64,000 nucleotides of DNA from assembly GCF_020923435.1 (NCBI RefSeq), contig NZ_CP087263.1, forward strand, positions 248,001-312,000, written 5' to 3'. The notes beneath the pieces are model-generated. The model searched no databases, was not told the DNA's origin, and saw nothing but the letters and a program-made list of their open reading frames with translations. This stretch comes from Brevibacillus humidisoli. GTDB taxonomy: Bacteria > Bacillota > Bacilli > Brevibacillales > Brevibacillaceae. Of the stretch, positions 1 through 64,000 are shown piece after piece (position 1 is the first letter of the stretch; every line of letters begins with the position of its first letter). The translations under genes were made by a program, and so were the position numbers.

Positions 1-837
1 GTTCCGCTGATTGTGGCTTACCAGACGATCAGCGACTATCTGGATAATCTGTGCGACCGAAGCACCTCACTGGACCCGGCAGATTTTCGACAGCTTCATC
101 TGTCGATGCAGGACGCCCTTACGCCAGGGGCACCACTGCGGGATTATTATAGCTATCGAGAGCAAAAAGATGACGGAGGATTTTTGGCTGACCTCGTTCG
201 AAGCTGTCAGGAAAAGGTGGCGTCTCTTCCGTCTTATCCGATCGTGCAGGAACGCGTGCTGGAACTCTCCCGTTTGTACAGTGATTTACAGGTCTACAAG
301 CACATCGCTCACGATCAGCGGGAGGCGAAACTGCTCGCCTGGTGGGAGCAGTACCGTCCTATGTATCCTCAGCTGCACTGGCAGGAATTCGCGGCGGTGA
401 CCGGCTCTACGATTGGCATTTTTGCGTTGTTCTGTCTCGCTACTCAGCCCGAGCTGCCGAAGAGCCAGGCGCAGGCCATCGACTCTGCTTATTTTCCGTG
501 GATCTGCGGCTTGCACATCCTGCTCGATTACTTGATCGATTTGGAAGAAGATCGTGTCGGGGGCGATCTTAACTTTGTCAGCTACTATCAGAGCCAAGAG
601 GAAGCTATCGAGCGACTGCAGTATTTTTTGGATCAGGCGACAGTGAGTGTTCACGATCTGCCCAATCCGGTGTTCCATCGTCTGATCGTCAATGGACTGG
701 TTGCTTTTTACCTGGTCGATCGCAAGGTGAATCGCGATCAGCCGCAAATCTATACCATCGCCAAACAGTTGATGAAACGAGCCAACAGCATGGCAACCTT
801 CTTTTTCTACTTAAACAGCCTGCTCGTCCGGCGTTAG
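1..837 (+). CDS. ytpB: Tetraprenyl-beta-curcumene synthase-like protein (DUF2600), 5' end missing
   Basis: The frame is open from base 1, so this is the C-terminal 278 residues of a longer gene; the GTG at 13 is probably internal because the family is about 350-370 residues. The aspartate-rich segment around residues 181-185 (DYLIDLEEDR) and the helical, cysteine-poor body match the YtpB family of large terpene synthases, which make C35 terpenes from heptaprenyl diphosphate in bacilli. The stop codon at 835-837 overlaps the stop of the small gene on the other strand. Family assignment is fairly sure; substrate is known only from the family. Confidence 0.8.
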   Translation, partial: VPLIVAYQTISDYLDNLCDRSTSLDPADFRQLHLSMQDALTPGAPLRDYYSYREQKDDGGFLADLVRSCQEKVASLPSYPIVQERVLELSRLYSDLQVYKHIAHDQREAKLLAWWEQYRPMYPQLHWQEFAAVTGSTIGIFALFCLATQPELPKSQAQAIDSAYFPWICGLHILLDYLIDLEEDRVGGDLNFVSYYQSQEEAIERLQYFLDQATVSVHDLPNPVFHRLIVNGLVAFYLVDRKVNRDQPQIYTIAKQLMKRANSMATFFFYLNSLLVRR

Positions 838-1007
838 CGCTGATGTTTCTTTTTGTAGCGAAATCCTCCACCCATGAGCAGTGTGGCAGCCAACAGAGAG
901 AGGACAATACCGGCAGTGCTTCGTTCGCCGATGGAAATCCCGACTCCGATCAAACTGGCGGCCACACCAATGGCGAATCCGAGGGTAACGACTTGATAGC
1001 GGGTCAT
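834..1007 (-). CDS. Small membrane protein, YlaF/DUF5325-like, 57 aa
   Basis: A 57-residue frame begins with ATG behind a perfect AAGGAGG site seven bases upstream and ends with a basic tail (RYKKKHQR). Two hydrophobic stretches, roughly residues 6-23 and 33-47, are separated by the short polar link GERS, giving a two-helix hairpin. The layout resembles YlaF-type small proteins of bacilli, whose function is unknown. It converges on the terpene synthase gene and the two stop codons overlap. The ribosome-binding site and hydrophobic pattern make it a real gene; the family name is a tentative match from memory. Confidence 0.72.
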   Translation of the reverse strand: MTRYQVVTLGFAIGVAASLIGVGISIGERSTAGIVLSLLAATLLMGGGFRYKKKHQR

Positions 1008-1191
1008 GGTTTCTACCTCCTTGCATGCACTGTCCTCATTATAGCCGATTCACGGGCTGGACAGTGCTTTTTCTTTGAAAATGTGGCGTAGAATGTAACG
1101 AACTACGGTGGTTCGGCATCCAAATCAGTAGGCAGGGGATAAAGAACAAGCTCGTCGCACAAAGTACCGAGAGAGGAGAGTGGAGAGCAGG

Positions 1192-2295
1192 ATGAAGTGG
1201 CTGCATGTGCTGGCAGGCGGATTGTTGCTGATGCAGACAGGTTGCGACCTGCCATGGCAACTGGGGGTAGGCGGAGATAAACCGTCGTCAGCAGAAATTC
1301 CCTACCAGGAGGAAATCGTCGCCGGGCGGCTGCACGTTCCGTGGGAACTGGTTGCTGCTCCTGACGGGCGTCTCTTCTTTACCGAACGGCCCGGTACGAT
1401 TCGCGTGATTCAGGATGGCAGAGTGCTGGAAGAAGCGCTCATTTCGTTTCCGGCTCCGTTTCTCAGCGAGGGCGAAGGAGGCCTGCTAGGGTTAGCTCTC
1501 GACCCGGACTTCGCCGATAATCACTATATGTACGCCTATCATTCCTATCGGCAAGGAGATGAGGTGAAAAACCGGGTGATTCGGCTGAAAGAAGCAGGAA
1601 ACAAGGTGCAAGTCGATCATGTGCTGCTGGACGACATCCCCGGTAATCTGTTTCACAACGGCGGCAGGATCAAAATCGGACCGGACGGCTATCTCTACAT
1701 CACTACTGGAGATGCGCAGGTTCCTGATCTGGCGCAAGATCCGTCCAGTCTGGCCGGAAAAATCCTGCGTATTGCTCTCGATGGAGAGATCCCCAGGGAC
1801 AATCCGTTCCCTGGTTCCCCTGTTTACAGTTTGGGCCATCGCAACCCACAAGGATTGGCCTGGCATCCGCAGACCGGAGAGCTGTACAGTTCCGAGCACG
1901 GGCAGTCGGCTCATGACGAGTTGAACCGGATCGTACCGGGGGCTAACTACGGCTGGCCGCTGATCGAGGGAGCAGGACGTGCTCGGCAGCTGCAAGCTCC
2001 GCTCGTACAGAGCGGCACCGAGACCTGGGCGCCATCGGGCATGACGTTTGTCACACAGGGGGAGTGGCAGGGACGGTTGCTGCTGGCTAACTTGCGGGGG
2101 CAGCAGGTGCTGGCTGTAGACGTGGAGGATATGACCGTTCAGCCGATTCTGCACGGGCGGTACGGAAGGATCCGAACGGTTTTCGAAGCGGCTGACGGGT
2201 CGCTGTATCTGCTGACCAACAATCACGACGGACGTGGGCGACCAGCCGGAGATGACGACCGCATCATCCGTTTGCGTCCGCCAACGAGCAAATAG
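1192..2295 (+). CDS. PQQ-dependent sugar dehydrogenase (GSDH family), putative lipoprotein
   Basis: The 367-residue product has an N-terminal hydrophobic segment ending in a cysteine (LLMQTGC, about residue 18), suggesting a lipid-anchored exported protein, although the lipobox is weak. The body shows GSDH/YliI family signatures: WELVAAPDG near the start, GLLGLALDPDF, FHNGGRIKIGPDGYLY, LGHRNPQGLAW and SEHGQSAHDELN. Family members are six-bladed beta-propellers that oxidise aldoses with bound PQQ and calcium. ATG 1192 is preferred over the GTG at 1180, which sits too close to the purine-rich site. No PQQ biosynthesis genes are nearby, so the cofactor state is uncertain. Confidence 0.82.
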   Translation: MKWLHVLAGGLLLMQTGCDLPWQLGVGGDKPSSAEIPYQEEIVAGRLHVPWELVAAPDGRLFFTERPGTIRVIQDGRVLEEALISFPAPFLSEGEGGLLGLALDPDFADNHYMYAYHSYRQGDEVKNRVIRLKEAGNKVQVDHVLLDDIPGNLFHNGGRIKIGPDGYLYITTGDAQVPDLAQDPSSLAGKILRIALDGEIPRDNPFPGSPVYSLGHRNPQGLAWHPQTGELYSSEHGQSAHDELNRIVPGANYGWPLIEGAGRARQLQAPLVQSGTETWAPSGMTFVTQGEWQGRLLLANLRGQQVLAVDVEDMTVQPILHGRYGRIRTVFEAADGSLYLLTNNHDGRGRPAGDDDRIIRLRPPTSK

Positions 2296-2307
2296 GAGCA
2301 TAGTGAG

Positions 2308-3588
2308 TTAATTAAGCGGAAGCGAATGCGTTTCCGCTTGTTTCACATGGGCGGGAGGAGCGGACCAGATCCGCTTTTTGCCGATGAAGCCGACTGTACC
2401 GATCAGCACGATCAAGACACCCGTCAGCTGAAACATGACGGCAGGTCCCAGCAGGCTGACCAAACCGCCTCCGATCAGGGGAGCTATGATAAAAATGGCG
2501 CTTCTGACTGATTCGATAATCCCGTAGATGCGGCCGATTGCCTCTTTGGGCGTTTCCGTCTGCACGAGGTAGGTAAATCCGGCAAACAACATCCCATTGC
2601 CGATTCCTCCAGCAAAGGCGATCGTCAGCGGCCAAATGATCGGGGTCCCTGCTGTATACAGCCCGACGGAGAGAAACATAAGGCCCAGCAGCACGGTACC
2701 GCCGGCGATCGGCCAACTGTACGAGCGCAGACGCTTGCGTCTGTTGATGGCAAAGAGGCTGAGAAACGATCCGATTCCTATGGCAGATACGCACCAACCG
2801 GTCAATTCCGGTTGATCGGGAGCCGCCTCCCGGAAGATAATCGGCAGTTGGATATCGATCATTTCCACAGCGGCAAAAGCAACCATCGTAAACAGAAAGC
2901 TGCCCAGCAGCATCCGACTGGTCGCGAGGATCCTCCATCCCTCTCTCCAGGCACCTTGCATCTGCACAGGGGCTTGATTTTCTCCATCAGACTCCGGCTG
3001 TCCCGCTGATTCACTTTCAGGCGCCACAGAGAGCAGCAGCAGGGCTGAGATGAAGAAGCTAGCTGCATTGATGATCAGACAGAGTTGCACCGAGGCAAAT
3101 GTTAATACGACCGATCCGATCAACGGCCCCAGCACTTTGGAAAGCTGAAAGACAGAGCCGAGCCAAGTCGTAGCCTCCAGCAGTTTTTCCTCGGGAACGA
3201 TATGGCGAATCAGCGCCTGCTGGGCTGGTTCGTGAAACAAGCTGGCGGCAGAGCGGCACAGCAGCAGCGGCAGGGCCAACAGCGGGCTGTCAGCAGCGAG
3301 CAGCGCGACGGTAAGGACTCCGCAGATCAGATCGGCCCCAATCATCAACGGGAGCTTGCGATAGCGATCAGCCAGTACCCCGGCGTGTTGGCCAGCCAGT
3401 ATGCCGGGGATGGCGTAGGCCACCGGCACCAGACTCATCATGATGGGGTCAGCCTGCCAGACGTAGCCGAACAGGATCATCATCGCGACGAAGTCAAACC
3501 AGTCGCCAAACGTAGATAAACTGTATGAGACGAACATCCGGGCAAATACACGATTGCTCCAAAGTGACGCATCGGCTTGCTGCAGCAT
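2308..3588 (-). CDS. MFS transporter, macrolide-efflux/enterobactin-exporter type
   Basis: A 426-residue protein with about twelve hydrophobic segments and the MFS motif LADRYRKLPLM between the second and third helices. The early FVSYSLSTFGDWFDFVAMMILFGY stretch and the central break (residues about 195-215, acidic and glutamine-rich) are typical of MFS_3 drug exporters. The stop lies 13 bases from the convergent sugar dehydrogenase. It follows the winged-helix regulator by 57 bases on the same strand and may share its transcript. Substrate unknown. Confidence 0.82.
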   Translation of the reverse strand: MLQQADASLWSNRVFARMFVSYSLSTFGDWFDFVAMMILFGYVWQADPIMMSLVPVAYAIPGILAGQHAGVLADRYRKLPLMIGADLICGVLTVALLAADSPLLALPLLLCRSAASLFHEPAQQALIRHIVPEEKLLEATTWLGSVFQLSKVLGPLIGSVVLTFASVQLCLIINAASFFISALLLLSVAPESESAGQPESDGENQAPVQMQGAWREGWRILATSRMLLGSFLFTMVAFAAVEMIDIQLPIIFREAAPDQPELTGWCVSAIGIGSFLSLFAINRRKRLRSYSWPIAGGTVLLGLMFLSVGLYTAGTPIIWPLTIAFAGGIGNGMLFAGFTYLVQTETPKEAIGRIYGIIESVRSAIFIIAPLIGGGLVSLLGPAVMFQLTGVLIVLIGTVGFIGKKRIWSAPPAHVKQAETHSLPLN

Positions 3589-3645
3589 AATAAATCCCCC
3601 TATCCGGTACTACTTGCAGGATAGCGGGGAAATGTCAGAAGAATA

Positions 3646-4794
3646 TCAGAGATAGGCATGCAACTCGCGCCTGATTTTTTGTTCCAAATCGAAAAAGCGG
3701 TACGTTACCTTCAACTCGTTCCACAGTGCGGTATATGCGGAGAGCAGCGGAGGGTCGTGATGGTATTGTTCCAAAAAGAACAACAGGCTGCGTACAGATT
3801 GAATCAGATGAGGGGCAAACCGTGAAAAACGCAGTGTGTTCAGTCCTTCATCGATATGGGACACAGCCGCTGCGCGTGCTCCGCGCTGTAACAGGATCAT
3901 GCCTTTGAGCACGGCGTGAGTCCCCTGCTCGCGCAGATAGGGCACACGGGCAAGCCGCTCGTCAACCTGCTGCTGTGCCTTGTCTAGCAGGGACTGATTG
4001 TTCGTGATCAAGCCGTACTTCAGTTCATTGGCGAGCACGAACAGATAGTGGCAGATATCCTCATCGGTTGTTGCCAACTGTTTCTTGAGCGCTTCAATCC
4101 CCTGCTTTGCCTGCTCCAGGCGACCGAGGAACAAGTACAAGCTCACCAATTCGGTTTTGAGGTCGTGCTGCCAGCCGGCGGATAGTTTTCCCGACTGAAG
4201 GGCCCGTTGATAGTAGTACAGCGTTTTTTCATGATCAGATTGGACATAGCTGTACAAAATCAGCAAGTAGGGAAGCTTCTCCTCCCAAAAGGAAAGAGAT
4301 TGATTGTCGACGATCCAGTGAAACTTTCCGCTGACAAACCGCACGTACACCTCATAAAACCGATCCATTTTAATTCCCAGAACGTCCTGGTGAGCCGCAA
4401 TGGTCAGCATAGCACTGCCCATCCCGTACAAGTGGTACTTTCCAATCAGCTTGCGGAAGCCTTCCACAAATTCTTGATCGTGCTGAGCCAGACCGTAAAA
4501 GGACGGCTCTGTGTTCAATCTGAGTCGATACCCCTGCCCTCTAACCGTCTCGATCATCATCGAATGACTCCAATGACGGAGCCTTTTGCGCAGACGGTAG
4601 ATATGATCGTCTATGGTTCGATCCGTGGGGTGCTCTGAGGGCCATACGGCATCGAGCAGCTGTTCGCGAGAAAGCGTCCGATCCGGATGGTTCAACAGAT
4701 AAGCGAACAAGGCGTATTCTTTCGGGAGTAGGGTGACAGATTCACCGGCCAGTGAAACCGTTAATGTACCGTCGTCCAGGTGAAAACTAGCCAC
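3646..4794 (-). CDS. Winged-helix regulator with C-terminal helical repeat region
   Basis: Residues about 5-95 form an OmpR/PhoB-type DNA-binding domain: LLPKEYALFAYLLNHP, LSREQLLDAVWP, DDHIYRLRKRL and ETVRGQGYRL. No receiver domain precedes it. The remaining 285 residues are helical with TPR-like packing, as in SARP/BTAD-like regulators, and hold no recognisable enzyme motif. The start is GTG at 4794, with GGGAGG supplied by the last codons of the sigma-54 activator gene, whose stop is only five bases upstream, so the two are co-transcribed. It may regulate the MFS gene that follows. Confidence 0.78.
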   Translation of the reverse strand: MASFHLDDGTLTVSLAGESVTLLPKEYALFAYLLNHPDRTLSREQLLDAVWPSEHPTDRTIDDHIYRLRKRLRHWSHSMMIETVRGQGYRLRLNTEPSFYGLAQHDQEFVEGFRKLIGKYHLYGMGSAMLTIAAHQDVLGIKMDRFYEVYVRFVSGKFHWIVDNQSLSFWEEKLPYLLILYSYVQSDHEKTLYYYQRALQSGKLSAGWQHDLKTELVSLYLFLGRLEQAKQGIEALKKQLATTDEDICHYLFVLANELKYGLITNNQSLLDKAQQQVDERLARVPYLREQGTHAVLKGMILLQRGARAAAVSHIDEGLNTLRFSRFAPHLIQSVRSLLFFLEQYHHDPPLLSAYTALWNELKVTYRFFDLEQKIRRELHAYL

Positions 4795-4799
4795 ATCTC

Positions 4800-6566
4800 T
4801 CAGCCTCCCGTCTCATCAGTGCTGTTGATCAAGAGTCCGTATTTGCGCATTTTGTTGTAGAGGGTGCCGCGGGAGATGCCCAGCAGTTGGGCAGCCGCTT
4901 TTTTGTTGCCGTAGGTTCGATCAAGTGCTGCGATGATGCGCGTTCGTTCGTCAGCAGTAGACAGGGCAGCCGCATCGTGAAAGAGAGAAGCAACGGTTGT
5001 TTCCACAGTCGTTTGTGGTCTTCTGCCTGTCTCTGCGGTGTACCCGTTTGACAGCGGCAGAGAACGGGAGTGGGACAAGATCTGGCTCGGCAGGTGTTCC
5101 GGCAGGATCACGCCGTTTTCCTGCAGAATGGAGAGGCGCTCCATAATGTTGCGCAGTTCACGAACGTTTCCGGGCCAGGGGTAGCTGAGCAGTGCCTGCA
5201 TCACCTCTGTTGCGATGCGCGGCACTGGCTGTCCATGGGCGGCTGAATACTCCTGCAAAAAGAGCTGGACCAACTCGGAGATATCTTCCCTGCGCTGTCT
5301 GAGCGGCGGGATTTCCAGGGAAAAGACATTTAACCGGTAGTAGAGATCCTCACGAAAGCGTCCGTCTGCCACCATCTGTTCCAACTGCCGGTTGGTGGCC
5401 GCCACGATACGGGTATTCACCGTGATCGGGTCGGTTCCGCCGACACGGTAAAACTGCCGTTCCTGCAGTGCCCGCAGCAGCTTCACCTGCAGTTCAAGAG
5501 GCAGTTCGCCAATCTCGTCCAGAAACAGCGTCCCACCGTCTGAAAGTTCCAGTTTTCCTGGTTTTCCCCGCTTCTCAGCCCCCGTAAAAGCACCGCCCTG
5601 ATAGCCGAACAGCTCGCTTTCGAACAGAGCAGCCGGAATCGCGCCGCAGTTAATCGCGATGAACGGTTTGTCGTGCCGTCGGCTTGACTGGTGAATCGCT
5701 CGGGCGAACAACTCCTTGCCCACGCCGCTTTCACCATACAGCAGCACCGTCGCATCCGTCTGCGCCACTTTGCGGGCGATCTGAATCGTTGTCTGCAACG
5801 GAGCGGAGAGACCTTTGATCGTGTAAAAGGGATCGTCAGCAGCTTGATAACGATTCATCTCCTGCTGCAGGTGATGCAGGTTGGTTGTGGCATTTTCCAA
5901 TTCTTCATTTAACCGCACCAACTCCGTGATATCCTGCTCAATCGAGATCGCCCCGATGATCGTCTCTTGGCGGCGAATGGCCGAGGAGTTGATCAAGACA
6001 TGGGTGTCGGGCCGGGGGATGTGATACACACGCCGCACCGTCGTGCCGTTGGCAAGTGCGTCCTTCAACCGGATCGATTCGCTGGCGAAGTGCCGATCAA
6101 GTGGCGTGCCGACCACTTCTTCGCGAGAGATCTCATAGATGGTTTCTGCCGCACGGTTCCAGTAGACCACTTGATTCTCGCTGTCTACAATCGTTGTCGC
6201 CTCGCTCATCGTGTCCAGCAGTGTGTCCAGCAACACCGATTGATTATTTGCTGCTTCTGCGACCACGGCGAGCAGGTGAGGGACTGGGATCAGCCCGCTC
6301 TCACCGGCAGGGTTTTCGGCAAGCAGAGCACCAGGCCAGAGGGAGGGGGATTCTGTTGGTTGACCGTTTGATCGCTGCGTGAACGTTACCAATTGATTGA
6401 ATGCTTCGATCAACGGAATCTCGCCGCTAATAATCAATACGTCTGTGGCCCCTCCGTCAGGTGTAGACACACGACTGAGCGGGCTGCTGCGTATGATAAC
6501 AGCATCTGCGGGGAGCGGTGCAGCCAACGAATCCAGCCGATGATACAGGGAGAATAATGGTTTCAA
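4800..6566 (-). CDS. Sigma-54-dependent activator with PAS domain (RocR/BkdR type)
   Basis: Domains in order: an unassigned N-terminal region, a PAS sensor domain (about residues 125-240), an AAA+ domain with Walker A GESGVGKE, the sigma-54 contact loop GAFTGA and Walker [13 protein letters not shown], then a Fis-type helix-turn-helix at the C terminus ([17 protein letters not shown]). Such proteins activate SigL promoters. It is divergent from proline dehydrogenase, whose upstream region carries a good -24/-12 site, so it most likely controls proline use. Start: TTG 6566 has an AGGA site at the right distance; an ATG at 6614 would extend it by 16 residues but has no ribosome-binding site and would overlap a likely activator site. 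Confidence 0.9.
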
Positions 6567-6600
6567 ATGATCACATCCTAAGAAATAAGACTCATGTCTG

Positions 6601-6660
6601 ATGTATTTACTCATAAGTGTACTTCATTAGACACAATTCTGTACATATGTGTTTATTCAT
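6601..6660 (+). promoter_or_regulatory. Two 14-bp direct repeats, candidate activator binding sites
   Basis: ATGTATTTACTCAT at 6601-6614 and ATGTGTTTATTCAT at 6647-6660 match at 12 of 14 positions and start 46 bp apart. They lie about 50-110 bp upstream of the sigma-54 promoter, the usual place for upstream activating sequences. Binding by the divergent activator is inferred. Confidence 0.5.
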
Positions 6661-6706
6661 TGAGCAGATGGTATCGTTATTTCCGGGAAAATGTGAGACA
6701 AGCAAC

Positions 6707-6724
6707 TTGGCACAGTTTGTGCTT
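6707..6724 (+). promoter_or_regulatory. Sigma-54 (-24/-12) promoter for proline dehydrogenase
   Basis: TTGGCAC at 6707-6713, five bases, then GTGC at 6719-6722 gives TGGCAC-N5-GTGC, one base from the sigma-54 consensus TGGCAC-N5-TTGC with the invariant GG and GC correctly spaced. It sits 45 bp before the proline dehydrogenase start and next to a sigma-54 activator gene. Confidence 0.82.
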
Positions 6725-6767
6725 GGTTAGATGTCACACAGATGTTACGAGGAGGAGAAGCGGACTG

Positions 6768-7688
6768 ATGGAACAATTGTTGAAAAATTTTTTCCTGTTC
6801 CTTTCGAAAAACAAAACGTTAAATGCAGCGGCAAAGAAATGGGGACTTCGCTTTGGGGCAAGTCGAGTGGTTGCCGGAGAAACGATCGCTGAAGCGATTC
6901 AGACCGTACGCGACTTAAACCAGAAGGGGCTGCTCTGTACGCTCGATCACCTGGGTGAATTCGTGTTTAGTGTGGAGGAAGCCAACGAATCAGCAGATTA
7001 CTGCATTCGCACGCTGGAGTCGATTCATACCTCTGGTGTCAACTGCAACCTCTCATTGAAAATGACCCAGCTAGGACTGGACATTAGCCGAGAGCTCTGC
7101 ATGGACAACATGCGGCGTATTCTCGATGCGGCCAAGCGCTATGGCAATAACTTTGTGCGGATCGATATGGAGGATTATGCGCACAACGAGGTAACCCTGG
7201 AGATCCTGGAGGAACTGCTGCGCGACTACGATAATGTAGGCACGGTGATTCAAGCTTATCTCTACAAGGCGTCCGACGACATCGAACGATTGAAAGAAAA
7301 GCGGGTGAACCTGCGTCTGGTAAAAGGGGCGTACAAGGAGCCGCCGGAGGTAGCCTATCCGGAGAAGGCAGATGTCGATGAGAATTACAAGAAGATCATC
7401 AAACAGCACCTGCTCAACGGCAACTATGCCGCTATCGCCACGCATGACGACAACATCATCAACTATGTCAAGCAGTTGGAGAAAGAGTATGATATCCCGC
7501 GTGATCGGTTTGAATTCCAGATGCTGTACGGGATTCGGGCGCAGTCACAGGTGGAACTGGCAAACGAAGGATACCGGATGCGTGTCTATGTTCCGTATGG
7601 CAACGATTGGTACGGTTACTTTATGCGTCGTCTCGCAGAACGGCCAGCTAACGTCGCTTTTGTGCTGAAGGGATTGTTCAGCAAATAA
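6768..7688 (+). CDS. Proline dehydrogenase (FAD-dependent)
   Basis: The 306-residue product matches monofunctional bacterial proline dehydrogenase, which oxidises proline to pyrroline-5-carboxylate with FAD and feeds electrons to quinone. Visible family segments include LDHLGEF, VNCNLSLKMTQLGLD, FVRIDMEDYAHNEVTLEI, LRLVKGAYKEPPEVAYP, AIATHDDNII and the C-terminal RVYVPYGNDWYGYFMRRLAERPAN. ATG 6768 follows AGGAGGAGAAG; the open frame continues upstream but lacks another ribosome-binding site. Expression probably depends on the adjacent sigma-54 promoter and divergent activator. No pyrroline-5-carboxylate dehydrogenase gene is nearby. Confidence 0.93.
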   Translation: MEQLLKNFFLFLSKNKTLNAAAKKWGLRFGASRVVAGETIAEAIQTVRDLNQKGLLCTLDHLGEFVFSVEEANESADYCIRTLESIHTSGVNCNLSLKMTQLGLDISRELCMDNMRRILDAAKRYGNNFVRIDMEDYAHNEVTLEILEELLRDYDNVGTVIQAYLYKASDDIERLKEKRVNLRLVKGAYKEPPEVAYPEKADVDENYKKIIKQHLLNGNYAAIATHDDNIINYVKQLEKEYDIPRDRFEFQMLYGIRAQSQVELANEGYRMRVYVPYGNDWYGYFMRRLAERPANVAFVLKGLFSK

Positions 7689-7720
7689 TGGTACGAACTG
7701 TGTAAGTGTAATCAAGCGGT

Positions 7721-7761
7721 CCACTACCGAGCAAGAAAAGTGCCGGTAGTGGGCTGTTTTT
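7721..7761 (+). terminator. Intrinsic terminator after proline dehydrogenase
   Basis: CCACTACCG (7721-7729) pairs with CGGTAGTGG (7743-7751), followed by GCTGTTTTTC. A nine-pair stem with a U-run. Confidence 0.85.
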
Positions 7762-7924
7762 CATTTGCGGTGGAGGGTTTGGCTTCGGTGGTCGGTTAAA
7801 GGAGAGCAGATGATATTTCCTCTTCCCTTCTGTAAGTGGTACACTTGAGACAATGTGATCTTTGTACGCCATGTTATGTGTCTCTGTTCAGTGTGGGGAC
7901 AAGTACCGTATATGGAGGGATGTC

Positions 7925-8869
7925 ATGAGAACGATATTGTGGCTTGTGCTCGGCCTCAGTATGATGTGGGCACTGCCGGGCTTTGCCAGCGCCTCAGCAG
8001 GAGCCCCCGTTCACTGGGCGGCAGATGCCGCTGCCGTGATGCAGGCGATCGGTGCAGAAATCCCCGAGGGATCGTTGGACAAGCCGATTGAAGCCGATGA
8101 GTGGGAGCGGATGGTAACCGTTGTTTTTGCTCCTGTGTTGGCAGAAAAGCACAAAGACTACCACTATTGGATTAATGCCTATACCCATCTCCAACTGCAG
8201 GACGGAAAGATCGAACGCAGATGGGCAGTAGGCGGCTTGGTCAAACTGCTCAATGCGGCTGGCAAAGCGCCAGGCTCGTTTTCGGCAAAAGAGGCGCAGT
8301 TGGACCTGGTATACGCGGATGTTGATCAGATCGGCGAGGAAAACAATGCCTTGTGGGAGGTCGCTTATCAGCTTGGATTGGTCAAGGGTTATCCCGGTGA
8401 TACGTTATCCCCCAGCACTTATCTCACCTATGCGGAAGCGGCCGTGCTGCTGGATCGGGCGTTTGAACTGGTGAGTCAGCAGCGGTTTGGCTACATCTCT
8501 GCACTCTCTGGGCAACAGGGGCAATGGAGCGCTTCATTGGATGAGGCAAAATGGTTGACGGATGAACAAGCGATCAAGACAGCGATGATCGCAGACGGTC
8601 GATGTGATGCAGCGACAGAGTCCTGCACTGCTCCCAATGGTTTTTACATCCAAAATGAAAGCGAAACCTATGAACCCGTTGCCCTATCACCAGAGGCAGT
8701 GATTCTCGTCTGGGGTCCCGAGTCAGCGGATGGCAGCAAACGGGTTACGTTATCCGACTTCCAGACTAGCCTGACAGGAGAACGGTTTGCTGATGGCTTT
8801 CGCGCGCCCTACCACTTGTACCTGCACAACGGGGCAGTCGTAAAGATCGTTGAGCAGTATCTACCGTAA
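7925..8869 (+). CDS. Secreted SLH-domain protein of unknown function
   Basis: A 314-residue protein with a signal peptide (MRTILWLVLGLSMMWALPGFASA) and two weak S-layer-homology-like modules; the clearest runs from about residue 140 to 180 with GLVKGYPGDTLSPSTYLTYAEAAVLLDRAF. SLH modules bind pyruvylated secondary cell-wall polymer, so a cell-surface location is expected. The C-terminal third has no recognised domain. ATG 7925 follows GGAGGG. It lies 17 bp before alkA on the same strand, probably a shared transcript without a functional link. Confidence 0.72.
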   Translation: MRTILWLVLGLSMMWALPGFASASAGAPVHWAADAAAVMQAIGAEIPEGSLDKPIEADEWERMVTVVFAPVLAEKHKDYHYWINAYTHLQLQDGKIERRWAVGGLVKLLNAAGKAPGSFSAKEAQLDLVYADVDQIGEENNALWEVAYQLGLVKGYPGDTLSPSTYLTYAEAAVLLDRAFELVSQQRFGYISALSGQQGQWSASLDEAKWLTDEQAIKTAMIADGRCDAATESCTAPNGFYIQNESETYEPVALSPEAVILVWGPESADGSKRVTLSDFQTSLTGERFADGFRAPYHLYLHNGAVVKIVEQYLP

Positions 8870-8886
8870 AAGGAGAAGGAGAACAG

Positions 8887-9819
8887 ATGTTTTCTGCCGT
8901 TGTTGAGTTAAAACCGCCTTACTCGTTTGAACGGCTGCTCCGCAGATTGGAGACTCACCCGGATGATCAACTGCGAGTGGAGCCGGAATCCCGCATATTG
9001 AAGCGTGCGTTTCGCATCGACAACAGACCGCATGTGGTGACGCTTCGCTTTGCCGGTGACCTGGAGCAGCCGCGTATCGAAGTGGAGACGGACGCGTCGC
9101 TTTCTGCTGCCGGACAAGCAGAACTGTTAGCCACGATTCGACATATGTTCAGCGCAGACGTCGATTTGGCCCCGCTGTATGCTTGTATGACGGAAGACAA
9201 GTGGCTTCGTCCGCTAACCCAACACTTTCGCGGACTCCGTTTCCTGCTAGATCCTGACCTGTTTCAATCGATGGTGCGCACGATTATCGGGCAGCAGCTC
9301 AATCTTGCCTTTGCTGCGACGTTAGCCCGCCGCCTGCTGCAGTTGTGCGGCGATCAAGTAGTAGACCGGGACGGGCACTCGTATCTGGTCTTTCCCACCG
9401 CGGAGGCGATTGCCCGGCTGCAAGTAGAGCAACTGCGAGAACTGCAGTACAGCCAACGCAAAGCCGAGTACATCATCGACTTTGCCCGCGCAGTAGTAGA
9501 TGGCAAAGTGGAGCTGGATCGACTGGAACAGATGGCGGATGAAGAAATCATCAACCACCTGACAGCGCTGCGAGGAGTGGGCCGATGGACGGTGGAGTGC
9601 CTGCTGATGTTCGGCATGGGGCGCCCGGACCTGCTCCCTGCTGCCGATATTGGCTTGCGAAATGGCATCCAGCTCGTCTACCGACTGGAGGACAAGCCGG
9701 ATGAAAAGGAGATCAGGCGCATTGGCGAAAGCTGGCGTCCCTGGCGAAGTTATGTATCGCTCTATGTCTGGGAGGCAGTAGGAGCGGTAAAACGAAAGGA
9801 ATCAATCATGATCCAATGA
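8887..9819 (+). CDS. alkA: DNA-3-methyladenine glycosylase II
   Basis: A 310-residue AlkA-type base-excision glycosylase. The helix-hairpin-helix region reads LTALRGVGRWTVECLLMFGMG and is followed by the catalytic aspartate, Asp254, in LPAADIGLRNG. The FQSMVRTIIGQQLNLAFA helix is also typical. It removes alkylated purines from DNA. The N-terminal AlkA_N-like domain is about residues 1-100. ATG 8887 follows AAAGGAGAAGGAG. No ada genes are adjacent. Confidence 0.92.
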   Translation: MFSAVVELKPPYSFERLLRRLETHPDDQLRVEPESRILKRAFRIDNRPHVVTLRFAGDLEQPRIEVETDASLSAAGQAELLATIRHMFSADVDLAPLYACMTEDKWLRPLTQHFRGLRFLLDPDLFQSMVRTIIGQQLNLAFAATLARRLLQLCGDQVVDRDGHSYLVFPTAEAIARLQVEQLRELQYSQRKAEYIIDFARAVVDGKVELDRLEQMADEEIINHLTALRGVGRWTVECLLMFGMGRPDLLPAADIGLRNGIQLVYRLEDKPDEKEIRRIGESWRPWRSYVSLYVWEAVGAVKRKESIMIQ

Positions 9820-9821
9820 TT

Positions 9822-9851
9822 GACGGGCCCCGTCGGCTCGTCCTTTTATTT
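9822..9851 (+). terminator. Intrinsic terminator after alkA
   Basis: GACGGGCC (9822-9829) pairs with GGCTCGTC (9835-9842) apart from one internal mismatch, and is followed by CTTTTATTTTA. Confidence 0.72.
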
Positions 9852-9863
9852 TATGGTTTCCTC

Positions 9864-9891
9864 TTGACATTTTGCTTGTCAATACTATATG
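9864..9891 (+). promoter_or_regulatory. Sigma-A type promoter of nrdJ
   Basis: TTGACA at 9864-9869 and TATATG at 9886-9891 with a 16-bp spacer. The -10 lies inside the first NrdR box, which fits repression by NrdR. Confidence 0.6.
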
Positions 9892-9929
9892 TTGTATTGT
9901 CGAATAATATATTGCACAATATATTGAAA
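9882..9929. promoter_or_regulatory. Tandem NrdR boxes
   Basis: ATACTATATGTTGTAT (9882-9897) and GCACAATATATTGAAA (9914-9929) each fit the NrdR box pattern acaCwAtATaTwGtgt at the conserved core. They start 32 bp apart, about three helical turns, the known arrangement for cooperative NrdR-(d)ATP binding at ribonucleotide reductase promoters. The gene they precede is nrdJ. Confidence 0.82.
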
Positions 9930-9983
9930 TTAGCTATTGTTTTTTTGGCGAAAAAATAGTTAACTTTATCTAAGAGGCGCTCT

Positions 9984-10088
9984 GCAAGGAAGCGGATTCG
10001 ACGTAGTTTCGCCAGTAAGAAGCACCCGAGGGCACCTGGATCTGGCTTCGCAAGGAAGCGGATTCGACGTAGTTTCGCCAGTAAGAAG
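9984..10088 (+). repeat. Exact 39-bp direct repeat in the nrdJ leader
   Basis: Bases 9984-10022 and 10050-10088 are identical over 39 bp, starting GCAAGGAAGCGGATTCGACG and ending GCCAGTAAGAAG, with 27 bp between. The second copy runs into the nrdJ ribosome-binding site. Each copy can form a short hairpin (GCGGA with TTCGC). Only two copies are present. Confidence 0.9.
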
Positions 10089-10099
10089 GAGGAAGCGAT

Positions 10100-12355
10100 A
10101 TGTTGGCAACAGAGATGAGAACCCAGTTTTTGAGCGATGATTTTATCGCACGTTACCCAGATTTTCCCTCGCATATGAATGCGTTGGGTCAGTTTGTCTA
10201 TTACCGTACATACTCTCGTTTTATACCCGAAAAGGGGAGAAGAGAAACCTGGAAAGAAACATGTCGCCGTGCCGTTGATTTCAACATCAAGCTGGCCTAT
10301 CAGCACATGGAGAAAATCGGCCTGGCGCCTGACATACAAGAATTAGAGAAAGAAGCGGAAGGCTTGTTTGACAACATGTTTAACCTGCGCCAGTTTTTGT
10401 CCGGCCGGACGTTGTGGGTAGGCGGAGCGGAGAATGGCGTGGCGGACAAGTATCCGTTGGCTAACTTCAACTGTTCTTTTTTGAATATCAAGTCATGGGA
10501 AGATTTGTGTGATCTGTTTTACCTGCTGCTGGTGGGAACCGGTGTCGGCTTCAAATGCACCACGGAGATGGCTCGAGCGCTCACGCCGATTCGCACCAAT
10601 GTGACGCTTCTCTCTTCGGAGTACAAGCCCTTGCCCAAACACCAGCGCCTGGAACGGTCGGAGTTGAAAGTGCTGGAAAACGGCTTTGCCAAAATCTACG
10701 TGGGTGACAGCAAAGAGGGTTGGGTTGAATCGCTGCGCCTCTACTTGCAGATTCTCACCGAGAGGGAGTACGAGCACATCCATACGGTGAAAATTTCCTA
10801 CAACAGCGTACGCCCTAAAGGGGAGCGGCTGATGACTTTTGGCGGAACGGCGAGCGGCCATGAACCGCTGCGCGAAATGTTTGAAGGCATCGACAAGGTG
10901 TTGAAAAACCAAATCGATCCGTACCTTGAGCCAATTGCCACAGACGAGTCCGGTTACGGTCGGGTGCGTCCCATCCACATCCTCGACATCGGCAACTTGA
11001 TCGGGGCCAACGTCGTGGTCGGCGGTGTGCGTCGTACGGCAGAGATTTTCCTGTTTGGCGAAGACGACTACGAGTGCATGTTTGCCAAGTACGGCATTAA
11101 CGGGATCTGGACGGAAGAACAGCTGGCCCACCACAAAAAAGTGGGAGAAATGCTGGGAGATCGCAAGCCGTCGTGGTTTGACAGCATTCAAAAAGTGGGG
11201 GACGGCCGCTTTGGATTGGATCACCGGCGGATGTCCAACAACTCGATCGTCTTCCACAACAAGCCGTCGAGAGAGTTCCTGCATCTGCTGTTTACGATGA
11301 TGCGGATGGAAGGGGAGCCTGGCTTTATCAATCTGGAAGAAGCCAATCGGCGCAGACCCAATGCCGAGGGATTAAACCCCTGCGCGGAAATCCTGCTCGA
11401 CTCGTATGGTGTCTGCAACCTGACGACGGTCAATCTGATGCAGTTCGTCAAGGAAAGTGCTGATGGCTCCAACTATCTGGATCTGGAAGGGCTGTTGGAA
11501 GCACAGCGCAAGTCGGCTCGTGCTGCCCTGCGGATGACGCTGGTTACGCTGGAACTTCCTCATTGGGATTTCGTGCAGCAGCGTGACCGATTGTTAGGCA
11601 CATCACTGACGGGTGTAAAAGATGCGCTGGCAGCGGTTGAATACACCGAAGAGCAGGAAATCGAACTGCTAAAGGCGCTTGGCAGCGCAGCCCGTGAAGA
11701 GGCGAACCGCTATGCCTATGAACTGCGTGTCAATTCACCGCTGTTGGTGACAACTGTCAAGCCAGAGGGGACACTTTCGCAGGTAGCCGGCGGGGTATCC
11801 AGCGGACTGCACTGGTCACACTCCCCGTATTACATCCGTCGGATTCGCATCAACGCCAACGATCCGCTGGCAAAAGCGGTACAAGCTCTGGGTTGGCGTG
11901 TGCACCCGGAAGTGGGCACACCAGGGGAAACGTATGAGGAGCGGATGGCCAACGCCCGTACCTACGTGATCGACTTTCCGATCGCATCTGCGGCCAAGGA
12001 GACGAAAAACGAGGTTAGCGCCAAGCGCCAGTTTGATACCTATTTCCGCTTCCAAAAGGAATATACGGAACACAACTCCTCCAACACCATCACGGTGCGT
12101 CCCGAAGAGTGGGATGAGGTAGAACAGATCGTCTACGGTGGGTGGGACAACTTCGTTGGGGTATCGTTCCTGCAGCTGGACGGCGGAACCTATCAGCTTG
12201 CTCCGTACGAAGCCTGCACCAAGGAGCAGTACGAAGAATTGCAGGCGATCATGAAACCATTCGACCCAGCGATCCTCCAGCAATACGAAAAAGGAGAGGA
12301 TTCCGACTTGTCTGATGCAGAGGCGTGCGAGGCAGGCGCCTGCCCGATTCGCTAA
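10100..12355 (+). CDS. nrdJ: Adenosylcobalamin-dependent ribonucleoside-triphosphate reductase (class II, monomeric)
   Basis: A 751-residue enzyme making dNTPs from NTPs with a thiyl radical generated from coenzyme B12; it works with or without oxygen. Key cysteines match the Lactobacillus leichmannii type: Cys125 and Cys439 as the substrate-reducing pair, Cys428 (NPCAEI) as the radical cysteine, and the C-terminal shuttle pair Cys743/Cys748 in CEAGACPIR. The 11-residue gap between Cys428 and Cys439 and the 5-residue C-terminal gap are as in the reference enzyme. ATG 10100 follows AAGGAGGAAGCGAT. Control by NrdR is indicated by two boxes upstream; no B12 riboswitch was seen. Confidence 0.95.
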
Positions 12356-12395
12356 AACAAGACGGAACCACAGCAAGGCCCGAGGCAACTGATAT

Positions 12396-12458
12396 GCTCC
12401 CCTTGTAGTAGACAGTTGAAATCGTAAAACCTGTTTACTACAAGGAGGAGCTTTTTTT
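12396..12458 (+). terminator. Strong intrinsic terminator after nrdJ
   Basis: GCTCC/CCTTGTAGTA/GACAG pairs with CTGTTTACTACAAGGAGGAGC, about 19 pairs with a short loop, followed by seven T. Confidence 0.92.
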
Positions 12459-12466
12459 GCAGTCTG

Positions 12467-13387
12467 CTAATTAGCAGCTTCCACCGTATCTTTGGTTCGT
12501 TTCTCTTCGGTTAGATTGGACAAGGCTACACCTGCGAGGATAAACAATGCTCCGACAAAAAAGCCGAGACTCAGATATTCTCCCAGCAGCAGCCAACCAA
12601 AGAACGTCCCCACGATCGGCTGAAAGAAGAAAAAGCCGGCTCCACTGCCTGCACTCATCAGTTCAAAGCCTTTATTCCACAGATAGAAGGCTCCCGCAGT
12701 GGAAACAATGCCAATGTACAAAACGCCAAGCCAGATCTTCCAGTCAAAGGTCCATTCGACAGAGGTCACAGACAACTCCCAGAACATCAGCGGACTGGAG
12801 AAAATCAGTCCGAAAAAAGAGGCGTAAGCCGTGACCACCAGTGAGGAATAGACAGTTGTTGCCCGTTTGCCCAATACCGTGTATAATCCCCAACTTAGCG
12901 CTGCTGCAAGTAAAATCAGGTTGCCGAGAAAAGAGGATGAGCTTCCGGCTGCATCAGGGATGCCAACGACAATCAGGACACCTGCTGTGGCCAGCACAAT
13001 CCCAGCTAGCTGATACAGGTTTAACCGCTCGCGCAGCAGCCAGAAAGCAAACAGCACGATGAAAGCGGGCGAGGCGGAAGTAATGAGCGCTCCCATATGG
13101 GCAGTAGAGAGCTTTGTTCCGAGAAACTGTGCACCGATGGAGATCGTCGGACCGACAAACCCGATCGCCATCATCGTCGGGATGTCTTTCAGCGCGACAT
13201 AGCGACCGCTGGCTACCACCATTCCGCCCAGGATCAACAGGGCAATCGCAAAGCGGATTTCCAACAGGGTAAATGGGGGGATCACGTCGAGCACTACTTT
13301 GCTGACTACGTATACACCACCCCAGATGGAAGCTGCTGCTGACAGGCATACGCTTCCCCAGATCTTGCGTTTTACTGTTTCGTTCAT
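12467..13387 (-). CDS. EamA/DMT-family exporter
   Basis: A 306-residue, ten-helix drug/metabolite transporter with two EamA repeats (about residues 12-145 and 158-292). The first repeat starts with SIWGGVYVVSKVVLDVIPPFTLLEIRF and the second with LSWGLYTVLGKRA. Members export amino acids or metabolites; substrate unknown. ATG 13387 has GGGAGGGTC upstream. The gene converges on nrdJ and follows dinB by about 170 bases on the same strand. Confidence 0.85.
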   Translation of the reverse strand: MNETVKRKIWGSVCLSAAASIWGGVYVVSKVVLDVIPPFTLLEIRFAIALLILGGMVVASGRYVALKDIPTMMAIGFVGPTISIGAQFLGTKLSTAHMGALITSASPAFIVLFAFWLLRERLNLYQLAGIVLATAGVLIVVGIPDAAGSSSSFLGNLILLAAALSWGLYTVLGKRATTVYSSLVVTAYASFFGLIFSSPLMFWELSVTSVEWTFDWKIWLGVLYIGIVSTAGAFYLWNKGFELMSAGSGAGFFFFQPIVGTFFGWLLLGEYLSLGFFVGALFILAGVALSNLTEEKRTKDTVEAAN

Positions 13388-13495
13388 CTGTAGAGACCCT
13401 CCCGGTCAGGATTGTTTTGCTTGCCCAAAGGGCACAAGCATCTTCTCCTACGCCGGGGGGAATATCGTCAGCCGCCCAACTCCATTCCCATCCGG

Positions 13496-13546
13496 CTAGG
13501 AAAGGAGAGCGCCGGGTACGTCACACTCAAACAGCGTACGTTGCAT
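13496..13546 (-). CDS. Possible 16-aa small ORF between dinB and the DMT gene
   Basis: Nine codon-free bases after the DinB stop, a perfect GGAGGTGA site precedes ATG at 13546, opening a frame for MQRTLFECDVPGALLS. The ribosome-binding site is the only evidence. It could be a leader peptide or the decayed start of a lost gene. Confidence 0.3.
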   Translation of the reverse strand: MQRTLFECDVPGALLS

Positions 13547-13560
13547 GTTGCGTCACCTCC

Positions 13561-14019
13561 TCAATACGACGTGTTGGCGTATTTCCGTATCAGGGCAATC
13601 TGTCCGCCATGATGCCCCATGTGGTAGATCAGTCGCCCTATAGCTTCCCGTGGTGTCATCGTGCCGATCGGCGCTTCGGCAGGCGCATCCCACTTGTCAA
13701 CCGGCAGCGAGTGCATCGCGTTTACCAGGTGGGCATTAGCCTGCTCCATAAACGGCAAAAGCTGGGTAAGATCCGTGTAGCGACCGTCGTCCTTGACAGG
13801 TCCGATGGTCTCCAGTGTTACATCTTCGGGAAGCCCCCGCCCAAAAAACATCAAGGCAAAGCGATACTCCACTTCCGCATTGTGACGTAGCAGGAAGCCA
13901 ATCGAGTTGCTGCCTGGCACCAGCCGACAGGTCAGTTCATCAGAGCGCAAACCGTCTAAAGTATCCTGATAGCGACTGCGCGCCTTTTGCCAGATTGGCA
14001 ATAGTTCCATAAACGGCAC
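13561..14019 (-). CDS. DinB-family protein
   Basis: A 152-residue four-helix-bundle protein. The three family histidines are visible: FLLRHNAEVEYRF (about residue 45) and the C-terminal YHMGHHGGQIALIRK, which bind a divalent metal. The family includes bacillithiol-dependent transferases and proteins of unknown role. ATG 14019 follows GGAGGGAATCC. Confidence 0.82.
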   Translation of the reverse strand: MPFMELLPIWQKARSRYQDTLDGLRSDELTCRLVPGSNSIGFLLRHNAEVEYRFALMFFGRGLPEDVTLETIGPVKDDGRYTDLTQLLPFMEQANAHLVNAMHSLPVDKWDAPAEAPIGTMTPREAIGRLIYHMGHHGGQIALIRKYANTSY

Positions 14020-14101
14020 GCTGGATTCCCTCCCTTTCCAGTAAAAACAGAATATTCTCTTATTATAGTGGCTCCAGATGAAAAAAACATCCTGTATTAT
14101 A

Positions 14102-14140
14102 TGAATGAATACTCACTCACTATGCAGTTGATGGTATAAT
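14102..14140 (+). promoter_or_regulatory. FadR-like operator overlapping the thioesterase promoter
   Basis: TGAATGAATACTCACTCA (14102-14119) differs from the Bacillus FadR operator TGAATGANTANTCATTCA at one fixed position. A TATAAT -10 follows at 14135-14140, so the operator covers the -35 region. Control of an acyl-CoA thioesterase by fatty acyl-CoA via a FadR/YsiA homologue is the natural reading. Confidence 0.68.
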
Positions 14141-14181
14141 AGGAAGCAAGAGCAACGTGTTGAGGAAAAGGAGGACATCCG

Positions 14182-14607
14182 ATGGAGCATGTTTTTGAGA
14201 CGATCGTACGTTCAACCGAGGTCGATATGATCGGTCATTTGAACAACGCCAAGTACCTGGAGTACATGGAATGGGGCAGGGTTGACTGGATGGGTCAAGC
14301 CGGCCTGTCATTGCAAGAGATTCAAGGGCGGGGGATTCTGCCGGTTGTGGTTAACATCAATGTCAATTACCGTAAAGAGGTGCTGCTGGGTGAAAGGATA
14401 AAAGTGGTCTCCAGACCGCTTCGCTGTGGAGGCAAGAGCTTCGTGATCCGCCATGAGCTGTTTAACCAAGCGGGTGTGATGGTCTGTGATGCAGATGCGA
14501 CGATGGTGATGATCGACGCTAAAACGCGCCGGGCGACTGTACCTCCGGAGGAGATTAGCAGACTCTATGCGGATCAACTATCCGTGAATCAACCATCAGT
14601 ACGGTAA
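14182..14607 (+). CDS. Acyl-CoA thioesterase (hotdog fold, 4HBT)
   Basis: A 141-residue single-hotdog protein with the YbgC/FadM-like signature VDMIGHLNNAKYLEYMEWGRVDWM, in which the aspartate and the HLNN helix make the catalytic site. It hydrolyses acyl-CoA thioesters; chain length is unknown. ATG 14182 follows AAAAGGAGGACATCC. The upstream FadR-like operator supports a role in fatty acid metabolism. Confidence 0.85.
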   Translation: MEHVFETIVRSTEVDMIGHLNNAKYLEYMEWGRVDWMGQAGLSLQEIQGRGILPVVVNINVNYRKEVLLGERIKVVSRPLRCGGKSFVIRHELFNQAGVMVCDADATMVMIDAKTRRATVPPEEISRLYADQLSVNQPSVR

Positions 14608-14650
14608 GAACAAAAGACGTAGTGAAAATTATCGTCTTTGCATGAGGGGA

Positions 14651-14682
14651 AACCGGGCGGAGAGCCGATCCGGTTTTTCTTT
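14651..14682 (+). terminator. Intrinsic terminator after thioesterase gene
   Basis: AACCGG (14651-14656) pairs with CCGGTT (14670-14675), followed by TTTCTTT. Confidence 0.7.
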
Positions 14683-14816
14683 AATTGCTTTATAAACATT
14701 TTTATTTACAAAGTGTTGGTAATGATGGATAATAGAAATGGATTTTAGGGACGACTCATGCCCCGAACCGGCTTGATTCGATGCTGCATGAGAGAATAGA
14801 GGAGTGTGTAGCCAAC

Positions 14817-16211
14817 ATGACGAGTGCCGTGAATAGCTCCAAACGTAATATTATTTTTGCCCTGATGGTAGCTACTTTTCTAACTGCGATCGATACCACG
14901 GTAATCAGCACCGCGATGCCCGCCATCGCCCGCGACCTGGGAGGCAGCGAACTGATCTCCTGGGTCTTTTCAATCTATCTGTTGACCACTGCTGCGACAA
15001 CCCCCATCTACGGCAAGCTAGCTGATTTGTTCGGGCGGAAGCGGATTTTTATCTTTGGAGCGGCCGTCTTTCTGGTGGGTTCTTTTCTCTGTGGTCTGTC
15101 CGGTTCGATGACCCAATTGATGATCTTTCGGGCCGTGCAAGGATTAGGGGCCGGGGCTGTTCAGCCGATGACCTTGACCATTATCGGTGATGTGTTTACC
15201 CAGGAAGAGCGGGCCAGGCTGATGGGGCTATTCAGTGCTATGTGGGGAGTGGCCGGAATCGTCGGCCCGTTGGTCGGCGGTTTCTTTGTCGACTACATTT
15301 CGTGGGAGTGGATCTTCTATATCAACATCCCCGTCGGGTTGGTCTCCATCATCTTGATCTACCTCTTTTTTCATGAGAAGCTGGTGTCCAGACAAGTGAG
15401 CATCGACTACGCCGGGGCTGCTTTGTTTACCCTAAGTATCGGTACGTTTCTCTACACCCTGCTGGAGGGTGGAGAGCGGAGCGGGATTGCGCTGGAGCCA
15501 GTCACGTTTGGGCTGCTCATCGGCAGTGCACTGTTGTTCCTGCTCTTTTTACGAGTGGAGAAAAAGGTGGCAGAGCCGATGCTGCCGATACAGCTCTTTA
15601 GACGCCCGCTGATCGCTGTGTCACAAATCGTTTCTTTTATTCAAGGAGCGATCCTGATCGGTTCGTCTGCCTATCTGCCGATCTGGATTCAGGATGTGCA
15701 GGGGCATTCTGCCACCTTTGCCGGATTGGCCGTGCTGCCGATGTCGCTAGGGTGGCCGATCGCTGCTTCTGTCGGTGGACGGATGCTGATCAAAGCGGGC
15801 TACAAGCTGGTGACGGTAGTGGGGATGGCGACGCTTGTGCTCGCTACCTTTTTCTTGTCGCTGCTGACGCCAGATAGTCCTGTGTGGGCGATTCCGATCG
15901 CTGTGTTTGTGTTGGGAGTGGGGTTTGGGTTTGCGACCACTTCCGTAACGATTGCGGTACAGAGCAGTGTGGCTTGGCAGCAGCGGGGGATTGTCACCGG
16001 CGCTTTGCAGTTTATGCGGACAATCGGCCAAACGGTGGGGGTTGCCCTGTTAGGTGCTGTGCTGAACTGGTACCTGGCGCAGTCCGGCAGCAGTCCACTG
16101 GCGCATGGGCTGATGGGAGTGTTTACCGTGATGATGGGCACGGCCCTGCTCGGATTTGCCCTCTCCTGGTTATTGCCTAGGGAGGCGGAGCAGGCCGAGC
16201 CGGAATCATAA
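14817..16211 (+). CDS. DHA2-family multidrug efflux MFS transporter (14 helices)
   Basis: A 464-residue protein with the EmrB/QacA features: helix-1 motif LTAIDTTVISTAMPAIARDLGG, loop motif GKLADLFGRKRIFIFG, and the helix-5 antiporter motif GVAGIVGPLVGGFFVDYISWEWIFYINIPVG. It exports lipophilic drugs against protons. ATG 14817 is chosen because AGAGGAG lies eleven bases upstream; the ATG at 14781 has no site. It is followed after 26 bp by an SDR gene on the same strand. Confidence 0.9.
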   Translation: MTSAVNSSKRNIIFALMVATFLTAIDTTVISTAMPAIARDLGGSELISWVFSIYLLTTAATTPIYGKLADLFGRKRIFIFGAAVFLVGSFLCGLSGSMTQLMIFRAVQGLGAGAVQPMTLTIIGDVFTQEERARLMGLFSAMWGVAGIVGPLVGGFFVDYISWEWIFYINIPVGLVSIILIYLFFHEKLVSRQVSIDYAGAALFTLSIGTFLYTLLEGGERSGIALEPVTFGLLIGSALLFLLFLRVEKKVAEPMLPIQLFRRPLIAVSQIVSFIQGAILIGSSAYLPIWIQDVQGHSATFAGLAVLPMSLGWPIAASVGGRMLIKAGYKLVTVVGMATLVLATFFLSLLTPDSPVWAIPIAVFVLGVGFGFATTSVTIAVQSSVAWQQRGIVTGALQFMRTIGQTVGVALLGAVLNWYLAQSGSSPLAHGLMGVFTVMMGTALLGFALSWLLPREAEQAEPES

Positions 16212-16237
16212 CCTCTAGGTCGAGGAGGCAGGTAGGT

Positions 16238-16984
16238 TTGGAGTATCGTAACAAGGTTGTTGTTGTCACCGGAGCAGGCAGAGGGATTGGCCGAGCGATT
16301 GCGCTTGCTTATGGCGGCCGAGGTGCCCAGATAGTCATCGCTGACCGCGATGAAGAAGAGAGTCAACTGACAAAACAAGCGGTGGAGGATGCAGGTGGCA
16401 GTGGATGGGTGGCCCGCACCGATGTCAGCCAGCCCGAGCAGATCGTCTCTTTGATGCAGAACGTCGTGGAAAGGTACGGAAAGATTGACATATTGATTAA
16501 CAATGCGGGCGTATCAGAATGGAAAGACCCCTATGAGCTAAGTGTTGCCGATTGGGACCGGATCTTGAACACCAACTTGCGGTCTGTCTTTTTCTGCTCG
16601 CGGGAAGCGGCTCGCTGGATGAAACAGCGCGGCGGGGGAGCGATTGTCAACATCGCTTCCACCCGGGCGCTGATGTCTGAGCCCCACTCGGAGGCATATG
16701 CCGCCTCCAAAGGAGGGATTGTGGCGCTGACACATGCTCTGGCGGTGTCACTGGGGCCGGACGGGGTCCGGGTCAATGCGATCAGCCCTGGCTGGATTGA
16801 GACGGGGGATTATCAGCAGCTGCGTCCGCTGGATCACGCTCAGCATCCAGTCGGCCGTGTCGGGAATCCAGAGGACATCGCCAAAGCTTGCCTTTTCCTG
16901 ACCGGATCGGACAGTGATTTCATCACCGGCACCAATCTGGTGATCGATGGCGGAATGACGAAAAAGATGATTTACGAGCCATAA
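16238..16984 (+). CDS. Short-chain dehydrogenase/reductase
   Basis: A 248-residue classical SDR: cofactor motif TGAGRGIGRA (about residues 13-22), NNAG, catalytic Ser in NIASTRA, and YAASKGG containing the Tyr/Lys pair. The Asp after the second strand (IADRD) favours NAD(H). The C terminus has GTNLVIDGGMTKKM. It resembles glucose dehydrogenase/FabG-like enzymes, substrate unknown. Start is TTG 16238 with GAGGAGGCAGG upstream. Probably co-transcribed with the pump. Confidence 0.88.
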   Translation: MEYRNKVVVVTGAGRGIGRAIALAYGGRGAQIVIADRDEEESQLTKQAVEDAGGSGWVARTDVSQPEQIVSLMQNVVERYGKIDILINNAGVSEWKDPYELSVADWDRILNTNLRSVFFCSREAARWMKQRGGGAIVNIASTRALMSEPHSEAYAASKGGIVALTHALAVSLGPDGVRVNAISPGWIETGDYQQLRPLDHAQHPVGRVGNPEDIAKACLFLTGSDSDFITGTNLVIDGGMTKKMIYEP

Positions 16985-17017
16985 AAACATCAGCATTGGA
17001 CTGTTTTTGCAACAAGG

Positions 17018-17110
17018 CATGGGAAGAATAATCGACCTGTTGTAAGGAATTGCATGGGTAGGAAGACAAGATTTCAGACGTTCGCAAGGAAATGTTGCGT
17101 ACGCATGTAA
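17018..17110 (+). repeat. Dispersed repeat, copy A (5' segment)
   Basis: From GGCATGGGAAGAATAATC to AGACAAGATTTCAGACG this segment aligns with the end of the window (63932-64000), sharing cctgtt, agg-attg-atgg-tag and GACAAGATTTC in the same order. Similarity is roughly 70 percent by eye. It leads directly into the large palindrome at 17119-17338. Confidence 0.65.
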
Positions 17111-17118
17111 ACGTTGCG

Positions 17119-17338
17119 AGGCGAAAGAGAAAAACAGGTGAGCGAAAGCCTTGTCAGTGCCCACAGAGTCGGAGCGGAAACAAAGCGGTACACGCTTGGC
17201 GGCCAACTGCTACCCTGAAATGCCAACGCCCCTTGAGGGCTTTTGGCCGCCGTACCGCTTTGTTGGAGCGCAGACGGTCTTCCCGGCTTCTCCGCAGGCA
17301 CTGGCACGAGCGGAGCGAACCTGTTTTTCTCTTTCGCC
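17119..17338. repeat. 220-bp interrupted palindrome with 20-bp perfect terminal inverted repeats
   Basis: GGCGAAAGAGAAAAACAGGT at 17119-17138 is the exact reverse complement of 17319-17338. Nested inverted segments continue inward: CAGTGCC, ACAAAGCGGTAC (12 bp) and GGCGGCCAA. The whole can fold into one long branched hairpin. No convincing gene lies in it. It could be a non-autonomous mobile element or an intergenic structured RNA. With the segment before it, it fills most of the 460-bp gap between the SDR and GH18 genes. Confidence 0.75.
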
Positions 17339-17364
17339 AACCACTATGCTCCTCCTAAGAAAGG

Positions 17365-17427
17365 ACCGTCAGGAGTGAACGGCACCTCCAAAGTCCAATA
17401 ATTGGTGTGCCGTTCACCCCTGACGGT
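17365..17427 (-). terminator. Terminator of the LysM/GH18 gene
   Basis: ACCGTCAGG-GTGAACGGCAC pairs with GTGCCGTTCAC-CCTGACGGT, about 20 pairs. On the minus strand the stem is followed by CCTTTCTT. Confidence 0.75.
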
Positions 17428-17446
17428 TTGTCTGCATAGCCCGACC

Positions 17447-18973
17447 TCAGACTACACTCTTTCGGACCACAATCTCCCGCTGAATCATGTCCCACATCGC
17501 AGGGTCTTCCATACCCAACCGCCACAAGGCAAGACCGCGGATGCCGAGTCGATTGGCCAGCATCAGCTTGGAGCGGATGGAGGCGGCGTTCTCGAACCAG
17601 ACTTCGTGTCGGTTCCCTCTCTCGTCTTGGTAGGAGAAGGTTGGCGTCTGCGTCTCTTCATCAAAGCGTATCTGGGCGTTGTAGCGCTGGGCCAGATTGA
17701 CGGCCATCTGATAGGTGACATAGGTATTGCGTCCGGTGGTCAGGTTGAAGTCAAATCCGAATACCGATACTGCGGCGGTTATCTTGCTGGCTGGCATCTT
17801 CGTCAGAGTGTACCGGACGACCCGTTCCATCCAGCCGATTGACACCGGGGGGCCTGGAGGGCTCCCTGGCCAGCCATGTTCGTTGTACAGCATCACGACG
17901 AATTCGTCGACTGCTGCGCCAATGACCGCATAGTCAAACGGAGCAGAGAAAGGATTGGTCGGCCGGTCCGACGTGCGTGCGGGCACGCTAGCCGCATAAT
18001 AGTAGCCGCGCTGTTTCAAGGTCCGCCCCAGCTCTTGGTAGAAGGTGGAGAGCAGATTGCGGTCCTCATAGTTGACGTCTTCAAAGTCGAGGTGTGCACC
18101 GTCAAAGTTGTAGCGTTGAATCAACTCGATCACATCATTGATGAATGCCTGACGGTTTTCAGGTGATTCCAGCATTACGTGGATCACCTGTTTGTTTACT
18201 TCTTGATTTCCCCGCTCATACAACAGATTGTGGATGACAGGCAGCATCTTGATATTGTTTCGGTGTCCGGTCGCAACCACTGATCTCATGTACTCGTCTG
18301 TAAACGTAAAAAATTTCTCGATCTGCGACGGGTTTTCCCGGTCGATTCGGAAATGGAACAAGCCGACATCGGAAATGAGAGCAGCATGCTGGGTGAAAGA
18401 CTGATAGGAACTGGGCAGGGTAGGGCCCTCTTCTTCGGTGTAATACCCCAAAATCTCCAGAATCGGCTTTTCTCTGCCGTGGGGAACGATGTTGACCAAC
18501 TGGCGGGCAATCCAGCCCAGTTTTCCATTATAGAGGCGGACCTGCACCCAGTCCTCTGCACCGCCGACCACCGGCATTCGCGTTCCTCGCACCATCTGCG
18601 CGATCACGACCGTCTCTGTGCCAGGTGCGTTGCGTACATTGGCTGCGTCCACCTGCACGATCGCTTCCGTATAGACGGGAATGCGCAATCGCTGCCCAAC
18701 CTGCAATTCTGTGGTGGTCAGTCGATTGTAGATCATGAGCGCCTCCGGGGCTGTCTCGAACTGCTGGGCAAGCTGATAGAGAGTATCGCCTTCCTTAACG
18801 GTGTACACTTCCGGCCGTGACGAGGGGATCTGCAGCGTCTGTCCGATGTAAATCGTCGGGGATGTCAGGTTGTTGGCCCGCATCAGTGCTTCTACTGTAA
18901 TTCCAAATCGGTGTGCGATTTTGTACAGTGAATCGCCCCGCCGGACGCGATAGATGGTTTGGCCGTCTGGCAT
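17447..18973 (-). CDS. LysM-SH3-GH18 glycoside hydrolase (SleL/YaaH-like spore lysin)
   Basis: A 508-residue protein without signal peptide. Two LysM domains (about residues 6-50 and 54-98: YRVRRGDSLYKIAHRFGI, YTVKEGDTLYQLAQQFE) bind peptidoglycan; an SH3b-like domain follows (VDAANVRNAPG, about 107-165); then a GH18 barrel (175-500) with catalytic FDGAHLDFED, the glutamate being the acid/base. The lack of a secretion signal fits spore-coat enzymes of the SleL/YaaH group, which add one extra SH3 here. ATG 18973 follows GGGGAATCACC. Neighbours give no operon. Confidence 0.88.
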   Translation of the reverse strand: MPDGQTIYRVRRGDSLYKIAHRFGITVEALMRANNLTSPTIYIGQTLQIPSSRPEVYTVKEGDTLYQLAQQFETAPEALMIYNRLTTTELQVGQRLRIPVYTEAIVQVDAANVRNAPGTETVVIAQMVRGTRMPVVGGAEDWVQVRLYNGKLGWIARQLVNIVPHGREKPILEILGYYTEEEGPTLPSSYQSFTQHAALISDVGLFHFRIDRENPSQIEKFFTFTDEYMRSVVATGHRNNIKMLPVIHNLLYERGNQEVNKQVIHVMLESPENRQAFINDVIELIQRYNFDGAHLDFEDVNYEDRNLLSTFYQELGRTLKQRGYYYAASVPARTSDRPTNPFSAPFDYAVIGAAVDEFVVMLYNEHGWPGSPPGPPVSIGWMERVVRYTLTKMPASKITAAVSVFGFDFNLTTGRNTYVTYQMAVNLAQRYNAQIRFDEETQTPTFSYQDERGNRHEVWFENAASIRSKLMLANRLGIRGLALWRLGMEDPAMWDMIQREIVVRKSVV

Positions 18974-19060
18974 GGTGATTCCCCTTTCTTCTCGTAGATT
19001 CCATACCCATCGTATTCATCCCGCCCAGTAATGGGTACTGGAGCCCAGCGAAAAAAGGAG

Positions 19061-19095
19061 AAAAAAGAACAGCCCGGCGTCTCTGCCGGGCTGTT
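19061..19095 (-). terminator. Terminator of the amino acid binding protein gene
   Basis: AACAGCCCGGC (19068-19078) pairs perfectly with GCCGGGCTGTT (19085-19095); on the minus strand it is followed by CTTTTTTCTCCTTTTTT. Confidence 0.93.
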
Positions 19096-19138
19096 CATCG
19101 TGTGCGGGCATCCGTAGCCGGATCGGCGGCGAAGGAGG

Positions 19139-20380
19139 CTATTCCGCTTTCCCCACGTACACTTTTTCACCATTCTCGTATTTGTAGACGAATACTTCAG
19201 CGTGCTCGTTATCCCCTTTGTCGTTGAAAGATACTTTGACGAATTGGCCTTGGAAATCCTTCGTATTGTGGATTGCTGTCAATACCTCTTCACGGGTCGG
19301 TTTCTTTCCGCCGTTGGCTTTAATCGCTTCCAGCACGCCGTTCAGCGTGACGCTCATCGCATCGTAACCGAACGAAGTAAAGATCCCTACTTTATTTCCG
19401 GTAGCCTGTTCGTACTCGGAGATCCACTTCTTGCCTTCTTCTGTCGAAGCGATGTCGCCGACAGTAGAGGTGAAGACGACACCCTCTGCAGCCGGACCAG
19501 CAATCTTCAGCATGTCGGCAGAGTCAAAACCGTCGCCGCCCATGAAGTAACCTTTATAGCCTTTGTCGCGGGCTTGTTTGATCAGGATACCGGCTTCTGC
19601 ATAGTAGCCGCCGAAGTAAATCATGTCTGGGTTGGCTGCAACCACTTGGTTGATGATTGCGCTGTAATCTTTCTCACCAGCTGTAATTCCCTCGTATCCG
19701 ACCACTTGCACGCCGTCCTTTTCGAACTGCTTTTTCACTTCGTCAGCCAGACCTTGGCCATATGCTTGCTTGTCATGGATGACGAAGGCGGATTTGACGT
19801 TCAGCTGATTCTTGGCAAAAATGGCTGCTTTGGAGCCTTGTTGATCGTCACGTGCACAAATCCGGTGTACGACTTTCTTGCCTTCTTCGGTCAAGCTGGA
19901 ACCGGTGCTGGACGGGGATACCATCGCCAGTCCTTCCTGTTCGTACTTGACAGATGCGGCAATCGAGGCACCCGTCGTGACGTGACCGACGAGAGCGACT
20001 ACGTCAGGATTGGAGACCATCATTTCGGCAATGGCAACTGCTTGTTTCGGGTCTGCCTGATCGTCCTGCGGCAGCATTTCCACGGTGAAGCCCAATTCTT
20101 CGAACTCCGCTTTCTTCTGTTCCAGTGCGTACTCGGCCCCCGCTTTGGCTGTGCTGCCGTAGTCGGAAGCTGAGCCGGAGAGTGGACCAACAGAGGCGAT
20201 GACGATTTTTTCTTTGCCTTGTGCGGCACCCTCAGAGCCGCCTCCGCTTTGCTCCTGGTTGGCCGAAGAGCCGGACTCTCCTCCATTGGATGCGTTGTTG
20301 GTGCCTCCGCAGCCCGCCAGCATGGTACCTACTGCCAGCACGGCGCTGAGAAAGGCAAGCTTGACTTGTGCTTTTTTCAT
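19139..20380 (-). CDS. Branched-chain amino acid ABC transporter, substrate-binding lipoprotein
   Basis: A 413-residue lipoprotein: signal peptide with lipobox (GTMLAGC, Cys about residue 23), a Ser/Gly/Asn-rich linker, and a Leu/Ile/Val-binding-protein fold (Peripla_BP_6) beginning KIVIASVGPLSGSASDYG. Typical segments include VVALVGHVTTGASIAAS, MVSPSSTGSSL and NPDMIYFGGYYAEAGILIKQARDKGYKG. ATG 20380 follows AGGAGG; the upstream in-frame extension is rejected. No permease or ATPase genes are adjacent, so it must serve a transporter encoded elsewhere. Confidence 0.9.
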   Translation of the reverse strand: MKKAQVKLAFLSAVLAVGTMLAGCGGTNNASNGGESGSSANQEQSGGGSEGAAQGKEKIVIASVGPLSGSASDYGSTAKAGAEYALEQKKAEFEELGFTVEMLPQDDQADPKQAVAIAEMMVSNPDVVALVGHVTTGASIAASVKYEQEGLAMVSPSSTGSSLTEEGKKVVHRICARDDQQGSKAAIFAKNQLNVKSAFVIHDKQAYGQGLADEVKKQFEKDGVQVVGYEGITAGEKDYSAIINQVVAANPDMIYFGGYYAEAGILIKQARDKGYKGYFMGGDGFDSADMLKIAGPAAEGVVFTSTVGDIASTEEGKKWISEYEQATGNKVGIFTSFGYDAMSVTLNGVLEAIKANGGKKPTREEVLTAIHNTKDFQGQFVKVSFNDKGDNEHAEVFVYKYENGEKVYVGKAE

Positions 20381-20665
20381 GAACTGAATCCTCCTTTTTC
20401 TTATCTTCCTTTGCGATGAGGTCCCCCGTCTACTCACTTTCTTGGTGTCTGAAGCAGCAGATGTAACTGGACTCGCTTTTTATTTTAAAATAAATAGGAA
20501 ATTTTACAAGTAACAAAATTTTTACTTTTACAAAATCGTAGCTCTTTCTACATATCTTTTTTGGTCCCTCTAAGTTCTTCAGGGCCTATAGCTAGCGCAT
20601 CAGAGTAGAAAAGCCATCATATACTGTCATGGAATGGAACATATTGGCGAGGGGGGATGGGCGAG

Positions 20666-21889
20666 ATGAGGATTAGCTTGCTGACACAAATCATGATCGC
20701 CTTTATTATCGCTGTGGTTGCGGGCGTCATCGCAGGACCAGCCATGCAGGCGGTGCAGCCGCTGGGGGACTTATTCTTACGTTTGATAAAATTTATTATT
20801 GTGCCGCTGGTTCTCACTTCACTAGTAGTTGGTGTAGCCGGTACGGGAGATCTGAAAAAACTGGGCCGGATGGGCGGCAAGACGATTCTCTACTACCTCG
20901 TGACGACGGCGATCGCAGTGACGCTAGGCTTGGTGATCGGCAACTTGTTTTCACCGGGGACGGGGCTTGCGATCACCGAACCAGAAAGCAAAGTGGAGTA
21001 TCAGGAAGCACCGGGATTGGTCGCAACCCTGCTGGGGATCATTCCCACCAATCCGGTAGCGGCGCTGGTAGAGGGAAACATGCTGCAAATCATCTTCTTT
21101 GCCATTTTTCTCGGTTTAGGGATCACCCTCGTCGGGGAAAAGGGGGTGCCGGTCTACCGCTTTTTCGAGGGGCTGGCAGAGGTGATGTACAAAATCACAT
21201 CGATCGTGATGCGCGTAGCTCCGCTGGGGGTGTTTGGCCTGATTGCTCCAACAGTGGGCTCATATGGGGTATCGATCCTGTTGCCGCTGATGAAAGTGAT
21301 CCTCGCGGTAGCGATCGGCTGCTTGTTGCACGCCTTGATTACCTACTCGGCTGCCGTTAAACTGTTTGCCGCGATCAGCCCTGTACGCTTCTTTAAAGGG
21401 ATCGGCCCGGCCAGTCTGGTTGCGTTCAGCACGTGCAGCAGTTCCGGTACGCTGCCAGTGACGATTCGGAACACAGAGGAAAACCTTGGCGTATCCAAAC
21501 GGGTTGGCAGTTTTGTTCTGCCGCTTGGCGCCACCGTCAACATGGACGGTACGGCACTCTACCAGGGCGTATGCGTCTTGTTTGTCGCTCAATTCTTTGG
21601 CTATGATTTGACACTGGTGCAGCAGTTGATGGTTGTGCTGACAGCAACGCTTGCTTCCATCGGGACGGCTGGTGTTCCGGGAGCCGGGCTATTGATGTTA
21701 ACCATGGTGCTGACCTCTGTTCAACTGCCATTGGAAGGCATTGCGCTGATCGCCGGCATTGACCGCATCCTTGACATGTTCCGTACGGCGGTAAATGTGA
21801 CCGGAGATGCGTCAGCGGCAGTGGTGGTCGCTGCCTCGGAGGGGGAACTGAAGCGAGGCAGAGCAGCGGCCGTTGGAAGTTCTAGTTAA
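20666..21889 (+). CDS. Dicarboxylate/amino acid:cation symporter (GltP/DctA family)
   Basis: A 407-residue glutamate-transporter fold with the family hallmarks: the serine-rich re-entrant loop (FSTCSSSGTLPVTIRN), NMDGTALYQGV in helix 7, the second re-entrant loop IGTAGVPGAG and DRILDMFRTAVNVTGD in helix 8. It imports glutamate, aspartate or C4-dicarboxylates with Na+ or H+. ATG 20666 is preferred because GGGGGG then has nine bases of spacing; ATG 20657 would sit directly on it. Confidence 0.92.
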   Translation: MRISLLTQIMIAFIIAVVAGVIAGPAMQAVQPLGDLFLRLIKFIIVPLVLTSLVVGVAGTGDLKKLGRMGGKTILYYLVTTAIAVTLGLVIGNLFSPGTGLAITEPESKVEYQEAPGLVATLLGIIPTNPVAALVEGNMLQIIFFAIFLGLGITLVGEKGVPVYRFFEGLAEVMYKITSIVMRVAPLGVFGLIAPTVGSYGVSILLPLMKVILAVAIGCLLHALITYSAAVKLFAAISPVRFFKGIGPASLVAFSTCSSSGTLPVTIRNTEENLGVSKRVGSFVLPLGATVNMDGTALYQGVCVLFVAQFFGYDLTLVQQLMVVLTATLASIGTAGVPGAGLLMLTMVLTSVQLPLEGIALIAGIDRILDMFRTAVNVTGDASAAVVVAASEGELKRGRAAAVGSSS

Positions 21890-21894
21890 AAATA

Positions 21895-21934
21895 GAGACC
21901 CGTCCACCATTCTACCCGATGGCGGACGCGTCTC
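21895..21934. terminator. Bidirectional terminator between symporter and pirin genes
   Basis: AGACCCGTCCACCAT pairs imperfectly with ATGGCGGACGCGTCT. On the minus strand the stem is followed by CTATTTTTAA. Confidence 0.65.
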
Positions 21935-21951
21935 CTTATGATTGCCTTGGA

Positions 21952-22779
21952 TCAGTCAAACTTGCCGGACCGATAATCCTCAAAGGCTTGACGGATCTCT
22001 TCCTCGGTATTCATCACAAACGGACCATAGGCAACCACTGGTTCATTGACAGGCTGGCCTGCATACAGAAGAACACGCAGTTTTTCCTTGGCGGTCACGG
22101 TGACTTCACTATCGGAGTGGTCATTAGCAGAGCTCAAGTGCAATACTTGCCCCGCCTTTCCTTCCATACTGTCGATCCCAAACGTACCGCTGCCTTCGAG
22201 AATATAGAGAAAACCATTGTAGTTTCCCGGCAGATCTTGTGTCACAACCGCACCAGGCTCCAGCACGATTTCCACCATCGTGACTGGCACATGATTGAGG
22301 GTAGGGGCATGTACCCCCTTGGAAGAACCGGAAAAGACACGTACAACAGCCCCTTCTTCCTGGCGAACAGGCATCTCGTTGCTCCGCAAATTTTGATAGC
22401 GCGGCTCGGTCATTTTCTGCGAACGGGGGAGATTGACCCACAATTGCAAACTGTGCACAGTCGAACCCTCTGCCGGGTCTTCCTTATGGATAACGCCCCG
22501 TCCGGCAGTCATCCACTGCACATCGCCTGGTTCCAGCTTGCCATAGCCGGCTTTATTGTCCGCATGCTCCAGGGTTCCCTCAATCACGTAGGTGACGGTT
22601 TCGATCCCGCGATGGGGATGGAAATCAAACGTGCCTTTTTGAAAGAAATCCTCGGCCAACATCAGAAATGGGTCGTACTCTTTCCAATTGCCCGGCTCCA
22701 ATATAAAACCATTGGTATGGATCGGGCTGTTTTTCTGATACTGTACAGTATGAATCCGGCGGATGCCCCGTTGTTTCAT
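21952..22779 (-). CDS. Pirin family protein
   Basis: A 275-residue bicupin. Metal-binding residues of the N-terminal cupin are visible: FDFHPHRGIETVTYVIEG, then HADNKAGYGKL and the VQWMTAGRGVIHKEDP segment. Some pirins oxidise quercetin; others affect redox or transcription. ATG 22779 follows ACAGGAGGTTACGA and is preferred over an upstream in-frame ATG. Converges on the symporter gene. Confidence 0.87.
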   Translation of the reverse strand: MKQRGIRRIHTVQYQKNSPIHTNGFILEPGNWKEYDPFLMLAEDFFQKGTFDFHPHRGIETVTYVIEGTLEHADNKAGYGKLEPGDVQWMTAGRGVIHKEDPAEGSTVHSLQLWVNLPRSQKMTEPRYQNLRSNEMPVRQEEGAVVRVFSGSSKGVHAPTLNHVPVTMVEIVLEPGAVVTQDLPGNYNGFLYILEGSGTFGIDSMEGKAGQVLHLSSANDHSDSEVTVTAKEKLRVLLYAGQPVNEPVVAYGPFVMNTEEEIRQAFEDYRSGKFD

Positions 22780-22890
22780 TCGTAACCTCCTGTAGCCAGG
22801 GGATATGGCTTGGTACCCCTTTTGATTCATCAGTCTAGCATACTCTGCATGTAATGGCAGTAGCTTGATGCTCTTTTTAGCACATTCTCT

Positions 22891-24429
22891 TTATTTATTG
22901 CACCAATCATGTACGTTCCAAACCTGTGATACCCAGTCATGATAAAACGCCGGTTCATGAGAAACGAGCAGAATCGTTCCGTTGTAATTCTTGAGTGCTT
23001 GTTTTAAGGCGTCTTTGGCCTGTAGGTCCAAATGATTGGTAGGTTCATCCAACACAAGAACATTGCTTTGGGATAACATCAGTTCACATAAACGAACCTT
23101 TGCTTGTTCGCCGCCGCTAAGTGAGCAGAGCGGCTGCCGGATATGCTCATCTGTCAGGCCGGACATGGCCAAGGTCTGCCGTATCTCTTTTTGTGTCATA
23201 TCGGGACGAAATGACCACAATTGTTCCAGTGCTGTTTGCCTTGAAGCAAGCTCCTCTTGTGCAAAATAAGCTGCCTTGACTCGTTCACCCAGACGCACAA
23301 TGCCGCTGAGTGGCGGCAAATACCCCAGCAATGTTTTCAGCATGGTTGATTTTCCGATACCGTTATGGCCAACGATCGCGATTTTTTCGCCTCGTTTGAT
23401 TTGCAACTGGATCGGTCCGAATAACGGATCTGTATAGCCGATCTGTAGTTGCTCCGCCTCTAAAATGCGAGGCACCGGATCTGTGTGGACGAGAAACTGG
23501 AACCGAGGCTTCAACGCGGACTTTGGCCTCGCGATTCGCTCCATCTTTGCCAAAGCTTTTTCCCTGCTTTTCGCTTGCTTGGCTTTGCGATTTCGGTTCT
23601 TCTCAATAAAGCGCTCCAACCTGATAATCTCTTTTTGCTGCCGCTGATACGCTTCTTGCCATTGCTGTTTGCCTAATTCGTAATGGCGGAGAAAGGCTTC
23701 GTAATTACCGGTGTAGCGTTTGATGGCTTGATGTTCCAGATGATAGATCGAAGTTGTGATTTCGTTTAAGAACCGCTCGTCATGTGATACGACCATAAAC
23801 GCTTGTTCGTATTGTTTCAAGTAGCCGATCAGCCATTCAATATGGTTTTCATCAAGATAGTTTGTCGGTTCATCAAGCAGCAAGACATCTGGTTCCTCCA
23901 GCAAAAGTTTGCCCAATAGCAATTTTGTCCGTTGGCCGCCGCTCAGGTTCTGCACATCGCGATCCCTGCCTAATTCCAGAATGCCTAATCCGGCACCGAC
24001 TTCTTCTACTTTTGTGTCAATCTGATAGAAGTCAGATTGTTCCAGCTTACTCTGCAGTTCGCCGTATTGTACCAACCATTGTTCCCGGTGTTCATCTGCT
24101 GCGGCGATGTTCTCTGCGATTTGCAGCATGTTTTGCTCTGCTTCATACAGGTGAGCAAAAGCACTTCGCAAATATTGGATTGTCGTTGTACCTGGCTTAA
24201 GGTCCACATGCTGCTGTAAAAAGCCGATTTTTGCGTGGGGAATCCATTCAACCTTTCCCGCGTCAGGAAGAAGTGTCCCCGCCAGGATGCGCAGCAGAGT
24301 TGATTTGCCAGATCCATTGCTGCCGACAAGACCTGCATGTTCCCCTCGCAGTAACCGAAACGAAACGTTTTGAAATATGTTTTTATCCCCATACATGTGG
24401 GAAAGTTGATCAACCGTTACGATGCTCAT
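22891..24429 (-). CDS. ABC-F family ATPase, candidate ribosome-protection/antibiotic resistance factor
   Basis: A 512-residue soluble protein with two ABC ATPase domains and no membrane helices. Domain 1 has Walker A GSNGSGKST, signature LSGGQRTK and LLLDEPTNYLD; domain 2 has GHNGIGKST, LSGGEQAK and LVLDEPTNHLD. The linker (about residues 235-305) is basic and helical (QRQQKEIIRLERFIEKNRNRKAKQAK), which contacts the ribosomal exit-site tRNA in this family. Start ATG 24429 follows AAGGAGAG; ATG 24435 is possible. It is preceded by a dedicated promoter, a leader peptide and two intrinsic terminators, the architecture of drug-inducible ABC-F genes. The inducing compound is unknown. Confidence 0.9.
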   Translation of the reverse strand: MSIVTVDQLSHMYGDKNIFQNVSFRLLRGEHAGLVGSNGSGKSTLLRILAGTLLPDAGKVEWIPHAKIGFLQQHVDLKPGTTTIQYLRSAFAHLYEAEQNMLQIAENIAAADEHREQWLVQYGELQSKLEQSDFYQIDTKVEEVGAGLGILELGRDRDVQNLSGGQRTKLLLGKLLLEEPDVLLLDEPTNYLDENHIEWLIGYLKQYEQAFMVVSHDERFLNEITTSIYHLEHQAIKRYTGNYEAFLRHYELGKQQWQEAYQRQQKEIIRLERFIEKNRNRKAKQAKSREKALAKMERIARPKSALKPRFQFLVHTDPVPRILEAEQLQIGYTDPLFGPIQLQIKRGEKIAIVGHNGIGKSTMLKTLLGYLPPLSGIVRLGERVKAAYFAQEELASRQTALEQLWSFRPDMTQKEIRQTLAMSGLTDEHIRQPLCSLSGGEQAKVRLCELMLSQSNVLVLDEPTNHLDLQAKDALKQALKNYNGTILLVSHEPAFYHDWVSQVWNVHDWCNK

Positions 24430-24516
24430 CGTCATTCTCTCCTTTTTGCTTCATTTGCAAAGCCAACCGAGAGAACGACAAATCACGCATATTCAATTCA
24501 AATCGTCGCCCTATAA

Positions 24517-24552
24517 AAAATGGGCAAGGAGAACACACTCCTCGCCCATTAC
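24517..24552 (-). terminator. Second leader terminator upstream of the ABC-F gene
   Basis: On the minus strand AATGGGCGAGGAG pairs with CTCCTTGCCCATT and is followed by TTTTTAT. It lies between the attenuator and the ABC-F start, so readthrough of both is needed. Confidence 0.85.
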
Positions 24553-24587
24553 AGATCCTGCACGATCGTCATTCCTTTCTCTTTCAT
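24549..24587 (-). CDS. Possible second leader peptide, 12 aa
   Basis: Directly after the first terminator T-run an ATG opens MKEKGMTIVQDL, whose stop overlaps the 5' arm of the second terminator stem. No clear ribosome-binding site precedes it. The overlap of stop and stem is the only reason to list it. Confidence 0.25.
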   Translation of the reverse strand: MKEKGMTIVQDL

Positions 24588-24592
24588 AAAAT

Positions 24593-24620
24593 AAAAAACG
24601 CGCCGGACCTCTTGGTCCTG
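24593..24620 (-). terminator. Attenuator terminator of the ABC-F leader
   Basis: On the minus strand CGCGCAGGACC pairs with GGTCCGGCGCG around a four-base loop, with one mismatch, followed by TTTTTTATTTT. Its 5' arm can alternatively pair with an upstream CCTGCG, see the finding. Confidence 0.9.
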
Positions 24621-24688
24621 CGCGCTCGTATGCCGCAGGGAGGCCAACGCGATCAGCGTTAGCCCACCCTGACTATTTGACAGGTGTG

Positions 24689-24748
24689 CTAACGCTGCTT
24701 GTGATGATGATGAAGTTGATGAAGCTGATTCGGCATGGTGCGATTCAT
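24689..24748 (-). CDS. Histidine-rich leader peptide, 19 aa
   Basis: ATG 24748 follows AAGGAG at eight bases and encodes MNRTMPNQLHQLHHHHKQR. Five of the last ten codons are histidine. The final codons and the stop form the 5' arm of a stem (AGCGTTAGC with GCTAACGCT) that competes with the downstream terminator structure. This is the layout of ribosome-mediated transcription attenuation. It controls the ABC-F gene 260 bases downstream. Whether it senses drug-stalled ribosomes or histidine supply cannot be told from sequence. Confidence 0.75.
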   Translation of the reverse strand: MNRTMPNQLHQLHHHHKQR

Positions 24749-24782
24749 GGTTTCGAACTCCTTCAACTCATGGATTGCATCG

Positions 24783-24811
24783 ATTATAACAATAACTGGT
24801 AGGGGAGGCAA
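24783..24811 (-). promoter_or_regulatory. Promoter of the ABC-F leader transcript
   Basis: On the minus strand TTGCCT (24806-24811) and TATAAT (24783-24788) are separated by 17 bp. It lies between speD and the leader peptide, so the ABC-F gene has its own promoter. Confidence 0.75.
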
Positions 24812-24851
24812 GGTGTATTCCTGAGGAAATGCAAATCGCAGATCTCGTCTG

Positions 24852-25667
24852 CTAATCGCTGTGCGGTATATTTTTGCCGTAGTAGATTTCATCCATTTCC
24901 TTTTGCAGTCGTTCTGTTATTTCTTGCTGTTCCTGCGGAGTTAACGCTTCTTTCGAATATCCAAAAAGATAGTTGCTTAAATCAAACGCTTTGAGCTTGC
25001 ATTTTGTATGAAAAATATGTTCCTGGTACACATTGACGTCAATCATCTGGTATACATTTTTTACTTCCTCTGGAATGTAGTTTTGTATGGAATTGATGTC
25101 ATGGTCGATAAATAGCTTGTTGCCGTTTATATCTCTAGTGAATCCCCGGACCCGGTAATCTATGGCCATAATATCTGTGTCAAACGAGTGAATCAGATAA
25201 TTAAGCGCTTTTAACGGTGAGATTTCCCCGCATGTGGATACATCGATGTCTGCTCTAAATGTACTGATCCCTTCAGACGGATGGTATTCAGGATAAGTAT
25301 GAACGGTGATATGGCTCTTATCCAACTGCATCACTACCCCTTCGGGCAGAGGCCCGGGCGATTCATCCCACGATTCGGATGGGACTTCTACGACTGGCCC
25401 CTCTGAGACCAACAAGGTAACACTTGCGCCTTGTGGGATGTAGTCTTGTTTTGCGATGTTCAATACATGTGCTCCGATGATCTCGGAGACTGTTTTTAAA
25501 ATGTTTGTTAAACGAACGGCATTGTACTGTTCATTTATATATTCGATATACGCTTTCCGTTCTTCTTTGGTTTTGGTGTAGCAGATATCGTACCTATTAA
25601 AACTTAATGTTTTGGTAAGATTGTTGAAGCCGTGCAATGTAATCCGTTGTTCCGACGTCGGTTTCAC
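24852..25667 (-). CDS. speD: S-adenosylmethionine decarboxylase proenzyme (long, E. coli type)
   Basis: A 271-residue SpeD. The self-cleavage site is Ser118 in [13 protein letters not shown], which yields the pyruvoyl group, matching Ser112 of the E. coli enzyme. [29 protein letters not shown] is also conserved. It makes decarboxylated SAM, the aminopropyl donor for spermidine. The start is GTG 25667 with a purine-rich site (GGGGGAAATGAAGC). Length is close to the 264-residue E. coli form rather than the short form common in bacilli. No spermidine synthase is adjacent. Confidence 0.93.
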
Positions 25668-25823
25668 GCTTCATTTCCCCCTATCGCTTTTATGCGCAAC
25701 GACGATCATTTCCTTTTCATCATTGCCATTCTGTCAGATAAAAAACCGTCCGAGGGAAACGGCTGTGTGACGTCAAGACACAATGGATGGTACAGGAGCG
25801 CAGAGCATTGCTGGTGGATAACA

Positions 25824-25850
25824 AAAAAGGCTTACCCTGTTCGGGATAAG
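25824..25850 (-). terminator. Intrinsic terminator upstream of ctaB end, after speD promoter region
   Basis: On the minus strand AGGCTTATCCC pairs with GGGTAAGCCT and runs into TTTTTTG. Because it lies just beyond the ctaB stop codon on that strand, it terminates ctaB. Confidence 0.88.
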
Positions 25851-25855
25851 CCTGG

Positions 25856-26773
25856 CTAAGCGAAGAAAATACCCATCAGCGAATAGATAATCACAGTAGA
25901 AAAAAGAAGGGTCATATGAAACAGAGAATAAACGAACATGATTTTTGCCCACTTCTCGGAATCCATTTCTTTATAGCCGAAAATGCTTAAGATCAGCCAG
26001 ATGATGCTTAAAAGAAGGGCTACCAACATGAGTCCCAGACTTAGAGATCCAAAGAGAAAACTGATGGCAATTAATACGACCAAGTAGATATTTGTTTGCA
26101 TATACGTTCGTTTGACACCTTTGACTACGGGAAGCATCGGAACCTTGGCAGCCCGATACTCTTCGTGCTTGCGGATCGCGATGGCGTAGAAATGAGGCAT
26201 TTGCCAAATCACCATGATCACAAAAAGGCCGAGGATGGCGGGATGCGTGATGTCTGGATAGATAGCAGCCCAGCCGATGAGCGGGGGCATTGCTCCGGAG
26301 ATGCTTCCAACCTCAGTATTATAGATGGTTCTTCGCTTCGTCCACATGGTGTATGGTACAAGATACACAAACAAGCCGAAAAACCCCAAGAATGCGGCCA
26401 GCGGAGTGGTTAGCGCAAGCGCAGCGATGCCAAAGACAGCCATCAGTATAGCAAGCCATAACACGGTTGCAGGCTTGATTTCTCCTGTTACGGTTGGTCT
26501 GTTTTTGGTTCTCTCCATAATGGAGTCAATGTCTCGATCATACAAGTTATTAAAAGCACCGGCAGCGCCAATCACCAGAAATGAACCAATCAAAGCGTAG
26601 ATGATTTCTGCAAGCTTTTCCATAGGGCTGATCTGGTAGGTATACAGAGCCAATGTTAATCCGGCGAACATTGGAATCAGGTTTGATTTGATAATTCCCG
26701 TCTTGATCGTTTGCGCCAAAATCTTTGACAAAGCCTGTTTCGGCCTTGGCAGATGTTCTTCCCTTTGCATCAT
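25856..26773 (-). CDS. ctaB: Heme O synthase (protoheme IX farnesyltransferase)
   Basis: A 305-residue UbiA-superfamily membrane enzyme with about eight helices. The aspartate-rich motif NNLYDRDIDSIMERTKNRP binds farnesyl diphosphate with Mg2+; a second motif region includes YNTEVGSISGAMPPLIGW and WQMPHFYAIAIRKHEEYRAAKVPM. It converts heme B to heme O for heme-copper oxidases. ctaA and cytochrome oxidase genes, usual neighbours in bacilli, are not in this window. ATG 26773 follows AGCAAGGGAAGCGAG, a weak site. Confidence 0.94.
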   Translation of the reverse strand: MMQREEHLPRPKQALSKILAQTIKTGIIKSNLIPMFAGLTLALYTYQISPMEKLAEIIYALIGSFLVIGAAGAFNNLYDRDIDSIMERTKNRPTVTGEIKPATVLWLAILMAVFGIAALALTTPLAAFLGFFGLFVYLVPYTMWTKRRTIYNTEVGSISGAMPPLIGWAAIYPDITHPAILGLFVIMVIWQMPHFYAIAIRKHEEYRAAKVPMLPVVKGVKRTYMQTNIYLVVLIAISFLFGSLSLGLMLVALLLSIIWLILSIFGYKEMDSEKWAKIMFVYSLFHMTLLFSTVIIYSLMGIFFA

Positions 26774-26931
26774 GACTCGCTTCCCTTGCTAGGTTATCAA
26801 ACTGATTGTACTACAATTTTCAATGACAATACGAGCGATATATATCGATTATGTGGCATGCATGTTAAAGCTATATGGTATGACTGTCAAGAGATGGAGG
26901 AGGAAGGGGTTCATGGGCGCTTCGGTTGTCG

Positions 26932-27492
26932 TCATGAGCGGAGACTTTGATAGATTTGGTACATGGACAATTCATCACTCATCGATCTGGCAATCTGATA
27001 AGCTTCGCTCACACTCTTGTTGTGTTGAATCACCTCATAGAAAAGCCGCACGATGAACATGAGCGCTTCATTTCCGTCTGGATAATCATCTGGTCCTATA
27101 TAGATCTGACAGCCGCGATCCAAAAACGCTTTTGCTAGAGCCGGGTCGCCTAACGTGCAGCCGTTGCCAAAGACGATCTTTCCGTCCAACTGAGCATAGC
27201 GTATAATCTCGTCTGGGCCAAAGTCCCCTTTTGGTTCCCCATGCTCATAAACGTCTTCACCCAATTCCGGCATGATGAACTTCCCTTCATCACCGTGGAA
27301 GCTGAGAATGATCATCTCGGTGTCAGGATAAAGATCTTCTCCAGACAATACGGAGATGAAATCATTTGGCCTGCCAATCCAATAGGTAATCACTCTTGCA
27401 CCCAAATACTCCAGAGTGGCACGTATAGCTTGTGCCTCCATATCACAATTCGGTCCGCATACCAAAGCTACATGGATCGCTGGTTTACTCAC
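26932..27492 (-). CDS. Unrecognised protein with caspase/CHAT-like His-Cys pattern, 186 aa
   Basis: I do not recognise a named family. The protein reads like a minimal clan-CD peptidase fold: a hydrophobic strand ending in His (MIILSFHGDEGKF, about residue 65), a second strand ending in Cys (GKIVFGNGCTLGDP, about residue 113), then AKAFLDRGCQIYIG and FYEVIQHNKSVSEAYQIAR, the tail pattern of CHAT and related proteases. No signal peptide. It starts with GTG 27492, overlapping the stop of the 223-residue gene by one base behind AAAGGAGAG, so the two are translationally coupled. Activity is inference. Confidence 0.6.
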   Translation of the reverse strand: MSKPAIHVALVCGPNCDMEAQAIRATLEYLGARVITYWIGRPNDFISVLSGEDLYPDTEMIILSFHGDEGKFIMPELGEDVYEHGEPKGDFGPDEIIRYAQLDGKIVFGNGCTLGDPALAKAFLDRGCQIYIGPDDYPDGNEALMFIVRLFYEVIQHNKSVSEAYQIARSMSDELSMYQIYQSLRS

Positions 27493-28163
27493 TATTGAAT
27501 CTCTCCTTTAACATATTGATGTGAACGATATGGGGAGTAGTGTTTCATCACCCATTCATGAAAGACTCGATACGCTGTACTGCAGTCTGAAACGGAGAAC
27601 AGGAATGTACCGGCTACTTCTCTACGGCTTACTTTAGAATCAGCCAAAAACTTGTCATCCTCTTCATTTAGATAGATCTGATACGTACCGTCCGAACTTT
27701 TAAATCCCACGGCATGGATGTCCAGCCCCGCCTTAAAAAAGCCAAGGTGAATTACGGATGGATGTACGTCCATCTCATTTTCTGAGATGATTGGATTTTG
27801 CAATTCGTCGCCAAAGTGATGTTCATCGATGAGATAACCTTGAAAGTATCCATCGACCATGTAACCAAGACGCTCAATCACATCATGCAGCGTATGGAAA
27901 GGGAAATGTTTCGTTTCACCTACACTATTATCACAGTACTCCCAGATGAAATGTTCCAGGATTTTTGCATGTGTGAAGCTAATGGCTCTAGCAATGTCTC
28001 TGTCTAACGGTTGATCGAGAGTTTGTTTGATGATTTCCCGCACGCTATTGTAGTAGTCCCAGAACAATGGCCAATCAAAAGTAGACGCTTCGCTTAGTTT
28101 GTAGAGAAAGGTATTTTCAACACAGTAAAAATTATTCATCAGCACGTCTCGTTCTTTTTTCAT
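27492..28163 (-). CDS. Unrecognised 223-aa protein, partner of the caspase-like gene
   Basis: A soluble acidic protein with no recognised motif. The N-terminal half is helical and aromatic-rich (TFDWPLFWDYYNSVREI, HAKILEHFIWEYCDN); the C-terminal half looks like an alpha/beta unit (HPSVIHLGFFKAGLDIHAVGFKSSDGTYQIYLNEEDDKF). ATG 28163 follows CGGAGGAGTTTTT. Its stop overlaps the start of the caspase-like gene by one base, an operon of two. Role could be substrate, regulator or partner of that protein. Confidence 0.65.
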   Translation of the reverse strand: MKKERDVLMNNFYCVENTFLYKLSEASTFDWPLFWDYYNSVREIIKQTLDQPLDRDIARAISFTHAKILEHFIWEYCDNSVGETKHFPFHTLHDVIERLGYMVDGYFQGYLIDEHHFGDELQNPIISENEMDVHPSVIHLGFFKAGLDIHAVGFKSSDGTYQIYLNEEDDKFLADSKVSRREVAGTFLFSVSDCSTAYRVFHEWVMKHYSPYRSHQYVKGEIQ

Positions 28164-28391
28164 AAAAACTCCTCCGAATATTCACTACACATAAAATTCC
28201 ACGCTAAAAGGAAATAACCTTCCAAACATGGGGAGGAGCGGGGTGCCGATACATCTTATTTCATTGGATTTGACTCCGTCTGATCCCAGTTGTTTAAATA
28301 GTAGGGGAAATATACAGGCGCACACTAAAGAGGAATGAAACGCGTCGCCTCAATCAAGCAGTGTGCTCAGAAACGAAAAGGATGCTGAAAC

Positions 28392-29513
28392 ATGCAACGA
28401 TGTATTGTAATTGGTGCGGGAATTCTAGGCGCTTCGACAGCATATCAATTGGCAAAAAGAGGAGCAGAAGTGCTTATTGTTGATCGAAAAGACAAAGGAC
28501 AAGCAACTGATGCTGCTGCAGGGATTATTTGTCCATGGTTGTCACAACGACGCAATCAAGCCTGGTATAAGCTGGTCAAGGAGGGGGCGCGTTTTTATCC
28601 AGGCTTGATCGAAGAACTGGAGAGGGAAGGGGAGACAGAAACCGGGTATGCCCGCGTTGGCGTTCTCCGTATCCATAAGGAAAGAGAAAAGCTCGTTGAA
28701 CTGGAAAAACGGGCTCTAAAACGCAGGGAGGATGCTCCGGAGATTGGCGAGATTACTCAGATCACTGCAAGCCAGGTAAAGAGCTTGTTTCCTCCACTGG
28801 GCAACGACTACGCCGCTCTCCACGTCAGTGGTGCCGCCCGCGTCGATGGACATGCTCTGCGAGACGCGCTGCTGCGCGCCGCGATAAGAAAAGGAGCTGC
28901 CTTTCGCAACGGGGAAGCTATCCTCCGATCCAACGGGAGCTCTGTTACAGGAGTACAAGTTGGGGACGAATATATCGCTTCAGACATTGTCGTTGTTTGT
29001 GCTGGTGCATGGGCCAATCAACTGCTGCAGCCATTAGGTGTACAGTTCAACGTCACCTTCCAGAAAGCGCAGATCGTTCATCTGGGATTACCAGGTGCGG
29101 ACACGGGCAGCTGGCCGGTCGTCATGCCGCCTGGCGATCAGTATATATTGGCTTTTGATGAGAACAGAATAGTGATCGGCGCAACACATGAAAACGACCC
29201 GGAAGGTTTCGACACCCGCGTAACGGCAGGCGGCTTGCAGGAGATTTTCAGTAAGGCATTGGAGCATGCTCCCGGACTGGCCAACAGCACCTTTCTGGAG
29301 GCAAGAGTAGGTTTTCGCCCTTTCACTCCGGGATTTCTCCCGGTCATCGGAGCGTTGCCCGGCTGGGAGGGCATCTTTGTTGCAAATGGGTTAGGTGCAT
29401 CGGGACTTACGATGGGGCCCTATATCGGATTTCAACTAGCAAAACTGGTTCTTGGACTGGACATCGATATTGCGTTGGAGGATTACAAGGTGGATGGAGC
29501 AATAAACGTTTGA
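28392..29513 (+). CDS. FAD-dependent amino acid oxidase (DadA/glycine oxidase family)
   Basis: A 373-residue DAO-fold protein. The FAD-binding GxGxxG is at residues 8-13 (GAGILGAS) with the ribose-binding acid in LIVDRKD, and the C-terminal NGLGASGLTMGPYIG closes the FAD site. VRVDGHALRDALLRAA-type and FRPFTPGFLPVIGALPGWEGIFVANG segments are typical of D-amino acid dehydrogenases and glycine/sarcosine oxidases. Substrate unknown. The 228 bp before it show no clear promoter. Confidence 0.87.
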   Translation: MQRCIVIGAGILGASTAYQLAKRGAEVLIVDRKDKGQATDAAAGIICPWLSQRRNQAWYKLVKEGARFYPGLIEELEREGETETGYARVGVLRIHKEREKLVELEKRALKRREDAPEIGEITQITASQVKSLFPPLGNDYAALHVSGAARVDGHALRDALLRAAIRKGAAFRNGEAILRSNGSSVTGVQVGDEYIASDIVVVCAGAWANQLLQPLGVQFNVTFQKAQIVHLGLPGADTGSWPVVMPPGDQYILAFDENRIVIGATHENDPEGFDTRVTAGGLQEIFSKALEHAPGLANSTFLEARVGFRPFTPGFLPVIGALPGWEGIFVANGLGASGLTMGPYIGFQLAKLVLGLDIDIALEDYKVDGAINV

Positions 29514-29559
29514 TTCTTGCCTGAAATGTTGGATGGTCTAGTGTTGCGATCAGGGAGGT

Positions 29560-30585
29560 TTAGGTGATAAAAGCCGGGATAATACATTCCTTAATCAGCG
29601 GCCACCTATCCCTGGGGTGCATGATGATTGTTGAGGCGATGGCTACTACTAGGTCTTTTTCTGGAATACAGCAAATAACATTACCGCCATCTCCCATTGC
29701 CAAGTAGGCAAAAACTCCGTCTTCTTCGTGCAGCCACCACAGATAACCATATTTATTGGGGTTCATCGATGTTGATTCAAGGGTCCATGCGCCTGAAATA
29801 ATCTGATTATGCTCCCAAAAACCATGATTTAAATAGAGAAAGCCAAGACGCGCCATATCACGGAGAGTTAGCGTCACTCCCCATCCTCCAGTGGAATTGC
29901 CCGTTGGGTCTGCAACCCAGCCTTTCACGTTTTTCCCGAATAAGTCATCAAACCCAAATGATTTCATTTTATAATCGGGGATTTTTTTCATGCCAATAGG
30001 GCTGAATAAATGCTCGTTGGCAAACTCGCGGGCGCTTTTACCTGTGCTGCGAGTGATAATCGCAGAAAGCAGGTGTGCCCCTGCGGTAGCATACTTAAAC
30101 GCGCCTAGTTTTCCTTTTTGGCCCATCCTATCAATAGTGTAGGCTACCCAGTCTGGCTGTTTGCACAACTTGTCTAGTGGTTCATGCCAGTCCTCAAATG
30201 GATATGGTACTGTCATGGTGAGCAGATGGCGTATGGTAATTTCTTTTTTCTGTCTATCAGCAGTATGTGATATGTAATCTGGAAAAAAATCCAGTACCTT
30301 CTGGTCTCCGCTTTTGATATGGCCCTTATCTATGGCAATGCCAATGAGCGCAGATATAATACTTTTGGTTACAGATGCTACATGGTGCGGATCATCCGGA
30401 CCGTAACCGTTATAATATTTTTCAAAGGCAACATAGCCGTTGCGCACAACGATCATACCGTTCACATTACTATATCCAGATTGGATCATAGGATCCAGTT
30501 TCAAGAGCTTTACCGGGTCCATTCCCAGGTCTGTTGGGTCGGCTGCTTGCCACTGGGTAGTGGGCCAGTAGGATCTTTCCATCAT
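29560..30585 (-). CDS. Serine hydrolase, beta-lactamase/penicillin-binding family
   Basis: A 341-residue class-C-beta-lactamase-like protein (family S12). The SxxK nucleophile motif is SVTK (about residue 72), with YATAG as the tyrosine motif near residue 165. No signal peptide is seen, so it is probably a cytoplasmic esterase or amidase rather than a secreted beta-lactamase. ATG 30585 follows CGGAGGTATAT. It is 22 bp downstream of the MerR gene on the same strand and is probably part of its regulon. Confidence 0.85.
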   Translation of the reverse strand: MMERSYWPTTQWQAADPTDLGMDPVKLLKLDPMIQSGYSNVNGMIVVRNGYVAFEKYYNGYGPDDPHHVASVTKSIISALIGIAIDKGHIKSGDQKVLDFFPDYISHTADRQKKEITIRHLLTMTVPYPFEDWHEPLDKLCKQPDWVAYTIDRMGQKGKLGAFKYATAGAHLLSAIITRSTGKSAREFANEHLFSPIGMKKIPDYKMKSFGFDDLFGKNVKGWVADPTGNSTGGWGVTLTLRDMARLGFLYLNHGFWEHNQIISGAWTLESTSMNPNKYGYLWWLHEEDGVFAYLAMGDGGNVICCIPEKDLVVAIASTIIMHPRDRWPLIKECIIPAFIT

Positions 30586-30607
30586 ATATACCTCCGGGTT
30601 ATTTTTG

Positions 30608-31435
30608 TCACGATTTTCTCTGTACAGGAAAATACACCTCGGTCACAATATCCTCAGGAACAGTGGCTTGATTGGGGTCGGTTACATATACTTCATATGG
30701 TGATGCCGCCAATTCGTATCCTTCTTGATCTATCCATTCCATCAGCTTGGCATATACTGATGTCAATTCTGAATAGGAACCCTGTAGCACAGACTTCGCA
30801 CAAAGACCTCCGGGGAACAATCTAGTTCCTTTTACCGCTTCCTCTATAGGGATGGCAAACTCTGTATCGTTGCCCTCAGGATTGTGTTCGGGACTGTGAT
30901 AAATAGTCATGGGCGTACCAAGCAAGGTGAGTTTTTCTTTCGCCATCTTTTCGTATAGCCTGCTAAAATACTTTTCATATCCTGGAGCATCGTCATCACT
31001 ACCAATCATCTGACGCCTATAAAGAATATGGATTGGCTGGGTTTCAACGAGTTGTACTTTGATATGGTCAAGGTGAGACATAATGGGTAAACCCTTCTCT
31101 ACATGTAAAATCTCATTGCTGATTTGTTTTAGGGTATACTGAAAAGCCCTTAGCTTTTCCTGTATTTCTCTTCTCTTGCGAGTAAGGGTAGAATAAAGCT
31201 GCTCTTCCGATTGATCCTCTTCCCATTCCAAAATCGCTTTGATTTCTTCCAGAGAAAAATGATAAGATTTCAAACGGTTGATAAAGAGCATCTTTTTTAG
31301 TTGCTTGACGGAATAATACCTATAGCCGTTTTCAGGCTTAATCTGATCAGGATTCATTAATCCAATCTCATCATAATATCGTAGCGTTTTTGTAGAGACT
31401 CCACACATCTTTGAGAATTCTCCAATCGATAGCAA
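30608..31435 (-). CDS. MerR-family regulator with GyrI-like ligand-binding domain
   Basis: A 275-residue BmrR-type regulator. The N-terminal MerR helix-turn-helix (residues 1-70) begins MLSIGEFSKMCGVSTKTLRYYDEIGLMNP; a coiled-coil (about 75-115) follows; the C-terminal 150 residues form a GyrI/AraC effector-binding domain with EAVKGTRLFPGGLCAKSVLQGSYSEL and QEGYELAASPYEVYVTDP. It likely senses a lipophilic compound and activates its own promoter and the hydrolase gene. A MerR-type promoter lies 70 bp upstream. Confidence 0.9.
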   Translation of the reverse strand: MLSIGEFSKMCGVSTKTLRYYDEIGLMNPDQIKPENGYRYYSVKQLKKMLFINRLKSYHFSLEEIKAILEWEEDQSEEQLYSTLTRKRREIQEKLRAFQYTLKQISNEILHVEKGLPIMSHLDHIKVQLVETQPIHILYRRQMIGSDDDAPGYEKYFSRLYEKMAKEKLTLLGTPMTIYHSPEHNPEGNDTEFAIPIEEAVKGTRLFPGGLCAKSVLQGSYSELTSVYAKLMEWIDQEGYELAASPYEVYVTDPNQATVPEDIVTEVYFPVQRKS

Positions 31436-31507
31436 GAGGCCACCTCCACTTCTTTTGTTTTATACGGACTCCAAGTAATGACATATCGATGCTTGCTTCC
31501 ATACTAA

Positions 31508-31538
31508 CTAATACACCTTTCCCTAAGGGCAAAGTCAA
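31508..31538 (-). promoter_or_regulatory. MerR-type promoter with 19-bp spacer and central dyad
   Basis: On the minus strand TTGACT (31533-31538) and TATTAG (31508-31513) are separated by 19 bp, longer than the 17 bp optimum, and the spacer holds a dyad, ACTTTGCCCT-T-AGGGAAAGGT. This is the arrangement MerR proteins act on by untwisting. It precedes the MerR gene. Confidence 0.78.
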
Positions 31539-31653
31539 ATGCAAAAATAATATAGCAGACTCGTGCGTTGACTTTTGCTCATGTATTGTAGAAGATTTAA
31601 CTGCATAACGGACATAAAATTTAGACATGACGACGGTGAAGGGAGGGGATAGT

Positions 31654-32637
31654 TTGAATATTCAAGTGAAAACGCATAGTTTGGACTCGTTGTACGAGAG
31701 TCCCAACGTTCGGCTATTGGAAGAAAATCGGGCCAGAAACCAGTGTTTGTACGAGCTGCCGCTTCCGTTCGGCTCAGCTACAGTGAACCGTACCTGCTTG
31801 CGCGGTGGGCTGGAGATCAGCGCGTTCGAAGGCGTCCTGACTAAGCAGCTGCCGCTCCGCTGCCAGACGATGTATCCTCATCTCGAATTTTCCTACACGC
31901 TATCCGGTCGAGGCAGTTGGTCGGGAGAAGGCGCACCGGCCCTCGAATTAGCTCCCGGCGTCTCGACTCTCGTATACATGGCGGATCACCGGGTGGGTGC
32001 GGAGCTCGGTCCGGATGAGCATTTGTCCCATCTGGAGGTTCGATTCGATTTGCGTCATTTCGAAGCTATGGTGACGGAGCTGCGGCTCACGGCGTCCGGA
32101 CAGTTCTTCAGCCGGCAATTGGCCGGTAACCCACAGGTTGCTAAGCTGTTCGAGCAATTACGGGACTGCGCTTACATCGGAGCGTTGCGGCAACTGTATC
32201 TCGAAGGCAAATGTTACGAACTGCTTGCCAGTCACCTCGCTCAATTCGAGTTGGCCGGTATGACTGGACGAGCTCGCATCGGACTGTCCGCGGACGATAT
32301 CCGCTGCCTGCAACGCGCTCGCGAGATCCTTACGCGCAGTTGGAGAACACCTCCCGGCTTGCTGGAACTGGCGCGGTCGGTGGGCATCAACGATTACAAG
32401 CTGAAGCGAGGCTTCAAGGAGCTGTTCGGCACGACGGTGTTCGGCTATATCCGGCATTTGAGGATGAACGAGGCGCGCCGTTTGCTGGAGGCGGGCAAAG
32501 CCAACGTCAGTCAGGCTGCTGCCTGCGTCGGCTACGTGAATCTGAGCCACTTTGCATCTGCCTACCGCCGGACATTTGGTTACAATCCGAGCGAATGTCA
32601 GAGGCGGGGACAGTGGCTGATCGCGACGAATCGATAA
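31654..32637 (+). CDS. AraC-family transcriptional regulator
   Basis: A 327-residue regulator with an N-terminal cupin-like domain (about residues 50-150) and a C-terminal AraC double helix-turn-helix (about 225-320: LLELARSVGINDYKLKRGFKELFGTTVFGYIRHLRMNEARRLL and AAACVGYVNLSHFASAYRRTFGYNP). This resembles PchR/Btr-type regulators that respond to ferric siderophores. TTG 31654 is preferred because AAGGGAGGGG lies just upstream; the ATG at 31627 lacks a site. Its Fur-boxed MFS neighbour supports a siderophore link. Base composition here is richer in G+C than in flanking genes. Confidence 0.82.
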   Translation: MNIQVKTHSLDSLYESPNVRLLEENRARNQCLYELPLPFGSATVNRTCLRGGLEISAFEGVLTKQLPLRCQTMYPHLEFSYTLSGRGSWSGEGAPALELAPGVSTLVYMADHRVGAELGPDEHLSHLEVRFDLRHFEAMVTELRLTASGQFFSRQLAGNPQVAKLFEQLRDCAYIGALRQLYLEGKCYELLASHLAQFELAGMTGRARIGLSADDIRCLQRAREILTRSWRTPPGLLELARSVGINDYKLKRGFKELFGTTVFGYIRHLRMNEARRLLEAGKANVSQAAACVGYVNLSHFASAYRRTFGYNPSECQRRGQWLIATNR

Positions 32638-32746
32638 ATCCGCCGACCGTTTAAGAAGATCCGTCCAGGGGCGGCAGAGCGATGTCCCGTTCTGTACGAT
32701 GAAGGTATGAAGGCGCAGTGCGGCGCTTCTTTTGCCCTCTTTTAAC

Positions 32747-32765
32747 GAGAATGATAATCATATTT
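32747..32765. promoter_or_regulatory. Fur box upstream of the MFS pseudogene
   Basis: GAGAATGATAATCATATTT matches the 19-bp Fur consensus GATAATGATAATCATTATC at about 15 positions, including the whole central AATGATAATCAT. It sits 19 bp before the GTG start. Confidence 0.8.
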
Positions 32766-32783
32766 ATTCGAGAGGGGTGAGAA

Positions 32784-34060
32784 GTGGCAGCGTATTCCCG
32801 CTTCCAAAGCCGTCTGCAGCCGGGTTACTGGAGGGACAAACAGATGGGAAGAATTCGGTTCGGCATGTTTTTCAGCGTATTCGTTGCGATGGTTGGGTTG
32901 ATGATTATCGCCCCCGTGATGCCTCCGCTCATACGGGAATTAGGTCTGAGCGAGATGCATTCGGGGATCATCATCTCGCTTGGCTCGGTCTCCATGGCCG
33001 TCATGTCGCCGTTATGGGGCAGATGGAGTGACCGGTTCGGCAGAAGACAGATGATTCTCGCGGGCTTCGCCGGGATGTTCGTCAGCTATGCGTTCTTTAC
33101 CGCTGTCATGTACGCGGGACTTCGCGTCTGTTGAGCGGAGGCCTTCTCCTCGTTTTGCTTGTGGCTGCGAGAACGCTGGTCGGCGCGTTCATTCCCGCCG
33201 CGGTGCCTTCTTCCGCTCAGGCGTATATGGCCGACGTGACGGACGAACACGGCCGATCGGCGGGAATGGCTCTGATGGGCGCGGCCAACGGACTCGGGCT
33301 CGTGCTCGGACCGGCGATCGCGGGAGCCTTCGCGCTGATCGGTCTGATCTGGCCGCTGTATATCGGAGCGCTGTTGCCTGTCGTCGCGTTCGTGGCGGTG
33401 ATGCTCGTTGTACCGAAACGCAAGGCTGTAATCCATGAGCGTCCGCCTCGCATCAACCCATTGAAGCGGGGACTCCGCATCTATTTGCTGTCGGGTCTGG
33501 CGATCAGTCTTTGCATCGTATCCTTGCAGGTCGTCGGCGGCTTTTATTTTCAGGTCCAGTTGTTGCTCACCACGCAGGAGACTGCTCGCTTCGTTTCCTT
33601 CGGATTGATGATTTGCGGATTTTCCATGAGCGCCACGCAGGGGGTGTTGATGAAGCGGTCAAAGCTTGAGCCGCAATCGCAGATTTTGTGGGGAGCGCTG
33701 CTACTCGTTCTGAGCTTTCTGATCATGTTATTTGTTGCCAAGTTGTCCATGTATTACGTGGCTTACTTTCTGTTTGGGGTCGGTGCGGGATTGATGATGC
33801 CGGGGATCATGACGGGTGCGTCATTTGCCGTCACGTCCGAACAACAAGGCGGCATCGCCGGTCTGGTCGGCATGATTCAAGGGATAGCCGCGGTTGTGCC
33901 CCCTTTGCTGAACACCGGTTTGTATCAGATTGACAAGCATCTTCCGTACGGTTTCGCCGTTGCCTTGATGATCGCCTTGTCCTTTGCGCTGATTCGCAGG
34001 CGGGCGCTCCCGCAGAAAGCCCGGGAGGCCGCACCCGCTTTTAGCGACAACAATTCATAG
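32784..34060 (+). pseudogene. MFS exporter (siderophore-type) broken by a one-base frameshift
   Basis: Two adjacent frames together make one 12-helix MFS protein of about 425 residues. The first (32784-33134) holds helices 1-3 and the loop motif GRWSDRFGRRQMI, and stops at TGA 33132. The second continues at once from about 33128 with LLSGGLLLVLLVAARTLVGAFIPAAVPSSAQAYMADV, the helix 4-5 region, to TAA 34060. Restoring one base near 33128 joins them. No slippery heptamer is present, so decay or a base-calling error is more likely than programmed frameshifting. With the Fur box and AraC gene it looks like an iron-regulated siderophore exporter. Confidence 0.82.
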
Positions 34061-34157
34061 ATGATGGCAAATATTGTCCAACCGGTGATTGACAGTGTTT
34101 TACGGACGAAACATTTGACAAATGGAAATCGGTTGAGAAAAAGAATGCTCACAGCAT

Positions 34158-34208
34158 TTAATCGTTCGCCCCTTTTGAGGTAAGTAACACTGTACACTCC
34201 ACATGACT
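34158..34208 (-). other. Displaced rlmD 3' end and attachment site, outer left border (attL1)
   Basis: CACTCCACATGACT at 34195-34208 begins a short minus-strand frame reading SHVECTVLLTSKGAND before its stop. The intact rlmD gene ends HVECVILMTLKGASS. The match indicates a displaced original 3' end of rlmD, as left by integration within that gene. Confidence 0.75.
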
Positions 34209-34289
34209 TGACTACTATATTTCTATGAAATATTCCTGAAATACGTGTCGGACGTAAATAACCGCCTCTTATGGGCGGCTAGAATTTAC

Positions 34290-34829
34290 TTACCTCGTTC
34301 CTTGAGCGATTGCTTTCGTTTCATGAACTGTACCATATGGATGCTCAGGTGGGGCGTAGATAACGTAAACTTTAAGAGGGCGATTACCTGTATTGATTAC
34401 ATTGTGCCATTTTCCAGCAGGTATCATAATTGCGTAGTCGTCGTAAGCCATTACTTGAAAATCAATGCTATCACTGCTATCACCCATTTGAACAAGTGCC
34501 TGACCTTCTTCAATCCGTATGAATTGGTCAGTTGTCGGATGGACTTCTAAACCTATGTCTTCACCAACATTAATACTCATCAAGGTCACTTGAAGATATT
34601 TCCCTGTCCATAGAGCGGTGCGATAATTGTTGTTTTGCTTGGCTGCTTGGTCGATATTTACTACAAATGGCCTTGTTCCATAATCGTGTAATGGGATGTT
34701 TCCATAAGGATTATGGTAGTAGTTGTTCCGGTTGTAATAATGGGGATTCCAATCATAACCCCATTTGTTATTCCAGTAGCATTGCATTGGATTATACCAA
34801 TGATGGTGATACCATGAATTAGAATACAT
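34290..34829 (-). CDS. Cupin protein with Tyr/Asn/His-rich N terminus
   Basis: A 179-residue protein. The first 50 residues are packed with Tyr, Asn, Trp and His (SNSWYHHHWYNPMQCYWNN and more), unlike the rest; residues about 75-170 form a single cupin (GEDIGLEVHPTTDQFIRIEEGQALVQMG, then MIPAGKWHNVINTG), keeping His residues for a metal. The N-terminal composition recalls spore-coat and exosporium proteins, a guess only. ATG 34829 has AGGAG seven bases upstream. It is the only gene between attL1 and attL2. Confidence 0.75.
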   Translation of the reverse strand: MYSNSWYHHHWYNPMQCYWNNKWGYDWNPHYYNRNNYYHNPYGNIPLHDYGTRPFVVNIDQAAKQNNNYRTALWTGKYLQVTLMSINVGEDIGLEVHPTTDQFIRIEEGQALVQMGDSSDSIDFQVMAYDDYAIMIPAGKWHNVINTGNRPLKVYVIYAPPEHPYGTVHETKAIAQGTR

Positions 34830-34929
34830 AATCATGCTCCTCTCAGTGATTTTCTTCTTGACCATTTATCCTATTCAACTGCCCAGTTACAGGTAAGCAA
34901 AATGGGCAAAAGTCCACTGGTTTACAACA

Positions 34930-34960
34930 TTGAAAAAAGAGGGGTTCGCCGCCCCTCTTT
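34930..34960 (-). terminator. Terminator of the Abi_C gene
   Basis: On the minus strand AAAGAGGGG pairs with CCCCTCTTT around GCGGCGAA, followed by TTTC. Lies between the Abi_C stop and the attL2 remnant. Confidence 0.85.
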
Positions 34961-34965
34961 GCTAT

Positions 34966-35028
34966 TTACGCCAATGCATCCCCGTATTTGTCCTTTCGCA
35001 CTAACAGCGAACAGCACTCCACATGACT
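34966..35028 (-). other. Second displaced rlmD-like 3' end and attachment site (attL2)
   Basis: CACTCCACATGACT at 35015-35028, identical to attL1 over 14 bp, begins a minus-strand frame reading SHVECCSLLVRKDKYGDALA before its stop. It is another alternative C-terminus for RlmD. It divides the island into a 0.8-kb and a 4.6-kb segment. Confidence 0.72.
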
Positions 35029-35065
35029 AAAGTGTGCAATTAGAACAACCGAGATGCACTACCAA

Positions 35066-35908
35066 CTATGAGCTACTGACTTCAATGAGTCCCTTTTCCC
35101 TCTGAAATTCAAATGTTTCAAAGATAAAGTCAGCAAAGGTTTTTGCTGAATTAACTGCCAATTTTGCATGGTGTTTTGATGGTTTATATGTTATTACATG
35201 CGAATCGCTCATTTTATTCCGTATCCCAGATAAGCCAGTTACTATACTATTTAATCCGCTCAAAACTTGCTTTAGGGGCTCAGATATGTCTTTTCTTGAT
35301 GGTTCAAGGTTTAATAACTTCTGAACCCTTTTGTAAAGCTTGATTAAGTCTCCATCATATTCTGGCGCTTTGGAATCTCGCTTTTTTTCTATCTCAATCA
35401 ATACGGCTTCAACAAGTGAACGAGCATTGGTTATTGCTCCGTCATAGTCGCCTGTGAGAATTTTGTGATCACATTTCTGTATCTGCTCAACGATAAATAG
35501 CTGGTTAATCTCCACCAATTCTTGACTCCTAACCTCTAGTTCCACAATGGAGCCTTTTATTTCTTTTACTTTGTAAAAATCAATGACCTTAACCAGTTCG
35601 TACCCATCGAACTTCAAATAATTATTCAGGTGTGTAACAATTGCTTCAAGCATGTCCTCTCTGCCAATGTATTGTCTTGGATCCAGTTGTAATTCTAATA
35701 ACTGAACGAGGGAAACCGTTCCATTGATTGAACGGATATTCTGTTCTGCATAATACCATCTTGATGGAAATCCCTTTCCATATGTATCGTCAAACCCTAA
35801 TTCATTAAAAAATCGAACCAATTCTGGGCCTGACCTATAAAAAGAAATGCCGTTGTCGCCAGTAACTATCTGACCTATTGCTTGTATCGTACGCTCCGAG
35901 ACTTTCAA
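35066..35908 (-). CDS. Abortive infection family protein (Abi_C-like)
   Basis: A 280-residue soluble protein. The C-terminal half (about residues 155-265) matches the Abi_C domain: GDYDGAITNARSLVEAVLIEIEKK, then LNSIVTGLSGIRNKMSDSH and KHHAKLAVNSAKTFADFIFETF. The N-terminal half has no recognised domain. Proteins with this domain are linked to phage exclusion. ATG 35908 is five bases after the HNH stop, so the two form an operon on the mobile element. The A+T-rich composition differs from the chromosome around it. Confidence 0.8.
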   Translation of the reverse strand: MKVSERTIQAIGQIVTGDNGISFYRSGPELVRFFNELGFDDTYGKGFPSRWYYAEQNIRSINGTVSLVQLLELQLDPRQYIGREDMLEAIVTHLNNYLKFDGYELVKVIDFYKVKEIKGSIVELEVRSQELVEINQLFIVEQIQKCDHKILTGDYDGAITNARSLVEAVLIEIEKKRDSKAPEYDGDLIKLYKRVQKLLNLEPSRKDISEPLKQVLSGLNSIVTGLSGIRNKMSDSHVITYKPSKHHAKLAVNSAKTFADFIFETFEFQREKGLIEVSSS

Positions 35909-35913
35909 TCATA

Positions 35914-36552
35914 TCATCTCCTTACTTCATTCATTAATGATTGTAGTTGAGCTTTTGTTAACCAAGGTCTTTTCCTGTGAAGCATTCTATGACAATTTGA
36001 ACATACCAAAGCAATATCTTCTACTTTAGTCACATCTCCATCTTTAAGCTCAGAGATGGGAATTGTGTGATGTCCCTCAATGTAATCTTGTCCGATTTCC
36101 CCATAAACTCTATAAAAGTCGAACCCACAGACTTCACAATAGAGACGTCCGCCATGATTGGCTTTGAATCTTTCCTTTGCTATCCTGATGAGCCGCGGGT
36201 TTCTTTCTCTGTAAATATGTTGCCGTAGTTTCTTCTTGCCTTCTGCAAAGACCTCATCATCTTCAGTCAAATTAACATTGTTTTCGGATGGTTCAAAGTC
36301 CCGCAGCCCCCATTGTCCTTTCCCTTTCCCGCTTACCGAATAAAAGATATCTCTTTTTCCGTTATATACATCACAATCACTAGAATATTGATAAATAGTT
36401 CCTCTTACACGATCTTTCCAAAATGGGTTGGAGGCAAAGTCCATTATTCCTCGATCAAATATCCTAGTGTAAATATCTTCTAGTGTTCCTTCTCCCCCTA
36501 ATTCCCTAAGAGCATCAACTATTTCATCCAACCAAGGTCTTGGTTGCGGCAC
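35914..36552 (-). CDS. HNH endonuclease with N-terminal winged-helix-like domain
   Basis: A 212-residue protein. The HNH nuclease is C-terminal (about residues 135-200): CEVCGFDF, then YIEGHHTIPISEL, VEDIALVCSNCHRMLHR, giving the His-His catalytic pair, Asn-equivalent region and zinc-binding cysteines. Residues 1-85 resemble the Mrr_N/HARE-type winged helix found in restriction enzymes. Start is GTG 36552 with GGAGAGGATG upstream. Directly coupled to the Abi_C gene, it suggests a two-gene anti-phage module. Confidence 0.83.
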   Translation of the reverse strand: MPQPRPWLDEIVDALRELGGEGTLEDIYTRIFDRGIMDFASNPFWKDRVRGTIYQYSSDCDVYNGKRDIFYSVSGKGKGQWGLRDFEPSENNVNLTEDDEVFAEGKKKLRQHIYRERNPRLIRIAKERFKANHGGRLYCEVCGFDFYRVYGEIGQDYIEGHHTIPISELKDGDVTKVEDIALVCSNCHRMLHRKRPWLTKAQLQSLMNEVRR

Positions 36553-36592
36553 AAAATATCATCCTCTCCAAAACATGAACTAATACTATGGT

Positions 36593-36612
36593 AATATAAA
36601 TTCCTTTATATT
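36593..36612. promoter_or_regulatory. Perfect palindrome upstream of the HNH/Abi_C operon
   Basis: AATATAAA-TTCC-TTTATATT is an inverted repeat with 8-bp perfect arms, 40 bp before the HNH start and overlapping a possible -10 on the minus strand. It is a candidate operator. Confidence 0.5.
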
Positions 36613-36651
36613 GGAAATAGTGTGTATTGGTGCGCTTTTAATACTTAAAAA

Positions 36652-36687
36652 ATGCCTAGAAATCGCACCACGCACCGATTTCTAGGC
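36652..36687 (-). terminator. Terminator of the replication gene
   Basis: TGCCTAGAAATCG pairs perfectly with CGATTTCTAGGCA (13 pairs); on the minus strand it is followed by TTTTTTAAG. Confidence 0.93.
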
Positions 36688-36705
36688 ACAATTGGGAAAG
36701 CGAAA

Positions 36706-37656
36706 CTATGACAATTTCAAGAAACTGAGATCAAGTGGGGGTAGCTCTTTATCTGAAAAGAAAGGAGCTATCCCTGCTTTTTTCAAATCATCCATCCTTC
36801 TCGTCAATGTTGAAGTTGTATAACTCTTTCTGACAAACTCCTGTCCATATAGATCGTTCATCAAAAGAAACCCCATCAATTGCTCAGCTTTTACTACTCC
36901 ATAGGCATCTATAAGCTGTTTTGCCTGTTCAAATGTATTGGAGGTTGGCAATGCTTTGTCTACACCTATACGCTGTAAATAGGTTGCTAGTATTTGCTTG
37001 GCAACCTTCCCACACAATAGCTCCCCCGCCCATCTGTTCATGCTATATTTCTTGAGTTGGTTGCTGTTCCTGACGTTACACTCAAATCGTAACACCCCTC
37101 TGGCAGATTCAATGATCTCTTTAGAGCCTTTTCTTGCTATTAGCTCCCGTTCCTTGTCGTAAAAGCTCATTCTTATACTTTTGTTCATCCATTCCACGGT
37201 CTCTCTATCACCGTAAACTCTAGTCGTATACTTTGGGATGTGTATTTGTCCGAATACATCAATGTACTCCCTGACCGCCCCGCCCACTTGGAAATTCCAG
37301 CATACGTCCATGCGTGTCACTATCCAATACGCCGAATCATGGCGGGGGAGAAGATAGAAATTGTCCCAAAGATAATTGTTCAGCTTACGGAAGAAAATCG
37401 GTATATCACCATCCGTAATCATCGTTATGTTGTTCCCGTATAAAAACTTCGGAATGGAGACCTCAACAACTAAGCGGCGAGTATCAACAGAGTATTTAAT
37501 GTAGAGCGGCGAGTCTTTCTTTTTATACTCTCGCACTTCTCCAAGCATCCCTATATCTTCTTGATGCTCAAAAGTATAAGTGTGAGTCCATGGCAGGGAA
37601 TCTATCTTGTTGTAATCGATGTGATAGTCTCCGTACATTCTGACTGTATCAATCAT
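36706..37656 (-). CDS. Filamentous-phage/plasmid replication initiator (gene II/X family)
   Basis: A 316-residue protein matching the gpII/X replication family (Phage_CRI plus C-terminal G2P_X region). Hallmarks are the start MIDTVRMYGDYHIDY, the segment LVVEVSIPKFLYGNNITMI and TRMDVCWNFQVGG, with a Tyr/Lys-containing MSFYDKERELIARKG region before the C-terminal helices. These proteins nick the double-stranded origin and start rolling-circle replication of inoviruses and related plasmids. ATG 37656 overlaps the stop of the small gene before it (ATGA). Its presence on an integrated element implies an extrachromosomal rolling-circle stage. Confidence 0.82.
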   Translation of the reverse strand: MIDTVRMYGDYHIDYNKIDSLPWTHTYTFEHQEDIGMLGEVREYKKKDSPLYIKYSVDTRRLVVEVSIPKFLYGNNITMITDGDIPIFFRKLNNYLWDNFYLLPRHDSAYWIVTRMDVCWNFQVGGAVREYIDVFGQIHIPKYTTRVYGDRETVEWMNKSIRMSFYDKERELIARKGSKEIIESARGVLRFECNVRNSNQLKKYSMNRWAGELLCGKVAKQILATYLQRIGVDKALPTSNTFEQAKQLIDAYGVVKAEQLMGFLLMNDLYGQEFVRKSYTTSTLTRRMDDLKKAGIAPFFSDKELPPLDLSFLKLS

Positions 37657-37835
37657 GGCTCATCAGTTGCTGTATTCAAATTTGGTGTAGTTGTTGATGG
37701 TGTTACAGTATTCTCTTTCTCCCCGCCGCCAGAGTCGTTTTTCCTCTTCTCTATATTCCAGTAGGATAGGATAGCCGATTCCATCAAATCCTGTATGCTT
37801 CCAGTGTCACTAAACACTCTCGTTACTTGACTCAT
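37653..37835 (-). CDS. Small hypothetical protein upstream of the replication gene, 60 aa
   Basis: ATG 37835 lies behind GGAGGAGGAAG and encodes 60 residues: an N-terminal helix (GSIQDLMESAILSYWNIEKRKN) and a Ser/Thr/Asn/Pro-rich tail. Its TGA overlaps the ATG of the replication gene, so the two are coupled. No family recognised; small accessory proteins in this position are usual in rolling-circle elements. Confidence 0.72.
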   Translation of the reverse strand: MSQVTRVFSDTGSIQDLMESAILSYWNIEKRKNDSGGGEKENTVTPSTTTPNLNTATDEP

Positions 37836-37938
37836 CACTCTTCCTCCTCCATTCCGCACCAAAGTTAGTAAAAAATTTCCTATTGGTAACGCAACGTCCC
37901 CGCTCCTAATGGCTTGGCAGTGCTAAATGCTAGACACT

Positions 37939-37947
37939 GGGGGGGGG
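37939..37947 (+). repeat. Nine-G homopolymer tract
   Basis: Nine consecutive G at 37939-37947 in the 240-bp divergent region between the small replication operon and the recombinase gene. Such tracts can change length by slippage. The same region should hold promoters for both sides and possibly an origin. Confidence 0.8.
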
Positions 37948-38003
37948 TGCTTGTACGGAAAATCAAAAAATATTTTCGTTTTCTCTATACGACTTCCAGA
38001 TCG

Positions 38004-38036
38004 GGGAGTTAAGTGCTACAATCCCTTAACAGTTGG
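38004..38036 (+). promoter_or_regulatory. Likely recombinase promoter
   Basis: An extended -10, TGCTACAAT (about 38012-38020), lies 55 bp before the recombinase start; the matching -35 is poor. Position is approximate. Confidence 0.35.
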
Positions 38037-38075
38037 TAGTGCGTCTCGTATAGATCGAAGCAGGAGGAGATTTAT

Positions 38076-39614
38076 ATGAGATGTGCGGTTTATGCCCGAG
38101 TAAGTACAGGTTTGGATAGTCAAAAAGACAGTTTGGAAAATCAGGTATCGTTCTTTGAAAACTTCATAAAGGAAAAAGGATGGGAACTCGTTCAAATTTA
38201 TGCCGATGAGGGTAAAAGCGGAACAAGTATCGTGAAAAGGGAGCAACTCCAAAAGCTCATGAAGGATGCTGAGCGGGGAGAGTTTGACGTTGTTCTGATT
38301 AAATCAATTTCTCGTTGGGCTAGGGATACCGTTGACTCTCTGACCCTTGTCAGGAAGCTAAAGAGTCTTGGAGTAACTGTAATATCGGCAAAAGACGGTT
38401 ACAATTCGTCTGAGGATGATGGTGAACTGAGGTTAACTATCTTCTCTATGCTGGCACAAAGCCAGAGTGAAGATATTTCAACGAATGTTAGCTTTGGCAT
38501 TGCCGAGAAGTCACGGAAAGGGGTGTTTCACGGTACCCCGCCTTATGGTTACGACAAGATTAGGGGAAAGCTCGTTCCTAACCCAATACATGCTCCTACT
38601 GTGAAGCTGATATTCCGTCTGTATCTCGTGGAAGGATGGGGGATGCAAAAGATTGCCAACTATCTAAACGCTCACAACATCCCCACCCCCCGCTCCGTAT
38701 TGGGTGCGAAAAATGCAGGAGACAAATGGCATGATACGGCGGTAAAGATCATCTTGAAGAACCCTAATTACACGGGAGACCTTGTTCAAGGGCGGTCGAA
38801 GGTAGACTTCAAGGACAAGGTATACAACCAACAGAGAGGGTATAAGAAGCGGATTGAGATTGAGGAAAATAAATGGATAATTGTTCCCAATGCCCATGAA
38901 GCTCTTATAACCAAAGAAGAATTTGAAGCCGTCCAAGAGAAGATTAACAAAAAAGCGGAGAAAGTATTTAGAGGTCGTGGAAACAAGTCACTCTTTGCCC
39001 GCCTTGCTTTCTGCCCAGATTGCGGTGCGGGGTTAAACTATATGCATGACAGAAAAGGTTATATCTGTGCAACGTACAAGAAGAACGGAAGCAGGAAGTG
39101 TACGAAGCATTACATCAAGCATGAGCTGCTAAAAGAGAAAGTACTTACGGATATTCGAGAGCTTGCGTCCAACTCCCTCAATATGAAGTCACTTGTACAG
39201 CTTGCACTAAAAAGGGCAGGGAATAAAATGGCTAGCGCAACAGAGGAACTTCAACGAATCCTACGGGAGCTTGAGTCGGTTAGACGGGAGAAGAACGAGT
39301 TATTGCGACTCCTCACCCGCCAAGTTATCGACCAGGCGACATATGAAGATCAATTCCAGTTCATTGATAAAGACTACAAGTCATTACTCCAAAGAAAAAT
39401 GGAACTGGAAGAACTGCTCTCCAAGGAAAAAGACACCGAGACGAGTCTCAGTGCCTTTCAGAGGGAAATACAACAATTTGCCCAGTTGGAGCTTCCTGAT
39501 GAAGAAACACTCCGACAAGTGCTGCACAAGCTTATAGACAAGGTACTCGTCTATGAAGATGGACGCATTGAAATTCATTACAACTTCAAGAATCCGATGT
39601 TGAAGGGGGCTTAA
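38076..39614 (+). CDS. Large serine recombinase/integrase
   Basis: A 512-residue large serine recombinase. The N-terminal resolvase domain (about 1-140) begins RCAVYARVSTGLDSQKDS with the catalytic serine in YARVST, and has the ISRWARD arginines. The recombinase domain follows (about 160-275, GTPPYGYD). Then a zinc-ribbon (CPDCG ... C, about 310-345) and a coiled-coil (about 385-460), which control directionality in this family. ATG 38076 follows AGGAGGAG. Its stop overlaps the rlmD stop by a few bases, so it sits at the right edge of the island and most likely catalysed insertion into rlmD. Confidence 0.93.
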   Translation: MRCAVYARVSTGLDSQKDSLENQVSFFENFIKEKGWELVQIYADEGKSGTSIVKREQLQKLMKDAERGEFDVVLIKSISRWARDTVDSLTLVRKLKSLGVTVISAKDGYNSSEDDGELRLTIFSMLAQSQSEDISTNVSFGIAEKSRKGVFHGTPPYGYDKIRGKLVPNPIHAPTVKLIFRLYLVEGWGMQKIANYLNAHNIPTPRSVLGAKNAGDKWHDTAVKIILKNPNYTGDLVQGRSKVDFKDKVYNQQRGYKKRIEIEENKWIIVPNAHEALITKEEFEAVQEKINKKAEKVFRGRGNKSLFARLAFCPDCGAGLNYMHDRKGYICATYKKNGSRKCTKHYIKHELLKEKVLTDIRELASNSLNMKSLVQLALKRAGNKMASATEELQRILRELESVRREKNELLRLLTRQVIDQATYEDQFQFIDKDYKSLLQRKMELEELLSKEKDTETSLSAFQREIQQFAQLELPDEETLRQVLHKLIDKVLVYEDGRIEIHYNFKNPMLKGA

Positions 39615-41005
39615 CTCGAAGCTCCCTTTAATGTCATCAATATTACACACTCTACATGTGCCGTATGCGGAAACATGTCAATCGGCTGCACGTTGCGCAA
39701 ATCGTAGGCAGCGAGCAGGCGGCCCACATCTTTGCCTAATGTGGAAGGGTTGCATGAGACATAGACGATCCGCTCTGGACGGACAGCGAGCAAGGTATCG
39801 ATCAAGGCGGCGTCGAGGCCGGTTCGCGGCGGATCGACGACGACCAGATCAGGTTTGAGTCCCTGTTTCGCCCATTTGGGCATCAACACCTCTGCCTTTC
39901 CAGTGTGGAAGCTGATATTCGCGATATTGTTTTGCTCAGCGTTCTTCCGCGCATCCTCCACTGCTTCTGGAATGATTTCGATTCCGCGTACCTCTTTGGC
40001 AAAAGGCGCCAGCCAGAGTCCGATCGTGCCGGTGCCGCAGTAGAGATCAAAGACCAACTCGCGCCCGGTTAGCTGGGCAGCTTTCTTCACTTCGTCATAA
40101 AGCTTGATGGTTTGTGACGGATTTAACTGAAAAAAGGCCCGGGCAGACAGGTCAAACGAGAGGGTTCCCAGTTTCTCCACAATGGAAGGCTTGCCCCACA
40201 GTGTATTTGTCGTGCTGCCAAATACGAGCGATGTCTTTTGAGGATTGACGTTCTGTACGATGCTGACCAGCGAAGGGATCTGATAACGCAGCTCCAGAAT
40301 CAGTTCTTTGACGCGAGGGATCGCGGGTACGGCGGTGACCAGTGTAAGCTGCGCTTCACCGGTGGCAAAGGCCACTCTGGCTACGATGGTACGAACGACG
40401 CCGCTCCTCTTCCGTTCATCATAGGCGGGGATCTGCAGCTTCTCCATGATCTCACGCGCCTTGGCAACGATGCGGTTGGTCTCTTGGTGCTGGATCGGGC
40501 AGTCCGAGAGGTTGACCAATTCGTGACTGCCTGGTTTATAGAGGCCGGCGATCAGCTTGCCGCTTTTTTGTCCGACTTGAAACTGCGCTTTGTTGCGGTA
40601 ATCCCACGGGTGTTCCATCCCAATCGTCTCAGCGACAGGCGGATGCTCTAAACCAGCGTATTTGCGCAGGGACTCCTCGACAAGCGCTTGTTTGCTCACC
40701 AACTGTGCCTGGTAATCGAGATGCTGCAGACTGCAGCCGCCGCATTCGTGGTAGAGCGGGCAGGGTGGCTCGATCCGCTCAGGTGACTGCTCCAGCACTT
40801 TCAGCAGTCGGGCAGCCGCGTACTTTCTTTCTGACCTTGTCACCTCGGCTCGCACCACTTCCCCCGGGAGGGCTCCGTCGACGAAGACGATCTTTCGCTT
40901 GTAGTACCCGATCCCTTCGCCGTTGATTCCAAGGTTTTTTATCGTTAGCGTCAGTTGTTGGCCGACACCGATGTTCACATCATGTTGCTTCCGGGATTGT
41001 TTCAT
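39611..41005 (-). CDS. rlmD: 23S rRNA (uracil-C5)-methyltransferase RlmD/RumA family
   Basis: A 464-residue SAM-dependent rRNA methyltransferase. N-terminal TRAM domain (about 10-65), an iron-sulfur cysteine set (CPLYHECGGCSLQHLDY), central domain and a C-terminal Rossmann domain with FDLYCGTGTIGLWLA, DPPRTGLD and the catalytic cysteine in VYVSCNPSTLGKD. It methylates uridine in 23S rRNA. ATG 41005 follows GAGGTGGTGCAGCGT. The last 15 codons (from HVEC on) appear to be supplied by the integrated element, since displaced alternative ends occur at 34.2 and 35.0 kb. Confidence 0.93.
   Translation of the reverse strand: MKQSRKQHDVNIGVGQQLTLTIKNLGINGEGIGYYKRKIVFVDGALPGEVVRAEVTRSERKYAAARLLKVLEQSPERIEPPCPLYHECGGCSLQHLDYQAQLVSKQALVEESLRKYAGLEHPPVAETIGMEHPWDYRNKAQFQVGQKSGKLIAGLYKPGSHELVNLSDCPIQHQETNRIVAKAREIMEKLQIPAYDERKRSGVVRTIVARVAFATGEAQLTLVTAVPAIPRVKELILELRYQIPSLVSIVQNVNPQKTSLVFGSTTNTLWGKPSIVEKLGTLSFDLSARAFFQLNPSQTIKLYDEVKKAAQLTGRELVFDLYCGTGTIGLWLAPFAKEVRGIEIIPEAVEDARKNAEQNNIANISFHTGKAEVLMPKWAKQGLKPDLVVVDPPRTGLDAALIDTLLAVRPERIVYVSCNPSTLGKDVGRLLAAYDLRNVQPIDMFPHTAHVECVILMTLKGASS
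39648..39658 (-). other. Right attachment site in rlmD (attR)
   Basis: CACTCTACATG matches the attL cores CACTCCACATG at 10 of 11 positions and lies in the rlmD codons for HVEC. Similarity to the left sites ends soon on both sides, as expected for an att core. Confidence 0.68.
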
Positions 41006-41219
41006 ACGCTGCACCACCTCAAGGCATGATCCCGTTTATTATACCGCTTCCCGGGAGAATTCTCATCCAATGGCGTGTTGCTCAATCATGCATCATCAGC
41101 TCACAGCCACTCCATGCTGAATCGTCGAAGGCAGCAATTGCATATACAGGACAATCTTCCTCCCTCGACCCCTTTTTGTTATAATGGGGCAGAGAAATAT
41201 GAGGGAGTTGTGACAGAGG

Positions 41220-41561
41220 ATGCAGGCATTGTTTGACAAGATGAAGGAATATCTGAACATGGATACGGAGATTACTTTTGAAGAGTTCGACAGTTACTAT
41301 AAAGACGTGGTCGCCTTCCTGAATGACAACTGGGCGAACCTCAATGAGGATGAGACACTGCACATGTTGTTCATCCTGGATAACATCAAGTCGAACAGTG
41401 AAGATCGCGGGAAACGCCGTACCAAGGAAACCAAGAAGTACAAAAAGATGGAAGAGCGCTCATCGATTTGGGCTTCTGCGCTGATCAGACGGCTGCGTGA
41501 GCTCGGCTTGTCCGATGAGGAAATCAGCAAGCGTTACGAAGAAATTTACGAAGCCGTCTAA
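41220..41561 (+). CDS. Conserved-looking helical protein of unknown function, 113 aa
   Basis: No family recognised. The product is all-helical and highly charged: an acidic N-terminal half (YLNMDTEITFEEFDSYYKDVV) and a strongly basic middle (DRGKRRTKETKKYKKMEER), ending with LGLSDEEISKRYEEIYEAV. No membrane segment or cysteine. ATG 41220 follows TGTGACAGAGG, a modest site; a TATAAT lies about 40 bp upstream. A good terminator follows. Codon use fits the surrounding chromosome. Confidence 0.75.
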   Translation: MQALFDKMKEYLNMDTEITFEEFDSYYKDVVAFLNDNWANLNEDETLHMLFILDNIKSNSEDRGKRRTKETKKYKKMEERSSIWASALIRRLRELGLSDEEISKRYEEIYEAV

Positions 41562-41609
41562 AAGACCAGACAGTCGGCCGCTCAGGCCGTTGCTGCTGTT
41601 GGCACGTGC

Positions 41610-41655
41610 AAAAAAGCTGTTGTCCGAAAGCGAGGACGACAGCTTTTTTGTTTTT
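41610..41655. terminator. Bidirectional terminator
   Basis: AAAAAAGCTGTTGTCC pairs with GGACGACAGCTTTTTT, one mismatch, with T-runs on both strands. It serves the convergent 113-aa gene and the YdcF-like gene. Confidence 0.9.
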
Positions 41656-41665
41656 ACCAGCCGAT

Positions 41666-42271
41666 TCAGCGGAAGGGAAGGGTGAGCAGGTACCCTGTGT
41701 AGAAAAACAATTCCCGCAGGAAAAAGGGGAGTTGGGTGCGCAAGCTTTTGTATGCAGAGGTTGGCGTGGGGGAAGCGTACACCTCCATCCCTACCTGCTC
41801 AGCTATCGTGATGGAACGCTTCATATGCAAAGGATCGCTGACGATCGTAAAAGTGTGCAGCCCGTTTTCGGTGGCTATCGCATAGGCGTACTGCAAGTTT
41901 TCTTCTGTAGTTCTTGATTTTGTCTCGATGAGGATATCTGCAGGCGAAACCTGATGGCTGATCGCATACGTGCGAGCTGCTTCTGATTCGGCAGGTTGCG
42001 ACGGGTCAGCTCTGCTGCCGGTAAAGATGAGGTGATGCACGTAGCCGTTGCGATAGAGCCAGATCGCGTGATTGATTCGTTCCTTGAAAACAGGTGAGGG
42101 CTGATCCCCCCAAACGGCTGCACCCAGTACAATAGCTGCGTCCGTTTTAACCAGCTGGTTCTTGGTACGAAATGACAAGATATCGACCGCTGCATAACCA
42201 ACAAAGGCGGCGATCAGGACAAGTATGACAAAGCCGGTCTTATAGTAGCGTGATTTTTTCATCTCATGCAT
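41666..42271 (-). CDS. YdcF/SanA-like membrane-anchored protein (DUF218)
   Basis: About 201 residues. One N-terminal membrane helix (FVILVLIAAFVGYAAVDIL) is followed by a DUF218 domain: AAIVLGAAVWGDQPSPVFKERINHAIWLY, LIFTGSRADPSQPAESEAARTYAI and SRTTEENLQYAYAIA. Members such as SanA and YdcF affect envelope integrity; the biochemical role is unclear. The start is taken at ATG 42271; ATG 42262 is as likely, and the frame stays open upstream to 42352 without a site. Confidence 0.8.
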   Translation of the reverse strand: MHEMKKSRYYKTGFVILVLIAAFVGYAAVDILSFRTKNQLVKTDAAIVLGAAVWGDQPSPVFKERINHAIWLYRNGYVHHLIFTGSRADPSQPAESEAARTYAISHQVSPADILIETKSRTTEENLQYAYAIATENGLHTFTIVSDPLHMKRSITIAEQVGMEVYASPTPTSAYKSLRTQLPFFLRELFFYTGYLLTLPFR

Positions 42272-42560
42272 GATGCCCAACCCTTTGCTCTTGTTCTGGC
42301 CAAAAGGGGAACTGGCGTTACCCTCCTCATACCATTCTGCGAAGCTGGGCAAATCCCTTGTTTTCGATGAGTGAAGCTGTTTGTTTTATAACAGAATAAA
42401 TAGATGGTGGAAAGTTATGATACAGAGAATGAAGAAGCAAGAAGAAGAGAACGATAGCATCAAGCAGAAAACGGATCAGGATGTCGTATAACAAGTTTTG
42501 TTCCTTTTATTCTGTTGTATTACAATCAACAGCAACAAGCGTTGTAGGGGGGCGAGCGAG

Positions 42561-42713
42561 ATGATGGCAGTAAGTGAGTTTTTTGCGACGTTGCAGAAGA
42601 AATGTTGTTCCGTTTGCGGCAATGTGATCGTGGAACAGGCAGAATCATATGCGACAGAATGTTTTCACTGCAGTGAACAGGCACCAGAAGACAAACTTAG
42701 CCGGGGAAGATGA
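42561..42713 (+). CDS. YhfH-like small zinc-ribbon-type protein, 50 aa
   Basis: ATG 42561 follows GGGGGGCGAGCGAG. The 50 residues start MMAVSEFFATLQKKCCSVCG and carry CxxC and a second Cys pair region (ATECFHCS), the form of a small zinc ribbon. This resembles YhfH of bacilli, function unknown. Confidence 0.7.
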   Translation: MMAVSEFFATLQKKCCSVCGNVIVEQAESYATECFHCSEQAPEDKLSRGR

Positions 42714-42768
42714 TCTCTCCAACCACAGATGGATCACGAGCACAAGTGAGATGGCACCAGATGACGGC

Positions 42769-42811
42769 ATCACCATTCACACTCCGCAGGAGTATGGGCG
42801 GTGATTTTTTT
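42769..42811 (+). terminator. Intrinsic terminator after the YhfH-like gene
   Basis: ATCACC...CACTCC pairs with GGAGT...GGTGAT with internal loops, followed by eight T. Confidence 0.75.
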
Positions 42812-42870
42812 TGCGCGCTTTCTTGCTTGCAAAAACAGTGAAAAGTGGGCATGCTAGGGGGTAGAATGCA

Positions 42871-43449
42871 ATGATGCGAGAGGGGCAGCCCATGTTTGAT
42901 CCAATCATCTTTGACAATATAAAAGTAGTCTTGGAAGGAGCGGTCTATGACCGTGACTTGGCTGGACAAATCGCGGTGACGGCTCGTGCCGATCTGGTCG
43001 ATCTGGCTGCGTATGGTCGTGAGTACAGGATCACGTTTTGTCTGGCCGAGGATAAGGAAAAGAAGGACGCTGTATCTGCTCAGATTGCGTTGAGAACCAC
43101 ACTGCTCGATATTGCCTCCGAGCAGTTGGAAATGCCGGTCGCCGAACAGATCGGTTGTACGATCTGTGTTCATTTTATGTTGCACGTAGCCGACTGGAAC
43201 CGGGAGACGCGGTGGATCACCTCTGTCCTGGACGGCATCTGGGGGGATCGACCACATATCACCCAGTATATCGGTACACGGCTGGATGAGCACAGGTCGT
43301 CGCTGTGGCCCCCGGAACGCTACGAGAACAAGGTGACGCTTGATTTTCATCGCAAGATTGGCGAAGGGAACATTGAAGACTTGTATGAACTGGTAGAACA
43401 CTGTGTCGCTTCGGTTGCCCGCCTGCGCGACGGGATGGGCGGCAGTTGA
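42871..43449 (+). CDS. Hypothetical protein, 192 aa
   Basis: No family recognised. The product is soluble and acidic with mixed alpha/beta character: AVYDRDLAGQIAVTARADLVDLAAY, EYRITFCLAEDKEKKDA, QLEMPVAEQIGCTICVHFMLHVADWNRETRWI. ATG 42871 has AGGGGG at a good distance; ATG 42892 behind GAGAGGGG is an equal alternative and would give 185 residues. It converges on map. Codon use is typical of the window. Confidence 0.7.
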   Translation: MMREGQPMFDPIIFDNIKVVLEGAVYDRDLAGQIAVTARADLVDLAAYGREYRITFCLAEDKEKKDAVSAQIALRTTLLDIASEQLEMPVAEQIGCTICVHFMLHVADWNRETRWITSVLDGIWGDRPHITQYIGTRLDEHRSSLWPPERYENKVTLDFHRKIGEGNIEDLYELVEHCVASVARLRDGMGGS

Positions 43450-43462
43450 GACAGCTGTTTGC

Positions 43463-44215
43463 TTACCTGGTTTGTTCGGTCAGGATCAGCGGCCCGCCTT
43501 TTGTGATCGCGATTGTATGTTCATACTGTGCAGAGAGTGTGCCGTCGGCTGTCCGGGCCGTCCAACCATTGTCATCCATTTTGCACTGCCAGGCACCGAC
43601 ATTTACCATTGGCTCGATGGTAAACACCATCCCTTCTTTGAGACGCAATCCCTTGCCCGGTTTGCCATAGTGAAAAACGTCCGGGTCTTCGTGGATCGTG
43701 GGGCCAATACCATGTCCTGTGAAATCCCTGACAACAGAGAAGCCTTCTGCCTCTACATATTGTTGAATCGCATGCCCGATGTCGCCGAGACGATTGCCGG
43801 CCACGGCTTGTTCAATGCCCTTGTAAAGAGCTGTTTTTGTAACCGTGAGCAAATGAGCGGCCTGATCGGAGAGGGTGCCGACCGCGTAGGTCCAGGCAGA
43901 ATCCACTAGCGCTCCGTGCAGATTGACGACCATGTCGATGGTCACGATATCCCCGTTCTCCAGCCGTTTGCGTCTCGGGAAGCCGTGGCACACCTCATCA
44001 TTGACAGAGGCACATGTGGCATATTGGTACCCCCGATACCCTTTTTGTTCTGGTTTAGCACCGTGCTTGGCCAAAAACCTGTCTACAAACGCATCAATCT
44101 CCCACGTCGTAATCCCCGGCCGTATCATTTGGGCGATTGTCTGATGGCATTGTGCCAATAGTTTCCCCGCCTCATGCATTTGTTCTATCTCTCTTTTACT
44201 TTTCAAAGTAATCAC
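43463..44215 (-). CDS. map: Type I methionine aminopeptidase
   Basis: A 250-residue pita-bread-fold enzyme removing N-terminal methionine. Metal ligands are visible: Asp in VTIDMVVNLHGALVDSAWTY (two Asp), His in DFTGHGIGPTIHEDP, Glu in FTIEPMVNVG and the last Glu in QYEHTIAITKGGP. The start is GTG 44215, inside the end of the TetR gene, with AAAGGAG upstream, so translation is coupled. The usual map locus in bacilli is in the ribosomal protein region, so this is probably a second copy. Confidence 0.92.
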   Translation of the reverse strand: MITLKSKREIEQMHEAGKLLAQCHQTIAQMIRPGITTWEIDAFVDRFLAKHGAKPEQKGYRGYQYATCASVNDEVCHGFPRRKRLENGDIVTIDMVVNLHGALVDSAWTYAVGTLSDQAAHLLTVTKTALYKGIEQAVAGNRLGDIGHAIQQYVEAEGFSVVRDFTGHGIGPTIHEDPDVFHYGKPGKGLRLKEGMVFTIEPMVNVGAWQCKMDDNGWTARTADGTLSAQYEHTIAITKGGPLILTEQTR

Positions 44216-44864
44216 CGCAAGCTACTCCTTTTTCTTCTGATTTTGTCCGCAACCCTTTGTGCAGCAGACAGACGAGATCATCCATCCAACGGGAATCGCT
44301 TGGCGCTTCCAACATGCTGTTTTTCAACAGATAGCAGCTAGCGGTGCCGACGAGCGAACCGAAGAAGATGCGGGCGCTCCTCTCCGCATCAGCAGAAGCC
44401 AATCGACCGGTTCTGATCCCTGTTTCGATCGTCCTTACTACGGGAGAGTAGAGATGGTGATGAACATTGTGCAGTAGTTGTTCCCGGTTCCTAAGCGGCA
44501 GGGGCTCAACGGGCTGGAAGAAGTGTTGATACAGAACAAAGATAAAAGGCTTTTCCAGCCATGCAGTGAGCAGACGTTTGGCGTACCGCTCCAAGCAGAT
44601 CAGCGGATCTTCTGCTGGTGGAAACGCAGTCTGCGTAATGCTGCACGCTTCTGTATACGCGTCATCGAGCAGCTCTTCCAACAAGGTGAGCTTGTTGTTG
44701 TAGTAATGGTAGATGGTACCTCGTCCCAAGCCGGCTTTTTTGGCCACATCGCCCATCTCCATCCGCATGCCTTTTTCCAAATAGACTTCTGCGGCAGTAT
44801 GACGTATCTGATAGATCCGCCGCTTTCGGATTTCCTCATTTTGCTCTTTGGTCCGGGGGGTCAT
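44196..44864 (-). CDS. TetR-family regulator coupled to map
   Basis: A 222-residue TetR protein. The helix-turn-helix is at about residues 20-60 (TAAEVYLEKGMRMEMGDVAKKAGLGRGTIYHYYNNKLTLLEELLDDAY). The C-terminal ligand domain has no recognised subfamily. ATG 44864 has GAGGTGA upstream; ATG 44888 lacks a site. It overlaps map by 20 bp. The promoter at 44918-44946 drives both. Confidence 0.88.
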   Translation of the reverse strand: MTPRTKEQNEEIRKRRIYQIRHTAAEVYLEKGMRMEMGDVAKKAGLGRGTIYHYYNNKLTLLEELLDDAYTEACSITQTAFPPAEDPLICLERYAKRLLTAWLEKPFIFVLYQHFFQPVEPLPLRNREQLLHNVHHHLYSPVVRTIETGIRTGRLASADAERSARIFFGSLVGTASCYLLKNSMLEAPSDSRWMDDLVCLLHKGLRTKSEEKGVACGDYFEK

Positions 44865-44917
44865 AGGGGTCACCTCATTTTTTGACATTCTGACATGTTG
44901 ATAAAAAACTTCATTTT

Positions 44918-44946
44918 ATTATAATCCGGATATCTCCATCTATCAA
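44918..44946 (-). promoter_or_regulatory. Promoter of the tetR-map operon
   Basis: On the minus strand TTGATA (44941-44946) and TATAAT (44918-44923) are 17 bp apart. Downstream, TGACAT occurs twice in TTGACATTCTGACATG (44883-44898), a possible operator. Confidence 0.75.
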
Positions 44947-45129
44947 GTGTGCCCAGAATAACCGTTTATTGAACGGCTACAGAAAAAAAGGCACCCTGCC
45001 TGTCCCATTTGCGGGAGAGTAGCAGCGATGCCCAATCGGGAATGTAAAAACAGCTTGTTGGTACCAACGATACCAAATGTTTATAAAAAAATGGTGAAGT
45101 GGTGATAAAACTGTGTAAACTTTGTTTCT

Positions 45130-46470
45130 CTATTGATGATAAGGAATGGTGAACCAGAAGCAGCTGCCTTCGCCGAGATGGCTAATCACATTAATCTCGC
45201 CGCCATGACTCTCCACAATCCGCTGGCAGATGGAAAGGCCTAAGCCCGTACCGCCGTTGTTGCGGTTTCGCGACTTGTCGGCTCGGTAAAACTTGGTGAA
45301 TACTTTCGGCAGATCTTCTTCTGCAATCCCTTCCCCTTTGTCAATCACGGAAAACAACACGTGATGCTCTCGCTGGTCAACAGTTAGCAGAATAGATCCG
45401 TCCGGCTTGTTGTAGTAGATCGCGTTGTCCAACAGGTTGGCCAATACCCGTCGCAGTTTGGTTTCGTCTGCCTCGATGTGCAGCTCTTGTGATACCCGCA
45501 ACCGGGTAGTGAGGGAGAGGCCTGCTTCTTTGGTCCTTTCTGTATATTCTTCAACAATACTGCTGATAAACGAGCGGATGTGAATCCTGCTGATCACCAG
45601 CGGTACGTGGTCGCTTACTTTGCTGAATTCCTGCAGCTCGTCCAGCAGCCGCTCCAGATCGATCGCCTTCTGCTCGATTTTGCCTGTCTGCTTCTGGATT
45701 CGCTCCAGATCGGTGAAGCGGCCCAGGCTGAGATAGGAGGCGTACCCCCTGATCGTCGTCAGCGGCGTGCGGAAATCGTGAGCGATCGCGGAGATCAATT
45801 CATGCTGTCGTTCTTCCGAGATGCGAAGCTGTTCTACCATGTCGGAAAAATAGCGGAAGAGCTGTCCGAATTCATCATTGGCCTGATAGGAAAACGTGAT
45901 GTTTCGTTTTCCGTCTCTGATCTGCTGAATCACGGCAGACAGTTCGTTGATCGGCTGCAGGATCCAGCGGACCAGGAAAATAACCAGTACGAGGCCGATC
46001 AAAAAGATACTGCCGTAAATGTAGAGGATGATCATCGATACCCCTTTGCTGGCCAGGATGTCGGTTTCATTGGTAAAAAATTGAACGACGGTTCCTCCCA
46101 TCCGAGGGGGCTCATGCTGAAAATGGTATTCCGCCACCACTTGTTTCTCCGATTTTTGCAGGTTGTAGGCGCGGGACTCTTTGGAGTAGATGATCTGCCC
46201 ATTTCCATCCTGTACGGTTACTTTGTACATCAGGTCTTCCGGCAGGCGTTCGCTTAGCAAGCGAGCCTCAGTCGGATCTTTAAACGAACTGGATCGCATC
46301 AATTGACCGATGCGTACCAGTTTCGCCGCCTCCCGCTCTTGCAAGAATTCCTCGTGTCGATCGTTTTTGATCTGCTCGACGATGATATTCTTAAAGACAA
46401 GCTGGTAGGCGATCAGATGGATAATGATCACCGCAAGAAAGGAGAGCACAAGTTTCTTTCCGATTTGCAT
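45130..46470 (-). CDS. Sensor histidine kinase
   Basis: A 446-residue membrane kinase. Helix 1 (about 9-29), an extracellular domain (30-145), helix 2 (146-168), HAMP (170-222), HisKA with phosphoacceptor His in ISAIAHDFRTPLTTIRGYAS (about 241), and HATPase with N box LANLLDNAIYYN, G1 DKGEGIAEEDLPKVF and G2 GGTGLGLSI. It pairs with the response regulator whose gene ends one base before. Its signal is unknown. The 240 bp downstream towards tetR hold a weak terminator-like stem (AGGCA/TGCCT with seven T on the minus strand). Confidence 0.93.
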   Translation of the reverse strand: MQIGKKLVLSFLAVIIIHLIAYQLVFKNIIVEQIKNDRHEEFLQEREAAKLVRIGQLMRSSSFKDPTEARLLSERLPEDLMYKVTVQDGNGQIIYSKESRAYNLQKSEKQVVAEYHFQHEPPRMGGTVVQFFTNETDILASKGVSMIILYIYGSIFLIGLVLVIFLVRWILQPINELSAVIQQIRDGKRNITFSYQANDEFGQLFRYFSDMVEQLRISEERQHELISAIAHDFRTPLTTIRGYASYLSLGRFTDLERIQKQTGKIEQKAIDLERLLDELQEFSKVSDHVPLVISRIHIRSFISSIVEEYTERTKEAGLSLTTRLRVSQELHIEADETKLRRVLANLLDNAIYYNKPDGSILLTVDQREHHVLFSVIDKGEGIAEEDLPKVFTKFYRADKSRNRNNGGTGLGLSICQRIVESHGGEINVISHLGEGSCFWFTIPYHQ

Positions 46471-47190
46471 CTATACTTTCTCTCCGATAAAGACGTAACC
46501 GGTTCCCCACTGCGTCTTGATAAACGTATGGTTTTTCTCCAGCTTTTCACGCAGATTCTTGATGTGGACCGTCACGGTGTTGAGCGAACCGTATCCATAT
46601 CCCCAGACTCGATCGTAGATCTGTTCGCGGGTGAAGACGATACCGGGATGTTCGGCGAGGAAGGTGAGCAGCTGGAATTCTTTTGTCGACAGCTCTACTT
46701 TTTCGCCGTCAACATAGACCGTATATGTCTCTTTATGAATCTCCAGCCCCTTGAACTTTTGCACCGTGATGGCGCTGGTCCCCTCCTGCTCCTTATCGGC
46801 TGCCTGCGAGTTGTGGCGCAGGCGCTCGTACCGGCGCAGGTGGGCGCGGATGCGGGCGAGCAGTTCCTCAGCGTCAAACGGTTTAGTGATGTAGTCATCC
46901 GCTCCGATCTCCAGACCGACCACTTTGTCCACCGCTTTTCCTTTTGCGCTGAGAAAGAGGATCGGCATCTCCCACTCGCGGCGAATCTGAGCGCACAATT
47001 CATAACCGCTCATGTTGGGCATCATGATGTCGAGCAGGATGAGGTCCGGTTGGAGCCCCTCACGCAGGAGGGCAAGGGCCTGGGTACCGCTCTCCGCGGA
47101 AGAAATCTGGAATCCTTCGCTTTCCAGTATATCTTGCAAGAGATCGATAATCTCCTGATTGTCATCGACGACAAGCACGCGCTCCTTCAA
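46471..47190 (-). CDS. OmpR-family response regulator
   Basis: A 239-residue regulator. Receiver domain with VLVVDDNQE, phosphoacceptor Asp in LILLDIMMPNMSGYE and Lys in GADDYITKPFDAEELLAR; the C-terminal winged helix includes LSTKEFQLLTFLAEHPGIVFTREQIYDRVWG and HIKNLREKLE. Start TTG 47190 follows GGGAGGG at eight bases; the longer ATG at 47229 has no site. It abuts the kinase gene. Confidence 0.92.
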   Translation of the reverse strand: MKERVLVVDDNQEIIDLLQDILESEGFQISSAESGTQALALLREGLQPDLILLDIMMPNMSGYELCAQIRREWEMPILFLSAKGKAVDKVVGLEIGADDYITKPFDAEELLARIRAHLRRYERLRHNSQAADKEQEGTSAITVQKFKGLEIHKETYTVYVDGEKVELSTKEFQLLTFLAEHPGIVFTREQIYDRVWGYGYGSLNTVTVHIKNLREKLEKNHTFIKTQWGTGYVFIGEKV

Positions 47191-47314
47191 CGGTATTCCC
47201 TCCCAAATAGGATTCTCTCTCGTTCCCATCTTACCATGAAAATAGCTTCTCAGGTTGTGGAAGTAGGAGGAGTGTTTGGTACTTCCTCTTGAGATCAGGT
47301 CCTAATCAGAACCA

Positions 47315-47345
47315 AAAAAAGCCTGAGGCTACTGCCTCGGCTTCT
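47315..47345 (-). terminator. Terminator of the NlpC/P60 gene
   Basis: On the minus strand AGCCGAGGC pairs with GCCTCAGGCT (one mismatch) and runs into TTTTTTT. Confidence 0.88.
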
Positions 47346-47394
47346 CGTAGTCATTCCTATTGCGGGATGTCTTAAACATGACGATCCCTTACGA

Positions 47395-48027
47395 TTACGA
47401 TTGTGCTGCCGCTTGCTCGGGTTGCTTTTCGAGAGCGGCTGCTTCTGCCTCTGTTGTCTGTTGAGCGGCATCCGGCTGCTTTCCTTGCTCTGCTGCATCC
47501 TGCTGTGCCTGAGCCAAAGCCTCTTGCTTTGCGGTCTCTTCCGCTTCTTTTTGCGCTTCTGCTGCTGCCGCTTGCTTGGCCGCTTCTACAGCGGGAATCG
47601 GGATGCGCTTCGCCCCTACGTAGCGACTGGCCCAATAATAGGGGTCGCTGAGGCTGGTCTTCACTACGCCTTGACCGGACGCGGAGTGGGCAAAGGTGTT
47701 GTTGCCGATGTAGATCCCCACATGTGACACACCGCGACCGTTGGTGTTAAAAAACACCAGGTCTCCAGGCTGCAGATCTTGTTTGGCCACTGCTTGTCCC
47801 ACCAAGTACTGGGAGGCCGACGTGCGTGGAATCTCCGCACCCAGTGCATTGAAGACGAAGCTGGTAAAACCGGAGCAGTCAAAGCCGTTAGTCGTGCTTC
47901 CTGCTGTCTTGTACGGGACACCATACAACTTGTTGATGGTCGTCATGAGCGGGTCCTCTGCCGCCGATACGGAACAACCGAGAGCGAGGATGCCTGCAAG
48001 GACGAGTGAACAAACAAACGTGCGCAC
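47395..48027 (-). CDS. Secreted NlpC/P60 (C40) peptidoglycan endopeptidase
   Basis: A 210-residue protein with a signal peptide (RTFVCSLVLAGILALGCSVSAA), a C40 domain (about 25-140) with catalytic Cys in GFDCSGFTSFVF, His in GRGVSHVGIYIG and the third polar residue in NNTFAHSAS, then a 70-residue tail of Ala/Glu/Gln/Lys repeats. It cleaves peptide stems in the wall. Start GTG 48027 follows AAAGGAG. A c-di-AMP riboswitch lies immediately upstream, a known pairing for wall hydrolases. Confidence 0.9.
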   Translation of the reverse strand: MRTFVCSLVLAGILALGCSVSAAEDPLMTTINKLYGVPYKTAGSTTNGFDCSGFTSFVFNALGAEIPRTSASQYLVGQAVAKQDLQPGDLVFFNTNGRGVSHVGIYIGNNTFAHSASGQGVVKTSLSDPYYWASRYVGAKRIPIPAVEAAKQAAAAEAQKEAEETAKQEALAQAQQDAAEQGKQPDAAQQTTEAEAAALEKQPEQAAAQS

Positions 48028-48039
48028 TAGGCTGCTCCT

Positions 48040-48165
48040 TTCGTGAGCCTCCGAGGTTAGCTGCAGGGTTCGGTAGAAAGGCTTCCCTAGGCTAGTCGTG
48101 TCGAACAGCCATTCACCCCAAACAAATGGTTCCCCCGGTCCCGATGACGGGATTCGGCTTTTTTT
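48040..48165 (-). ncRNA. Cyclic di-AMP riboswitch (ydaO/yuaA type)
   Basis: On the minus strand the conserved blocks occur in order: GCCGAATCCCGTC, CGGGGGAACCA, TTTGGGGTGAAT, CCGAACCCTGCAGCTAACCTCG. These are the invariant parts of the ydaO riboswitch. It ends about ten bases before the AAAGGAG of the NlpC/P60 gene, leaving no room for a separate terminator hairpin, so control may be on translation. Confidence 0.9.
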
Positions 48166-48267
48166 GCTATTTATCATGCTAGTTGTAGAGAATTCGCGCA
48201 TGATCGCAATTTTCCTGTTTGCACCAATCACGTTCACAAAAATGTCACAATTTTTGTTCGGATTTTC

Positions 48268-48293
48268 TGAAACGTCGCGGGGGTATGTACGTC
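48268..48293 (+). promoter_or_regulatory. ECF sigma (SigW-like) promoter upstream of the lia operon
   Basis: TGAAAC (48268-48273), 16 bp, CGTC (48290-48293) fits the -35/-10 pattern of envelope-stress ECF sigma factors. It points to liaI, 165 bp downstream. No other gene lies between. Confidence 0.62.
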
Positions 48294-48458
48294 GTGTTCT
48301 GGTTGACGCATCCCGCTCCGGTCTTGGAACGACAGCGAATCCGTCCCCAGACGGAGAAGAAAACCATTCGGCCGCCCGTTATGGCGAAGCATTGCCATTG
48401 TCTACAATAAAGCTGTAACCACAACACCACATCACACAAGCAAATGGAGGGATGCCAG

Positions 48459-48866
48459 ATGGGTGAGCGGTCAGGGAAGATCCTGCTCGGACTGGTTCTG
48501 CTCATTGTCGGGGCGCTCCTTCTCCTGGATCTGATCGGGATCGACATAGGCGACATCTTAGGAATTTTGATCCCGGCCGCGATCATGGTCTACGGCGCGA
48601 AGCGAGTGATCTCTGCGCATTCAGGCAATCGGTTCTGGGGCATCTTTGTCTTCCTGTTCGGCTTACTGATGCTGATCGGAAAACTGGAGTTGTTATTCAG
48701 CAGTCTGGTAGCGGTAGCGATCATCTACTTTGGCCTTCGCCTGCTGCGACGCCGTTCGACATCAGACAGCGAGATGCCCGGTTTTGCCGAACGACAGTGG
48801 GCAAAGTCGATACTGAAGGAAGACGCGCTGGATCGCTGGGAGCGGGAGAGAGAGCGGAAGTTGTAG
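48459..48866 (+). CDS. liaI: LiaI-like membrane protein, first gene of the lia operon
   Basis: A 135-residue protein with four hydrophobic segments in two pairs (LLGLVLLIVGALLLLDLIGI, DILGILIPAAIMVYGA, IFVFLFGLLMLIGKL, LVAVAIIYFGLRLL) and a charged C-terminal tail. This is the LiaF-TM/LiaI arrangement. In Bacillus LiaI anchors the PspA homologue LiaH at the membrane. ATG 48459 follows GGAGGG. It is 58 bp before liaH. Confidence 0.75.
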   Translation: MGERSGKILLGLVLLIVGALLLLDLIGIDIGDILGILIPAAIMVYGAKRVISAHSGNRFWGIFVFLFGLLMLIGKLELLFSSLVAVAIIYFGLRLLRRRSTSDSEMPGFAERQWAKSILKEDALDRWERERERKL

Positions 48867-48924
48867 GACAAGAAACATTTTTCACTTCACATCCAACAAT
48901 GATAAAATGAGGAGGAATATCACA

Positions 48925-49614
48925 ATGGGTATCTTTAAACGACTGCGTGACGTAACGGTGGCATCGGTAAATGACGTAATCGATTCGATGGAAGATCCGG
49001 TGACCATGCTCAATCAGTACATGCGTGACATGGAAGCGGAGATTGGCCGGGTAGAAGTGGCCGTTGCCCGTCAGGTAGCGGTTGAGAAGAAGTTCCGCCA
49101 GCAATATAAGGAAGCCCTGGCTATGGCCGAAAAACGGGATCGTCAGGCAACCCTCGCGATTAGCGAAGGGGAAGACGACCTGGCTCGTCGCGCACTGCTG
49201 GAGAAAAAACAGTACAGCGCCCGTGCTGATGAGTACCAGAAGCTGTACGAGACGGCTAGCACCGCAGCGCAACAGATGCGGGAGAAGCTAGCCGAATTAA
49301 AGGACGAGTTTTACAAAATGCGCGCCAAAAAGTACGAACTCACCTCACGTGCTCAGGTAGCTCGTACACAGAAGCAGCTCAATCAAGTGATCACCGGCCT
49401 GGGCAATGAATCGGCCAGCCGTGGATTCTCCCGCATGGAAGAAAAAGTGCTTCGTATGGAAGCGGAGGCGGAGATGAGCGGAGAGCGCTTGAAAACCTCG
49501 TATGGTCTCGATCGGGCGTTTGAGCCGCTGATCGATGATGAGATCGAAGCTGAACTAAAAGAACGCAAGGAAAAGCTAAACGGAAAAGCAGCAGAAAGCG
49601 AACAGCAAGCATAA
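48925..49614 (+). CDS. liaH: PspA/IM30-family phage-shock protein (LiaH)
   Basis: A 229-residue coiled-coil ESCRT-III-like protein. It starts MGIFKRLRDVTVASVNDVIDSMEDP, the membrane-binding amphipathic helix of PspA, followed by long heptad-rich helices to about residue 200. It protects the membrane under envelope stress by forming large oligomers. ATG 48925 follows GAGGAGGAATATCACA. A hairpin after it may lower expression of the following genes. Confidence 0.92.
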   Translation: MGIFKRLRDVTVASVNDVIDSMEDPVTMLNQYMRDMEAEIGRVEVAVARQVAVEKKFRQQYKEALAMAEKRDRQATLAISEGEDDLARRALLEKKQYSARADEYQKLYETASTAAQQMREKLAELKDEFYKMRAKKYELTSRAQVARTQKQLNQVITGLGNESASRGFSRMEEKVLRMEAEAEMSGERLKTSYGLDRAFEPLIDDEIEAELKERKEKLNGKAAESEQQA

Positions 49615-49661
49615 GGATAGACATCCATATACGGTAAAATGGATCCATCTCGCAAGCAGCC

Positions 49662-49693
49662 AGGCAGTCCGACCACCGGACTGCCTTTCCCCC
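49662..49693 (+). terminator. Hairpin between liaH and the methyltransferase gene
   Basis: AGGCAGTCC (49662-49670) pairs perfectly with GGACTGCCT (49678-49686), followed by TTCCCCCT. The T-run is poor, so it is more likely a partial terminator or RNA-stabilising stem, letting liaIH mRNA exceed that of the regulators. Confidence 0.65.
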
Positions 49694-49708
49694 TAGGAGG
49701 TATCATTC

Positions 49709-50263
49709 GTGTCAGATTTTATGGTGTTTTTGAAACGCTTCGTCTCCCATCCAGGACGGGTGGGCAGCGTGATCCCCAGTTCCCGTTTTTTGTGTCGACA
49801 GATGACCAGACAGATTCCCTGGTCAAAGGCCAACGTGATGATTGAGTTGGGGCCGGGAACGGGGGTATTCACGCAAGCCATCCTTACGCGAAAGCGAGAG
49901 GATACACAGTTTTTTGTCGTAGAGCGTGATCCGGAGTTTCGGGAGATTCTCCGCGAACGCTTTCCCGGACTGATCATCTGCGACGAAGCGACGCAGCTAA
50001 CCAGCTATCTGACCCAGATGAATCTGCCCAAAGCCGACGTGATTATCTCCGGTCTGCCATTTGCCGTTTTCCCGCCAACACTGCGGAACAGCATATTGGA
50101 AAATGTGACGGAGTCGCTCGTACCCGGCGGGATGTTTGTCACCTTTCAGTACTCGCTGCAGATGAAAGCGGAGCTGCAGCAGCGTTTTGATCAGGTGGAC
50201 ATCAGCTTTACGCCGCTAAATGTGCCTCCTGCCTTTGTCTATACCTGCTTTAAGGGAAAGTAG
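49709..50263 (+). CDS. SAM-dependent methyltransferase, phospholipid N-methyltransferase-like
   Basis: A 184-residue class I methyltransferase. SAM motif I is MIELGPGTGVFTQAIL, with the acidic end of strand 2 in VVERDPEFREIL; motif IV-like ADVIISGLPFAVFP. The short length and the start FLKRFVSHPGRVGSVIPSSRFL match the rRNA adenine dimethylase-like/PmtA group that methylates phosphatidylethanolamine. GTG 49709 follows CTAGGAGGTATCATTC. It sits inside the lia operon, where Bacillus subtilis has liaG, suggesting a membrane-lipid role. Confidence 0.8.
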   Translation: MSDFMVFLKRFVSHPGRVGSVIPSSRFLCRQMTRQIPWSKANVMIELGPGTGVFTQAILTRKREDTQFFVVERDPEFREILRERFPGLIICDEATQLTSYLTQMNLPKADVIISGLPFAVFPPTLRNSILENVTESLVPGGMFVTFQYSLQMKAELQQRFDQVDISFTPLNVPPAFVYTCFKGK

Positions 50264-50298
50264 CATTCTGATGTGGCACCTCTAAGGAGGAGACTCCT

Positions 50299-51249
50299 GT
50301 GAAAAGTACTCGACTGCAAAAAATGATCGTAGGAATCGTTGTGATCTTTATCGGGGTCAAATTGCTTTTGGGCAGTATTGGTCTAATCCCCTTTAGCGTA
50401 TGGGACCTATGGCCGTTGTTGATCATCTATTTTGGCTGGCGGTTCTGGTTGAGACAGCGCCGGATTCTAGGCGGCATTTTGTTGGGATGGGGCGGCCTGC
50501 TTGCACTGGAAGAATGGTTCTATATCAGCGTAGATGATGCGATCGGTCTGCTGGTCGCGGTGGGGCTGGTTTATCTTGGCTTTCGTCTCATCCGCTCCCG
50601 TCGCGATGCAGAATCGGAATATTGCGAGCAGGAACCGGAGGCGGCGGCTGCCGTAAACGAGGCGGAAACGCCCCGAGGCAGGGCGTACCAGAAACAGCGT
50701 GGCACCTGGTGGAAAGGAGAGCATCGCACGTTCCAGGAAGCAGAACGAGTGTGGAAGAGTTATCGGGAGAAGGGCAAAGCTTACTGGCAAACAGGGAAGC
50801 GGCACGATAGCGACCAGACGGCCAATCGCCATCGGATGCGGTTTGAATCGCCTTTTGAACCAGGCCATGTCTTTTCTCCCCATGAGTCGCGCAGTTCGCT
50901 GATCGGTGATTTTCATCTCACGTCTGGACGCTTCGAATTGCGGGATCTACACATCTGGCACGGCGTGGGTGATGTGAAAATCGATTTGTCACGGGCTTTG
51001 ATTCTGGAGGAAGAGACGTTTCTGCTGGTCAACGGTTGGGTCGGCGATGTCACGATCTACGTGCCGGTTGACTTGGCCGTCTCCGTCGCCGCAGAGGTCA
51101 CGATCGGCGATATCGACGTATTTGGACATCGCCAAGGCGGCATCAATCGACAGGTTGTGATGAAATCGCAAGACTACGATGACACGTCCCGCAAGGTAAA
51201 AATCATCGTTTCGCTTATCGTCGGCGATATCGATGTGAGGTACATCTAA
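50299..51249 (+). CDS. liaF: LiaF-like envelope stress regulator protein
   Basis: A 316-residue protein with four N-terminal membrane helices (about 10-100), a basic/acidic linker, and a C-terminal beta-rich domain (about 205-316) with repeated VGDVKIDLS, VGDVTIYVP, IGDIDVFG and VGDIDVRYI strands, typical of the cell-wall-active antibiotic response domain. LiaF holds LiaS inactive until the envelope is damaged. GTG 50299 follows AAGGAGGAGACTCCT. Six bases separate it from liaS. Confidence 0.9.
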   Translation: MKSTRLQKMIVGIVVIFIGVKLLLGSIGLIPFSVWDLWPLLIIYFGWRFWLRQRRILGGILLGWGGLLALEEWFYISVDDAIGLLVAVGLVYLGFRLIRSRRDAESEYCEQEPEAAAAVNEAETPRGRAYQKQRGTWWKGEHRTFQEAERVWKSYREKGKAYWQTGKRHDSDQTANRHRMRFESPFEPGHVFSPHESRSSLIGDFHLTSGRFELRDLHIWHGVGDVKIDLSRALILEEETFLLVNGWVGDVTIYVPVDLAVSVAAEVTIGDIDVFGHRQGGINRQVVMKSQDYDDTSRKVKIIVSLIVGDIDVRYI

Positions 51250-51255
51250 GGAGGT

Positions 51256-52416
51256 GTGGCTCACGTGAATCGTCAGACGAAACTTAGCAGCATTCAATGG
51301 CAGTACGTGAGGCAGGGCTGGGCGCTGGCGGGTGTGATCGTCGTCGTCCTCTTTGCTGCTTTTCTTTTCATCGTTAACTTTTTGCAGAATGAACCTTCGC
51401 TGCGTGTTTGGCTGCTTACCTATCTCGGGATCACCTTTCCAGCCGCGATCGACTGGACCACGTACATTGTGCTCTTTGTATTTTCCTTGCTACTGGCTTC
51501 CGTGATCGGAGTGATCAGCGGCTATGTGATCGGCAACCTGCTCAAAAAACGGATGAACACACTGGCGCAGGCGGCGATGAATCTGGAGCGCGGGCAGCTC
51601 TCCTACCGGGTGCCGGAACTGGGCGATGATGAGCTGGGGGAGATCGCTTGGCAGTTTAACCGGCTTGCCGCCAAGTGGGAAGAACAAGTGGCTTCATTGC
51701 AGCGCTTGTCCAATCAAAAAGCGTTACTGGGCGAACAAGTACGGCAAGCAGCCGTCCTCGAAGAGCGGCAGCGGCTGGCTCGCGAGCTGCACGATGCTGT
51801 GAGCCAGCAGTTGTTCGCCATCGCGATGTCGACGGCTGCGATTAAACGGCTGATCGACAGCAACCCGCTGCGGGCAGGTCAGCAGATTGAACTGGTCGAG
51901 GAGATGGCAGCGGCTGCGCAGGCGGAGATGCGTGCCCTGCTGCTTCACCTCCGTCCAGCCACTCTGCAGGATAAGACACTTCGTGATGCGATCGTGGAGT
52001 TGCTGGAAGAACTGTGCCAAAAGCATCCGCTGGAGATCCATTGGGAGATCGAAGAGGTGGACGGCCTCCCCAGCGGAATCGAAGATCATCTGTTCCGCAT
52101 ATTGCAGGAAGCACTCTCCAACAGTCTGCGCCATGCGGGTGCGAAGAAAATCGAAGTAAAACTGTTTGTCTTGAATAACCAGGTGCGTCTGAGAATCGCC
52201 GATGATGGAGCAGGCTTCAATCCTGACGGGGAAAAAATGACCTCCTATGGGCTGATCTCCATGCGTGAGCGGGTTGCGGAAGTAGGAGGCACGCTGGATG
52301 TATATACCGCAGTCGGCAAAGGAACGCAAATCGAAGTGATTGTTCCCTTGATGACGGAAGCTGATGGTGAAGGAGAGGAGTCGGGTGATGATGATCCGGG
52401 TTATGTTGGTAGATGA
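51256..52416 (+). CDS. liaS: Histidine kinase LiaS
   Basis: A 386-residue NarL-type kinase. Two helices (about 20-42 and 70-95) with a short outside loop, HAMP (96-148), HisKA_3 with the phosphoacceptor His in RQRLARELHDAVSQQLFAIAMS, and a short HATPase (AGFNPDGEKMTSYGLISMRERV). The small extracellular loop is the intramembrane-sensing form of LiaS/VraS. ATG/GTG start: ATG 51256 would precede a better GTG at 51265 behind AAGGAGGTGTGGCTCAC; either keeps the domains. Confidence 0.92.
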   Translation: MAHVNRQTKLSSIQWQYVRQGWALAGVIVVVLFAAFLFIVNFLQNEPSLRVWLLTYLGITFPAAIDWTTYIVLFVFSLLLASVIGVISGYVIGNLLKKRMNTLAQAAMNLERGQLSYRVPELGDDELGEIAWQFNRLAAKWEEQVASLQRLSNQKALLGEQVRQAAVLEERQRLARELHDAVSQQLFAIAMSTAAIKRLIDSNPLRAGQQIELVEEMAAAAQAEMRALLLHLRPATLQDKTLRDAIVELLEELCQKHPLEIHWEIEEVDGLPSGIEDHLFRILQEALSNSLRHAGAKKIEVKLFVLNNQVRLRIADDGAGFNPDGEKMTSYGLISMRERVAEVGGTLDVYTAVGKGTQIEVIVPLMTEADGEGEESGDDDPGYVGR

Positions 52417-53020
52417 CCATGAGATGGTGCGAATGGGGTTGGCTGCTTATCTATCCACCGAAGAGGATATTGAGCTGGTTGCGGAGGCGTCAAGCGGTGA
52501 GGAAGGTGTGAAACTGGCTCAAGAACTGAAGCCGGATGTCATCTTGATGGATCTGGTGATGGACGGCATCGGTGGTGTGGAGGCGACACGCAGAGTGCGG
52601 GAGGTATGTCCTTCCTGCAAGGTGATCGTACTCACCAGTTTTATCGACGATGAAAAAGTGTATCCGGTCATCGAAGCAGGAGCGTTCAGCTACTTGCTGA
52701 AAACGTCCCGCGCATCGGAGATTGCCCGAGCAATCCGCGCCGCCTACAATGGAGAACCGGTGCTGGAATCGCGCGTCGCCAGCAAGATCATGGCTCGCTT
52801 TCGGCATGGACAGGCTCCTGCTCTCCATGAACAGCTCACACCACGCGAATTGGAAGTGCTCCGTCTGATCGGGCAGGGCAAATCCAATCAGGAGATCGCC
52901 GATGAACTGATCATCGGGATCAAGACGGTCAAAACCCATGTCAGCAATATTTTATCCAAGTTGGGTGTGGAGGATCGTACGCAGGCTGCCATCTACGTTC
53001 ACAAGCACAACCTCATCTGA
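52388..53020 (+). CDS. liaR: Response regulator LiaR
   Basis: A 210-residue NarL/LuxR-type regulator. Receiver with MLVDDHEMVRMGL, phosphoacceptor Asp in DVILMDLVMDGIGG and Lys in YLLKTSRASE; C-terminal LuxR helix-turn-helix LTPRELEVLRLIGQGKSNQEIADEL and KTVKTHVSNILSKLGV. ATG 52388 follows GGAGAGGAG and overlaps liaS by 29 bp, so the two are coupled. A short stem with T7 follows at 53025-53045. Confidence 0.93.
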   Translation: MMIRVMLVDDHEMVRMGLAAYLSTEEDIELVAEASSGEEGVKLAQELKPDVILMDLVMDGIGGVEATRRVREVCPSCKVIVLTSFIDDEKVYPVIEAGAFSYLLKTSRASEIARAIRAAYNGEPVLESRVASKIMARFRHGQAPALHEQLTPRELEVLRLIGQGKSNQEIADELIIGIKTVKTHVSNILSKLGVEDRTQAAIYVHKHNLI

Positions 53021-53024
53021 CCTG

Positions 53025-53045
53025 AACCGTTTGATTGGTTTTTTT
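53025..53045 (+). terminator. Weak terminator after liaR
   Basis: AACC (53025-53028) pairs with GGTT (53037-53040), followed by TTTTT. The stem is short. Confidence 0.4.
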
Positions 53046-53093
53046 GCATAGTGGAAAGGCTAGTAACCATACATCGAGAAAAGGGGGAGCACA

Positions 53094-53951
53094 ATGAAAA
53101 GGAGGGGCAGGGACGACCTGAGGGCTAATCAGCTCGCAGCCGATCTGGGGATTGATATCATCGGAGACGTCCATGCCTGCTGGGACGAGTTTATCCAGTT
53201 GATTGGCCAACTGGGCTATCAGCAGGATCAGACCGACGGATTATATCGCCACCCAGCCGGACGCAAGCTGCTGTCGATTGGCGATATTACCAGCCGCGGA
53301 CCCAAGTCGATTCCCATGCTGAAGTTTTTCATCAAACACGTGAAAGCAGGGTTGGCCGAGATGACCGACAGCAACCACGGATGGAAAATCGCCCGCTGGC
53401 TGGACGGACGGCAAGTAAGCCTGAAGCACGGCGACGAAAAAGTGTCTGCTGAGTTTGCGGACTTTGAGCGCCAATTCGGGGCGGAGGCGCTCCGGCAGCT
53501 TCAAGAACAGAGTCGCTGGCTGTTGATCACAGCTCCTTCTCACATCCTGCTGACGGTTGATGGCGAGGTACGGGCGGTCGCTGTTCACGCCGGGATTCGC
53601 GATGAGTACATCGGCCAATCCTCACCTGCCGTACAGAACTTCTGCCGGTACGGTGACGTAGCCGGGATGGCGGCAGACGGCCGCCCGATCCGCAGGGATT
53701 GGACCGAAGCGAAGCAGAGTCCGCTCACCATCGTCTGGGGACATGATCCGCGTCCGGAGCCGGAGCGTAAGCGAGGAGCGATCAACATCGACCAGGGATG
53801 TGTCTTTGGCGGTATGCTGACAGCCTACCGATTCCCGGAGGACGAGCTGGTCAGCGTACCGGCCAAAGAAAATTACTCTGGAGAGATAGAGACTCCGCTG
53901 ACTCGTTACGCAAAAAAGAAGAGAGCCTCATCAGCTCCCGATCATACATAG
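53094..53951 (+). CDS. PrpE-like metallophosphatase (PPP family)
   Basis: A 285-residue PPP-family enzyme. The metal motifs are GDVHACWDEF, GDITSRGP (for GDxVDRG), DSNHGWK (for GNHE) and later VAVHAG and GHDP. The close model is PrpE of bacilli, a symmetrical Ap4A hydrolase/protein phosphatase. The N-terminal 18 residues (RRGRDDLRANQL) are extra. The second motif has Thr-Ser where Val-Asp is usual, which may change metal binding. ATG 53094 follows AAAGGGGGAGCACA. Its stop overlaps the stop of the convergent holin-like gene. Confidence 0.78.
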   Translation: MKRRGRDDLRANQLAADLGIDIIGDVHACWDEFIQLIGQLGYQQDQTDGLYRHPAGRKLLSIGDITSRGPKSIPMLKFFIKHVKAGLAEMTDSNHGWKIARWLDGRQVSLKHGDEKVSAEFADFERQFGAEALRQLQEQSRWLLITAPSHILLTVDGEVRAVAVHAGIRDEYIGQSSPAVQNFCRYGDVAGMAADGRPIRRDWTEAKQSPLTIVWGHDPRPEPERKRGAINIDQGCVFGGMLTAYRFPEDELVSVPAKENYSGEIETPLTRYAKKKRASSAPDHT

Positions 53952-54322
53952 GGATTGATATTATCTGAATTGCGATTTGGGGAGAGGAGCGATTCGTCCT
54001 CCGTCTCCGGGTCCGTGGATCGTTTTTGGCCGACAGCATTTTTTATCTTCTCCCGGTAGAGCTGCCACTGTTCCCGTGTGTTTTTATTGGTGGAATAGAT
54101 CCCGATAGCGGCAAGGCCGGCAGCCAGACCCTCTGATAGAGCAGTTCGCCAGTTGAACAAGTCAGGCTGCAGCCCCCACTCGGTGGTGATGTGCAGCCCC
54201 ACGATCAGCAGGAGAGCAATCCACCCGCGCAGTTTTCTGGGAATACCGAGCCACCTAGACAGAGTAGCCGTACCAGACAGCGCAATCGCCACGATCGCCG
54301 CTAGATCAAGGGTCATCTGCAT
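53942..54322 (-). CDS. Holin-like small membrane protein
   Basis: A 126-residue protein with a dual-helix N-terminal part (DLAAIVAIALSGTATLSRWL and RGWIALLLIVGLHITTEWG), a third weak hydrophobic segment (LSEGLAAGLAAIGIYS) and a charged C-terminal tail. Size and plan suit a phage holin. It is 20 bp after an amidase gene on the same strand, the order of a lysis cassette. No other phage gene is near. Confidence 0.6.
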   Translation of the reverse strand: MQMTLDLAAIVAIALSGTATLSRWLGIPRKLRGWIALLLIVGLHITTEWGLQPDLFNWRTALSEGLAAGLAAIGIYSTNKNTREQWQLYREKIKNAVGQKRSTDPETEDESLLSPNRNSDNINPYV

Positions 54323-54342
54323 GTTCGCATTGCCTCCATCGT

Positions 54343-55116
54343 TTACGAGTTGCCTCGCAGTTTTTCATAGAAGCGGCGCAGTACGACTGCTTCTGCCCAC
54401 AGAGGCAACGGCTGATCGATCTGGCTGCGCCAATCGGCGCTAGTCAGAAGCCCCTGTTCATACAGCCAATCGACTCCCTCTCTTTTCCAATCAGGGAGCG
54501 AATCCCAATTGACAGGAGTACCGTTTGGCGGGTTGGGGGCTGGCGTATCCGATCCGCTCGGTGGGCGATACGTCTTTCCGGTATGCTCACAGAAGCCGCG
54601 TACGACTGCCTCTGACAGAGCCTCCCAATCGGTATCGATCTTTTGGGCGTCAAGTGGGTTGTCGGCAAATCCGTATTCGAGGATCACCGTCTCCACTTTT
54701 CCGGTTTCACGGTGCATGTAGTAGTAGTCAAGGCGGGGATTACCGGGATAGGCGCGGGTGAAGACGCGGCGTCTCGGCATCCCGACAGCTTCCAGTTGAT
54801 CTAATAACGTGCTGGGCAGGGCCGCTGTGGCGTAGATGGAGTAAATCGCCTCTGCCCCACGTCCGCCGCCGGTATTGATATGGTTGGAGATGCAGTAGTC
54901 AGCGTCGCTGCTCCGCACAATCTCAGCGCGCGTCTCACTGTCCAACGTAATATCTTCTGTGCGGGTTATCGCTACCTCGATGCCTAACTCTTGAAACCGT
55001 CGGTACTGGTAAAGCGAGATATCCAGCACCATCTTCTTTTCCGTAAACAGCTGGTTGCTTCCACCACCAGGGTCAATTCCTCCGTGACCGGGATCAATGA
55101 TCAACAAAGGAGCCAT
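54343..55116 (-). CDS. N-acetylmuramoyl-L-alanine amidase (Amidase_3)
   Basis: A 257-residue zinc amidase. Ligands: His in LLIIDPGHGGIDPG, Glu in FTEKKMVLDISLY, His in CISNHINTGGGRG and the catalytic Glu in VETVILEYGFADN. After the enzyme domain (about 1-175) comes a Pro-rich linker and a 60-residue helical C-terminal domain (WKREGVDWLYEQGLLTSADWRSQID). No signal peptide, so release would need the downstream holin. ATG 55116 follows GAGGTGATCGAT. Confidence 0.9.
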   Translation of the reverse strand: MAPLLIIDPGHGGIDPGGGSNQLFTEKKMVLDISLYQYRRFQELGIEVAITRTEDITLDSETRAEIVRSSDADYCISNHINTGGGRGAEAIYSIYATAALPSTLLDQLEAVGMPRRRVFTRAYPGNPRLDYYYMHRETGKVETVILEYGFADNPLDAQKIDTDWEALSEAVVRGFCEHTGKTYRPPSGSDTPAPNPPNGTPVNWDSLPDWKREGVDWLYEQGLLTSADWRSQIDQPLPLWAEAVVLRRFYEKLRGNS

Positions 55117-55295
55117 ATCGATCACCTCATCAATAGTTATATGTTTTTAGTGATCAGTGTGTCCCAACTGTTGCCCCCATCAGGAAAAACCGACATGGAC
55201 GGCAGCAGTGATTATGGTACAATGGACGTGAAAAAGAAAGCGGCTGCGTTTTGGAAAACGTAAGCGCGTTTTATCAAAAAGGGTGGTATACAAGC

Positions 55296-55520
55296 ATGAT
55301 GGATTGGATCATACCGGTTCTGACCCTGATCGTCGGACTGATTGGCGGTTTTTTCGGGGGTACGTATTATCTGCGCAAACAGTTGAGCAACATGCAGATG
55401 GATGAGAAACAGCTGCAGGCAATGGCCCGTTCGATGGGGATGAACCTGAATCAGAAACAGTTGAAGCAAATGCAGCGCAACATGAAGAATATGAAGATGC
55501 CAAACAAATTTCCAAAATAG
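55296..55520 (+). CDS. YneF-like (UPF0154) small membrane protein, 74 aa
   Basis: A 74-residue protein with one N-terminal helix (WIIPVLTLIVGLIGGFFGGTYYL) and a Met/Gln/Lys-rich tail (QLQAMARSMGMNLNQKQLKQMQRNM) resembling YneF. Function unknown. ATG 55296 follows AGGGTGGTATACAAGC. Sixteen bases separate it from the next small gene. Confidence 0.75.
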   Translation: MMDWIIPVLTLIVGLIGGFFGGTYYLRKQLSNMQMDEKQLQAMARSMGMNLNQKQLKQMQRNMKNMKMPNKFPK

Positions 55521-55535
55521 CCGGGAGGGAGTGCG

Positions 55536-55715
55536 ATGGGCCCTACCCGTTTGCGTTATACGATGATTGGTTTTATCGTTGGTGTTGTCATTGTGTACCT
55601 GGAAGCTCTGCCGACTGGCGTGCGCTTTGCCGCCCCTTTTTACGGGGCAGGCCTCGGTCTGTTAATCGACAACATGATTGTACGGATAAAGCAGAAGCGA
55701 GGGAAAGACGAATAG
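55536..55715 (+). CDS. Small membrane protein, 59 aa
   Basis: ATG 55536 follows GGGAGGGAGTGCG. The 59 residues contain two hydrophobic stretches (MIGFIVGVVIVYLEAL and FAAPFYGAGLGLLIDNMIV) and a basic tail IKQKRGKDE. No family recognised. It follows the YneF-like gene closely and is probably its operon partner. The 255 bp after it show only a weak GACC/GGTC stem. Confidence 0.72.
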   Translation: MGPTRLRYTMIGFIVGVVIVYLEALPTGVRFAAPFYGAGLGLLIDNMIVRIKQKRGKDE

Positions 55716-55970
55716 GTAGAAAAAGCATCCCGCACTTTCAGAGGATGGGAAGTGCACTTCCTATAGTGGACAGGGGCAAAACGACCGTCTGTTATGGATG
55801 GTCACTGCCACCATAGGAGCGGGTGCTTTTCGTTTTTGGTATGAGTAAAATAGCGGAGCAAGGATGAAAAAAACGTATCACTTTGAGCACAAGTTGAGCA
55901 CAAGGCAGCCAGCTCTTGCATTGAACTGCAGGGTATGGCTGCCTCTGTAGAGAATGAGGAGACAAATAAC

Positions 55971-56588
55971 ATGACAGAACTGATCGCTGTCGCCTTAATC
56001 ACTGTTCTGGCAACTATCAGCCCCGGCCCGGACTTTGCAATGGTTACACGGAATAGCTATCTATATGGCAGAAAGCCCGGTTTGCTTGCCGCACTAGGCA
56101 TAGCACTTGGAGTGCAGCTGCATGTTTTTTATACGGTATTGGGAGTAGGGGTGATCATCTCACAATCTGTTGCCCTGTTTACTCTGATCAAGGTGGTAGG
56201 GGCGATCTACCTTATCTATATGGGATGGAAAACGTTTTTCAACAGATCGAAGCTGACGATCGATCTGCAGGGTAGCTCGACAGCCTCAGCTTTTTCCTCG
56301 TTTAGAACAGGCTTTTTGACAAATGCGTTAAACCCCAAAACAACCTTGTTTGTAGTGAGTACCTATACTCAGGTGGTTGGTCCTGATACGCCGTTATCGA
56401 CCCAGTTTGCTTACGGGCTGTTTATCTCGCTTGTGCATCTGGTATGGTTCGGGACAGTTGCCGTCTTTTTTTCTCAGGAGCGGTTTCGTGTCAAGATGAT
56501 TCAATATCAGCACATTGTAGACAAACTGATTGGTACCGTTTTGGTAGGACTAGGCATATCTCTCTCGTTTGCAAATATTCCTCATTGA
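55971..56588 (+). CDS. LysE/RhtB-family exporter
   Basis: A 205-residue transporter with about six helices. The family signature ATISPGPDFAMVTRNSYLYGRKPGLLAALGIALG is at residues 14-47, followed by GAIYLIYMGWKTF and the central FRTGFLTNALNPKTTLFVVSTYTQ. It exports amino acids such as homoserine or lysine. ATG 55971 follows GAGGAGAC. It ends 9 bp from the convergent TSUP gene. Confidence 0.88.
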   Translation: MTELIAVALITVLATISPGPDFAMVTRNSYLYGRKPGLLAALGIALGVQLHVFYTVLGVGVIISQSVALFTLIKVVGAIYLIYMGWKTFFNRSKLTIDLQGSSTASAFSSFRTGFLTNALNPKTTLFVVSTYTQVVGPDTPLSTQFAYGLFISLVHLVWFGTVAVFFSQERFRVKMIQYQHIVDKLIGTVLVGLGISLSFANIPH

Positions 56589-56596
56589 TGACCTGT

Positions 56597-57364
56597 TCAT
56601 AAGAATACCAGTTCATACACGATTTTGCCCATCAGCGAAAGCGATACAAGTAGAAACAGCGGCCGGACATAGCGAACCCCCGTCTTGATCGCCATCCGGG
56701 CTCCTAATGCTGCTCCTGCCAACATGGCTGCCCCCATCACCATCCCGATCAGCAGCATCACCTGACCTTCCCAGAGGAACAGCAAGAGAGCTCCGATGTT
56801 GCTGGCGAGATTCAAGATCCGACCGTTGCCCGCTGCGGTGACGAAATCATAGCCGAACAAAAGCACCATCATAAAGATAAAAAAGGATCCCGTACCCGGT
56901 CCAAAAAATCCGTCATAAAATCCGATCACAAAAGTGAGCGGAATGCCCCAGCCGAGCGACAGGCGTGTCAATCCTGTAAATCGCGACTCTGTTCCGAATC
57001 GTTTGTTGACCAAGGTGTAGACAAAGATCGCAGCCATCATGACGACGACCAGCACGGACAATACCGCTTGCGGGATGAACAGGACTGTCTTTGCTCCAAG
57101 TATGGAACCGACAAACGACACCGGGAAAAGCAGCAGCATCAGCTTCCGGTCAAACTTGCCCTGAGCGATAAAAGTAGCAGAACTTGTCGCCGAGGAGATC
57201 GTACCAGCTAGCTTATTGGTGCCAAGTGCAAGATAGGGAGGGATGCCAAGGCCGAGCAGTGCGGGCAGGGAGATCAGACCGCCACCCCCGACGCAACTGT
57301 CGATGAATGCGGCGATGAAGCCCCAAAAAGCAAGCAAGATAATAGTGGAGAGTTCTAGTTCCAA
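56597..57364 (-). CDS. TSUP/TauE-SafE family transporter (YfcA-like)
   Basis: A 255-residue protein with eight or so helices and the family opening LLAFWGFIAAFIDSCVGGGGLISLPALLGLGIPP, then LGTNKLAGTISSATSSATFI and a second repeat with GFYDGFFGPGTGSFF. Members export sulfite or sulfonates; substrate unknown. TTG 57364 with AGGTGA upstream matches the usual family N-terminus; a longer ATG start at 57421 adds 19 polar residues. Confidence 0.87.
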   Translation of the reverse strand: MELELSTIILLAFWGFIAAFIDSCVGGGGLISLPALLGLGIPPYLALGTNKLAGTISSATSSATFIAQGKFDRKLMLLLFPVSFVGSILGAKTVLFIPQAVLSVLVVVMMAAIFVYTLVNKRFGTESRFTGLTRLSLGWGIPLTFVIGFYDGFFGPGTGSFFIFMMVLLFGYDFVTAAGNGRILNLASNIGALLLFLWEGQVMLLIGMVMGAAMLAGAALGARMAIKTGVRYVRPLFLLVSLSLMGKIVYELVFL

Positions 57365-57530
57365 CGTTGGGTCACCTGATTTCTGTATGATTAGATGATT
57401 GATATTCCATAAGTCTAGCACGATGGGTTACAATTGCAGGGGTATAGGATCCACATTGTTCGGCAAAACTACTCGTTGGGCAAATGCTGTGGTGAAGACA
57501 CGCGGTAAACTTTTTCTTTTCAATACTTTA

Positions 57531-57571
57531 ACAACAGATTTGTTGTGTTAGTTCGTAGATTGGTTTATAAT
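57531..57571 (+). promoter_or_regulatory. sodA promoter with palindrome over the -35
   Basis: TTGTGT (57543-57548) and TATAAT (57566-57571) are 17 bp apart. ACAACA-GATT-TGTTGT (57531-57546) is a perfect 6-bp-arm palindrome covering the -35, a likely repressor site. Confidence 0.68.
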
Positions 57572-57615
57572 ATGTATTGGAAACGAAATACCATAGTACA
57601 TAAGGAGGAATTGAG

Positions 57616-58224
57616 ATGGCTCATCAACTGCCACCACTGCCCTATGCTTTTGACGCACTGGAACCGCATATCGATGCACAAACGATGGAGATCCACCACG
57701 ATCGCCACCACGCCACATACGTAAACAATCTGAACGCTGCATTGGAAGGTCAGGCTGACCTGCAGTCCAAATCAATCGAAGATCTGATCGGCAACCTGGA
57801 TGCCGTTCCGGAATCGATCCGCACTGCCGTTCGCAACAACGGTGGCGGACACGCTAACCACACCTTGTTCTGGGAAATCCTCAGTCCAAATGGTGGGGGT
57901 GCTCCGAGCGGCGCACTGGCTGACGCGATCAATGCCGCGTTCGGCAGCTTCGACAACTTCAAAGCCGAGTTCGCCAAAGCGGCTACCACTCGTTTCGGCT
58001 CCGGCTGGGCCTGGTTGGTTGTTGACAATGGCAAACTGGCCGTTACCTCTACGCCAAACCAAGACAGCCCGCTGATGGAAGGCAAGACGCCGATTCTCGG
58101 ACTGGACGTATGGGAGCACGCTTACTACCTGAAGTATCAAAACAAGCGTCCTGACTACATCGGCGCTTTCTGGAATGTCGTCAACTGGGACGAAGTGAGC
58201 AAGCGCTTCGAAGCTGCTCGCTAA
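57616..58224 (+). CDS. sodA: Superoxide dismutase (Mn/Fe)
   Basis: A 202-residue SOD. Metal ligands are His27 in [13 protein letters not shown], His in [13 protein letters not shown], and Asp/His in [17 protein letters not shown]. The GGXAXW-like region has GGGAPSG and the DAEQ-type signature DVWEHAYY. Gly and Gln positions around [11 protein letters not shown] favour manganese. It detoxifies superoxide in the cytoplasm. ATG 57616 follows AAGGAGGAATTGAG; a good promoter and terminator flank it. Confidence 0.96.
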
Positions 58225-58247
58225 CATGACAAGGTAAAGAGTGATGT

Positions 58248-58283
58248 AAAGCACCGTATGCAAATCCTGCTGCGGTGCTTTTC
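58248..58283 (+). terminator. Intrinsic terminator after sodA
   Basis: AAAGCACCG (58248-58256) pairs with CGGTGCTTT (58273-58281), followed by TCTC. Nine perfect pairs with a 16-base loop. Confidence 0.75.
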
Positions 58284-58472
58284 TCATGTCGTTCTCGTCG
58301 CCAGTCGAGCTATGGGCCCTGCCCACTAAGGATTGGCGTAGGGAATGGCAAACCGTTCATCAGATCGACAAAAATAAATGGCTCGCTTGAGTCATGACAT
58401 TTCTTCCCCGCCCGCTTATACTCCCTAGCAGGAACGATGCGTGTCTACGCAATCATGGGAGGGAGACGACTC

Positions 58473-59849
58473 ATGTTCGCATCTACAGTACGCGATGAGG
58501 AGAAAAAGAGAGATCAAGGGGATCAAAGGTGGTTGTATACAGCCGTCTGGCGCTGGCATTTCTACGCTGGCATTATTTTTGCTCCGTTCATTATTATGCT
58601 GGCCGTGACGGGAGCGATTTACCTGTTTAAGCCGCAGATCGAAGACTGGATGTATCAAGATTTATACTACGTTCAGGACGGTCAGCAGCAATTGACGCCC
58701 TCCCAACAAATAGCTGCCGTCCGCGAGGCTTATCCCGGTGCTGAGATAGCCAGCTACAAGCCCGGTTTCGCAGCTGGTCGCACATCCGAGGTGGGACTTC
58801 AGGATGGAACAGATTCGCTCACTGTTTTCGTCAATCCGTATGATGGCCAGATTGTGGGGCAGTTAGCCGATGCAGATCGACTGATGGGAGAGATAGAACG
58901 ACTGCACGGAGAGTTGATGATCGGCACTGTGGGTGATCGGATGGTGGAATTAGCGGCCTGCTGGGCGATGATCCTGCTTGTCACCGGGATCTATCTCTGG
59001 TGGCCACGTGATCAAAAAGCGCTGTTGGGGACGATCCTTCCGCGACTTAACAAGGGAGGACGAACGTTATGGCGTGACCTGCATGCTGTGACGGCGTTCT
59101 GGCTGTCCGCATTTGTTGCCTTATTGATTTTGACAGGTCTGCCCTGGTCAGGGGTGCTGGGAGAAAAAATCAATCAACTGGCCACGGCGACCAATACCGG
59201 CTATCCGCCCTTCGCTACGGCCTGGGGCCCTAAGCCGGAATCGGTCATACCGGCCAAAGAAATAGCGGAGGTGCCGTGGGCGGCGGAGCAGCTTCCGGTA
59301 CCTGTATCCACAGTCGCGAACGAAACGCTGCCGCTGGAGGATGTGATCCGCATTGCGGAGGAGAGAGGCGTGCATCCGGGTTACACCATTACCTACCCGG
59401 AGGGGGAACACGGGGTCTACACCGTATCCGTATCATCGGATAGACCGGAAGATGAGGCGACACTGCACATTGATCAGTATAGCGGCAGTGTGTTGTCCGA
59501 TTTGCGCTTCGTTGATTACGGCATCATGGCGAAGGCGATTGCGATTGGGATCGCTTTGCACGAAGGACACTATTTTGGCTTCTGGAATCAATTGATTGGA
59601 TTGCTTACTTGTATAGGACTGGTCGCAGTCGTCATCAGTGGTATGATCATGTGGTGGAAGCGGCGCCCATCTGGAAAACTGGGGGCACCAACCGTGCCAA
59701 GGGACTATCGGGTGGCCAGATGGGTTTGTGTGATCATCTTATTGCTAGGGATCGTATTGCCGCTCGCAGGCATCTCGATTGTAGTCGCGCTTCTTTTAGA
59801 CTATTATGTAATCAGCAAGTTCCCTAAGATCAAGCAATGGGTTGGTTAA
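58473..59849 (+). CDS. PepSY-associated membrane protein (PiuB-like)
   Basis: A 458-residue protein of the PepSY_TM family: helix 1 (about 35-55, GIIFAPFIIMLAVTGAIYLFKP), an external PepSY domain (about 75-150), two middle helices (160-185 and 215-235), another PepSY-like region (290-345) and two or three C-terminal helices with ISGMIMWWKRRPSG. Homologues are linked to iron or reduction of siderophores. Histidines in helices (RWHFYAG, LHGELM, LHAVTAFW, LHEGHYFG) could bind heme. ATG 58473 follows GGGAGGGAG. Confidence 0.82.
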   Translation: MFASTVRDEEKKRDQGDQRWLYTAVWRWHFYAGIIFAPFIIMLAVTGAIYLFKPQIEDWMYQDLYYVQDGQQQLTPSQQIAAVREAYPGAEIASYKPGFAAGRTSEVGLQDGTDSLTVFVNPYDGQIVGQLADADRLMGEIERLHGELMIGTVGDRMVELAACWAMILLVTGIYLWWPRDQKALLGTILPRLNKGGRTLWRDLHAVTAFWLSAFVALLILTGLPWSGVLGEKINQLATATNTGYPPFATAWGPKPESVIPAKEIAEVPWAAEQLPVPVSTVANETLPLEDVIRIAEERGVHPGYTITYPEGEHGVYTVSVSSDRPEDEATLHIDQYSGSVLSDLRFVDYGIMAKAIAIGIALHEGHYFGFWNQLIGLLTCIGLVAVVISGMIMWWKRRPSGKLGAPTVPRDYRVARWVCVIILLLGIVLPLAGISIVVALLLDYYVISKFPKIKQWVG

Positions 59850-59962
59850 AGATGATTCGGTCCAGACTGATCTGACTTCCTGCTTGCCGCAGTCATCATC
59901 GCCAAAAAAAGCAGGGGTCAACGGAGCAGTGTATGATTGTACACGAGGGAGAGGGATGGGAC

Positions 59963-60355
59963 GTGAACGAGAGAGTGAGTGTAAGTAGCGGTTCTCCATG
60001 GGAGCCGGTCGTCGGGTACTGTAGAGCGATTCGTGTCGGCAATCGGATCGAGGTGGCTGGTACGACGGCGATGAGAGATGGTGAGGTGGTTGGCGTCGGT
60101 GATGCCTATGAACAGACCAAACAGATTATCAAAACAATAGAAGAAGCTTTGCAGAAGCTTGGCGGTTCTTTGGCCGATGTGGTTCGGACGAGAATGTTTG
60201 TCACAGATATCGCCAGATGGGAAGAGATTGGGCGGGCACACGGAGAGTTTTTCAAAGAGATTAAACCGGTAGCCACAATGGTTGAGGTGAAAGCGCTGAT
60301 AGATCCCAGACTTCTCGTCGAGATGGAGGCAGAAGCGATTGTGAGCAGTGAATGA
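59963..60355 (+). CDS. RidA-family protein
   Basis: A 130-residue YjgF/YER057c/UK114 protein. The family segment RTRMFVTDIARWEEIGRAHGEFF contains the Arg that binds the imine substrate; the C-terminal VEMEAEAIV and ATMVEVKALIDPRLLVE also match. RidA hydrolyses reactive 2-aminoacrylate. Start GTG 59963 has GAGGGAGAGGGATGGGAC upstream, and gives the usual length. Confidence 0.88.
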   Translation: MNERVSVSSGSPWEPVVGYCRAIRVGNRIEVAGTTAMRDGEVVGVGDAYEQTKQIIKTIEEALQKLGGSLADVVRTRMFVTDIARWEEIGRAHGEFFKEIKPVATMVEVKALIDPRLLVEMEAEAIVSSE

Positions 60356-60370
60356 GTGAGTGAACGAAAA

Positions 60371-60404
60371 ACGCCTTTGTCAAGCGATTGCTTGACAAAG
60401 GCGT
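60371..60404. terminator. Bidirectional terminator
   Basis: ACGCCTTTGTCAAGC pairs perfectly with GCTTGACAAAGGCGT, 15 pairs with a 4-base loop. On the minus strand a T5 run follows, serving the methyltransferase gene. Confidence 0.92.
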
Positions 60405-60457
60405 CAAGGTAGATGGGCTCCGCTTCCGTGCTGAGATCCAATCACATTTATGGTGAC

Positions 60458-61252
60458 TTAGTTTCTGCTTTGTCCATTATCTCGTTCTTTATAGGCTACC
60501 ACGCGCAAGCGTCTGTAGTCACCCACCCAGTTTCTCTCCATATAGAGCTTTGGCCGCAGCTTATCCGCGATCTTGCGGTAGGCTGCTGCTTTTTCCTTGG
60601 CAGAAAAATCATAAAAAAACGGGTCGGCAAAAGAGTCGAGCCAGTCAGCAATCGCGTCCGATTCTGTTCCAAGCGGTGTTGGCCTCTCAAACAGGCAGGC
60701 ATAAGCAACCGTAAATCCCCTTTGTTCCAGCAGTGTACTGTATTCGGCAATACTGGGAAAGTACCATGGATGACGTTGCCAGGCATCTATACCGTAATCG
60801 GCAAGTACCTCCGTAATACCAGCAACAATCGTTTGTACATTTCCCTTTCCGCCAAATTCCGCCACGAAGCGCCCACCAGGCCGCAGGGCGAGCCAGATGC
60901 TATCGATGACGTCGGCCGGTCGCTTCATCCAGTGCAGAGCGGCATTGGAAAAGACGGCATCGAAGCTCTGCTCTGTCCGGTAGGTTTCTGCATTTGCCAC
61001 AGCAAAGCAGAGTGATGGATATTTGTCACGTGCCTGCCGGATCATCTCGTCAGAAAGGTCGATCCCCACAGGGAGAGCGCCTGCATCAGCAATCGCTGCC
61101 GTCAAGTCGCCTGTACCGCATCCTAGATCAAGTACGGATTCACCGGCTTGGACAGCGAGAAAGTCGAGCACTCCTTTCCCCAACTCTGAGACAAATCCCA
61201 TCTTGGTATCGTACAGTTCTGCGTTCCACCGATTGGTTGAATACTGCGCCAT
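60458..61252 (-). CDS. Class I SAM-dependent methyltransferase
   Basis: A 264-residue protein resembling trans-aconitate methyltransferase-like enzymes. Motif I VLDLGCGTGDLTAAI, motif post-I GIDLSDEMIRQAR, then FDAVFSNAALHWM and LRPGGRFVAEFGG. Substrate unknown. ATG 61252 follows GAGGCGAGCGAAG. It is transcribed away from the TetR/DUF2306 pair's side of the same strand with a 70-bp gap. Confidence 0.87.
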   Translation of the reverse strand: MAQYSTNRWNAELYDTKMGFVSELGKGVLDFLAVQAGESVLDLGCGTGDLTAAIADAGALPVGIDLSDEMIRQARDKYPSLCFAVANAETYRTEQSFDAVFSNAALHWMKRPADVIDSIWLALRPGGRFVAEFGGKGNVQTIVAGITEVLADYGIDAWQRHPWYFPSIAEYSTLLEQRGFTVAYACLFERPTPLGTESDAIADWLDSFADPFFYDFSAKEKAAAYRKIADKLRPKLYMERNWVGDYRRLRVVAYKERDNGQSRN

Positions 61253-61325
61253 CTTCGCTCGCCTCCATCATTTGGTCTGATTTCATTGTAAGCAACGAAG
61301 AGGTTATAAGTCTAATCTATAAATA

Positions 61326-61985
61326 TTATTGTTGTGATAGGTATTTTCTATATATAGAGAACTTCCTGCGGATGTACCATTCGGCAACAAACAGGTTGGG
61401 CAGCCAGCACAGCCAGGAAATCCAAGTGTAGTAGGTCTCATATGGCGCCAAACCAAATGTGACGATGGACAGCGGCAAATAGATGCGCAATGTGATGGCG
61501 GCGCAGGTAAGGGCAAAATTGCGAATCATCCACTTCCTGTGTTCCTGGACGTTAGCAGCGCGTATGTGCTGAAGCCCTCGCCAAGCTGTCCACATCCAGA
61601 GCAGGGACAAGGCTGCGAAGCCCATACCTGCAAACCAACCGCCAGTGGCGAAGAAGGCAAGGTAAAGACCGGACAAGCCACCTCCCCCGATGCAGAGCAT
61701 ATACAGCATCCCCAAACGACGGTGCAAACCGGGAAATCGTTTGCGCAACCCGCCGATGAACTGGAAGGGACCTGTCATAATGGCGAGCGAGGAACAAAAG
61801 ACATGAATGTACAAGAAGAGATACCACGTTTGGTCGAGTACTTCCCCCAGCGACAGTTTTGTTGCGATCATGGGTGCCGGTTCACTCGCAAAGGTATAAA
61901 CCATGATCGAATACAAGCCGACCAGGAAGGAGAAACAGGCTACTATCCAAAACGCTGCAGTGTAACGCTTGCCCACCGTCTTCAT
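61326..61985 (-). CDS. DUF2306 membrane protein
   Basis: A 219-residue protein with six helices. The family pattern is seen in YIHVFCSSLAIMTGPFQFIGGLRKRFPGLHRRLGMLYMLCI, with paired His residues that could bind heme, and HRKWMIRNFALTCAAITLRIYLP. Function unknown. It follows a TetR gene by 35 bp and is likely its target. Confidence 0.82.
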   Translation of the reverse strand: MKTVGKRYTAAFWIVACFSFLVGLYSIMVYTFASEPAPMIATKLSLGEVLDQTWYLFLYIHVFCSSLAIMTGPFQFIGGLRKRFPGLHRRLGMLYMLCIGGGGLSGLYLAFFATGGWFAGMGFAALSLLWMWTAWRGLQHIRAANVQEHRKWMIRNFALTCAAITLRIYLPLSIVTFGLAPYETYYTWISWLCWLPNLFVAEWYIRRKFSIYRKYLSQQ

Positions 61986-62020
61986 CTGATTCCCTCCGCT
62001 TCCTCCATATCGTATCGACG

Positions 62021-62644
62021 CTACACAGACGCGAACAGCCCCCGTATTTGCGTTTCAATCAGGGATTCGATCAACTCTTCGCGGTCATCTACCCAAGGGA
62101 AATCATCAAATGTGACCAACAGGGAGGTGATTCCGTGCACGGCAGCCCATAACAGTTGGCTGGTTTGTTGCAGGTCGATATGGCCTGATCCTTTTTCCGC
62201 TATCGCCTGCTCTACCAGCCTGGCCAAGAGGGCAAACCCCCTGTGCCGGTCGGTCTCGCAATCTTCGAAGGGCTGTCTCCGCTCAAGGTCCTCAATGAAG
62301 ATTAGTTTGTAGTAATCGGCATGCTCCAGTCCGAAGCGCGTATAGGCTCGCAAAGCAGAACGCAGTTGATGCACGCTATCGCTGCCTGTGTCTGCCTCCT
62401 CTTGAACCGCAGTGTCTAGGTACTGATAAAAGAGGGCGTATCCCTGCTTTAACAGGTGGTGTAAGATCTCTTCCTTGTCGCGAAAATAGTTGTAAATGGT
62501 CGTAGGCGAGTATTCGATCTTCTGCGCGATTTTTCGGATCGAGACGTGAGCATAGCCTTCATGGATAAACAATTCGGTCGCTGCATCAATGATTTTCTTC
62601 TTGATCTCCTCAATCTCCCGTTGGCGCCTGTCTGCGCTGCCCAT
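62021..62644 (-). CDS. TetR/AcrR-family regulator
   Basis: A 207-residue TetR protein. Helix-turn-helix at about residues 15-60 (IIDAATELFIHEGYAHVSIRKIAQKIEYSPTTIYNYFRDKEEILHHLL). The C-terminal domain resembles TetR_C proteins with WG-type sequence (LWAAVHGITSLLV). ATG 62644 has AAGGAAGGAGCACTTCAT-type site upstream. It probably binds the inverted repeat just upstream and controls itself and the DUF2306 gene. Confidence 0.88.
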   Translation of the reverse strand: MGSADRRQREIEEIKKKIIDAATELFIHEGYAHVSIRKIAQKIEYSPTTIYNYFRDKEEILHHLLKQGYALFYQYLDTAVQEEADTGSDSVHQLRSALRAYTRFGLEHADYYKLIFIEDLERRQPFEDCETDRHRGFALLARLVEQAIAEKGSGHIDLQQTSQLLWAAVHGITSLLVTFDDFPWVDDREELIESLIETQIRGLFASV

Positions 62645-62665
62645 ATGAAGTGCTCCTTCCTTAAA

Positions 62666-62708
62666 ACGTCGTTCACAAAATGAACGATGTATAATAAGTG
62701 AACGATGT
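62666..62708. promoter_or_regulatory. Candidate TetR operator: inverted repeat plus an extra half-site
   Basis: ACGTCGTTCA-CAAAA-TGAACGATGT (62666-62690) is a dyad with 9 of 10 pairs; TGAACGATGT recurs at 62699-62708. TATAAT-like sequence lies between. The rest of the gap to 62980 holds a weak CDF promoter (CTAACA-N17-GATAAT, 62894-62922) and nothing else seen. Confidence 0.7.
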
Positions 62709-62980
62709 TAATCACTTCTCTTACCATACCGCTGTCTACGAACAATGTCAACGGTGGAAATATGAAGTTCACCTGATCGCTGTTGCCCATCCGAGGGGGC
62801 ACATGGGACGAAACGAACGAGCAGCTTTGACCCCCTCCAACATTCTTTCCCCGTCCCTCCAATCCTGACCCGTTACAAAAACGTTTCTCTGGACTAACAC
62901 GGTGTTTGCTTTTTACGATAATAGAGAAAAGAGTTTTGCAGTTCGGCCAGCGAGAAGCGTGGGCAGGCCAGGAGGCAGGG

Positions 62981-63880
62981 ATGCGGATGGAAGGTCGTCA
63001 GTTCGTTGAAGATCGGTTAAAACAAGGGAAGCGAGGAGTCTGGATCAGTATCGTTGTATACGGGCTGTTGGCATGCGCCAAGCTCGGATTTGGATGGTAC
63101 ACCGCTTCCCGTGCGTTGGTCGCGGACGGCTGGAACAGTGCTTCCGATGTCCTTGCCTCACTGGCAATTCTGATCGGGCTGTACGTTGCTGGGAAGCCGG
63201 CAGACGACGATCATCGCTATGGACACTTCCGGGCCGAGACGGCGGCAGCCTTGATTGCCGCCCTACTGATGGCGTTTGTGGGAGTTGACCTCTTGCAGGG
63301 AACGTTCCAACTGCTTTTGTCTGACCAACCGATGGAAAAGCCGGACCCACTGGCGATTTACGTAGCAGGGGCGAGTGCTTTGGTCATGTACGGGGTCTAC
63401 CGGATCAATCGCTCCATAGCGGAGAGGACCAATAACCTGGCTGTTCTGGCAGCGGCTTATGACAACCGTTCCGACGCGCTGGTCAGTGCCGGGGCCGCAG
63501 TTGGCATTGCTGCGGCTCAGTGGGGGGCGAGCTTGCTGGACCCGATTGTCGCGCTGATCGTCAGCGGGGTGATTCTCAAGACAGCCTGGCAGGTGGGGGC
63601 TGAAGCCGTTCACTCGCTGATGGATGGATTTAAAGAAGAGAAGCTGGATGAAATCGCGGAACGGATCGAACAAGTGGAGGGCGTGCGCGAAATCGTCGAC
63701 CTGCGTGCCCGCTACCACGGCAGTGCGGTACACGTAGACGTCACGATCGGCGTCGATCACCACCTAAATGTGGTGGAAAGCCATTCCCTAACCGAGCAGG
63801 TGGAACAGAAGCTGCTCGGATACCAAAACATCCAACGGGTCTACGTACACGTAGAGCCGGCGTTATGGAGACAATCATAA
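62981..63880 (+). CDS. Cation diffusion facilitator metal exporter
   Basis: A 299-residue CDF protein with six helices (about 15-215) and a C-terminal cytoplasmic domain. The site-A residues are in helix 2, ALVADGWNSASDVLASLAI, and helix 5, AAAYDNRSDALVSAGAAVG (two Asp and Asn/Asp), and HRYGHFRAETAAALI is the loop histidine motif. The Asn-for-His changes suit Mn/Fe-type CDFs (MamB/MntE-like). It exports divalent metal by proton exchange. ATG 62981 follows CAGGAGGCAGGG. Confidence 0.9.
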   Translation: MRMEGRQFVEDRLKQGKRGVWISIVVYGLLACAKLGFGWYTASRALVADGWNSASDVLASLAILIGLYVAGKPADDDHRYGHFRAETAAALIAALLMAFVGVDLLQGTFQLLLSDQPMEKPDPLAIYVAGASALVMYGVYRINRSIAERTNNLAVLAAAYDNRSDALVSAGAAVGIAAAQWGASLLDPIVALIVSGVILKTAWQVGAEAVHSLMDGFKEEKLDEIAERIEQVEGVREIVDLRARYHGSAVHVDVTIGVDHHLNVVESHSLTEQVEQKLLGYQNIQRVYVHVEPALWRQS

Positions 63881-63931
63881 TGCACGCATGATGCATATTC
63901 TGTGCAAAAATATTGGTATAGGAATGCTGTC

Positions 63932-64000
63932 AACCAAAGCATGAAGAACAATCTGCCTGTTATTAGGGATTGTATGGATAGATGACAAGATTTCGAGCGT
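63932..64000 (+). repeat. Dispersed repeat, copy B (cut by the window end)
   Basis: This end segment matches 17018-17085 in the same orientation (AGCATG-AAGAA-AATC--CCTGTT, then GATGACAAGATTTC). The palindrome that follows copy A would lie beyond the window. Confidence 0.65.

Follow-up and report, generated by a model that had tools for sequence, protein, structure and literature searches.

Displaced rlmD 3′ ends and a probable stack of serine-integrase elements in Brevibacillus humidisoli

Core sites and rlmD ends in the window

The window, the whole 64,000-nt stretch of B. humidisoli DNA analyzed here, contains an rlmD gene (23S rRNA m5U methyltransferase; TIGR00479, 520.9 bits against a cut-off of 183.55) that is 79–81% identical to orthologues of the same genus. 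The features at and downstream of its 3′ end are given below in window coordinates.

34158–34205, minus: displaced rlmD tail, outermost, type T2, reading HVECTVLLTSKGAND and a stop (core 34195–34205; similar to the tails of genomes G005 and G010; T2 usually occurs beside an LSR-B integrase)
34290–34865, minus: cupin gene, putative cargo left in an 820-bp unit (Cupin_2, 5e-11; PHROG 13536, 6e-86)
34966–35025, minus: displaced rlmD tail, type T4 by T4 alignment, reading HVECCSLLVRKDKYGDALA and a stop; predicted inner end of an LSR-C-family element
35015–35025, plus: core at the outer junction of the LSR-A element (outer attP half, 35026–35045)
35050–35067, minus: 18-bp repeat, copy 2, at the outer end of the LSR-A element (inverted match to copy 1)
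35066–35908, minus: AbiJ-like abortive-infection gene, putative cargo (Pfam Abi_C, 1.9e-21; PADLOC AbiJ, 4.5e-29, residues 83–266)
35914–36552, minus: HNH endonuclease gene, putative cargo (Pfam HNH, 3e-9; PADLOC mREase_IV, 1.8e-6, HNH part only)
36706–37656, minus: predicted G2P (gene II)-type rolling-circle replication initiator, Rep (PHROG 702 replication protein, 2.5e-14)
37653–37862, minus: small ORF of 69 aa overlapping the Rep gene (ORF only)
38031–38048, plus: 18-bp repeat, copy 1 (17/18 inverted match to 35050–35067)
38076–39614, plus: large serine recombinase/integrase LSR-A, 512 aa (Resolvase, 3e-35; Recombinase, 3e-27; Zn_ribbon_recom, 5e-9; PHROG 95 integrase, 1e-130)
39611–39658, minus: current 3′ end of rlmD, tail type T1, reading HVECVILMTLKGASS and a stop; probably borne by the LSR-A element (inner junction core, 39648–39658)
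39611–41017, minus: rlmD, the target gene

The core CACTCYACATG occurs three times in the 64 kb (at 34195, 35015, and 39648), always on the plus strand, against an expectation of 0.05, and none of 100 shuffled sequences reaches three copies. On the minus strand, which is the sense strand of rlmD, an rlmD-type 3′ end comes after each of the three cores. The tails at 34.2 kb and 35.0 kb have 14 identical nucleotides in common, CACTCCACATGACT, and a terminator-like hairpin lies beyond the T4 tail at about 34932–34959. The spacing from core to core defines units of 4,633 bp and 820 bp. These observations confirm the displaced gene ends largely as an earlier note on this DNA had read them, namely as stacked integrations in the 3′ end of rlmD that left an island of 4.6-kb and 0.8-kb pieces. 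The note had named as its refuting case a relative that carries these remnants and lacks any insertion; our search revealed none, and in the relatives tested the MFS gene to the left of the island is not adjacent to rlmD.

The insertion lies at the HVEC codons, in the 3′-terminal part of the rlmD gene. Relative to the second rlmD genes (rlmD2) of genomes G001 and G007, the rlmD gene of the window (rlmD1) is 81–86% identical over the 36 nt past the core, as opposed to 65–70% over the 60 nt before it, and the T1 tail is also found on rlmD2 of other species. The tail of the present gene, which likewise matches that of an element in B. parabrevis, appears to have been swapped in by the LSR-A element. 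On this comparison, the body of rlmD is host sequence, and its final codons are element-supplied. Two structures of RlmCD SP_1029 (PDB 5xj1 and 5xj2) differ precisely at the HVE glutamate (E to Q).

Displaced tails occur at both rlmD paralogues of this genome: the second ends in HVECCSLLVRKDQ and a stop on the gene itself, and RHVECRSLLVRKDNQMEMY and a stop are found 957 bp downstream, behind a TPR gene. Three other genomic matches to the core were considered as candidate insertions: one at C1:3703236 with a T1-like reading, one at C1:4251077 that lies downstream of an rlmH, and one at C1:2022914 that was set aside as probably due to chance.

The 4.6-kb LSR-A element

Judged by sequence comparison, the segment from 35,025 to 39,658 (4,633 bp) is a real mobile element. 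LSR-A lies at the right edge, where the earlier note had placed a serine recombinase, and its three recombinase domains bear out that assignment; its stop codon overlaps the new rlmD stop codon, with 4 nt common to both ORFs. Ahead of the integrase gene, repeat copy 1 is framed by a −35-like TTAACA and a −10-like TATAGA. The region upstream of this gene was rejected as a candidate structured origin, since its DNA fold is no better than those of shuffled sequences (z = 0.21), and an Rfam search yielded no match. The window Rep itself falls below the limit for Pfam Phage_CRI, which is matched by six of eight aligned Rep homologues (best 7e-10), and searches with Rep of phage, plasmid, PDB, and viral-contig collections returned no useful match. 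The 69-aa ORF has no Pfam, NCBIfam, PHROG, or PADLOC match, and in profile searches none of the element's five genes proved to be a conjugation or phage gene. The note's description of a piece carrying replication, recombination, and defence genes stands for recombination, given the serine integrase domains; replication is represented by a predicted G2P-type initiator, and defence by an AbiJ-like profile match. These genes may serve in replication and defence, and the element may still be active.

Independent support for the stacked-integration reading is provided by B. parabrevis (G047), in which a near-copy of the 4.6-kb element sits under another element. The LSR-A backbone is 87.5% identical over 3,059 bp, with homology that begins at the core (7 bp upstream of CATGT, a shared flank), and the outer 54 bp of the element, which also end at the core, are 98% identical. 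The B. parabrevis copy has the same tail and integrase as well as both copies of the 18-bp repeat, and carries cargo that differs from that of the window.

The rlmD hotspot, its attachment sites, and older remnants

Among 79 rlmD loci, 40 displaced tails were detected in sense orientation and 2 in antisense, compared with about 1 in shuffled sequences, and 45 of the 71 rlmD loci of the family carry a displaced tail or lie no more than 9 kb from a recombinase. Sixteen LSRs reside 30–75 nt behind a tail, every one of them convergent. The similarity of tail DNAs follows that of the integrases (matrix permutation r = 0.45, p = 0.0002, a value that is optimistic because the sample includes related elements). 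Units that lack a recombinase account for 26 of 39. Cargo at the hotspot includes abortive-infection, TIR, and restriction-like genes.

An attP site rebuilt from the two ends of the LSR-A element is partly symmetric about a dinucleotide CA, located two codons ahead of the HVE glutamate. The dyad formed by these outer and inner ends scores 12/20 (null mean 7.3, p = 0.07), which for the window's own site is only suggestive. Across units, symmetry averages 11.7/20 where an LSR lies behind the tail and 7.1 where there is no recombinase (p = 0.005), with a mean of 5.5/20 for tyrosine units; the LSR-C attP halves form dyads of 17/20 and 14/20, and a decayed LSR unit (G003) scores only 4. The outer arms of recombinase-less units often pair better with the tails of other families. 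Collectively, the rebuilt sites suggest that strand exchange occurs at the CA of the His codon, with a predicted attP junction of GCACACTTTAGT-CA-TGTRGAGTGTGTAAT. Given that this center lies two codons before the HVE glutamate, the codon for the catalytic Glu would come from the element, along with a new tail.

T4 tails are also present at rlmD in other families of Bacilli, and in genomes G208 and G102 an LSR-C integrase is located at the outer end of the T4 unit. By this comparison, LSR-C is a second family, and the 35.0-kb T4 tail represents its inner end. The possibility that rlmD natively ends in T4 in this bacterial family was ruled out by the presence of T4 on both paralogues, twice in the G018 stack, and across other families. 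A Xer-like recombinase adjoining an ectopic T4 in G043 was likewise rejected as the T4 recombinase, as it has no close relative at the other sites.

Between the att-like cores at 34195 and 35015 lies a cupin gene alone, with no recombinase. This gene is 80.5% identical at the DNA level to a Cohnella plasmid gene, and homologues reside on other Bacillota plasmids. The two ends of the unit do not behave as those of one family: their dyad scores 7/20 (null mean 7.3), and no tail in our set scores above 10 with the outer arm. Thus, the 0.8-kb relic with a cupin gene that the note had described looks less like an intact small element than like a hybrid remnant that lacks a recombinase and whose two ends differ in origin.

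The note's count of two integrations depends on the outermost tail. Of its 48 nt, 41 (85%, counted manually) are identical to the tail beside an LSR-B in G005, and the similar tails of G005 and G010 adjoin LSRs of 541 and 517 aa. As a tail of the LSR-B type, it need not be a native rlmD end, and the stack would record at least three element families, so that the stacking is retained and the number revised. The tail could instead be the native rlmD1 end of this lineage, with only two integrations recorded. This reading is a possible though less likely one, for which it may be said that no LSR-B integrase or other element is found to the left, where the next gene encodes an ordinary MFS transporter; against it, in addition to the match with the LSR-B tail, same-genus orthologues in G001 and G002 have different ends, SVALLTLK and AIASLERKTGGR.

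A model of serial integration and its relation to known systems

We favor, with a probability of roughly 0.9, a model in which the 3′ end of rlmD serves as attB for several unrelated element families, and in which serial integration with exchange of the tail built the stack in the window. A large serine integrase would recombine attP, located beside the integrase gene, with the H-V-E-C codons of rlmD. The host would retain rlmD up to the exchange point at the CA of the His codon, the element would provide the following V-E codons, including the glutamate that acts as the catalytic general base, together with a new in-frame tail, and the old tail would be displaced to the far end of the element. 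Because the restored site could be reused by a later element, tails would pile up outward as scars. In the order of insertion that we infer, as we do the crossover dinucleotide, the newest visible arrival would be the LSR-A element, which carries the integrase, a G2P-type initiator, and defence-like cargo that can be exchanged. Next outward would come the 820-bp remnant, composed of an LSR-C-family inner end, the cupin gene, and a junction of other origin, and the last scar, at 34.2 kb, would be a tail of the LSR-B type, derived from an element that arrived earlier still.

Single-gene T4 units, which carry the cupin gene here, a TPR gene at rlmD2, and a kinase gene in G007 and G058, might alternatively represent non-autonomous cassettes moved in trans by the serine integrases of resident elements, forming an integron-like array at rlmD in the Brevibacillaceae. 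The frequency of recombinase-less units and the occurrence of the cupin gene on plasmids are compatible with such cassettes, as is the sharing of T4 and the kinase gene by G007 and G058, which belong to two families (81.6% identity over 717 bp from the core, with no adjoining recombinase). However, the shared kinase block stops short of the outer junction, indicating that the whole unit was not moved intact, and units without a recombinase usually show no attP dyad between their outer arm and inner tail (mean 7.1 versus a null of 7.3), with the outer arms often a better fit to the tails of other families. Moreover, LSR-C, in which the integrase occupies the opposite end, appears to be an autonomous parent of T4, and neither attC-like folding nor an IntI was found. 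We therefore consider this arrangement improbable. Identity with integron gene cassettes was also rejected, as the LSR units have serine recombinases and the conserved part of T4 corresponds to an LSR-C half-site plus a terminator. Still more improbable is an origin of the displaced tails in duplication of the rlmD 3′ end or homologous recombination rather than site-specific integration. Although some tyrosine-type units (G018, G053) have long direct repeats that span the entire tail, the three tails in the window diverge past the core and match those found on other elements and on the second paralogue, the spacing between the integrase gene and the tail it abuts is constant, and the B. parabrevis homology begins at the core.

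Under the serial-integration model, several unrelated recombinase families converge on the same rlmD codons. The return of the catalytic Glu codon by each serine-integrase element would explain how insertion into a conserved active site can occur without killing the enzyme. As labelled scars, displaced tails should permit simple delimiting of elements, assignment of a likely insertion order, and prediction of attB/attP pairs for new serine integrases, and the abortive-infection, TIR, and restriction-like cargo would make the hotspot a practical place to search for defence genes.

Both 3′-end exchange at the rum/rumA codons and tandem accretion are already known. Streptococcal ICEs and phage Phi-m46.1 use a single serine integrase at rum/rumA (rlmD), a known hotspot (PMC4701971, PMC4288039), and the experimentally defined 18-bp attB of Phi-m46.1 comprises the same codons, ACATCATGTGGAGTGTGT (PMC4288039). 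The elements described here share with these the target gene and codons (CATGTGGAGTG), an integrase with the same three domains, and exchange of the rumA 3′ end, and LSR-A is about 31.5% identical to the integrases of streptococcal "rum" phages. In contrast, they are about 4.6 kb in length, have a G2P-type initiator, and are without conjugation or phage genes. Furthermore, the att core of the streptococcal type lies inside the integrase gene, the end of which is also exchanged, whereas here the core is 33 nt outside it (stop at 39614, core at 39648). Our findings extend the streptococcal hotspot to the Brevibacillaceae, where both paralogues of rlmD are affected.

SCC elements, which occupy the 3′ end of rlmH, similarly combine serine recombinases, an rRNA methyltransferase target, composite stacks, and recombinase-less pseudo-elements. 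Their target gene is a different one, however, and here the tail of the target changes; LSR-A scores 147.2 bits against the CcrB profile, below the cut-off of 900. IMEs with rolling-circle-type initiators are also known (PMC5357655), and the LSR-A element resembles them in being small and in pairing an integrase with a rolling-circle initiator, although this initiator is predicted to be of the G2P/Phage_CRI type and any mobilisation by a conjugative helper would be hypothetical. Tandem accretion and CIMEs, as far as the account of ICESt1-type islands in PMC5357655 extends (citing Pavlovic 2004 and Bellanger 2011), likewise involve successive elements at one site and recombinase-less remnants amid att-like sites. 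Relative to that account, the rlmD stack differs in that each step would swap the 3′ end of a protein gene and in that the ends of the remnant seem to derive from different families. With the target's end replaced every time, the displaced tails would identify the element family.

The rlmD locus and its adjoining 4,633-bp element

The 4.9-Mb genome (G000) that contains the window, at C1:248001-312000, has one of its two rlmD paralogues here:

39611-41017, minus strand, rlmD

The core CACTCYACATG occurs at 34195, 35015 and 39648, three times where 0.05 occurrences would be expected in the window, and at each of these positions the minus strand encodes H-V-E-C, then a brief stretch resembling the end of rlmD, then a stop codon. 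The 4,633-bp unit adjoining the gene contains a serine recombinase whose reading frame is convergent with rlmD, with a 4-nt overlap, together with a replication initiator (G2P type), a 69-aa ORF, an HNH gene and an AbiJ-like gene. The integrase matches relatives in Brevibacillus parabrevis NRRL NRS 605, Brevibacillus sp. SYP-B805 and a Brevibacillus MAG. In the B. parabrevis genome (G047, the same genome as contig NZ_RHHV01000019), where the copy lies beneath a tyrosine-recombinase element, the rlmD locus has, 9.4 kb in, a displaced tail with the sequence HVECVILMTLKGASS, identical to the current rlmD end in the window. From this tail onward the two sequences are 87.5% identical over 3,059 bp, comprising tail, integrase and initiator; the cargo beyond differs, and the final 54 bp before the outer core again reach 98%. 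This match pattern shows that the backbone and ends of the element, which belongs to the large serine integrase family LSR-A, are conserved while its cargo is exchanged, as would be expected of a living element family. Integrase relatives of about 65% identity are found behind the second paralogue, rlmD2, of G001 and G007, and the G007 relative carries a TIR-domain gene as cargo. The comparison with B. parabrevis identifies the 4.6-kb unit as a mobile element.

An 18-bp inverted repeat, present in the integrase promoter spacer (38031-38048) and near the outer attachment site (35050-35067), is kept in B. parabrevis; we would guess that it serves as a site for a shared regulator. Left of the island, an MFS transporter gene (32784-34060) is broken into two frames that overlap (32784-33134 and 33131-34060), which looks like the effect of a frameshift near 33,130.

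Tail types and the cupin unit

The 39.6-kb tail is of type T1, corresponding to LSR-A, and the 35.0-kb tail is of type T4, a roughly 90-bp module made up of the tail, GGAGATGTATTGGCG and a hairpin resembling a terminator; it is conserved across genera and also found at rlmD in other families of Bacilli. The autonomous parent of T4 is a third integrase family, LSR-C. In G208, rlmD bears T4 and two LSR-C genes lie at a distance of 11 to 16 kb, with 39 nt between the end of the outer one and a displaced core; in G102, T4 sits on rlmD on one contig and LSR-C ends shortly before a core on another; and in G101 the order is T4 on rlmD, DNA methyltransferase, related initiator, LSR-C. These layouts indicate that LSR-C elements place their cargo side toward rlmD and their integrase outermost, the opposite of LSR-A. 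The 34.2-kb tail matches, at 41 of 48 nt, the tail that accompanies the LSR-B integrase in G005. If it was element-borne, as is likely, the stack in the window records at least three families.

The cupin gene is the sole gene of the 820-bp unit outside the LSR-A element. It shares 80.5% DNA identity with a Cohnella plasmid gene and has homologues on other Bacillota plasmids, and is thus transferable cargo. The inner end of the unit is T4, and its outer arm gave no pairing above 10 of 20 with known tails. We read the unit as the remnant of an LSR-C-type element that would have lost its integrase side and is now trapped between scars. A T4 kinase unit like it occurs in G007 and in G058, a member of another family, with homology confined to the inner 717 bp.

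T4-like tails were also seen far from rlmD in four genomes (G018:C1:2797855, G020:C1:4148212, G053:C31:21363 and G043:C1:4149866), behind the same upstream gene in the first three and behind a Xer-like recombinase gene in the last. Away from rlmD in the source genome, a T1-like reading, THVECLILMVRKK*, at about position 6737 of L087 (G000:C1:3696500-3710500) adjoins a degraded restriction-like gene and insertion-sequence genes.

Attachment-site symmetry and the catalytic glutamate

Rebuilding attP by joining outer arm and inner tail, we counted complementary positions around the CA dinucleotide of the His codon. The LSR-A element of the window scored 12 of 20, the null expectation being 7.3 (sd 2.6); five other LSR units scored 10 to 16, two LSR-C sites 17 and 14, and a decayed LSR unit 4. 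Means were 7.1 for units lacking a recombinase and 5.5 for tyrosine units (LSR versus none, p=0.005).

The glutamate of HVE is the general base in the RumA/RlmCD family. Alignment of rlmD to PDB entries 5xj1 and 5xj2 places it at the position where one of the two crystallised RlmCD forms has Gln instead. Were exchange to occur at CA, each element would bring the Glu codon and have to hold the frame, and insertion would thereby spare enzyme activity. The position matches that of the 18-bp attB determined by experiment for streptococcal Phi-m46.1, which in S. agalactiae reads ACATCATGTGGAGTGTGT (PMC4288039).

rlmD as a shared integration site

Across 79 rlmD loci, each with up to 18 kb downstream, we found 40 displaced tails in sense and 2 in antisense orientation, with about 1 in mononucleotide shuffles. 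At least one displaced tail was present at 27 of 71 family loci, and 45 of 71 had such a tail or a recombinase within 9 kb, with both paralogues affected (rlmD1, 19/33; rlmD2, 26/38); the deepest stack, in G050, holds four displaced tails. Sixteen serine recombinases follow a tail at a distance of 30-75 nt, and all are convergent on it. Integrase similarity correlates with tail DNA similarity (r=0.45; permutation p=0.0002, which is optimistic since related elements are counted). Between rlmD1 of the window and rlmD2 of G001 and G007, identity is 65-70% over the 60 nt preceding the core and 81-86% over the 36 nt that start with it; the tails do not follow gene ancestry. Tyrosine-recombinase elements use the same insertion place, with tails such as SVTLLTLK.

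The second paralogue of the source genome (G000:C1:101713-104150; loci L067 and L001) carries a stack as well: the gene ends in T4, a 957-bp unit containing a TPR gene follows, and a displaced T4-like tail is fused in frame to the TPR ORF. At rlmD2 of G048 (L126, 4514-8093) and in G208 (L212), two full-length serine recombinases of the same family are encoded next to each other in tandem. Elsewhere in the source genome, the DNA directly downstream of rlmH (7164-7643 of L088, G000:C1:4244000-4258000), the SCC target in staphylococci, is an island that includes two DNA cytosine methyltransferase-like genes.

In streptococci, serine-integrase ICEs integrate in rumA with exchange of 3′ ends, their att site lying within the integrase gene (PMC4701971). 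The rum 3′ end has been termed an integration hotspot (PMC4288039), and accretion and CIMEs have already been described (PMC5357655). Our search of the open-access literature turned up no publication describing such elements from Brevibacillus. What is new here is the small elements that pair an integrase with a G2P initiator, the fact that both rlmD paralogues are targeted in Brevibacillaceae, that at least four serine families as well as tyrosine elements converge on one site, and that tails serve as family labels.
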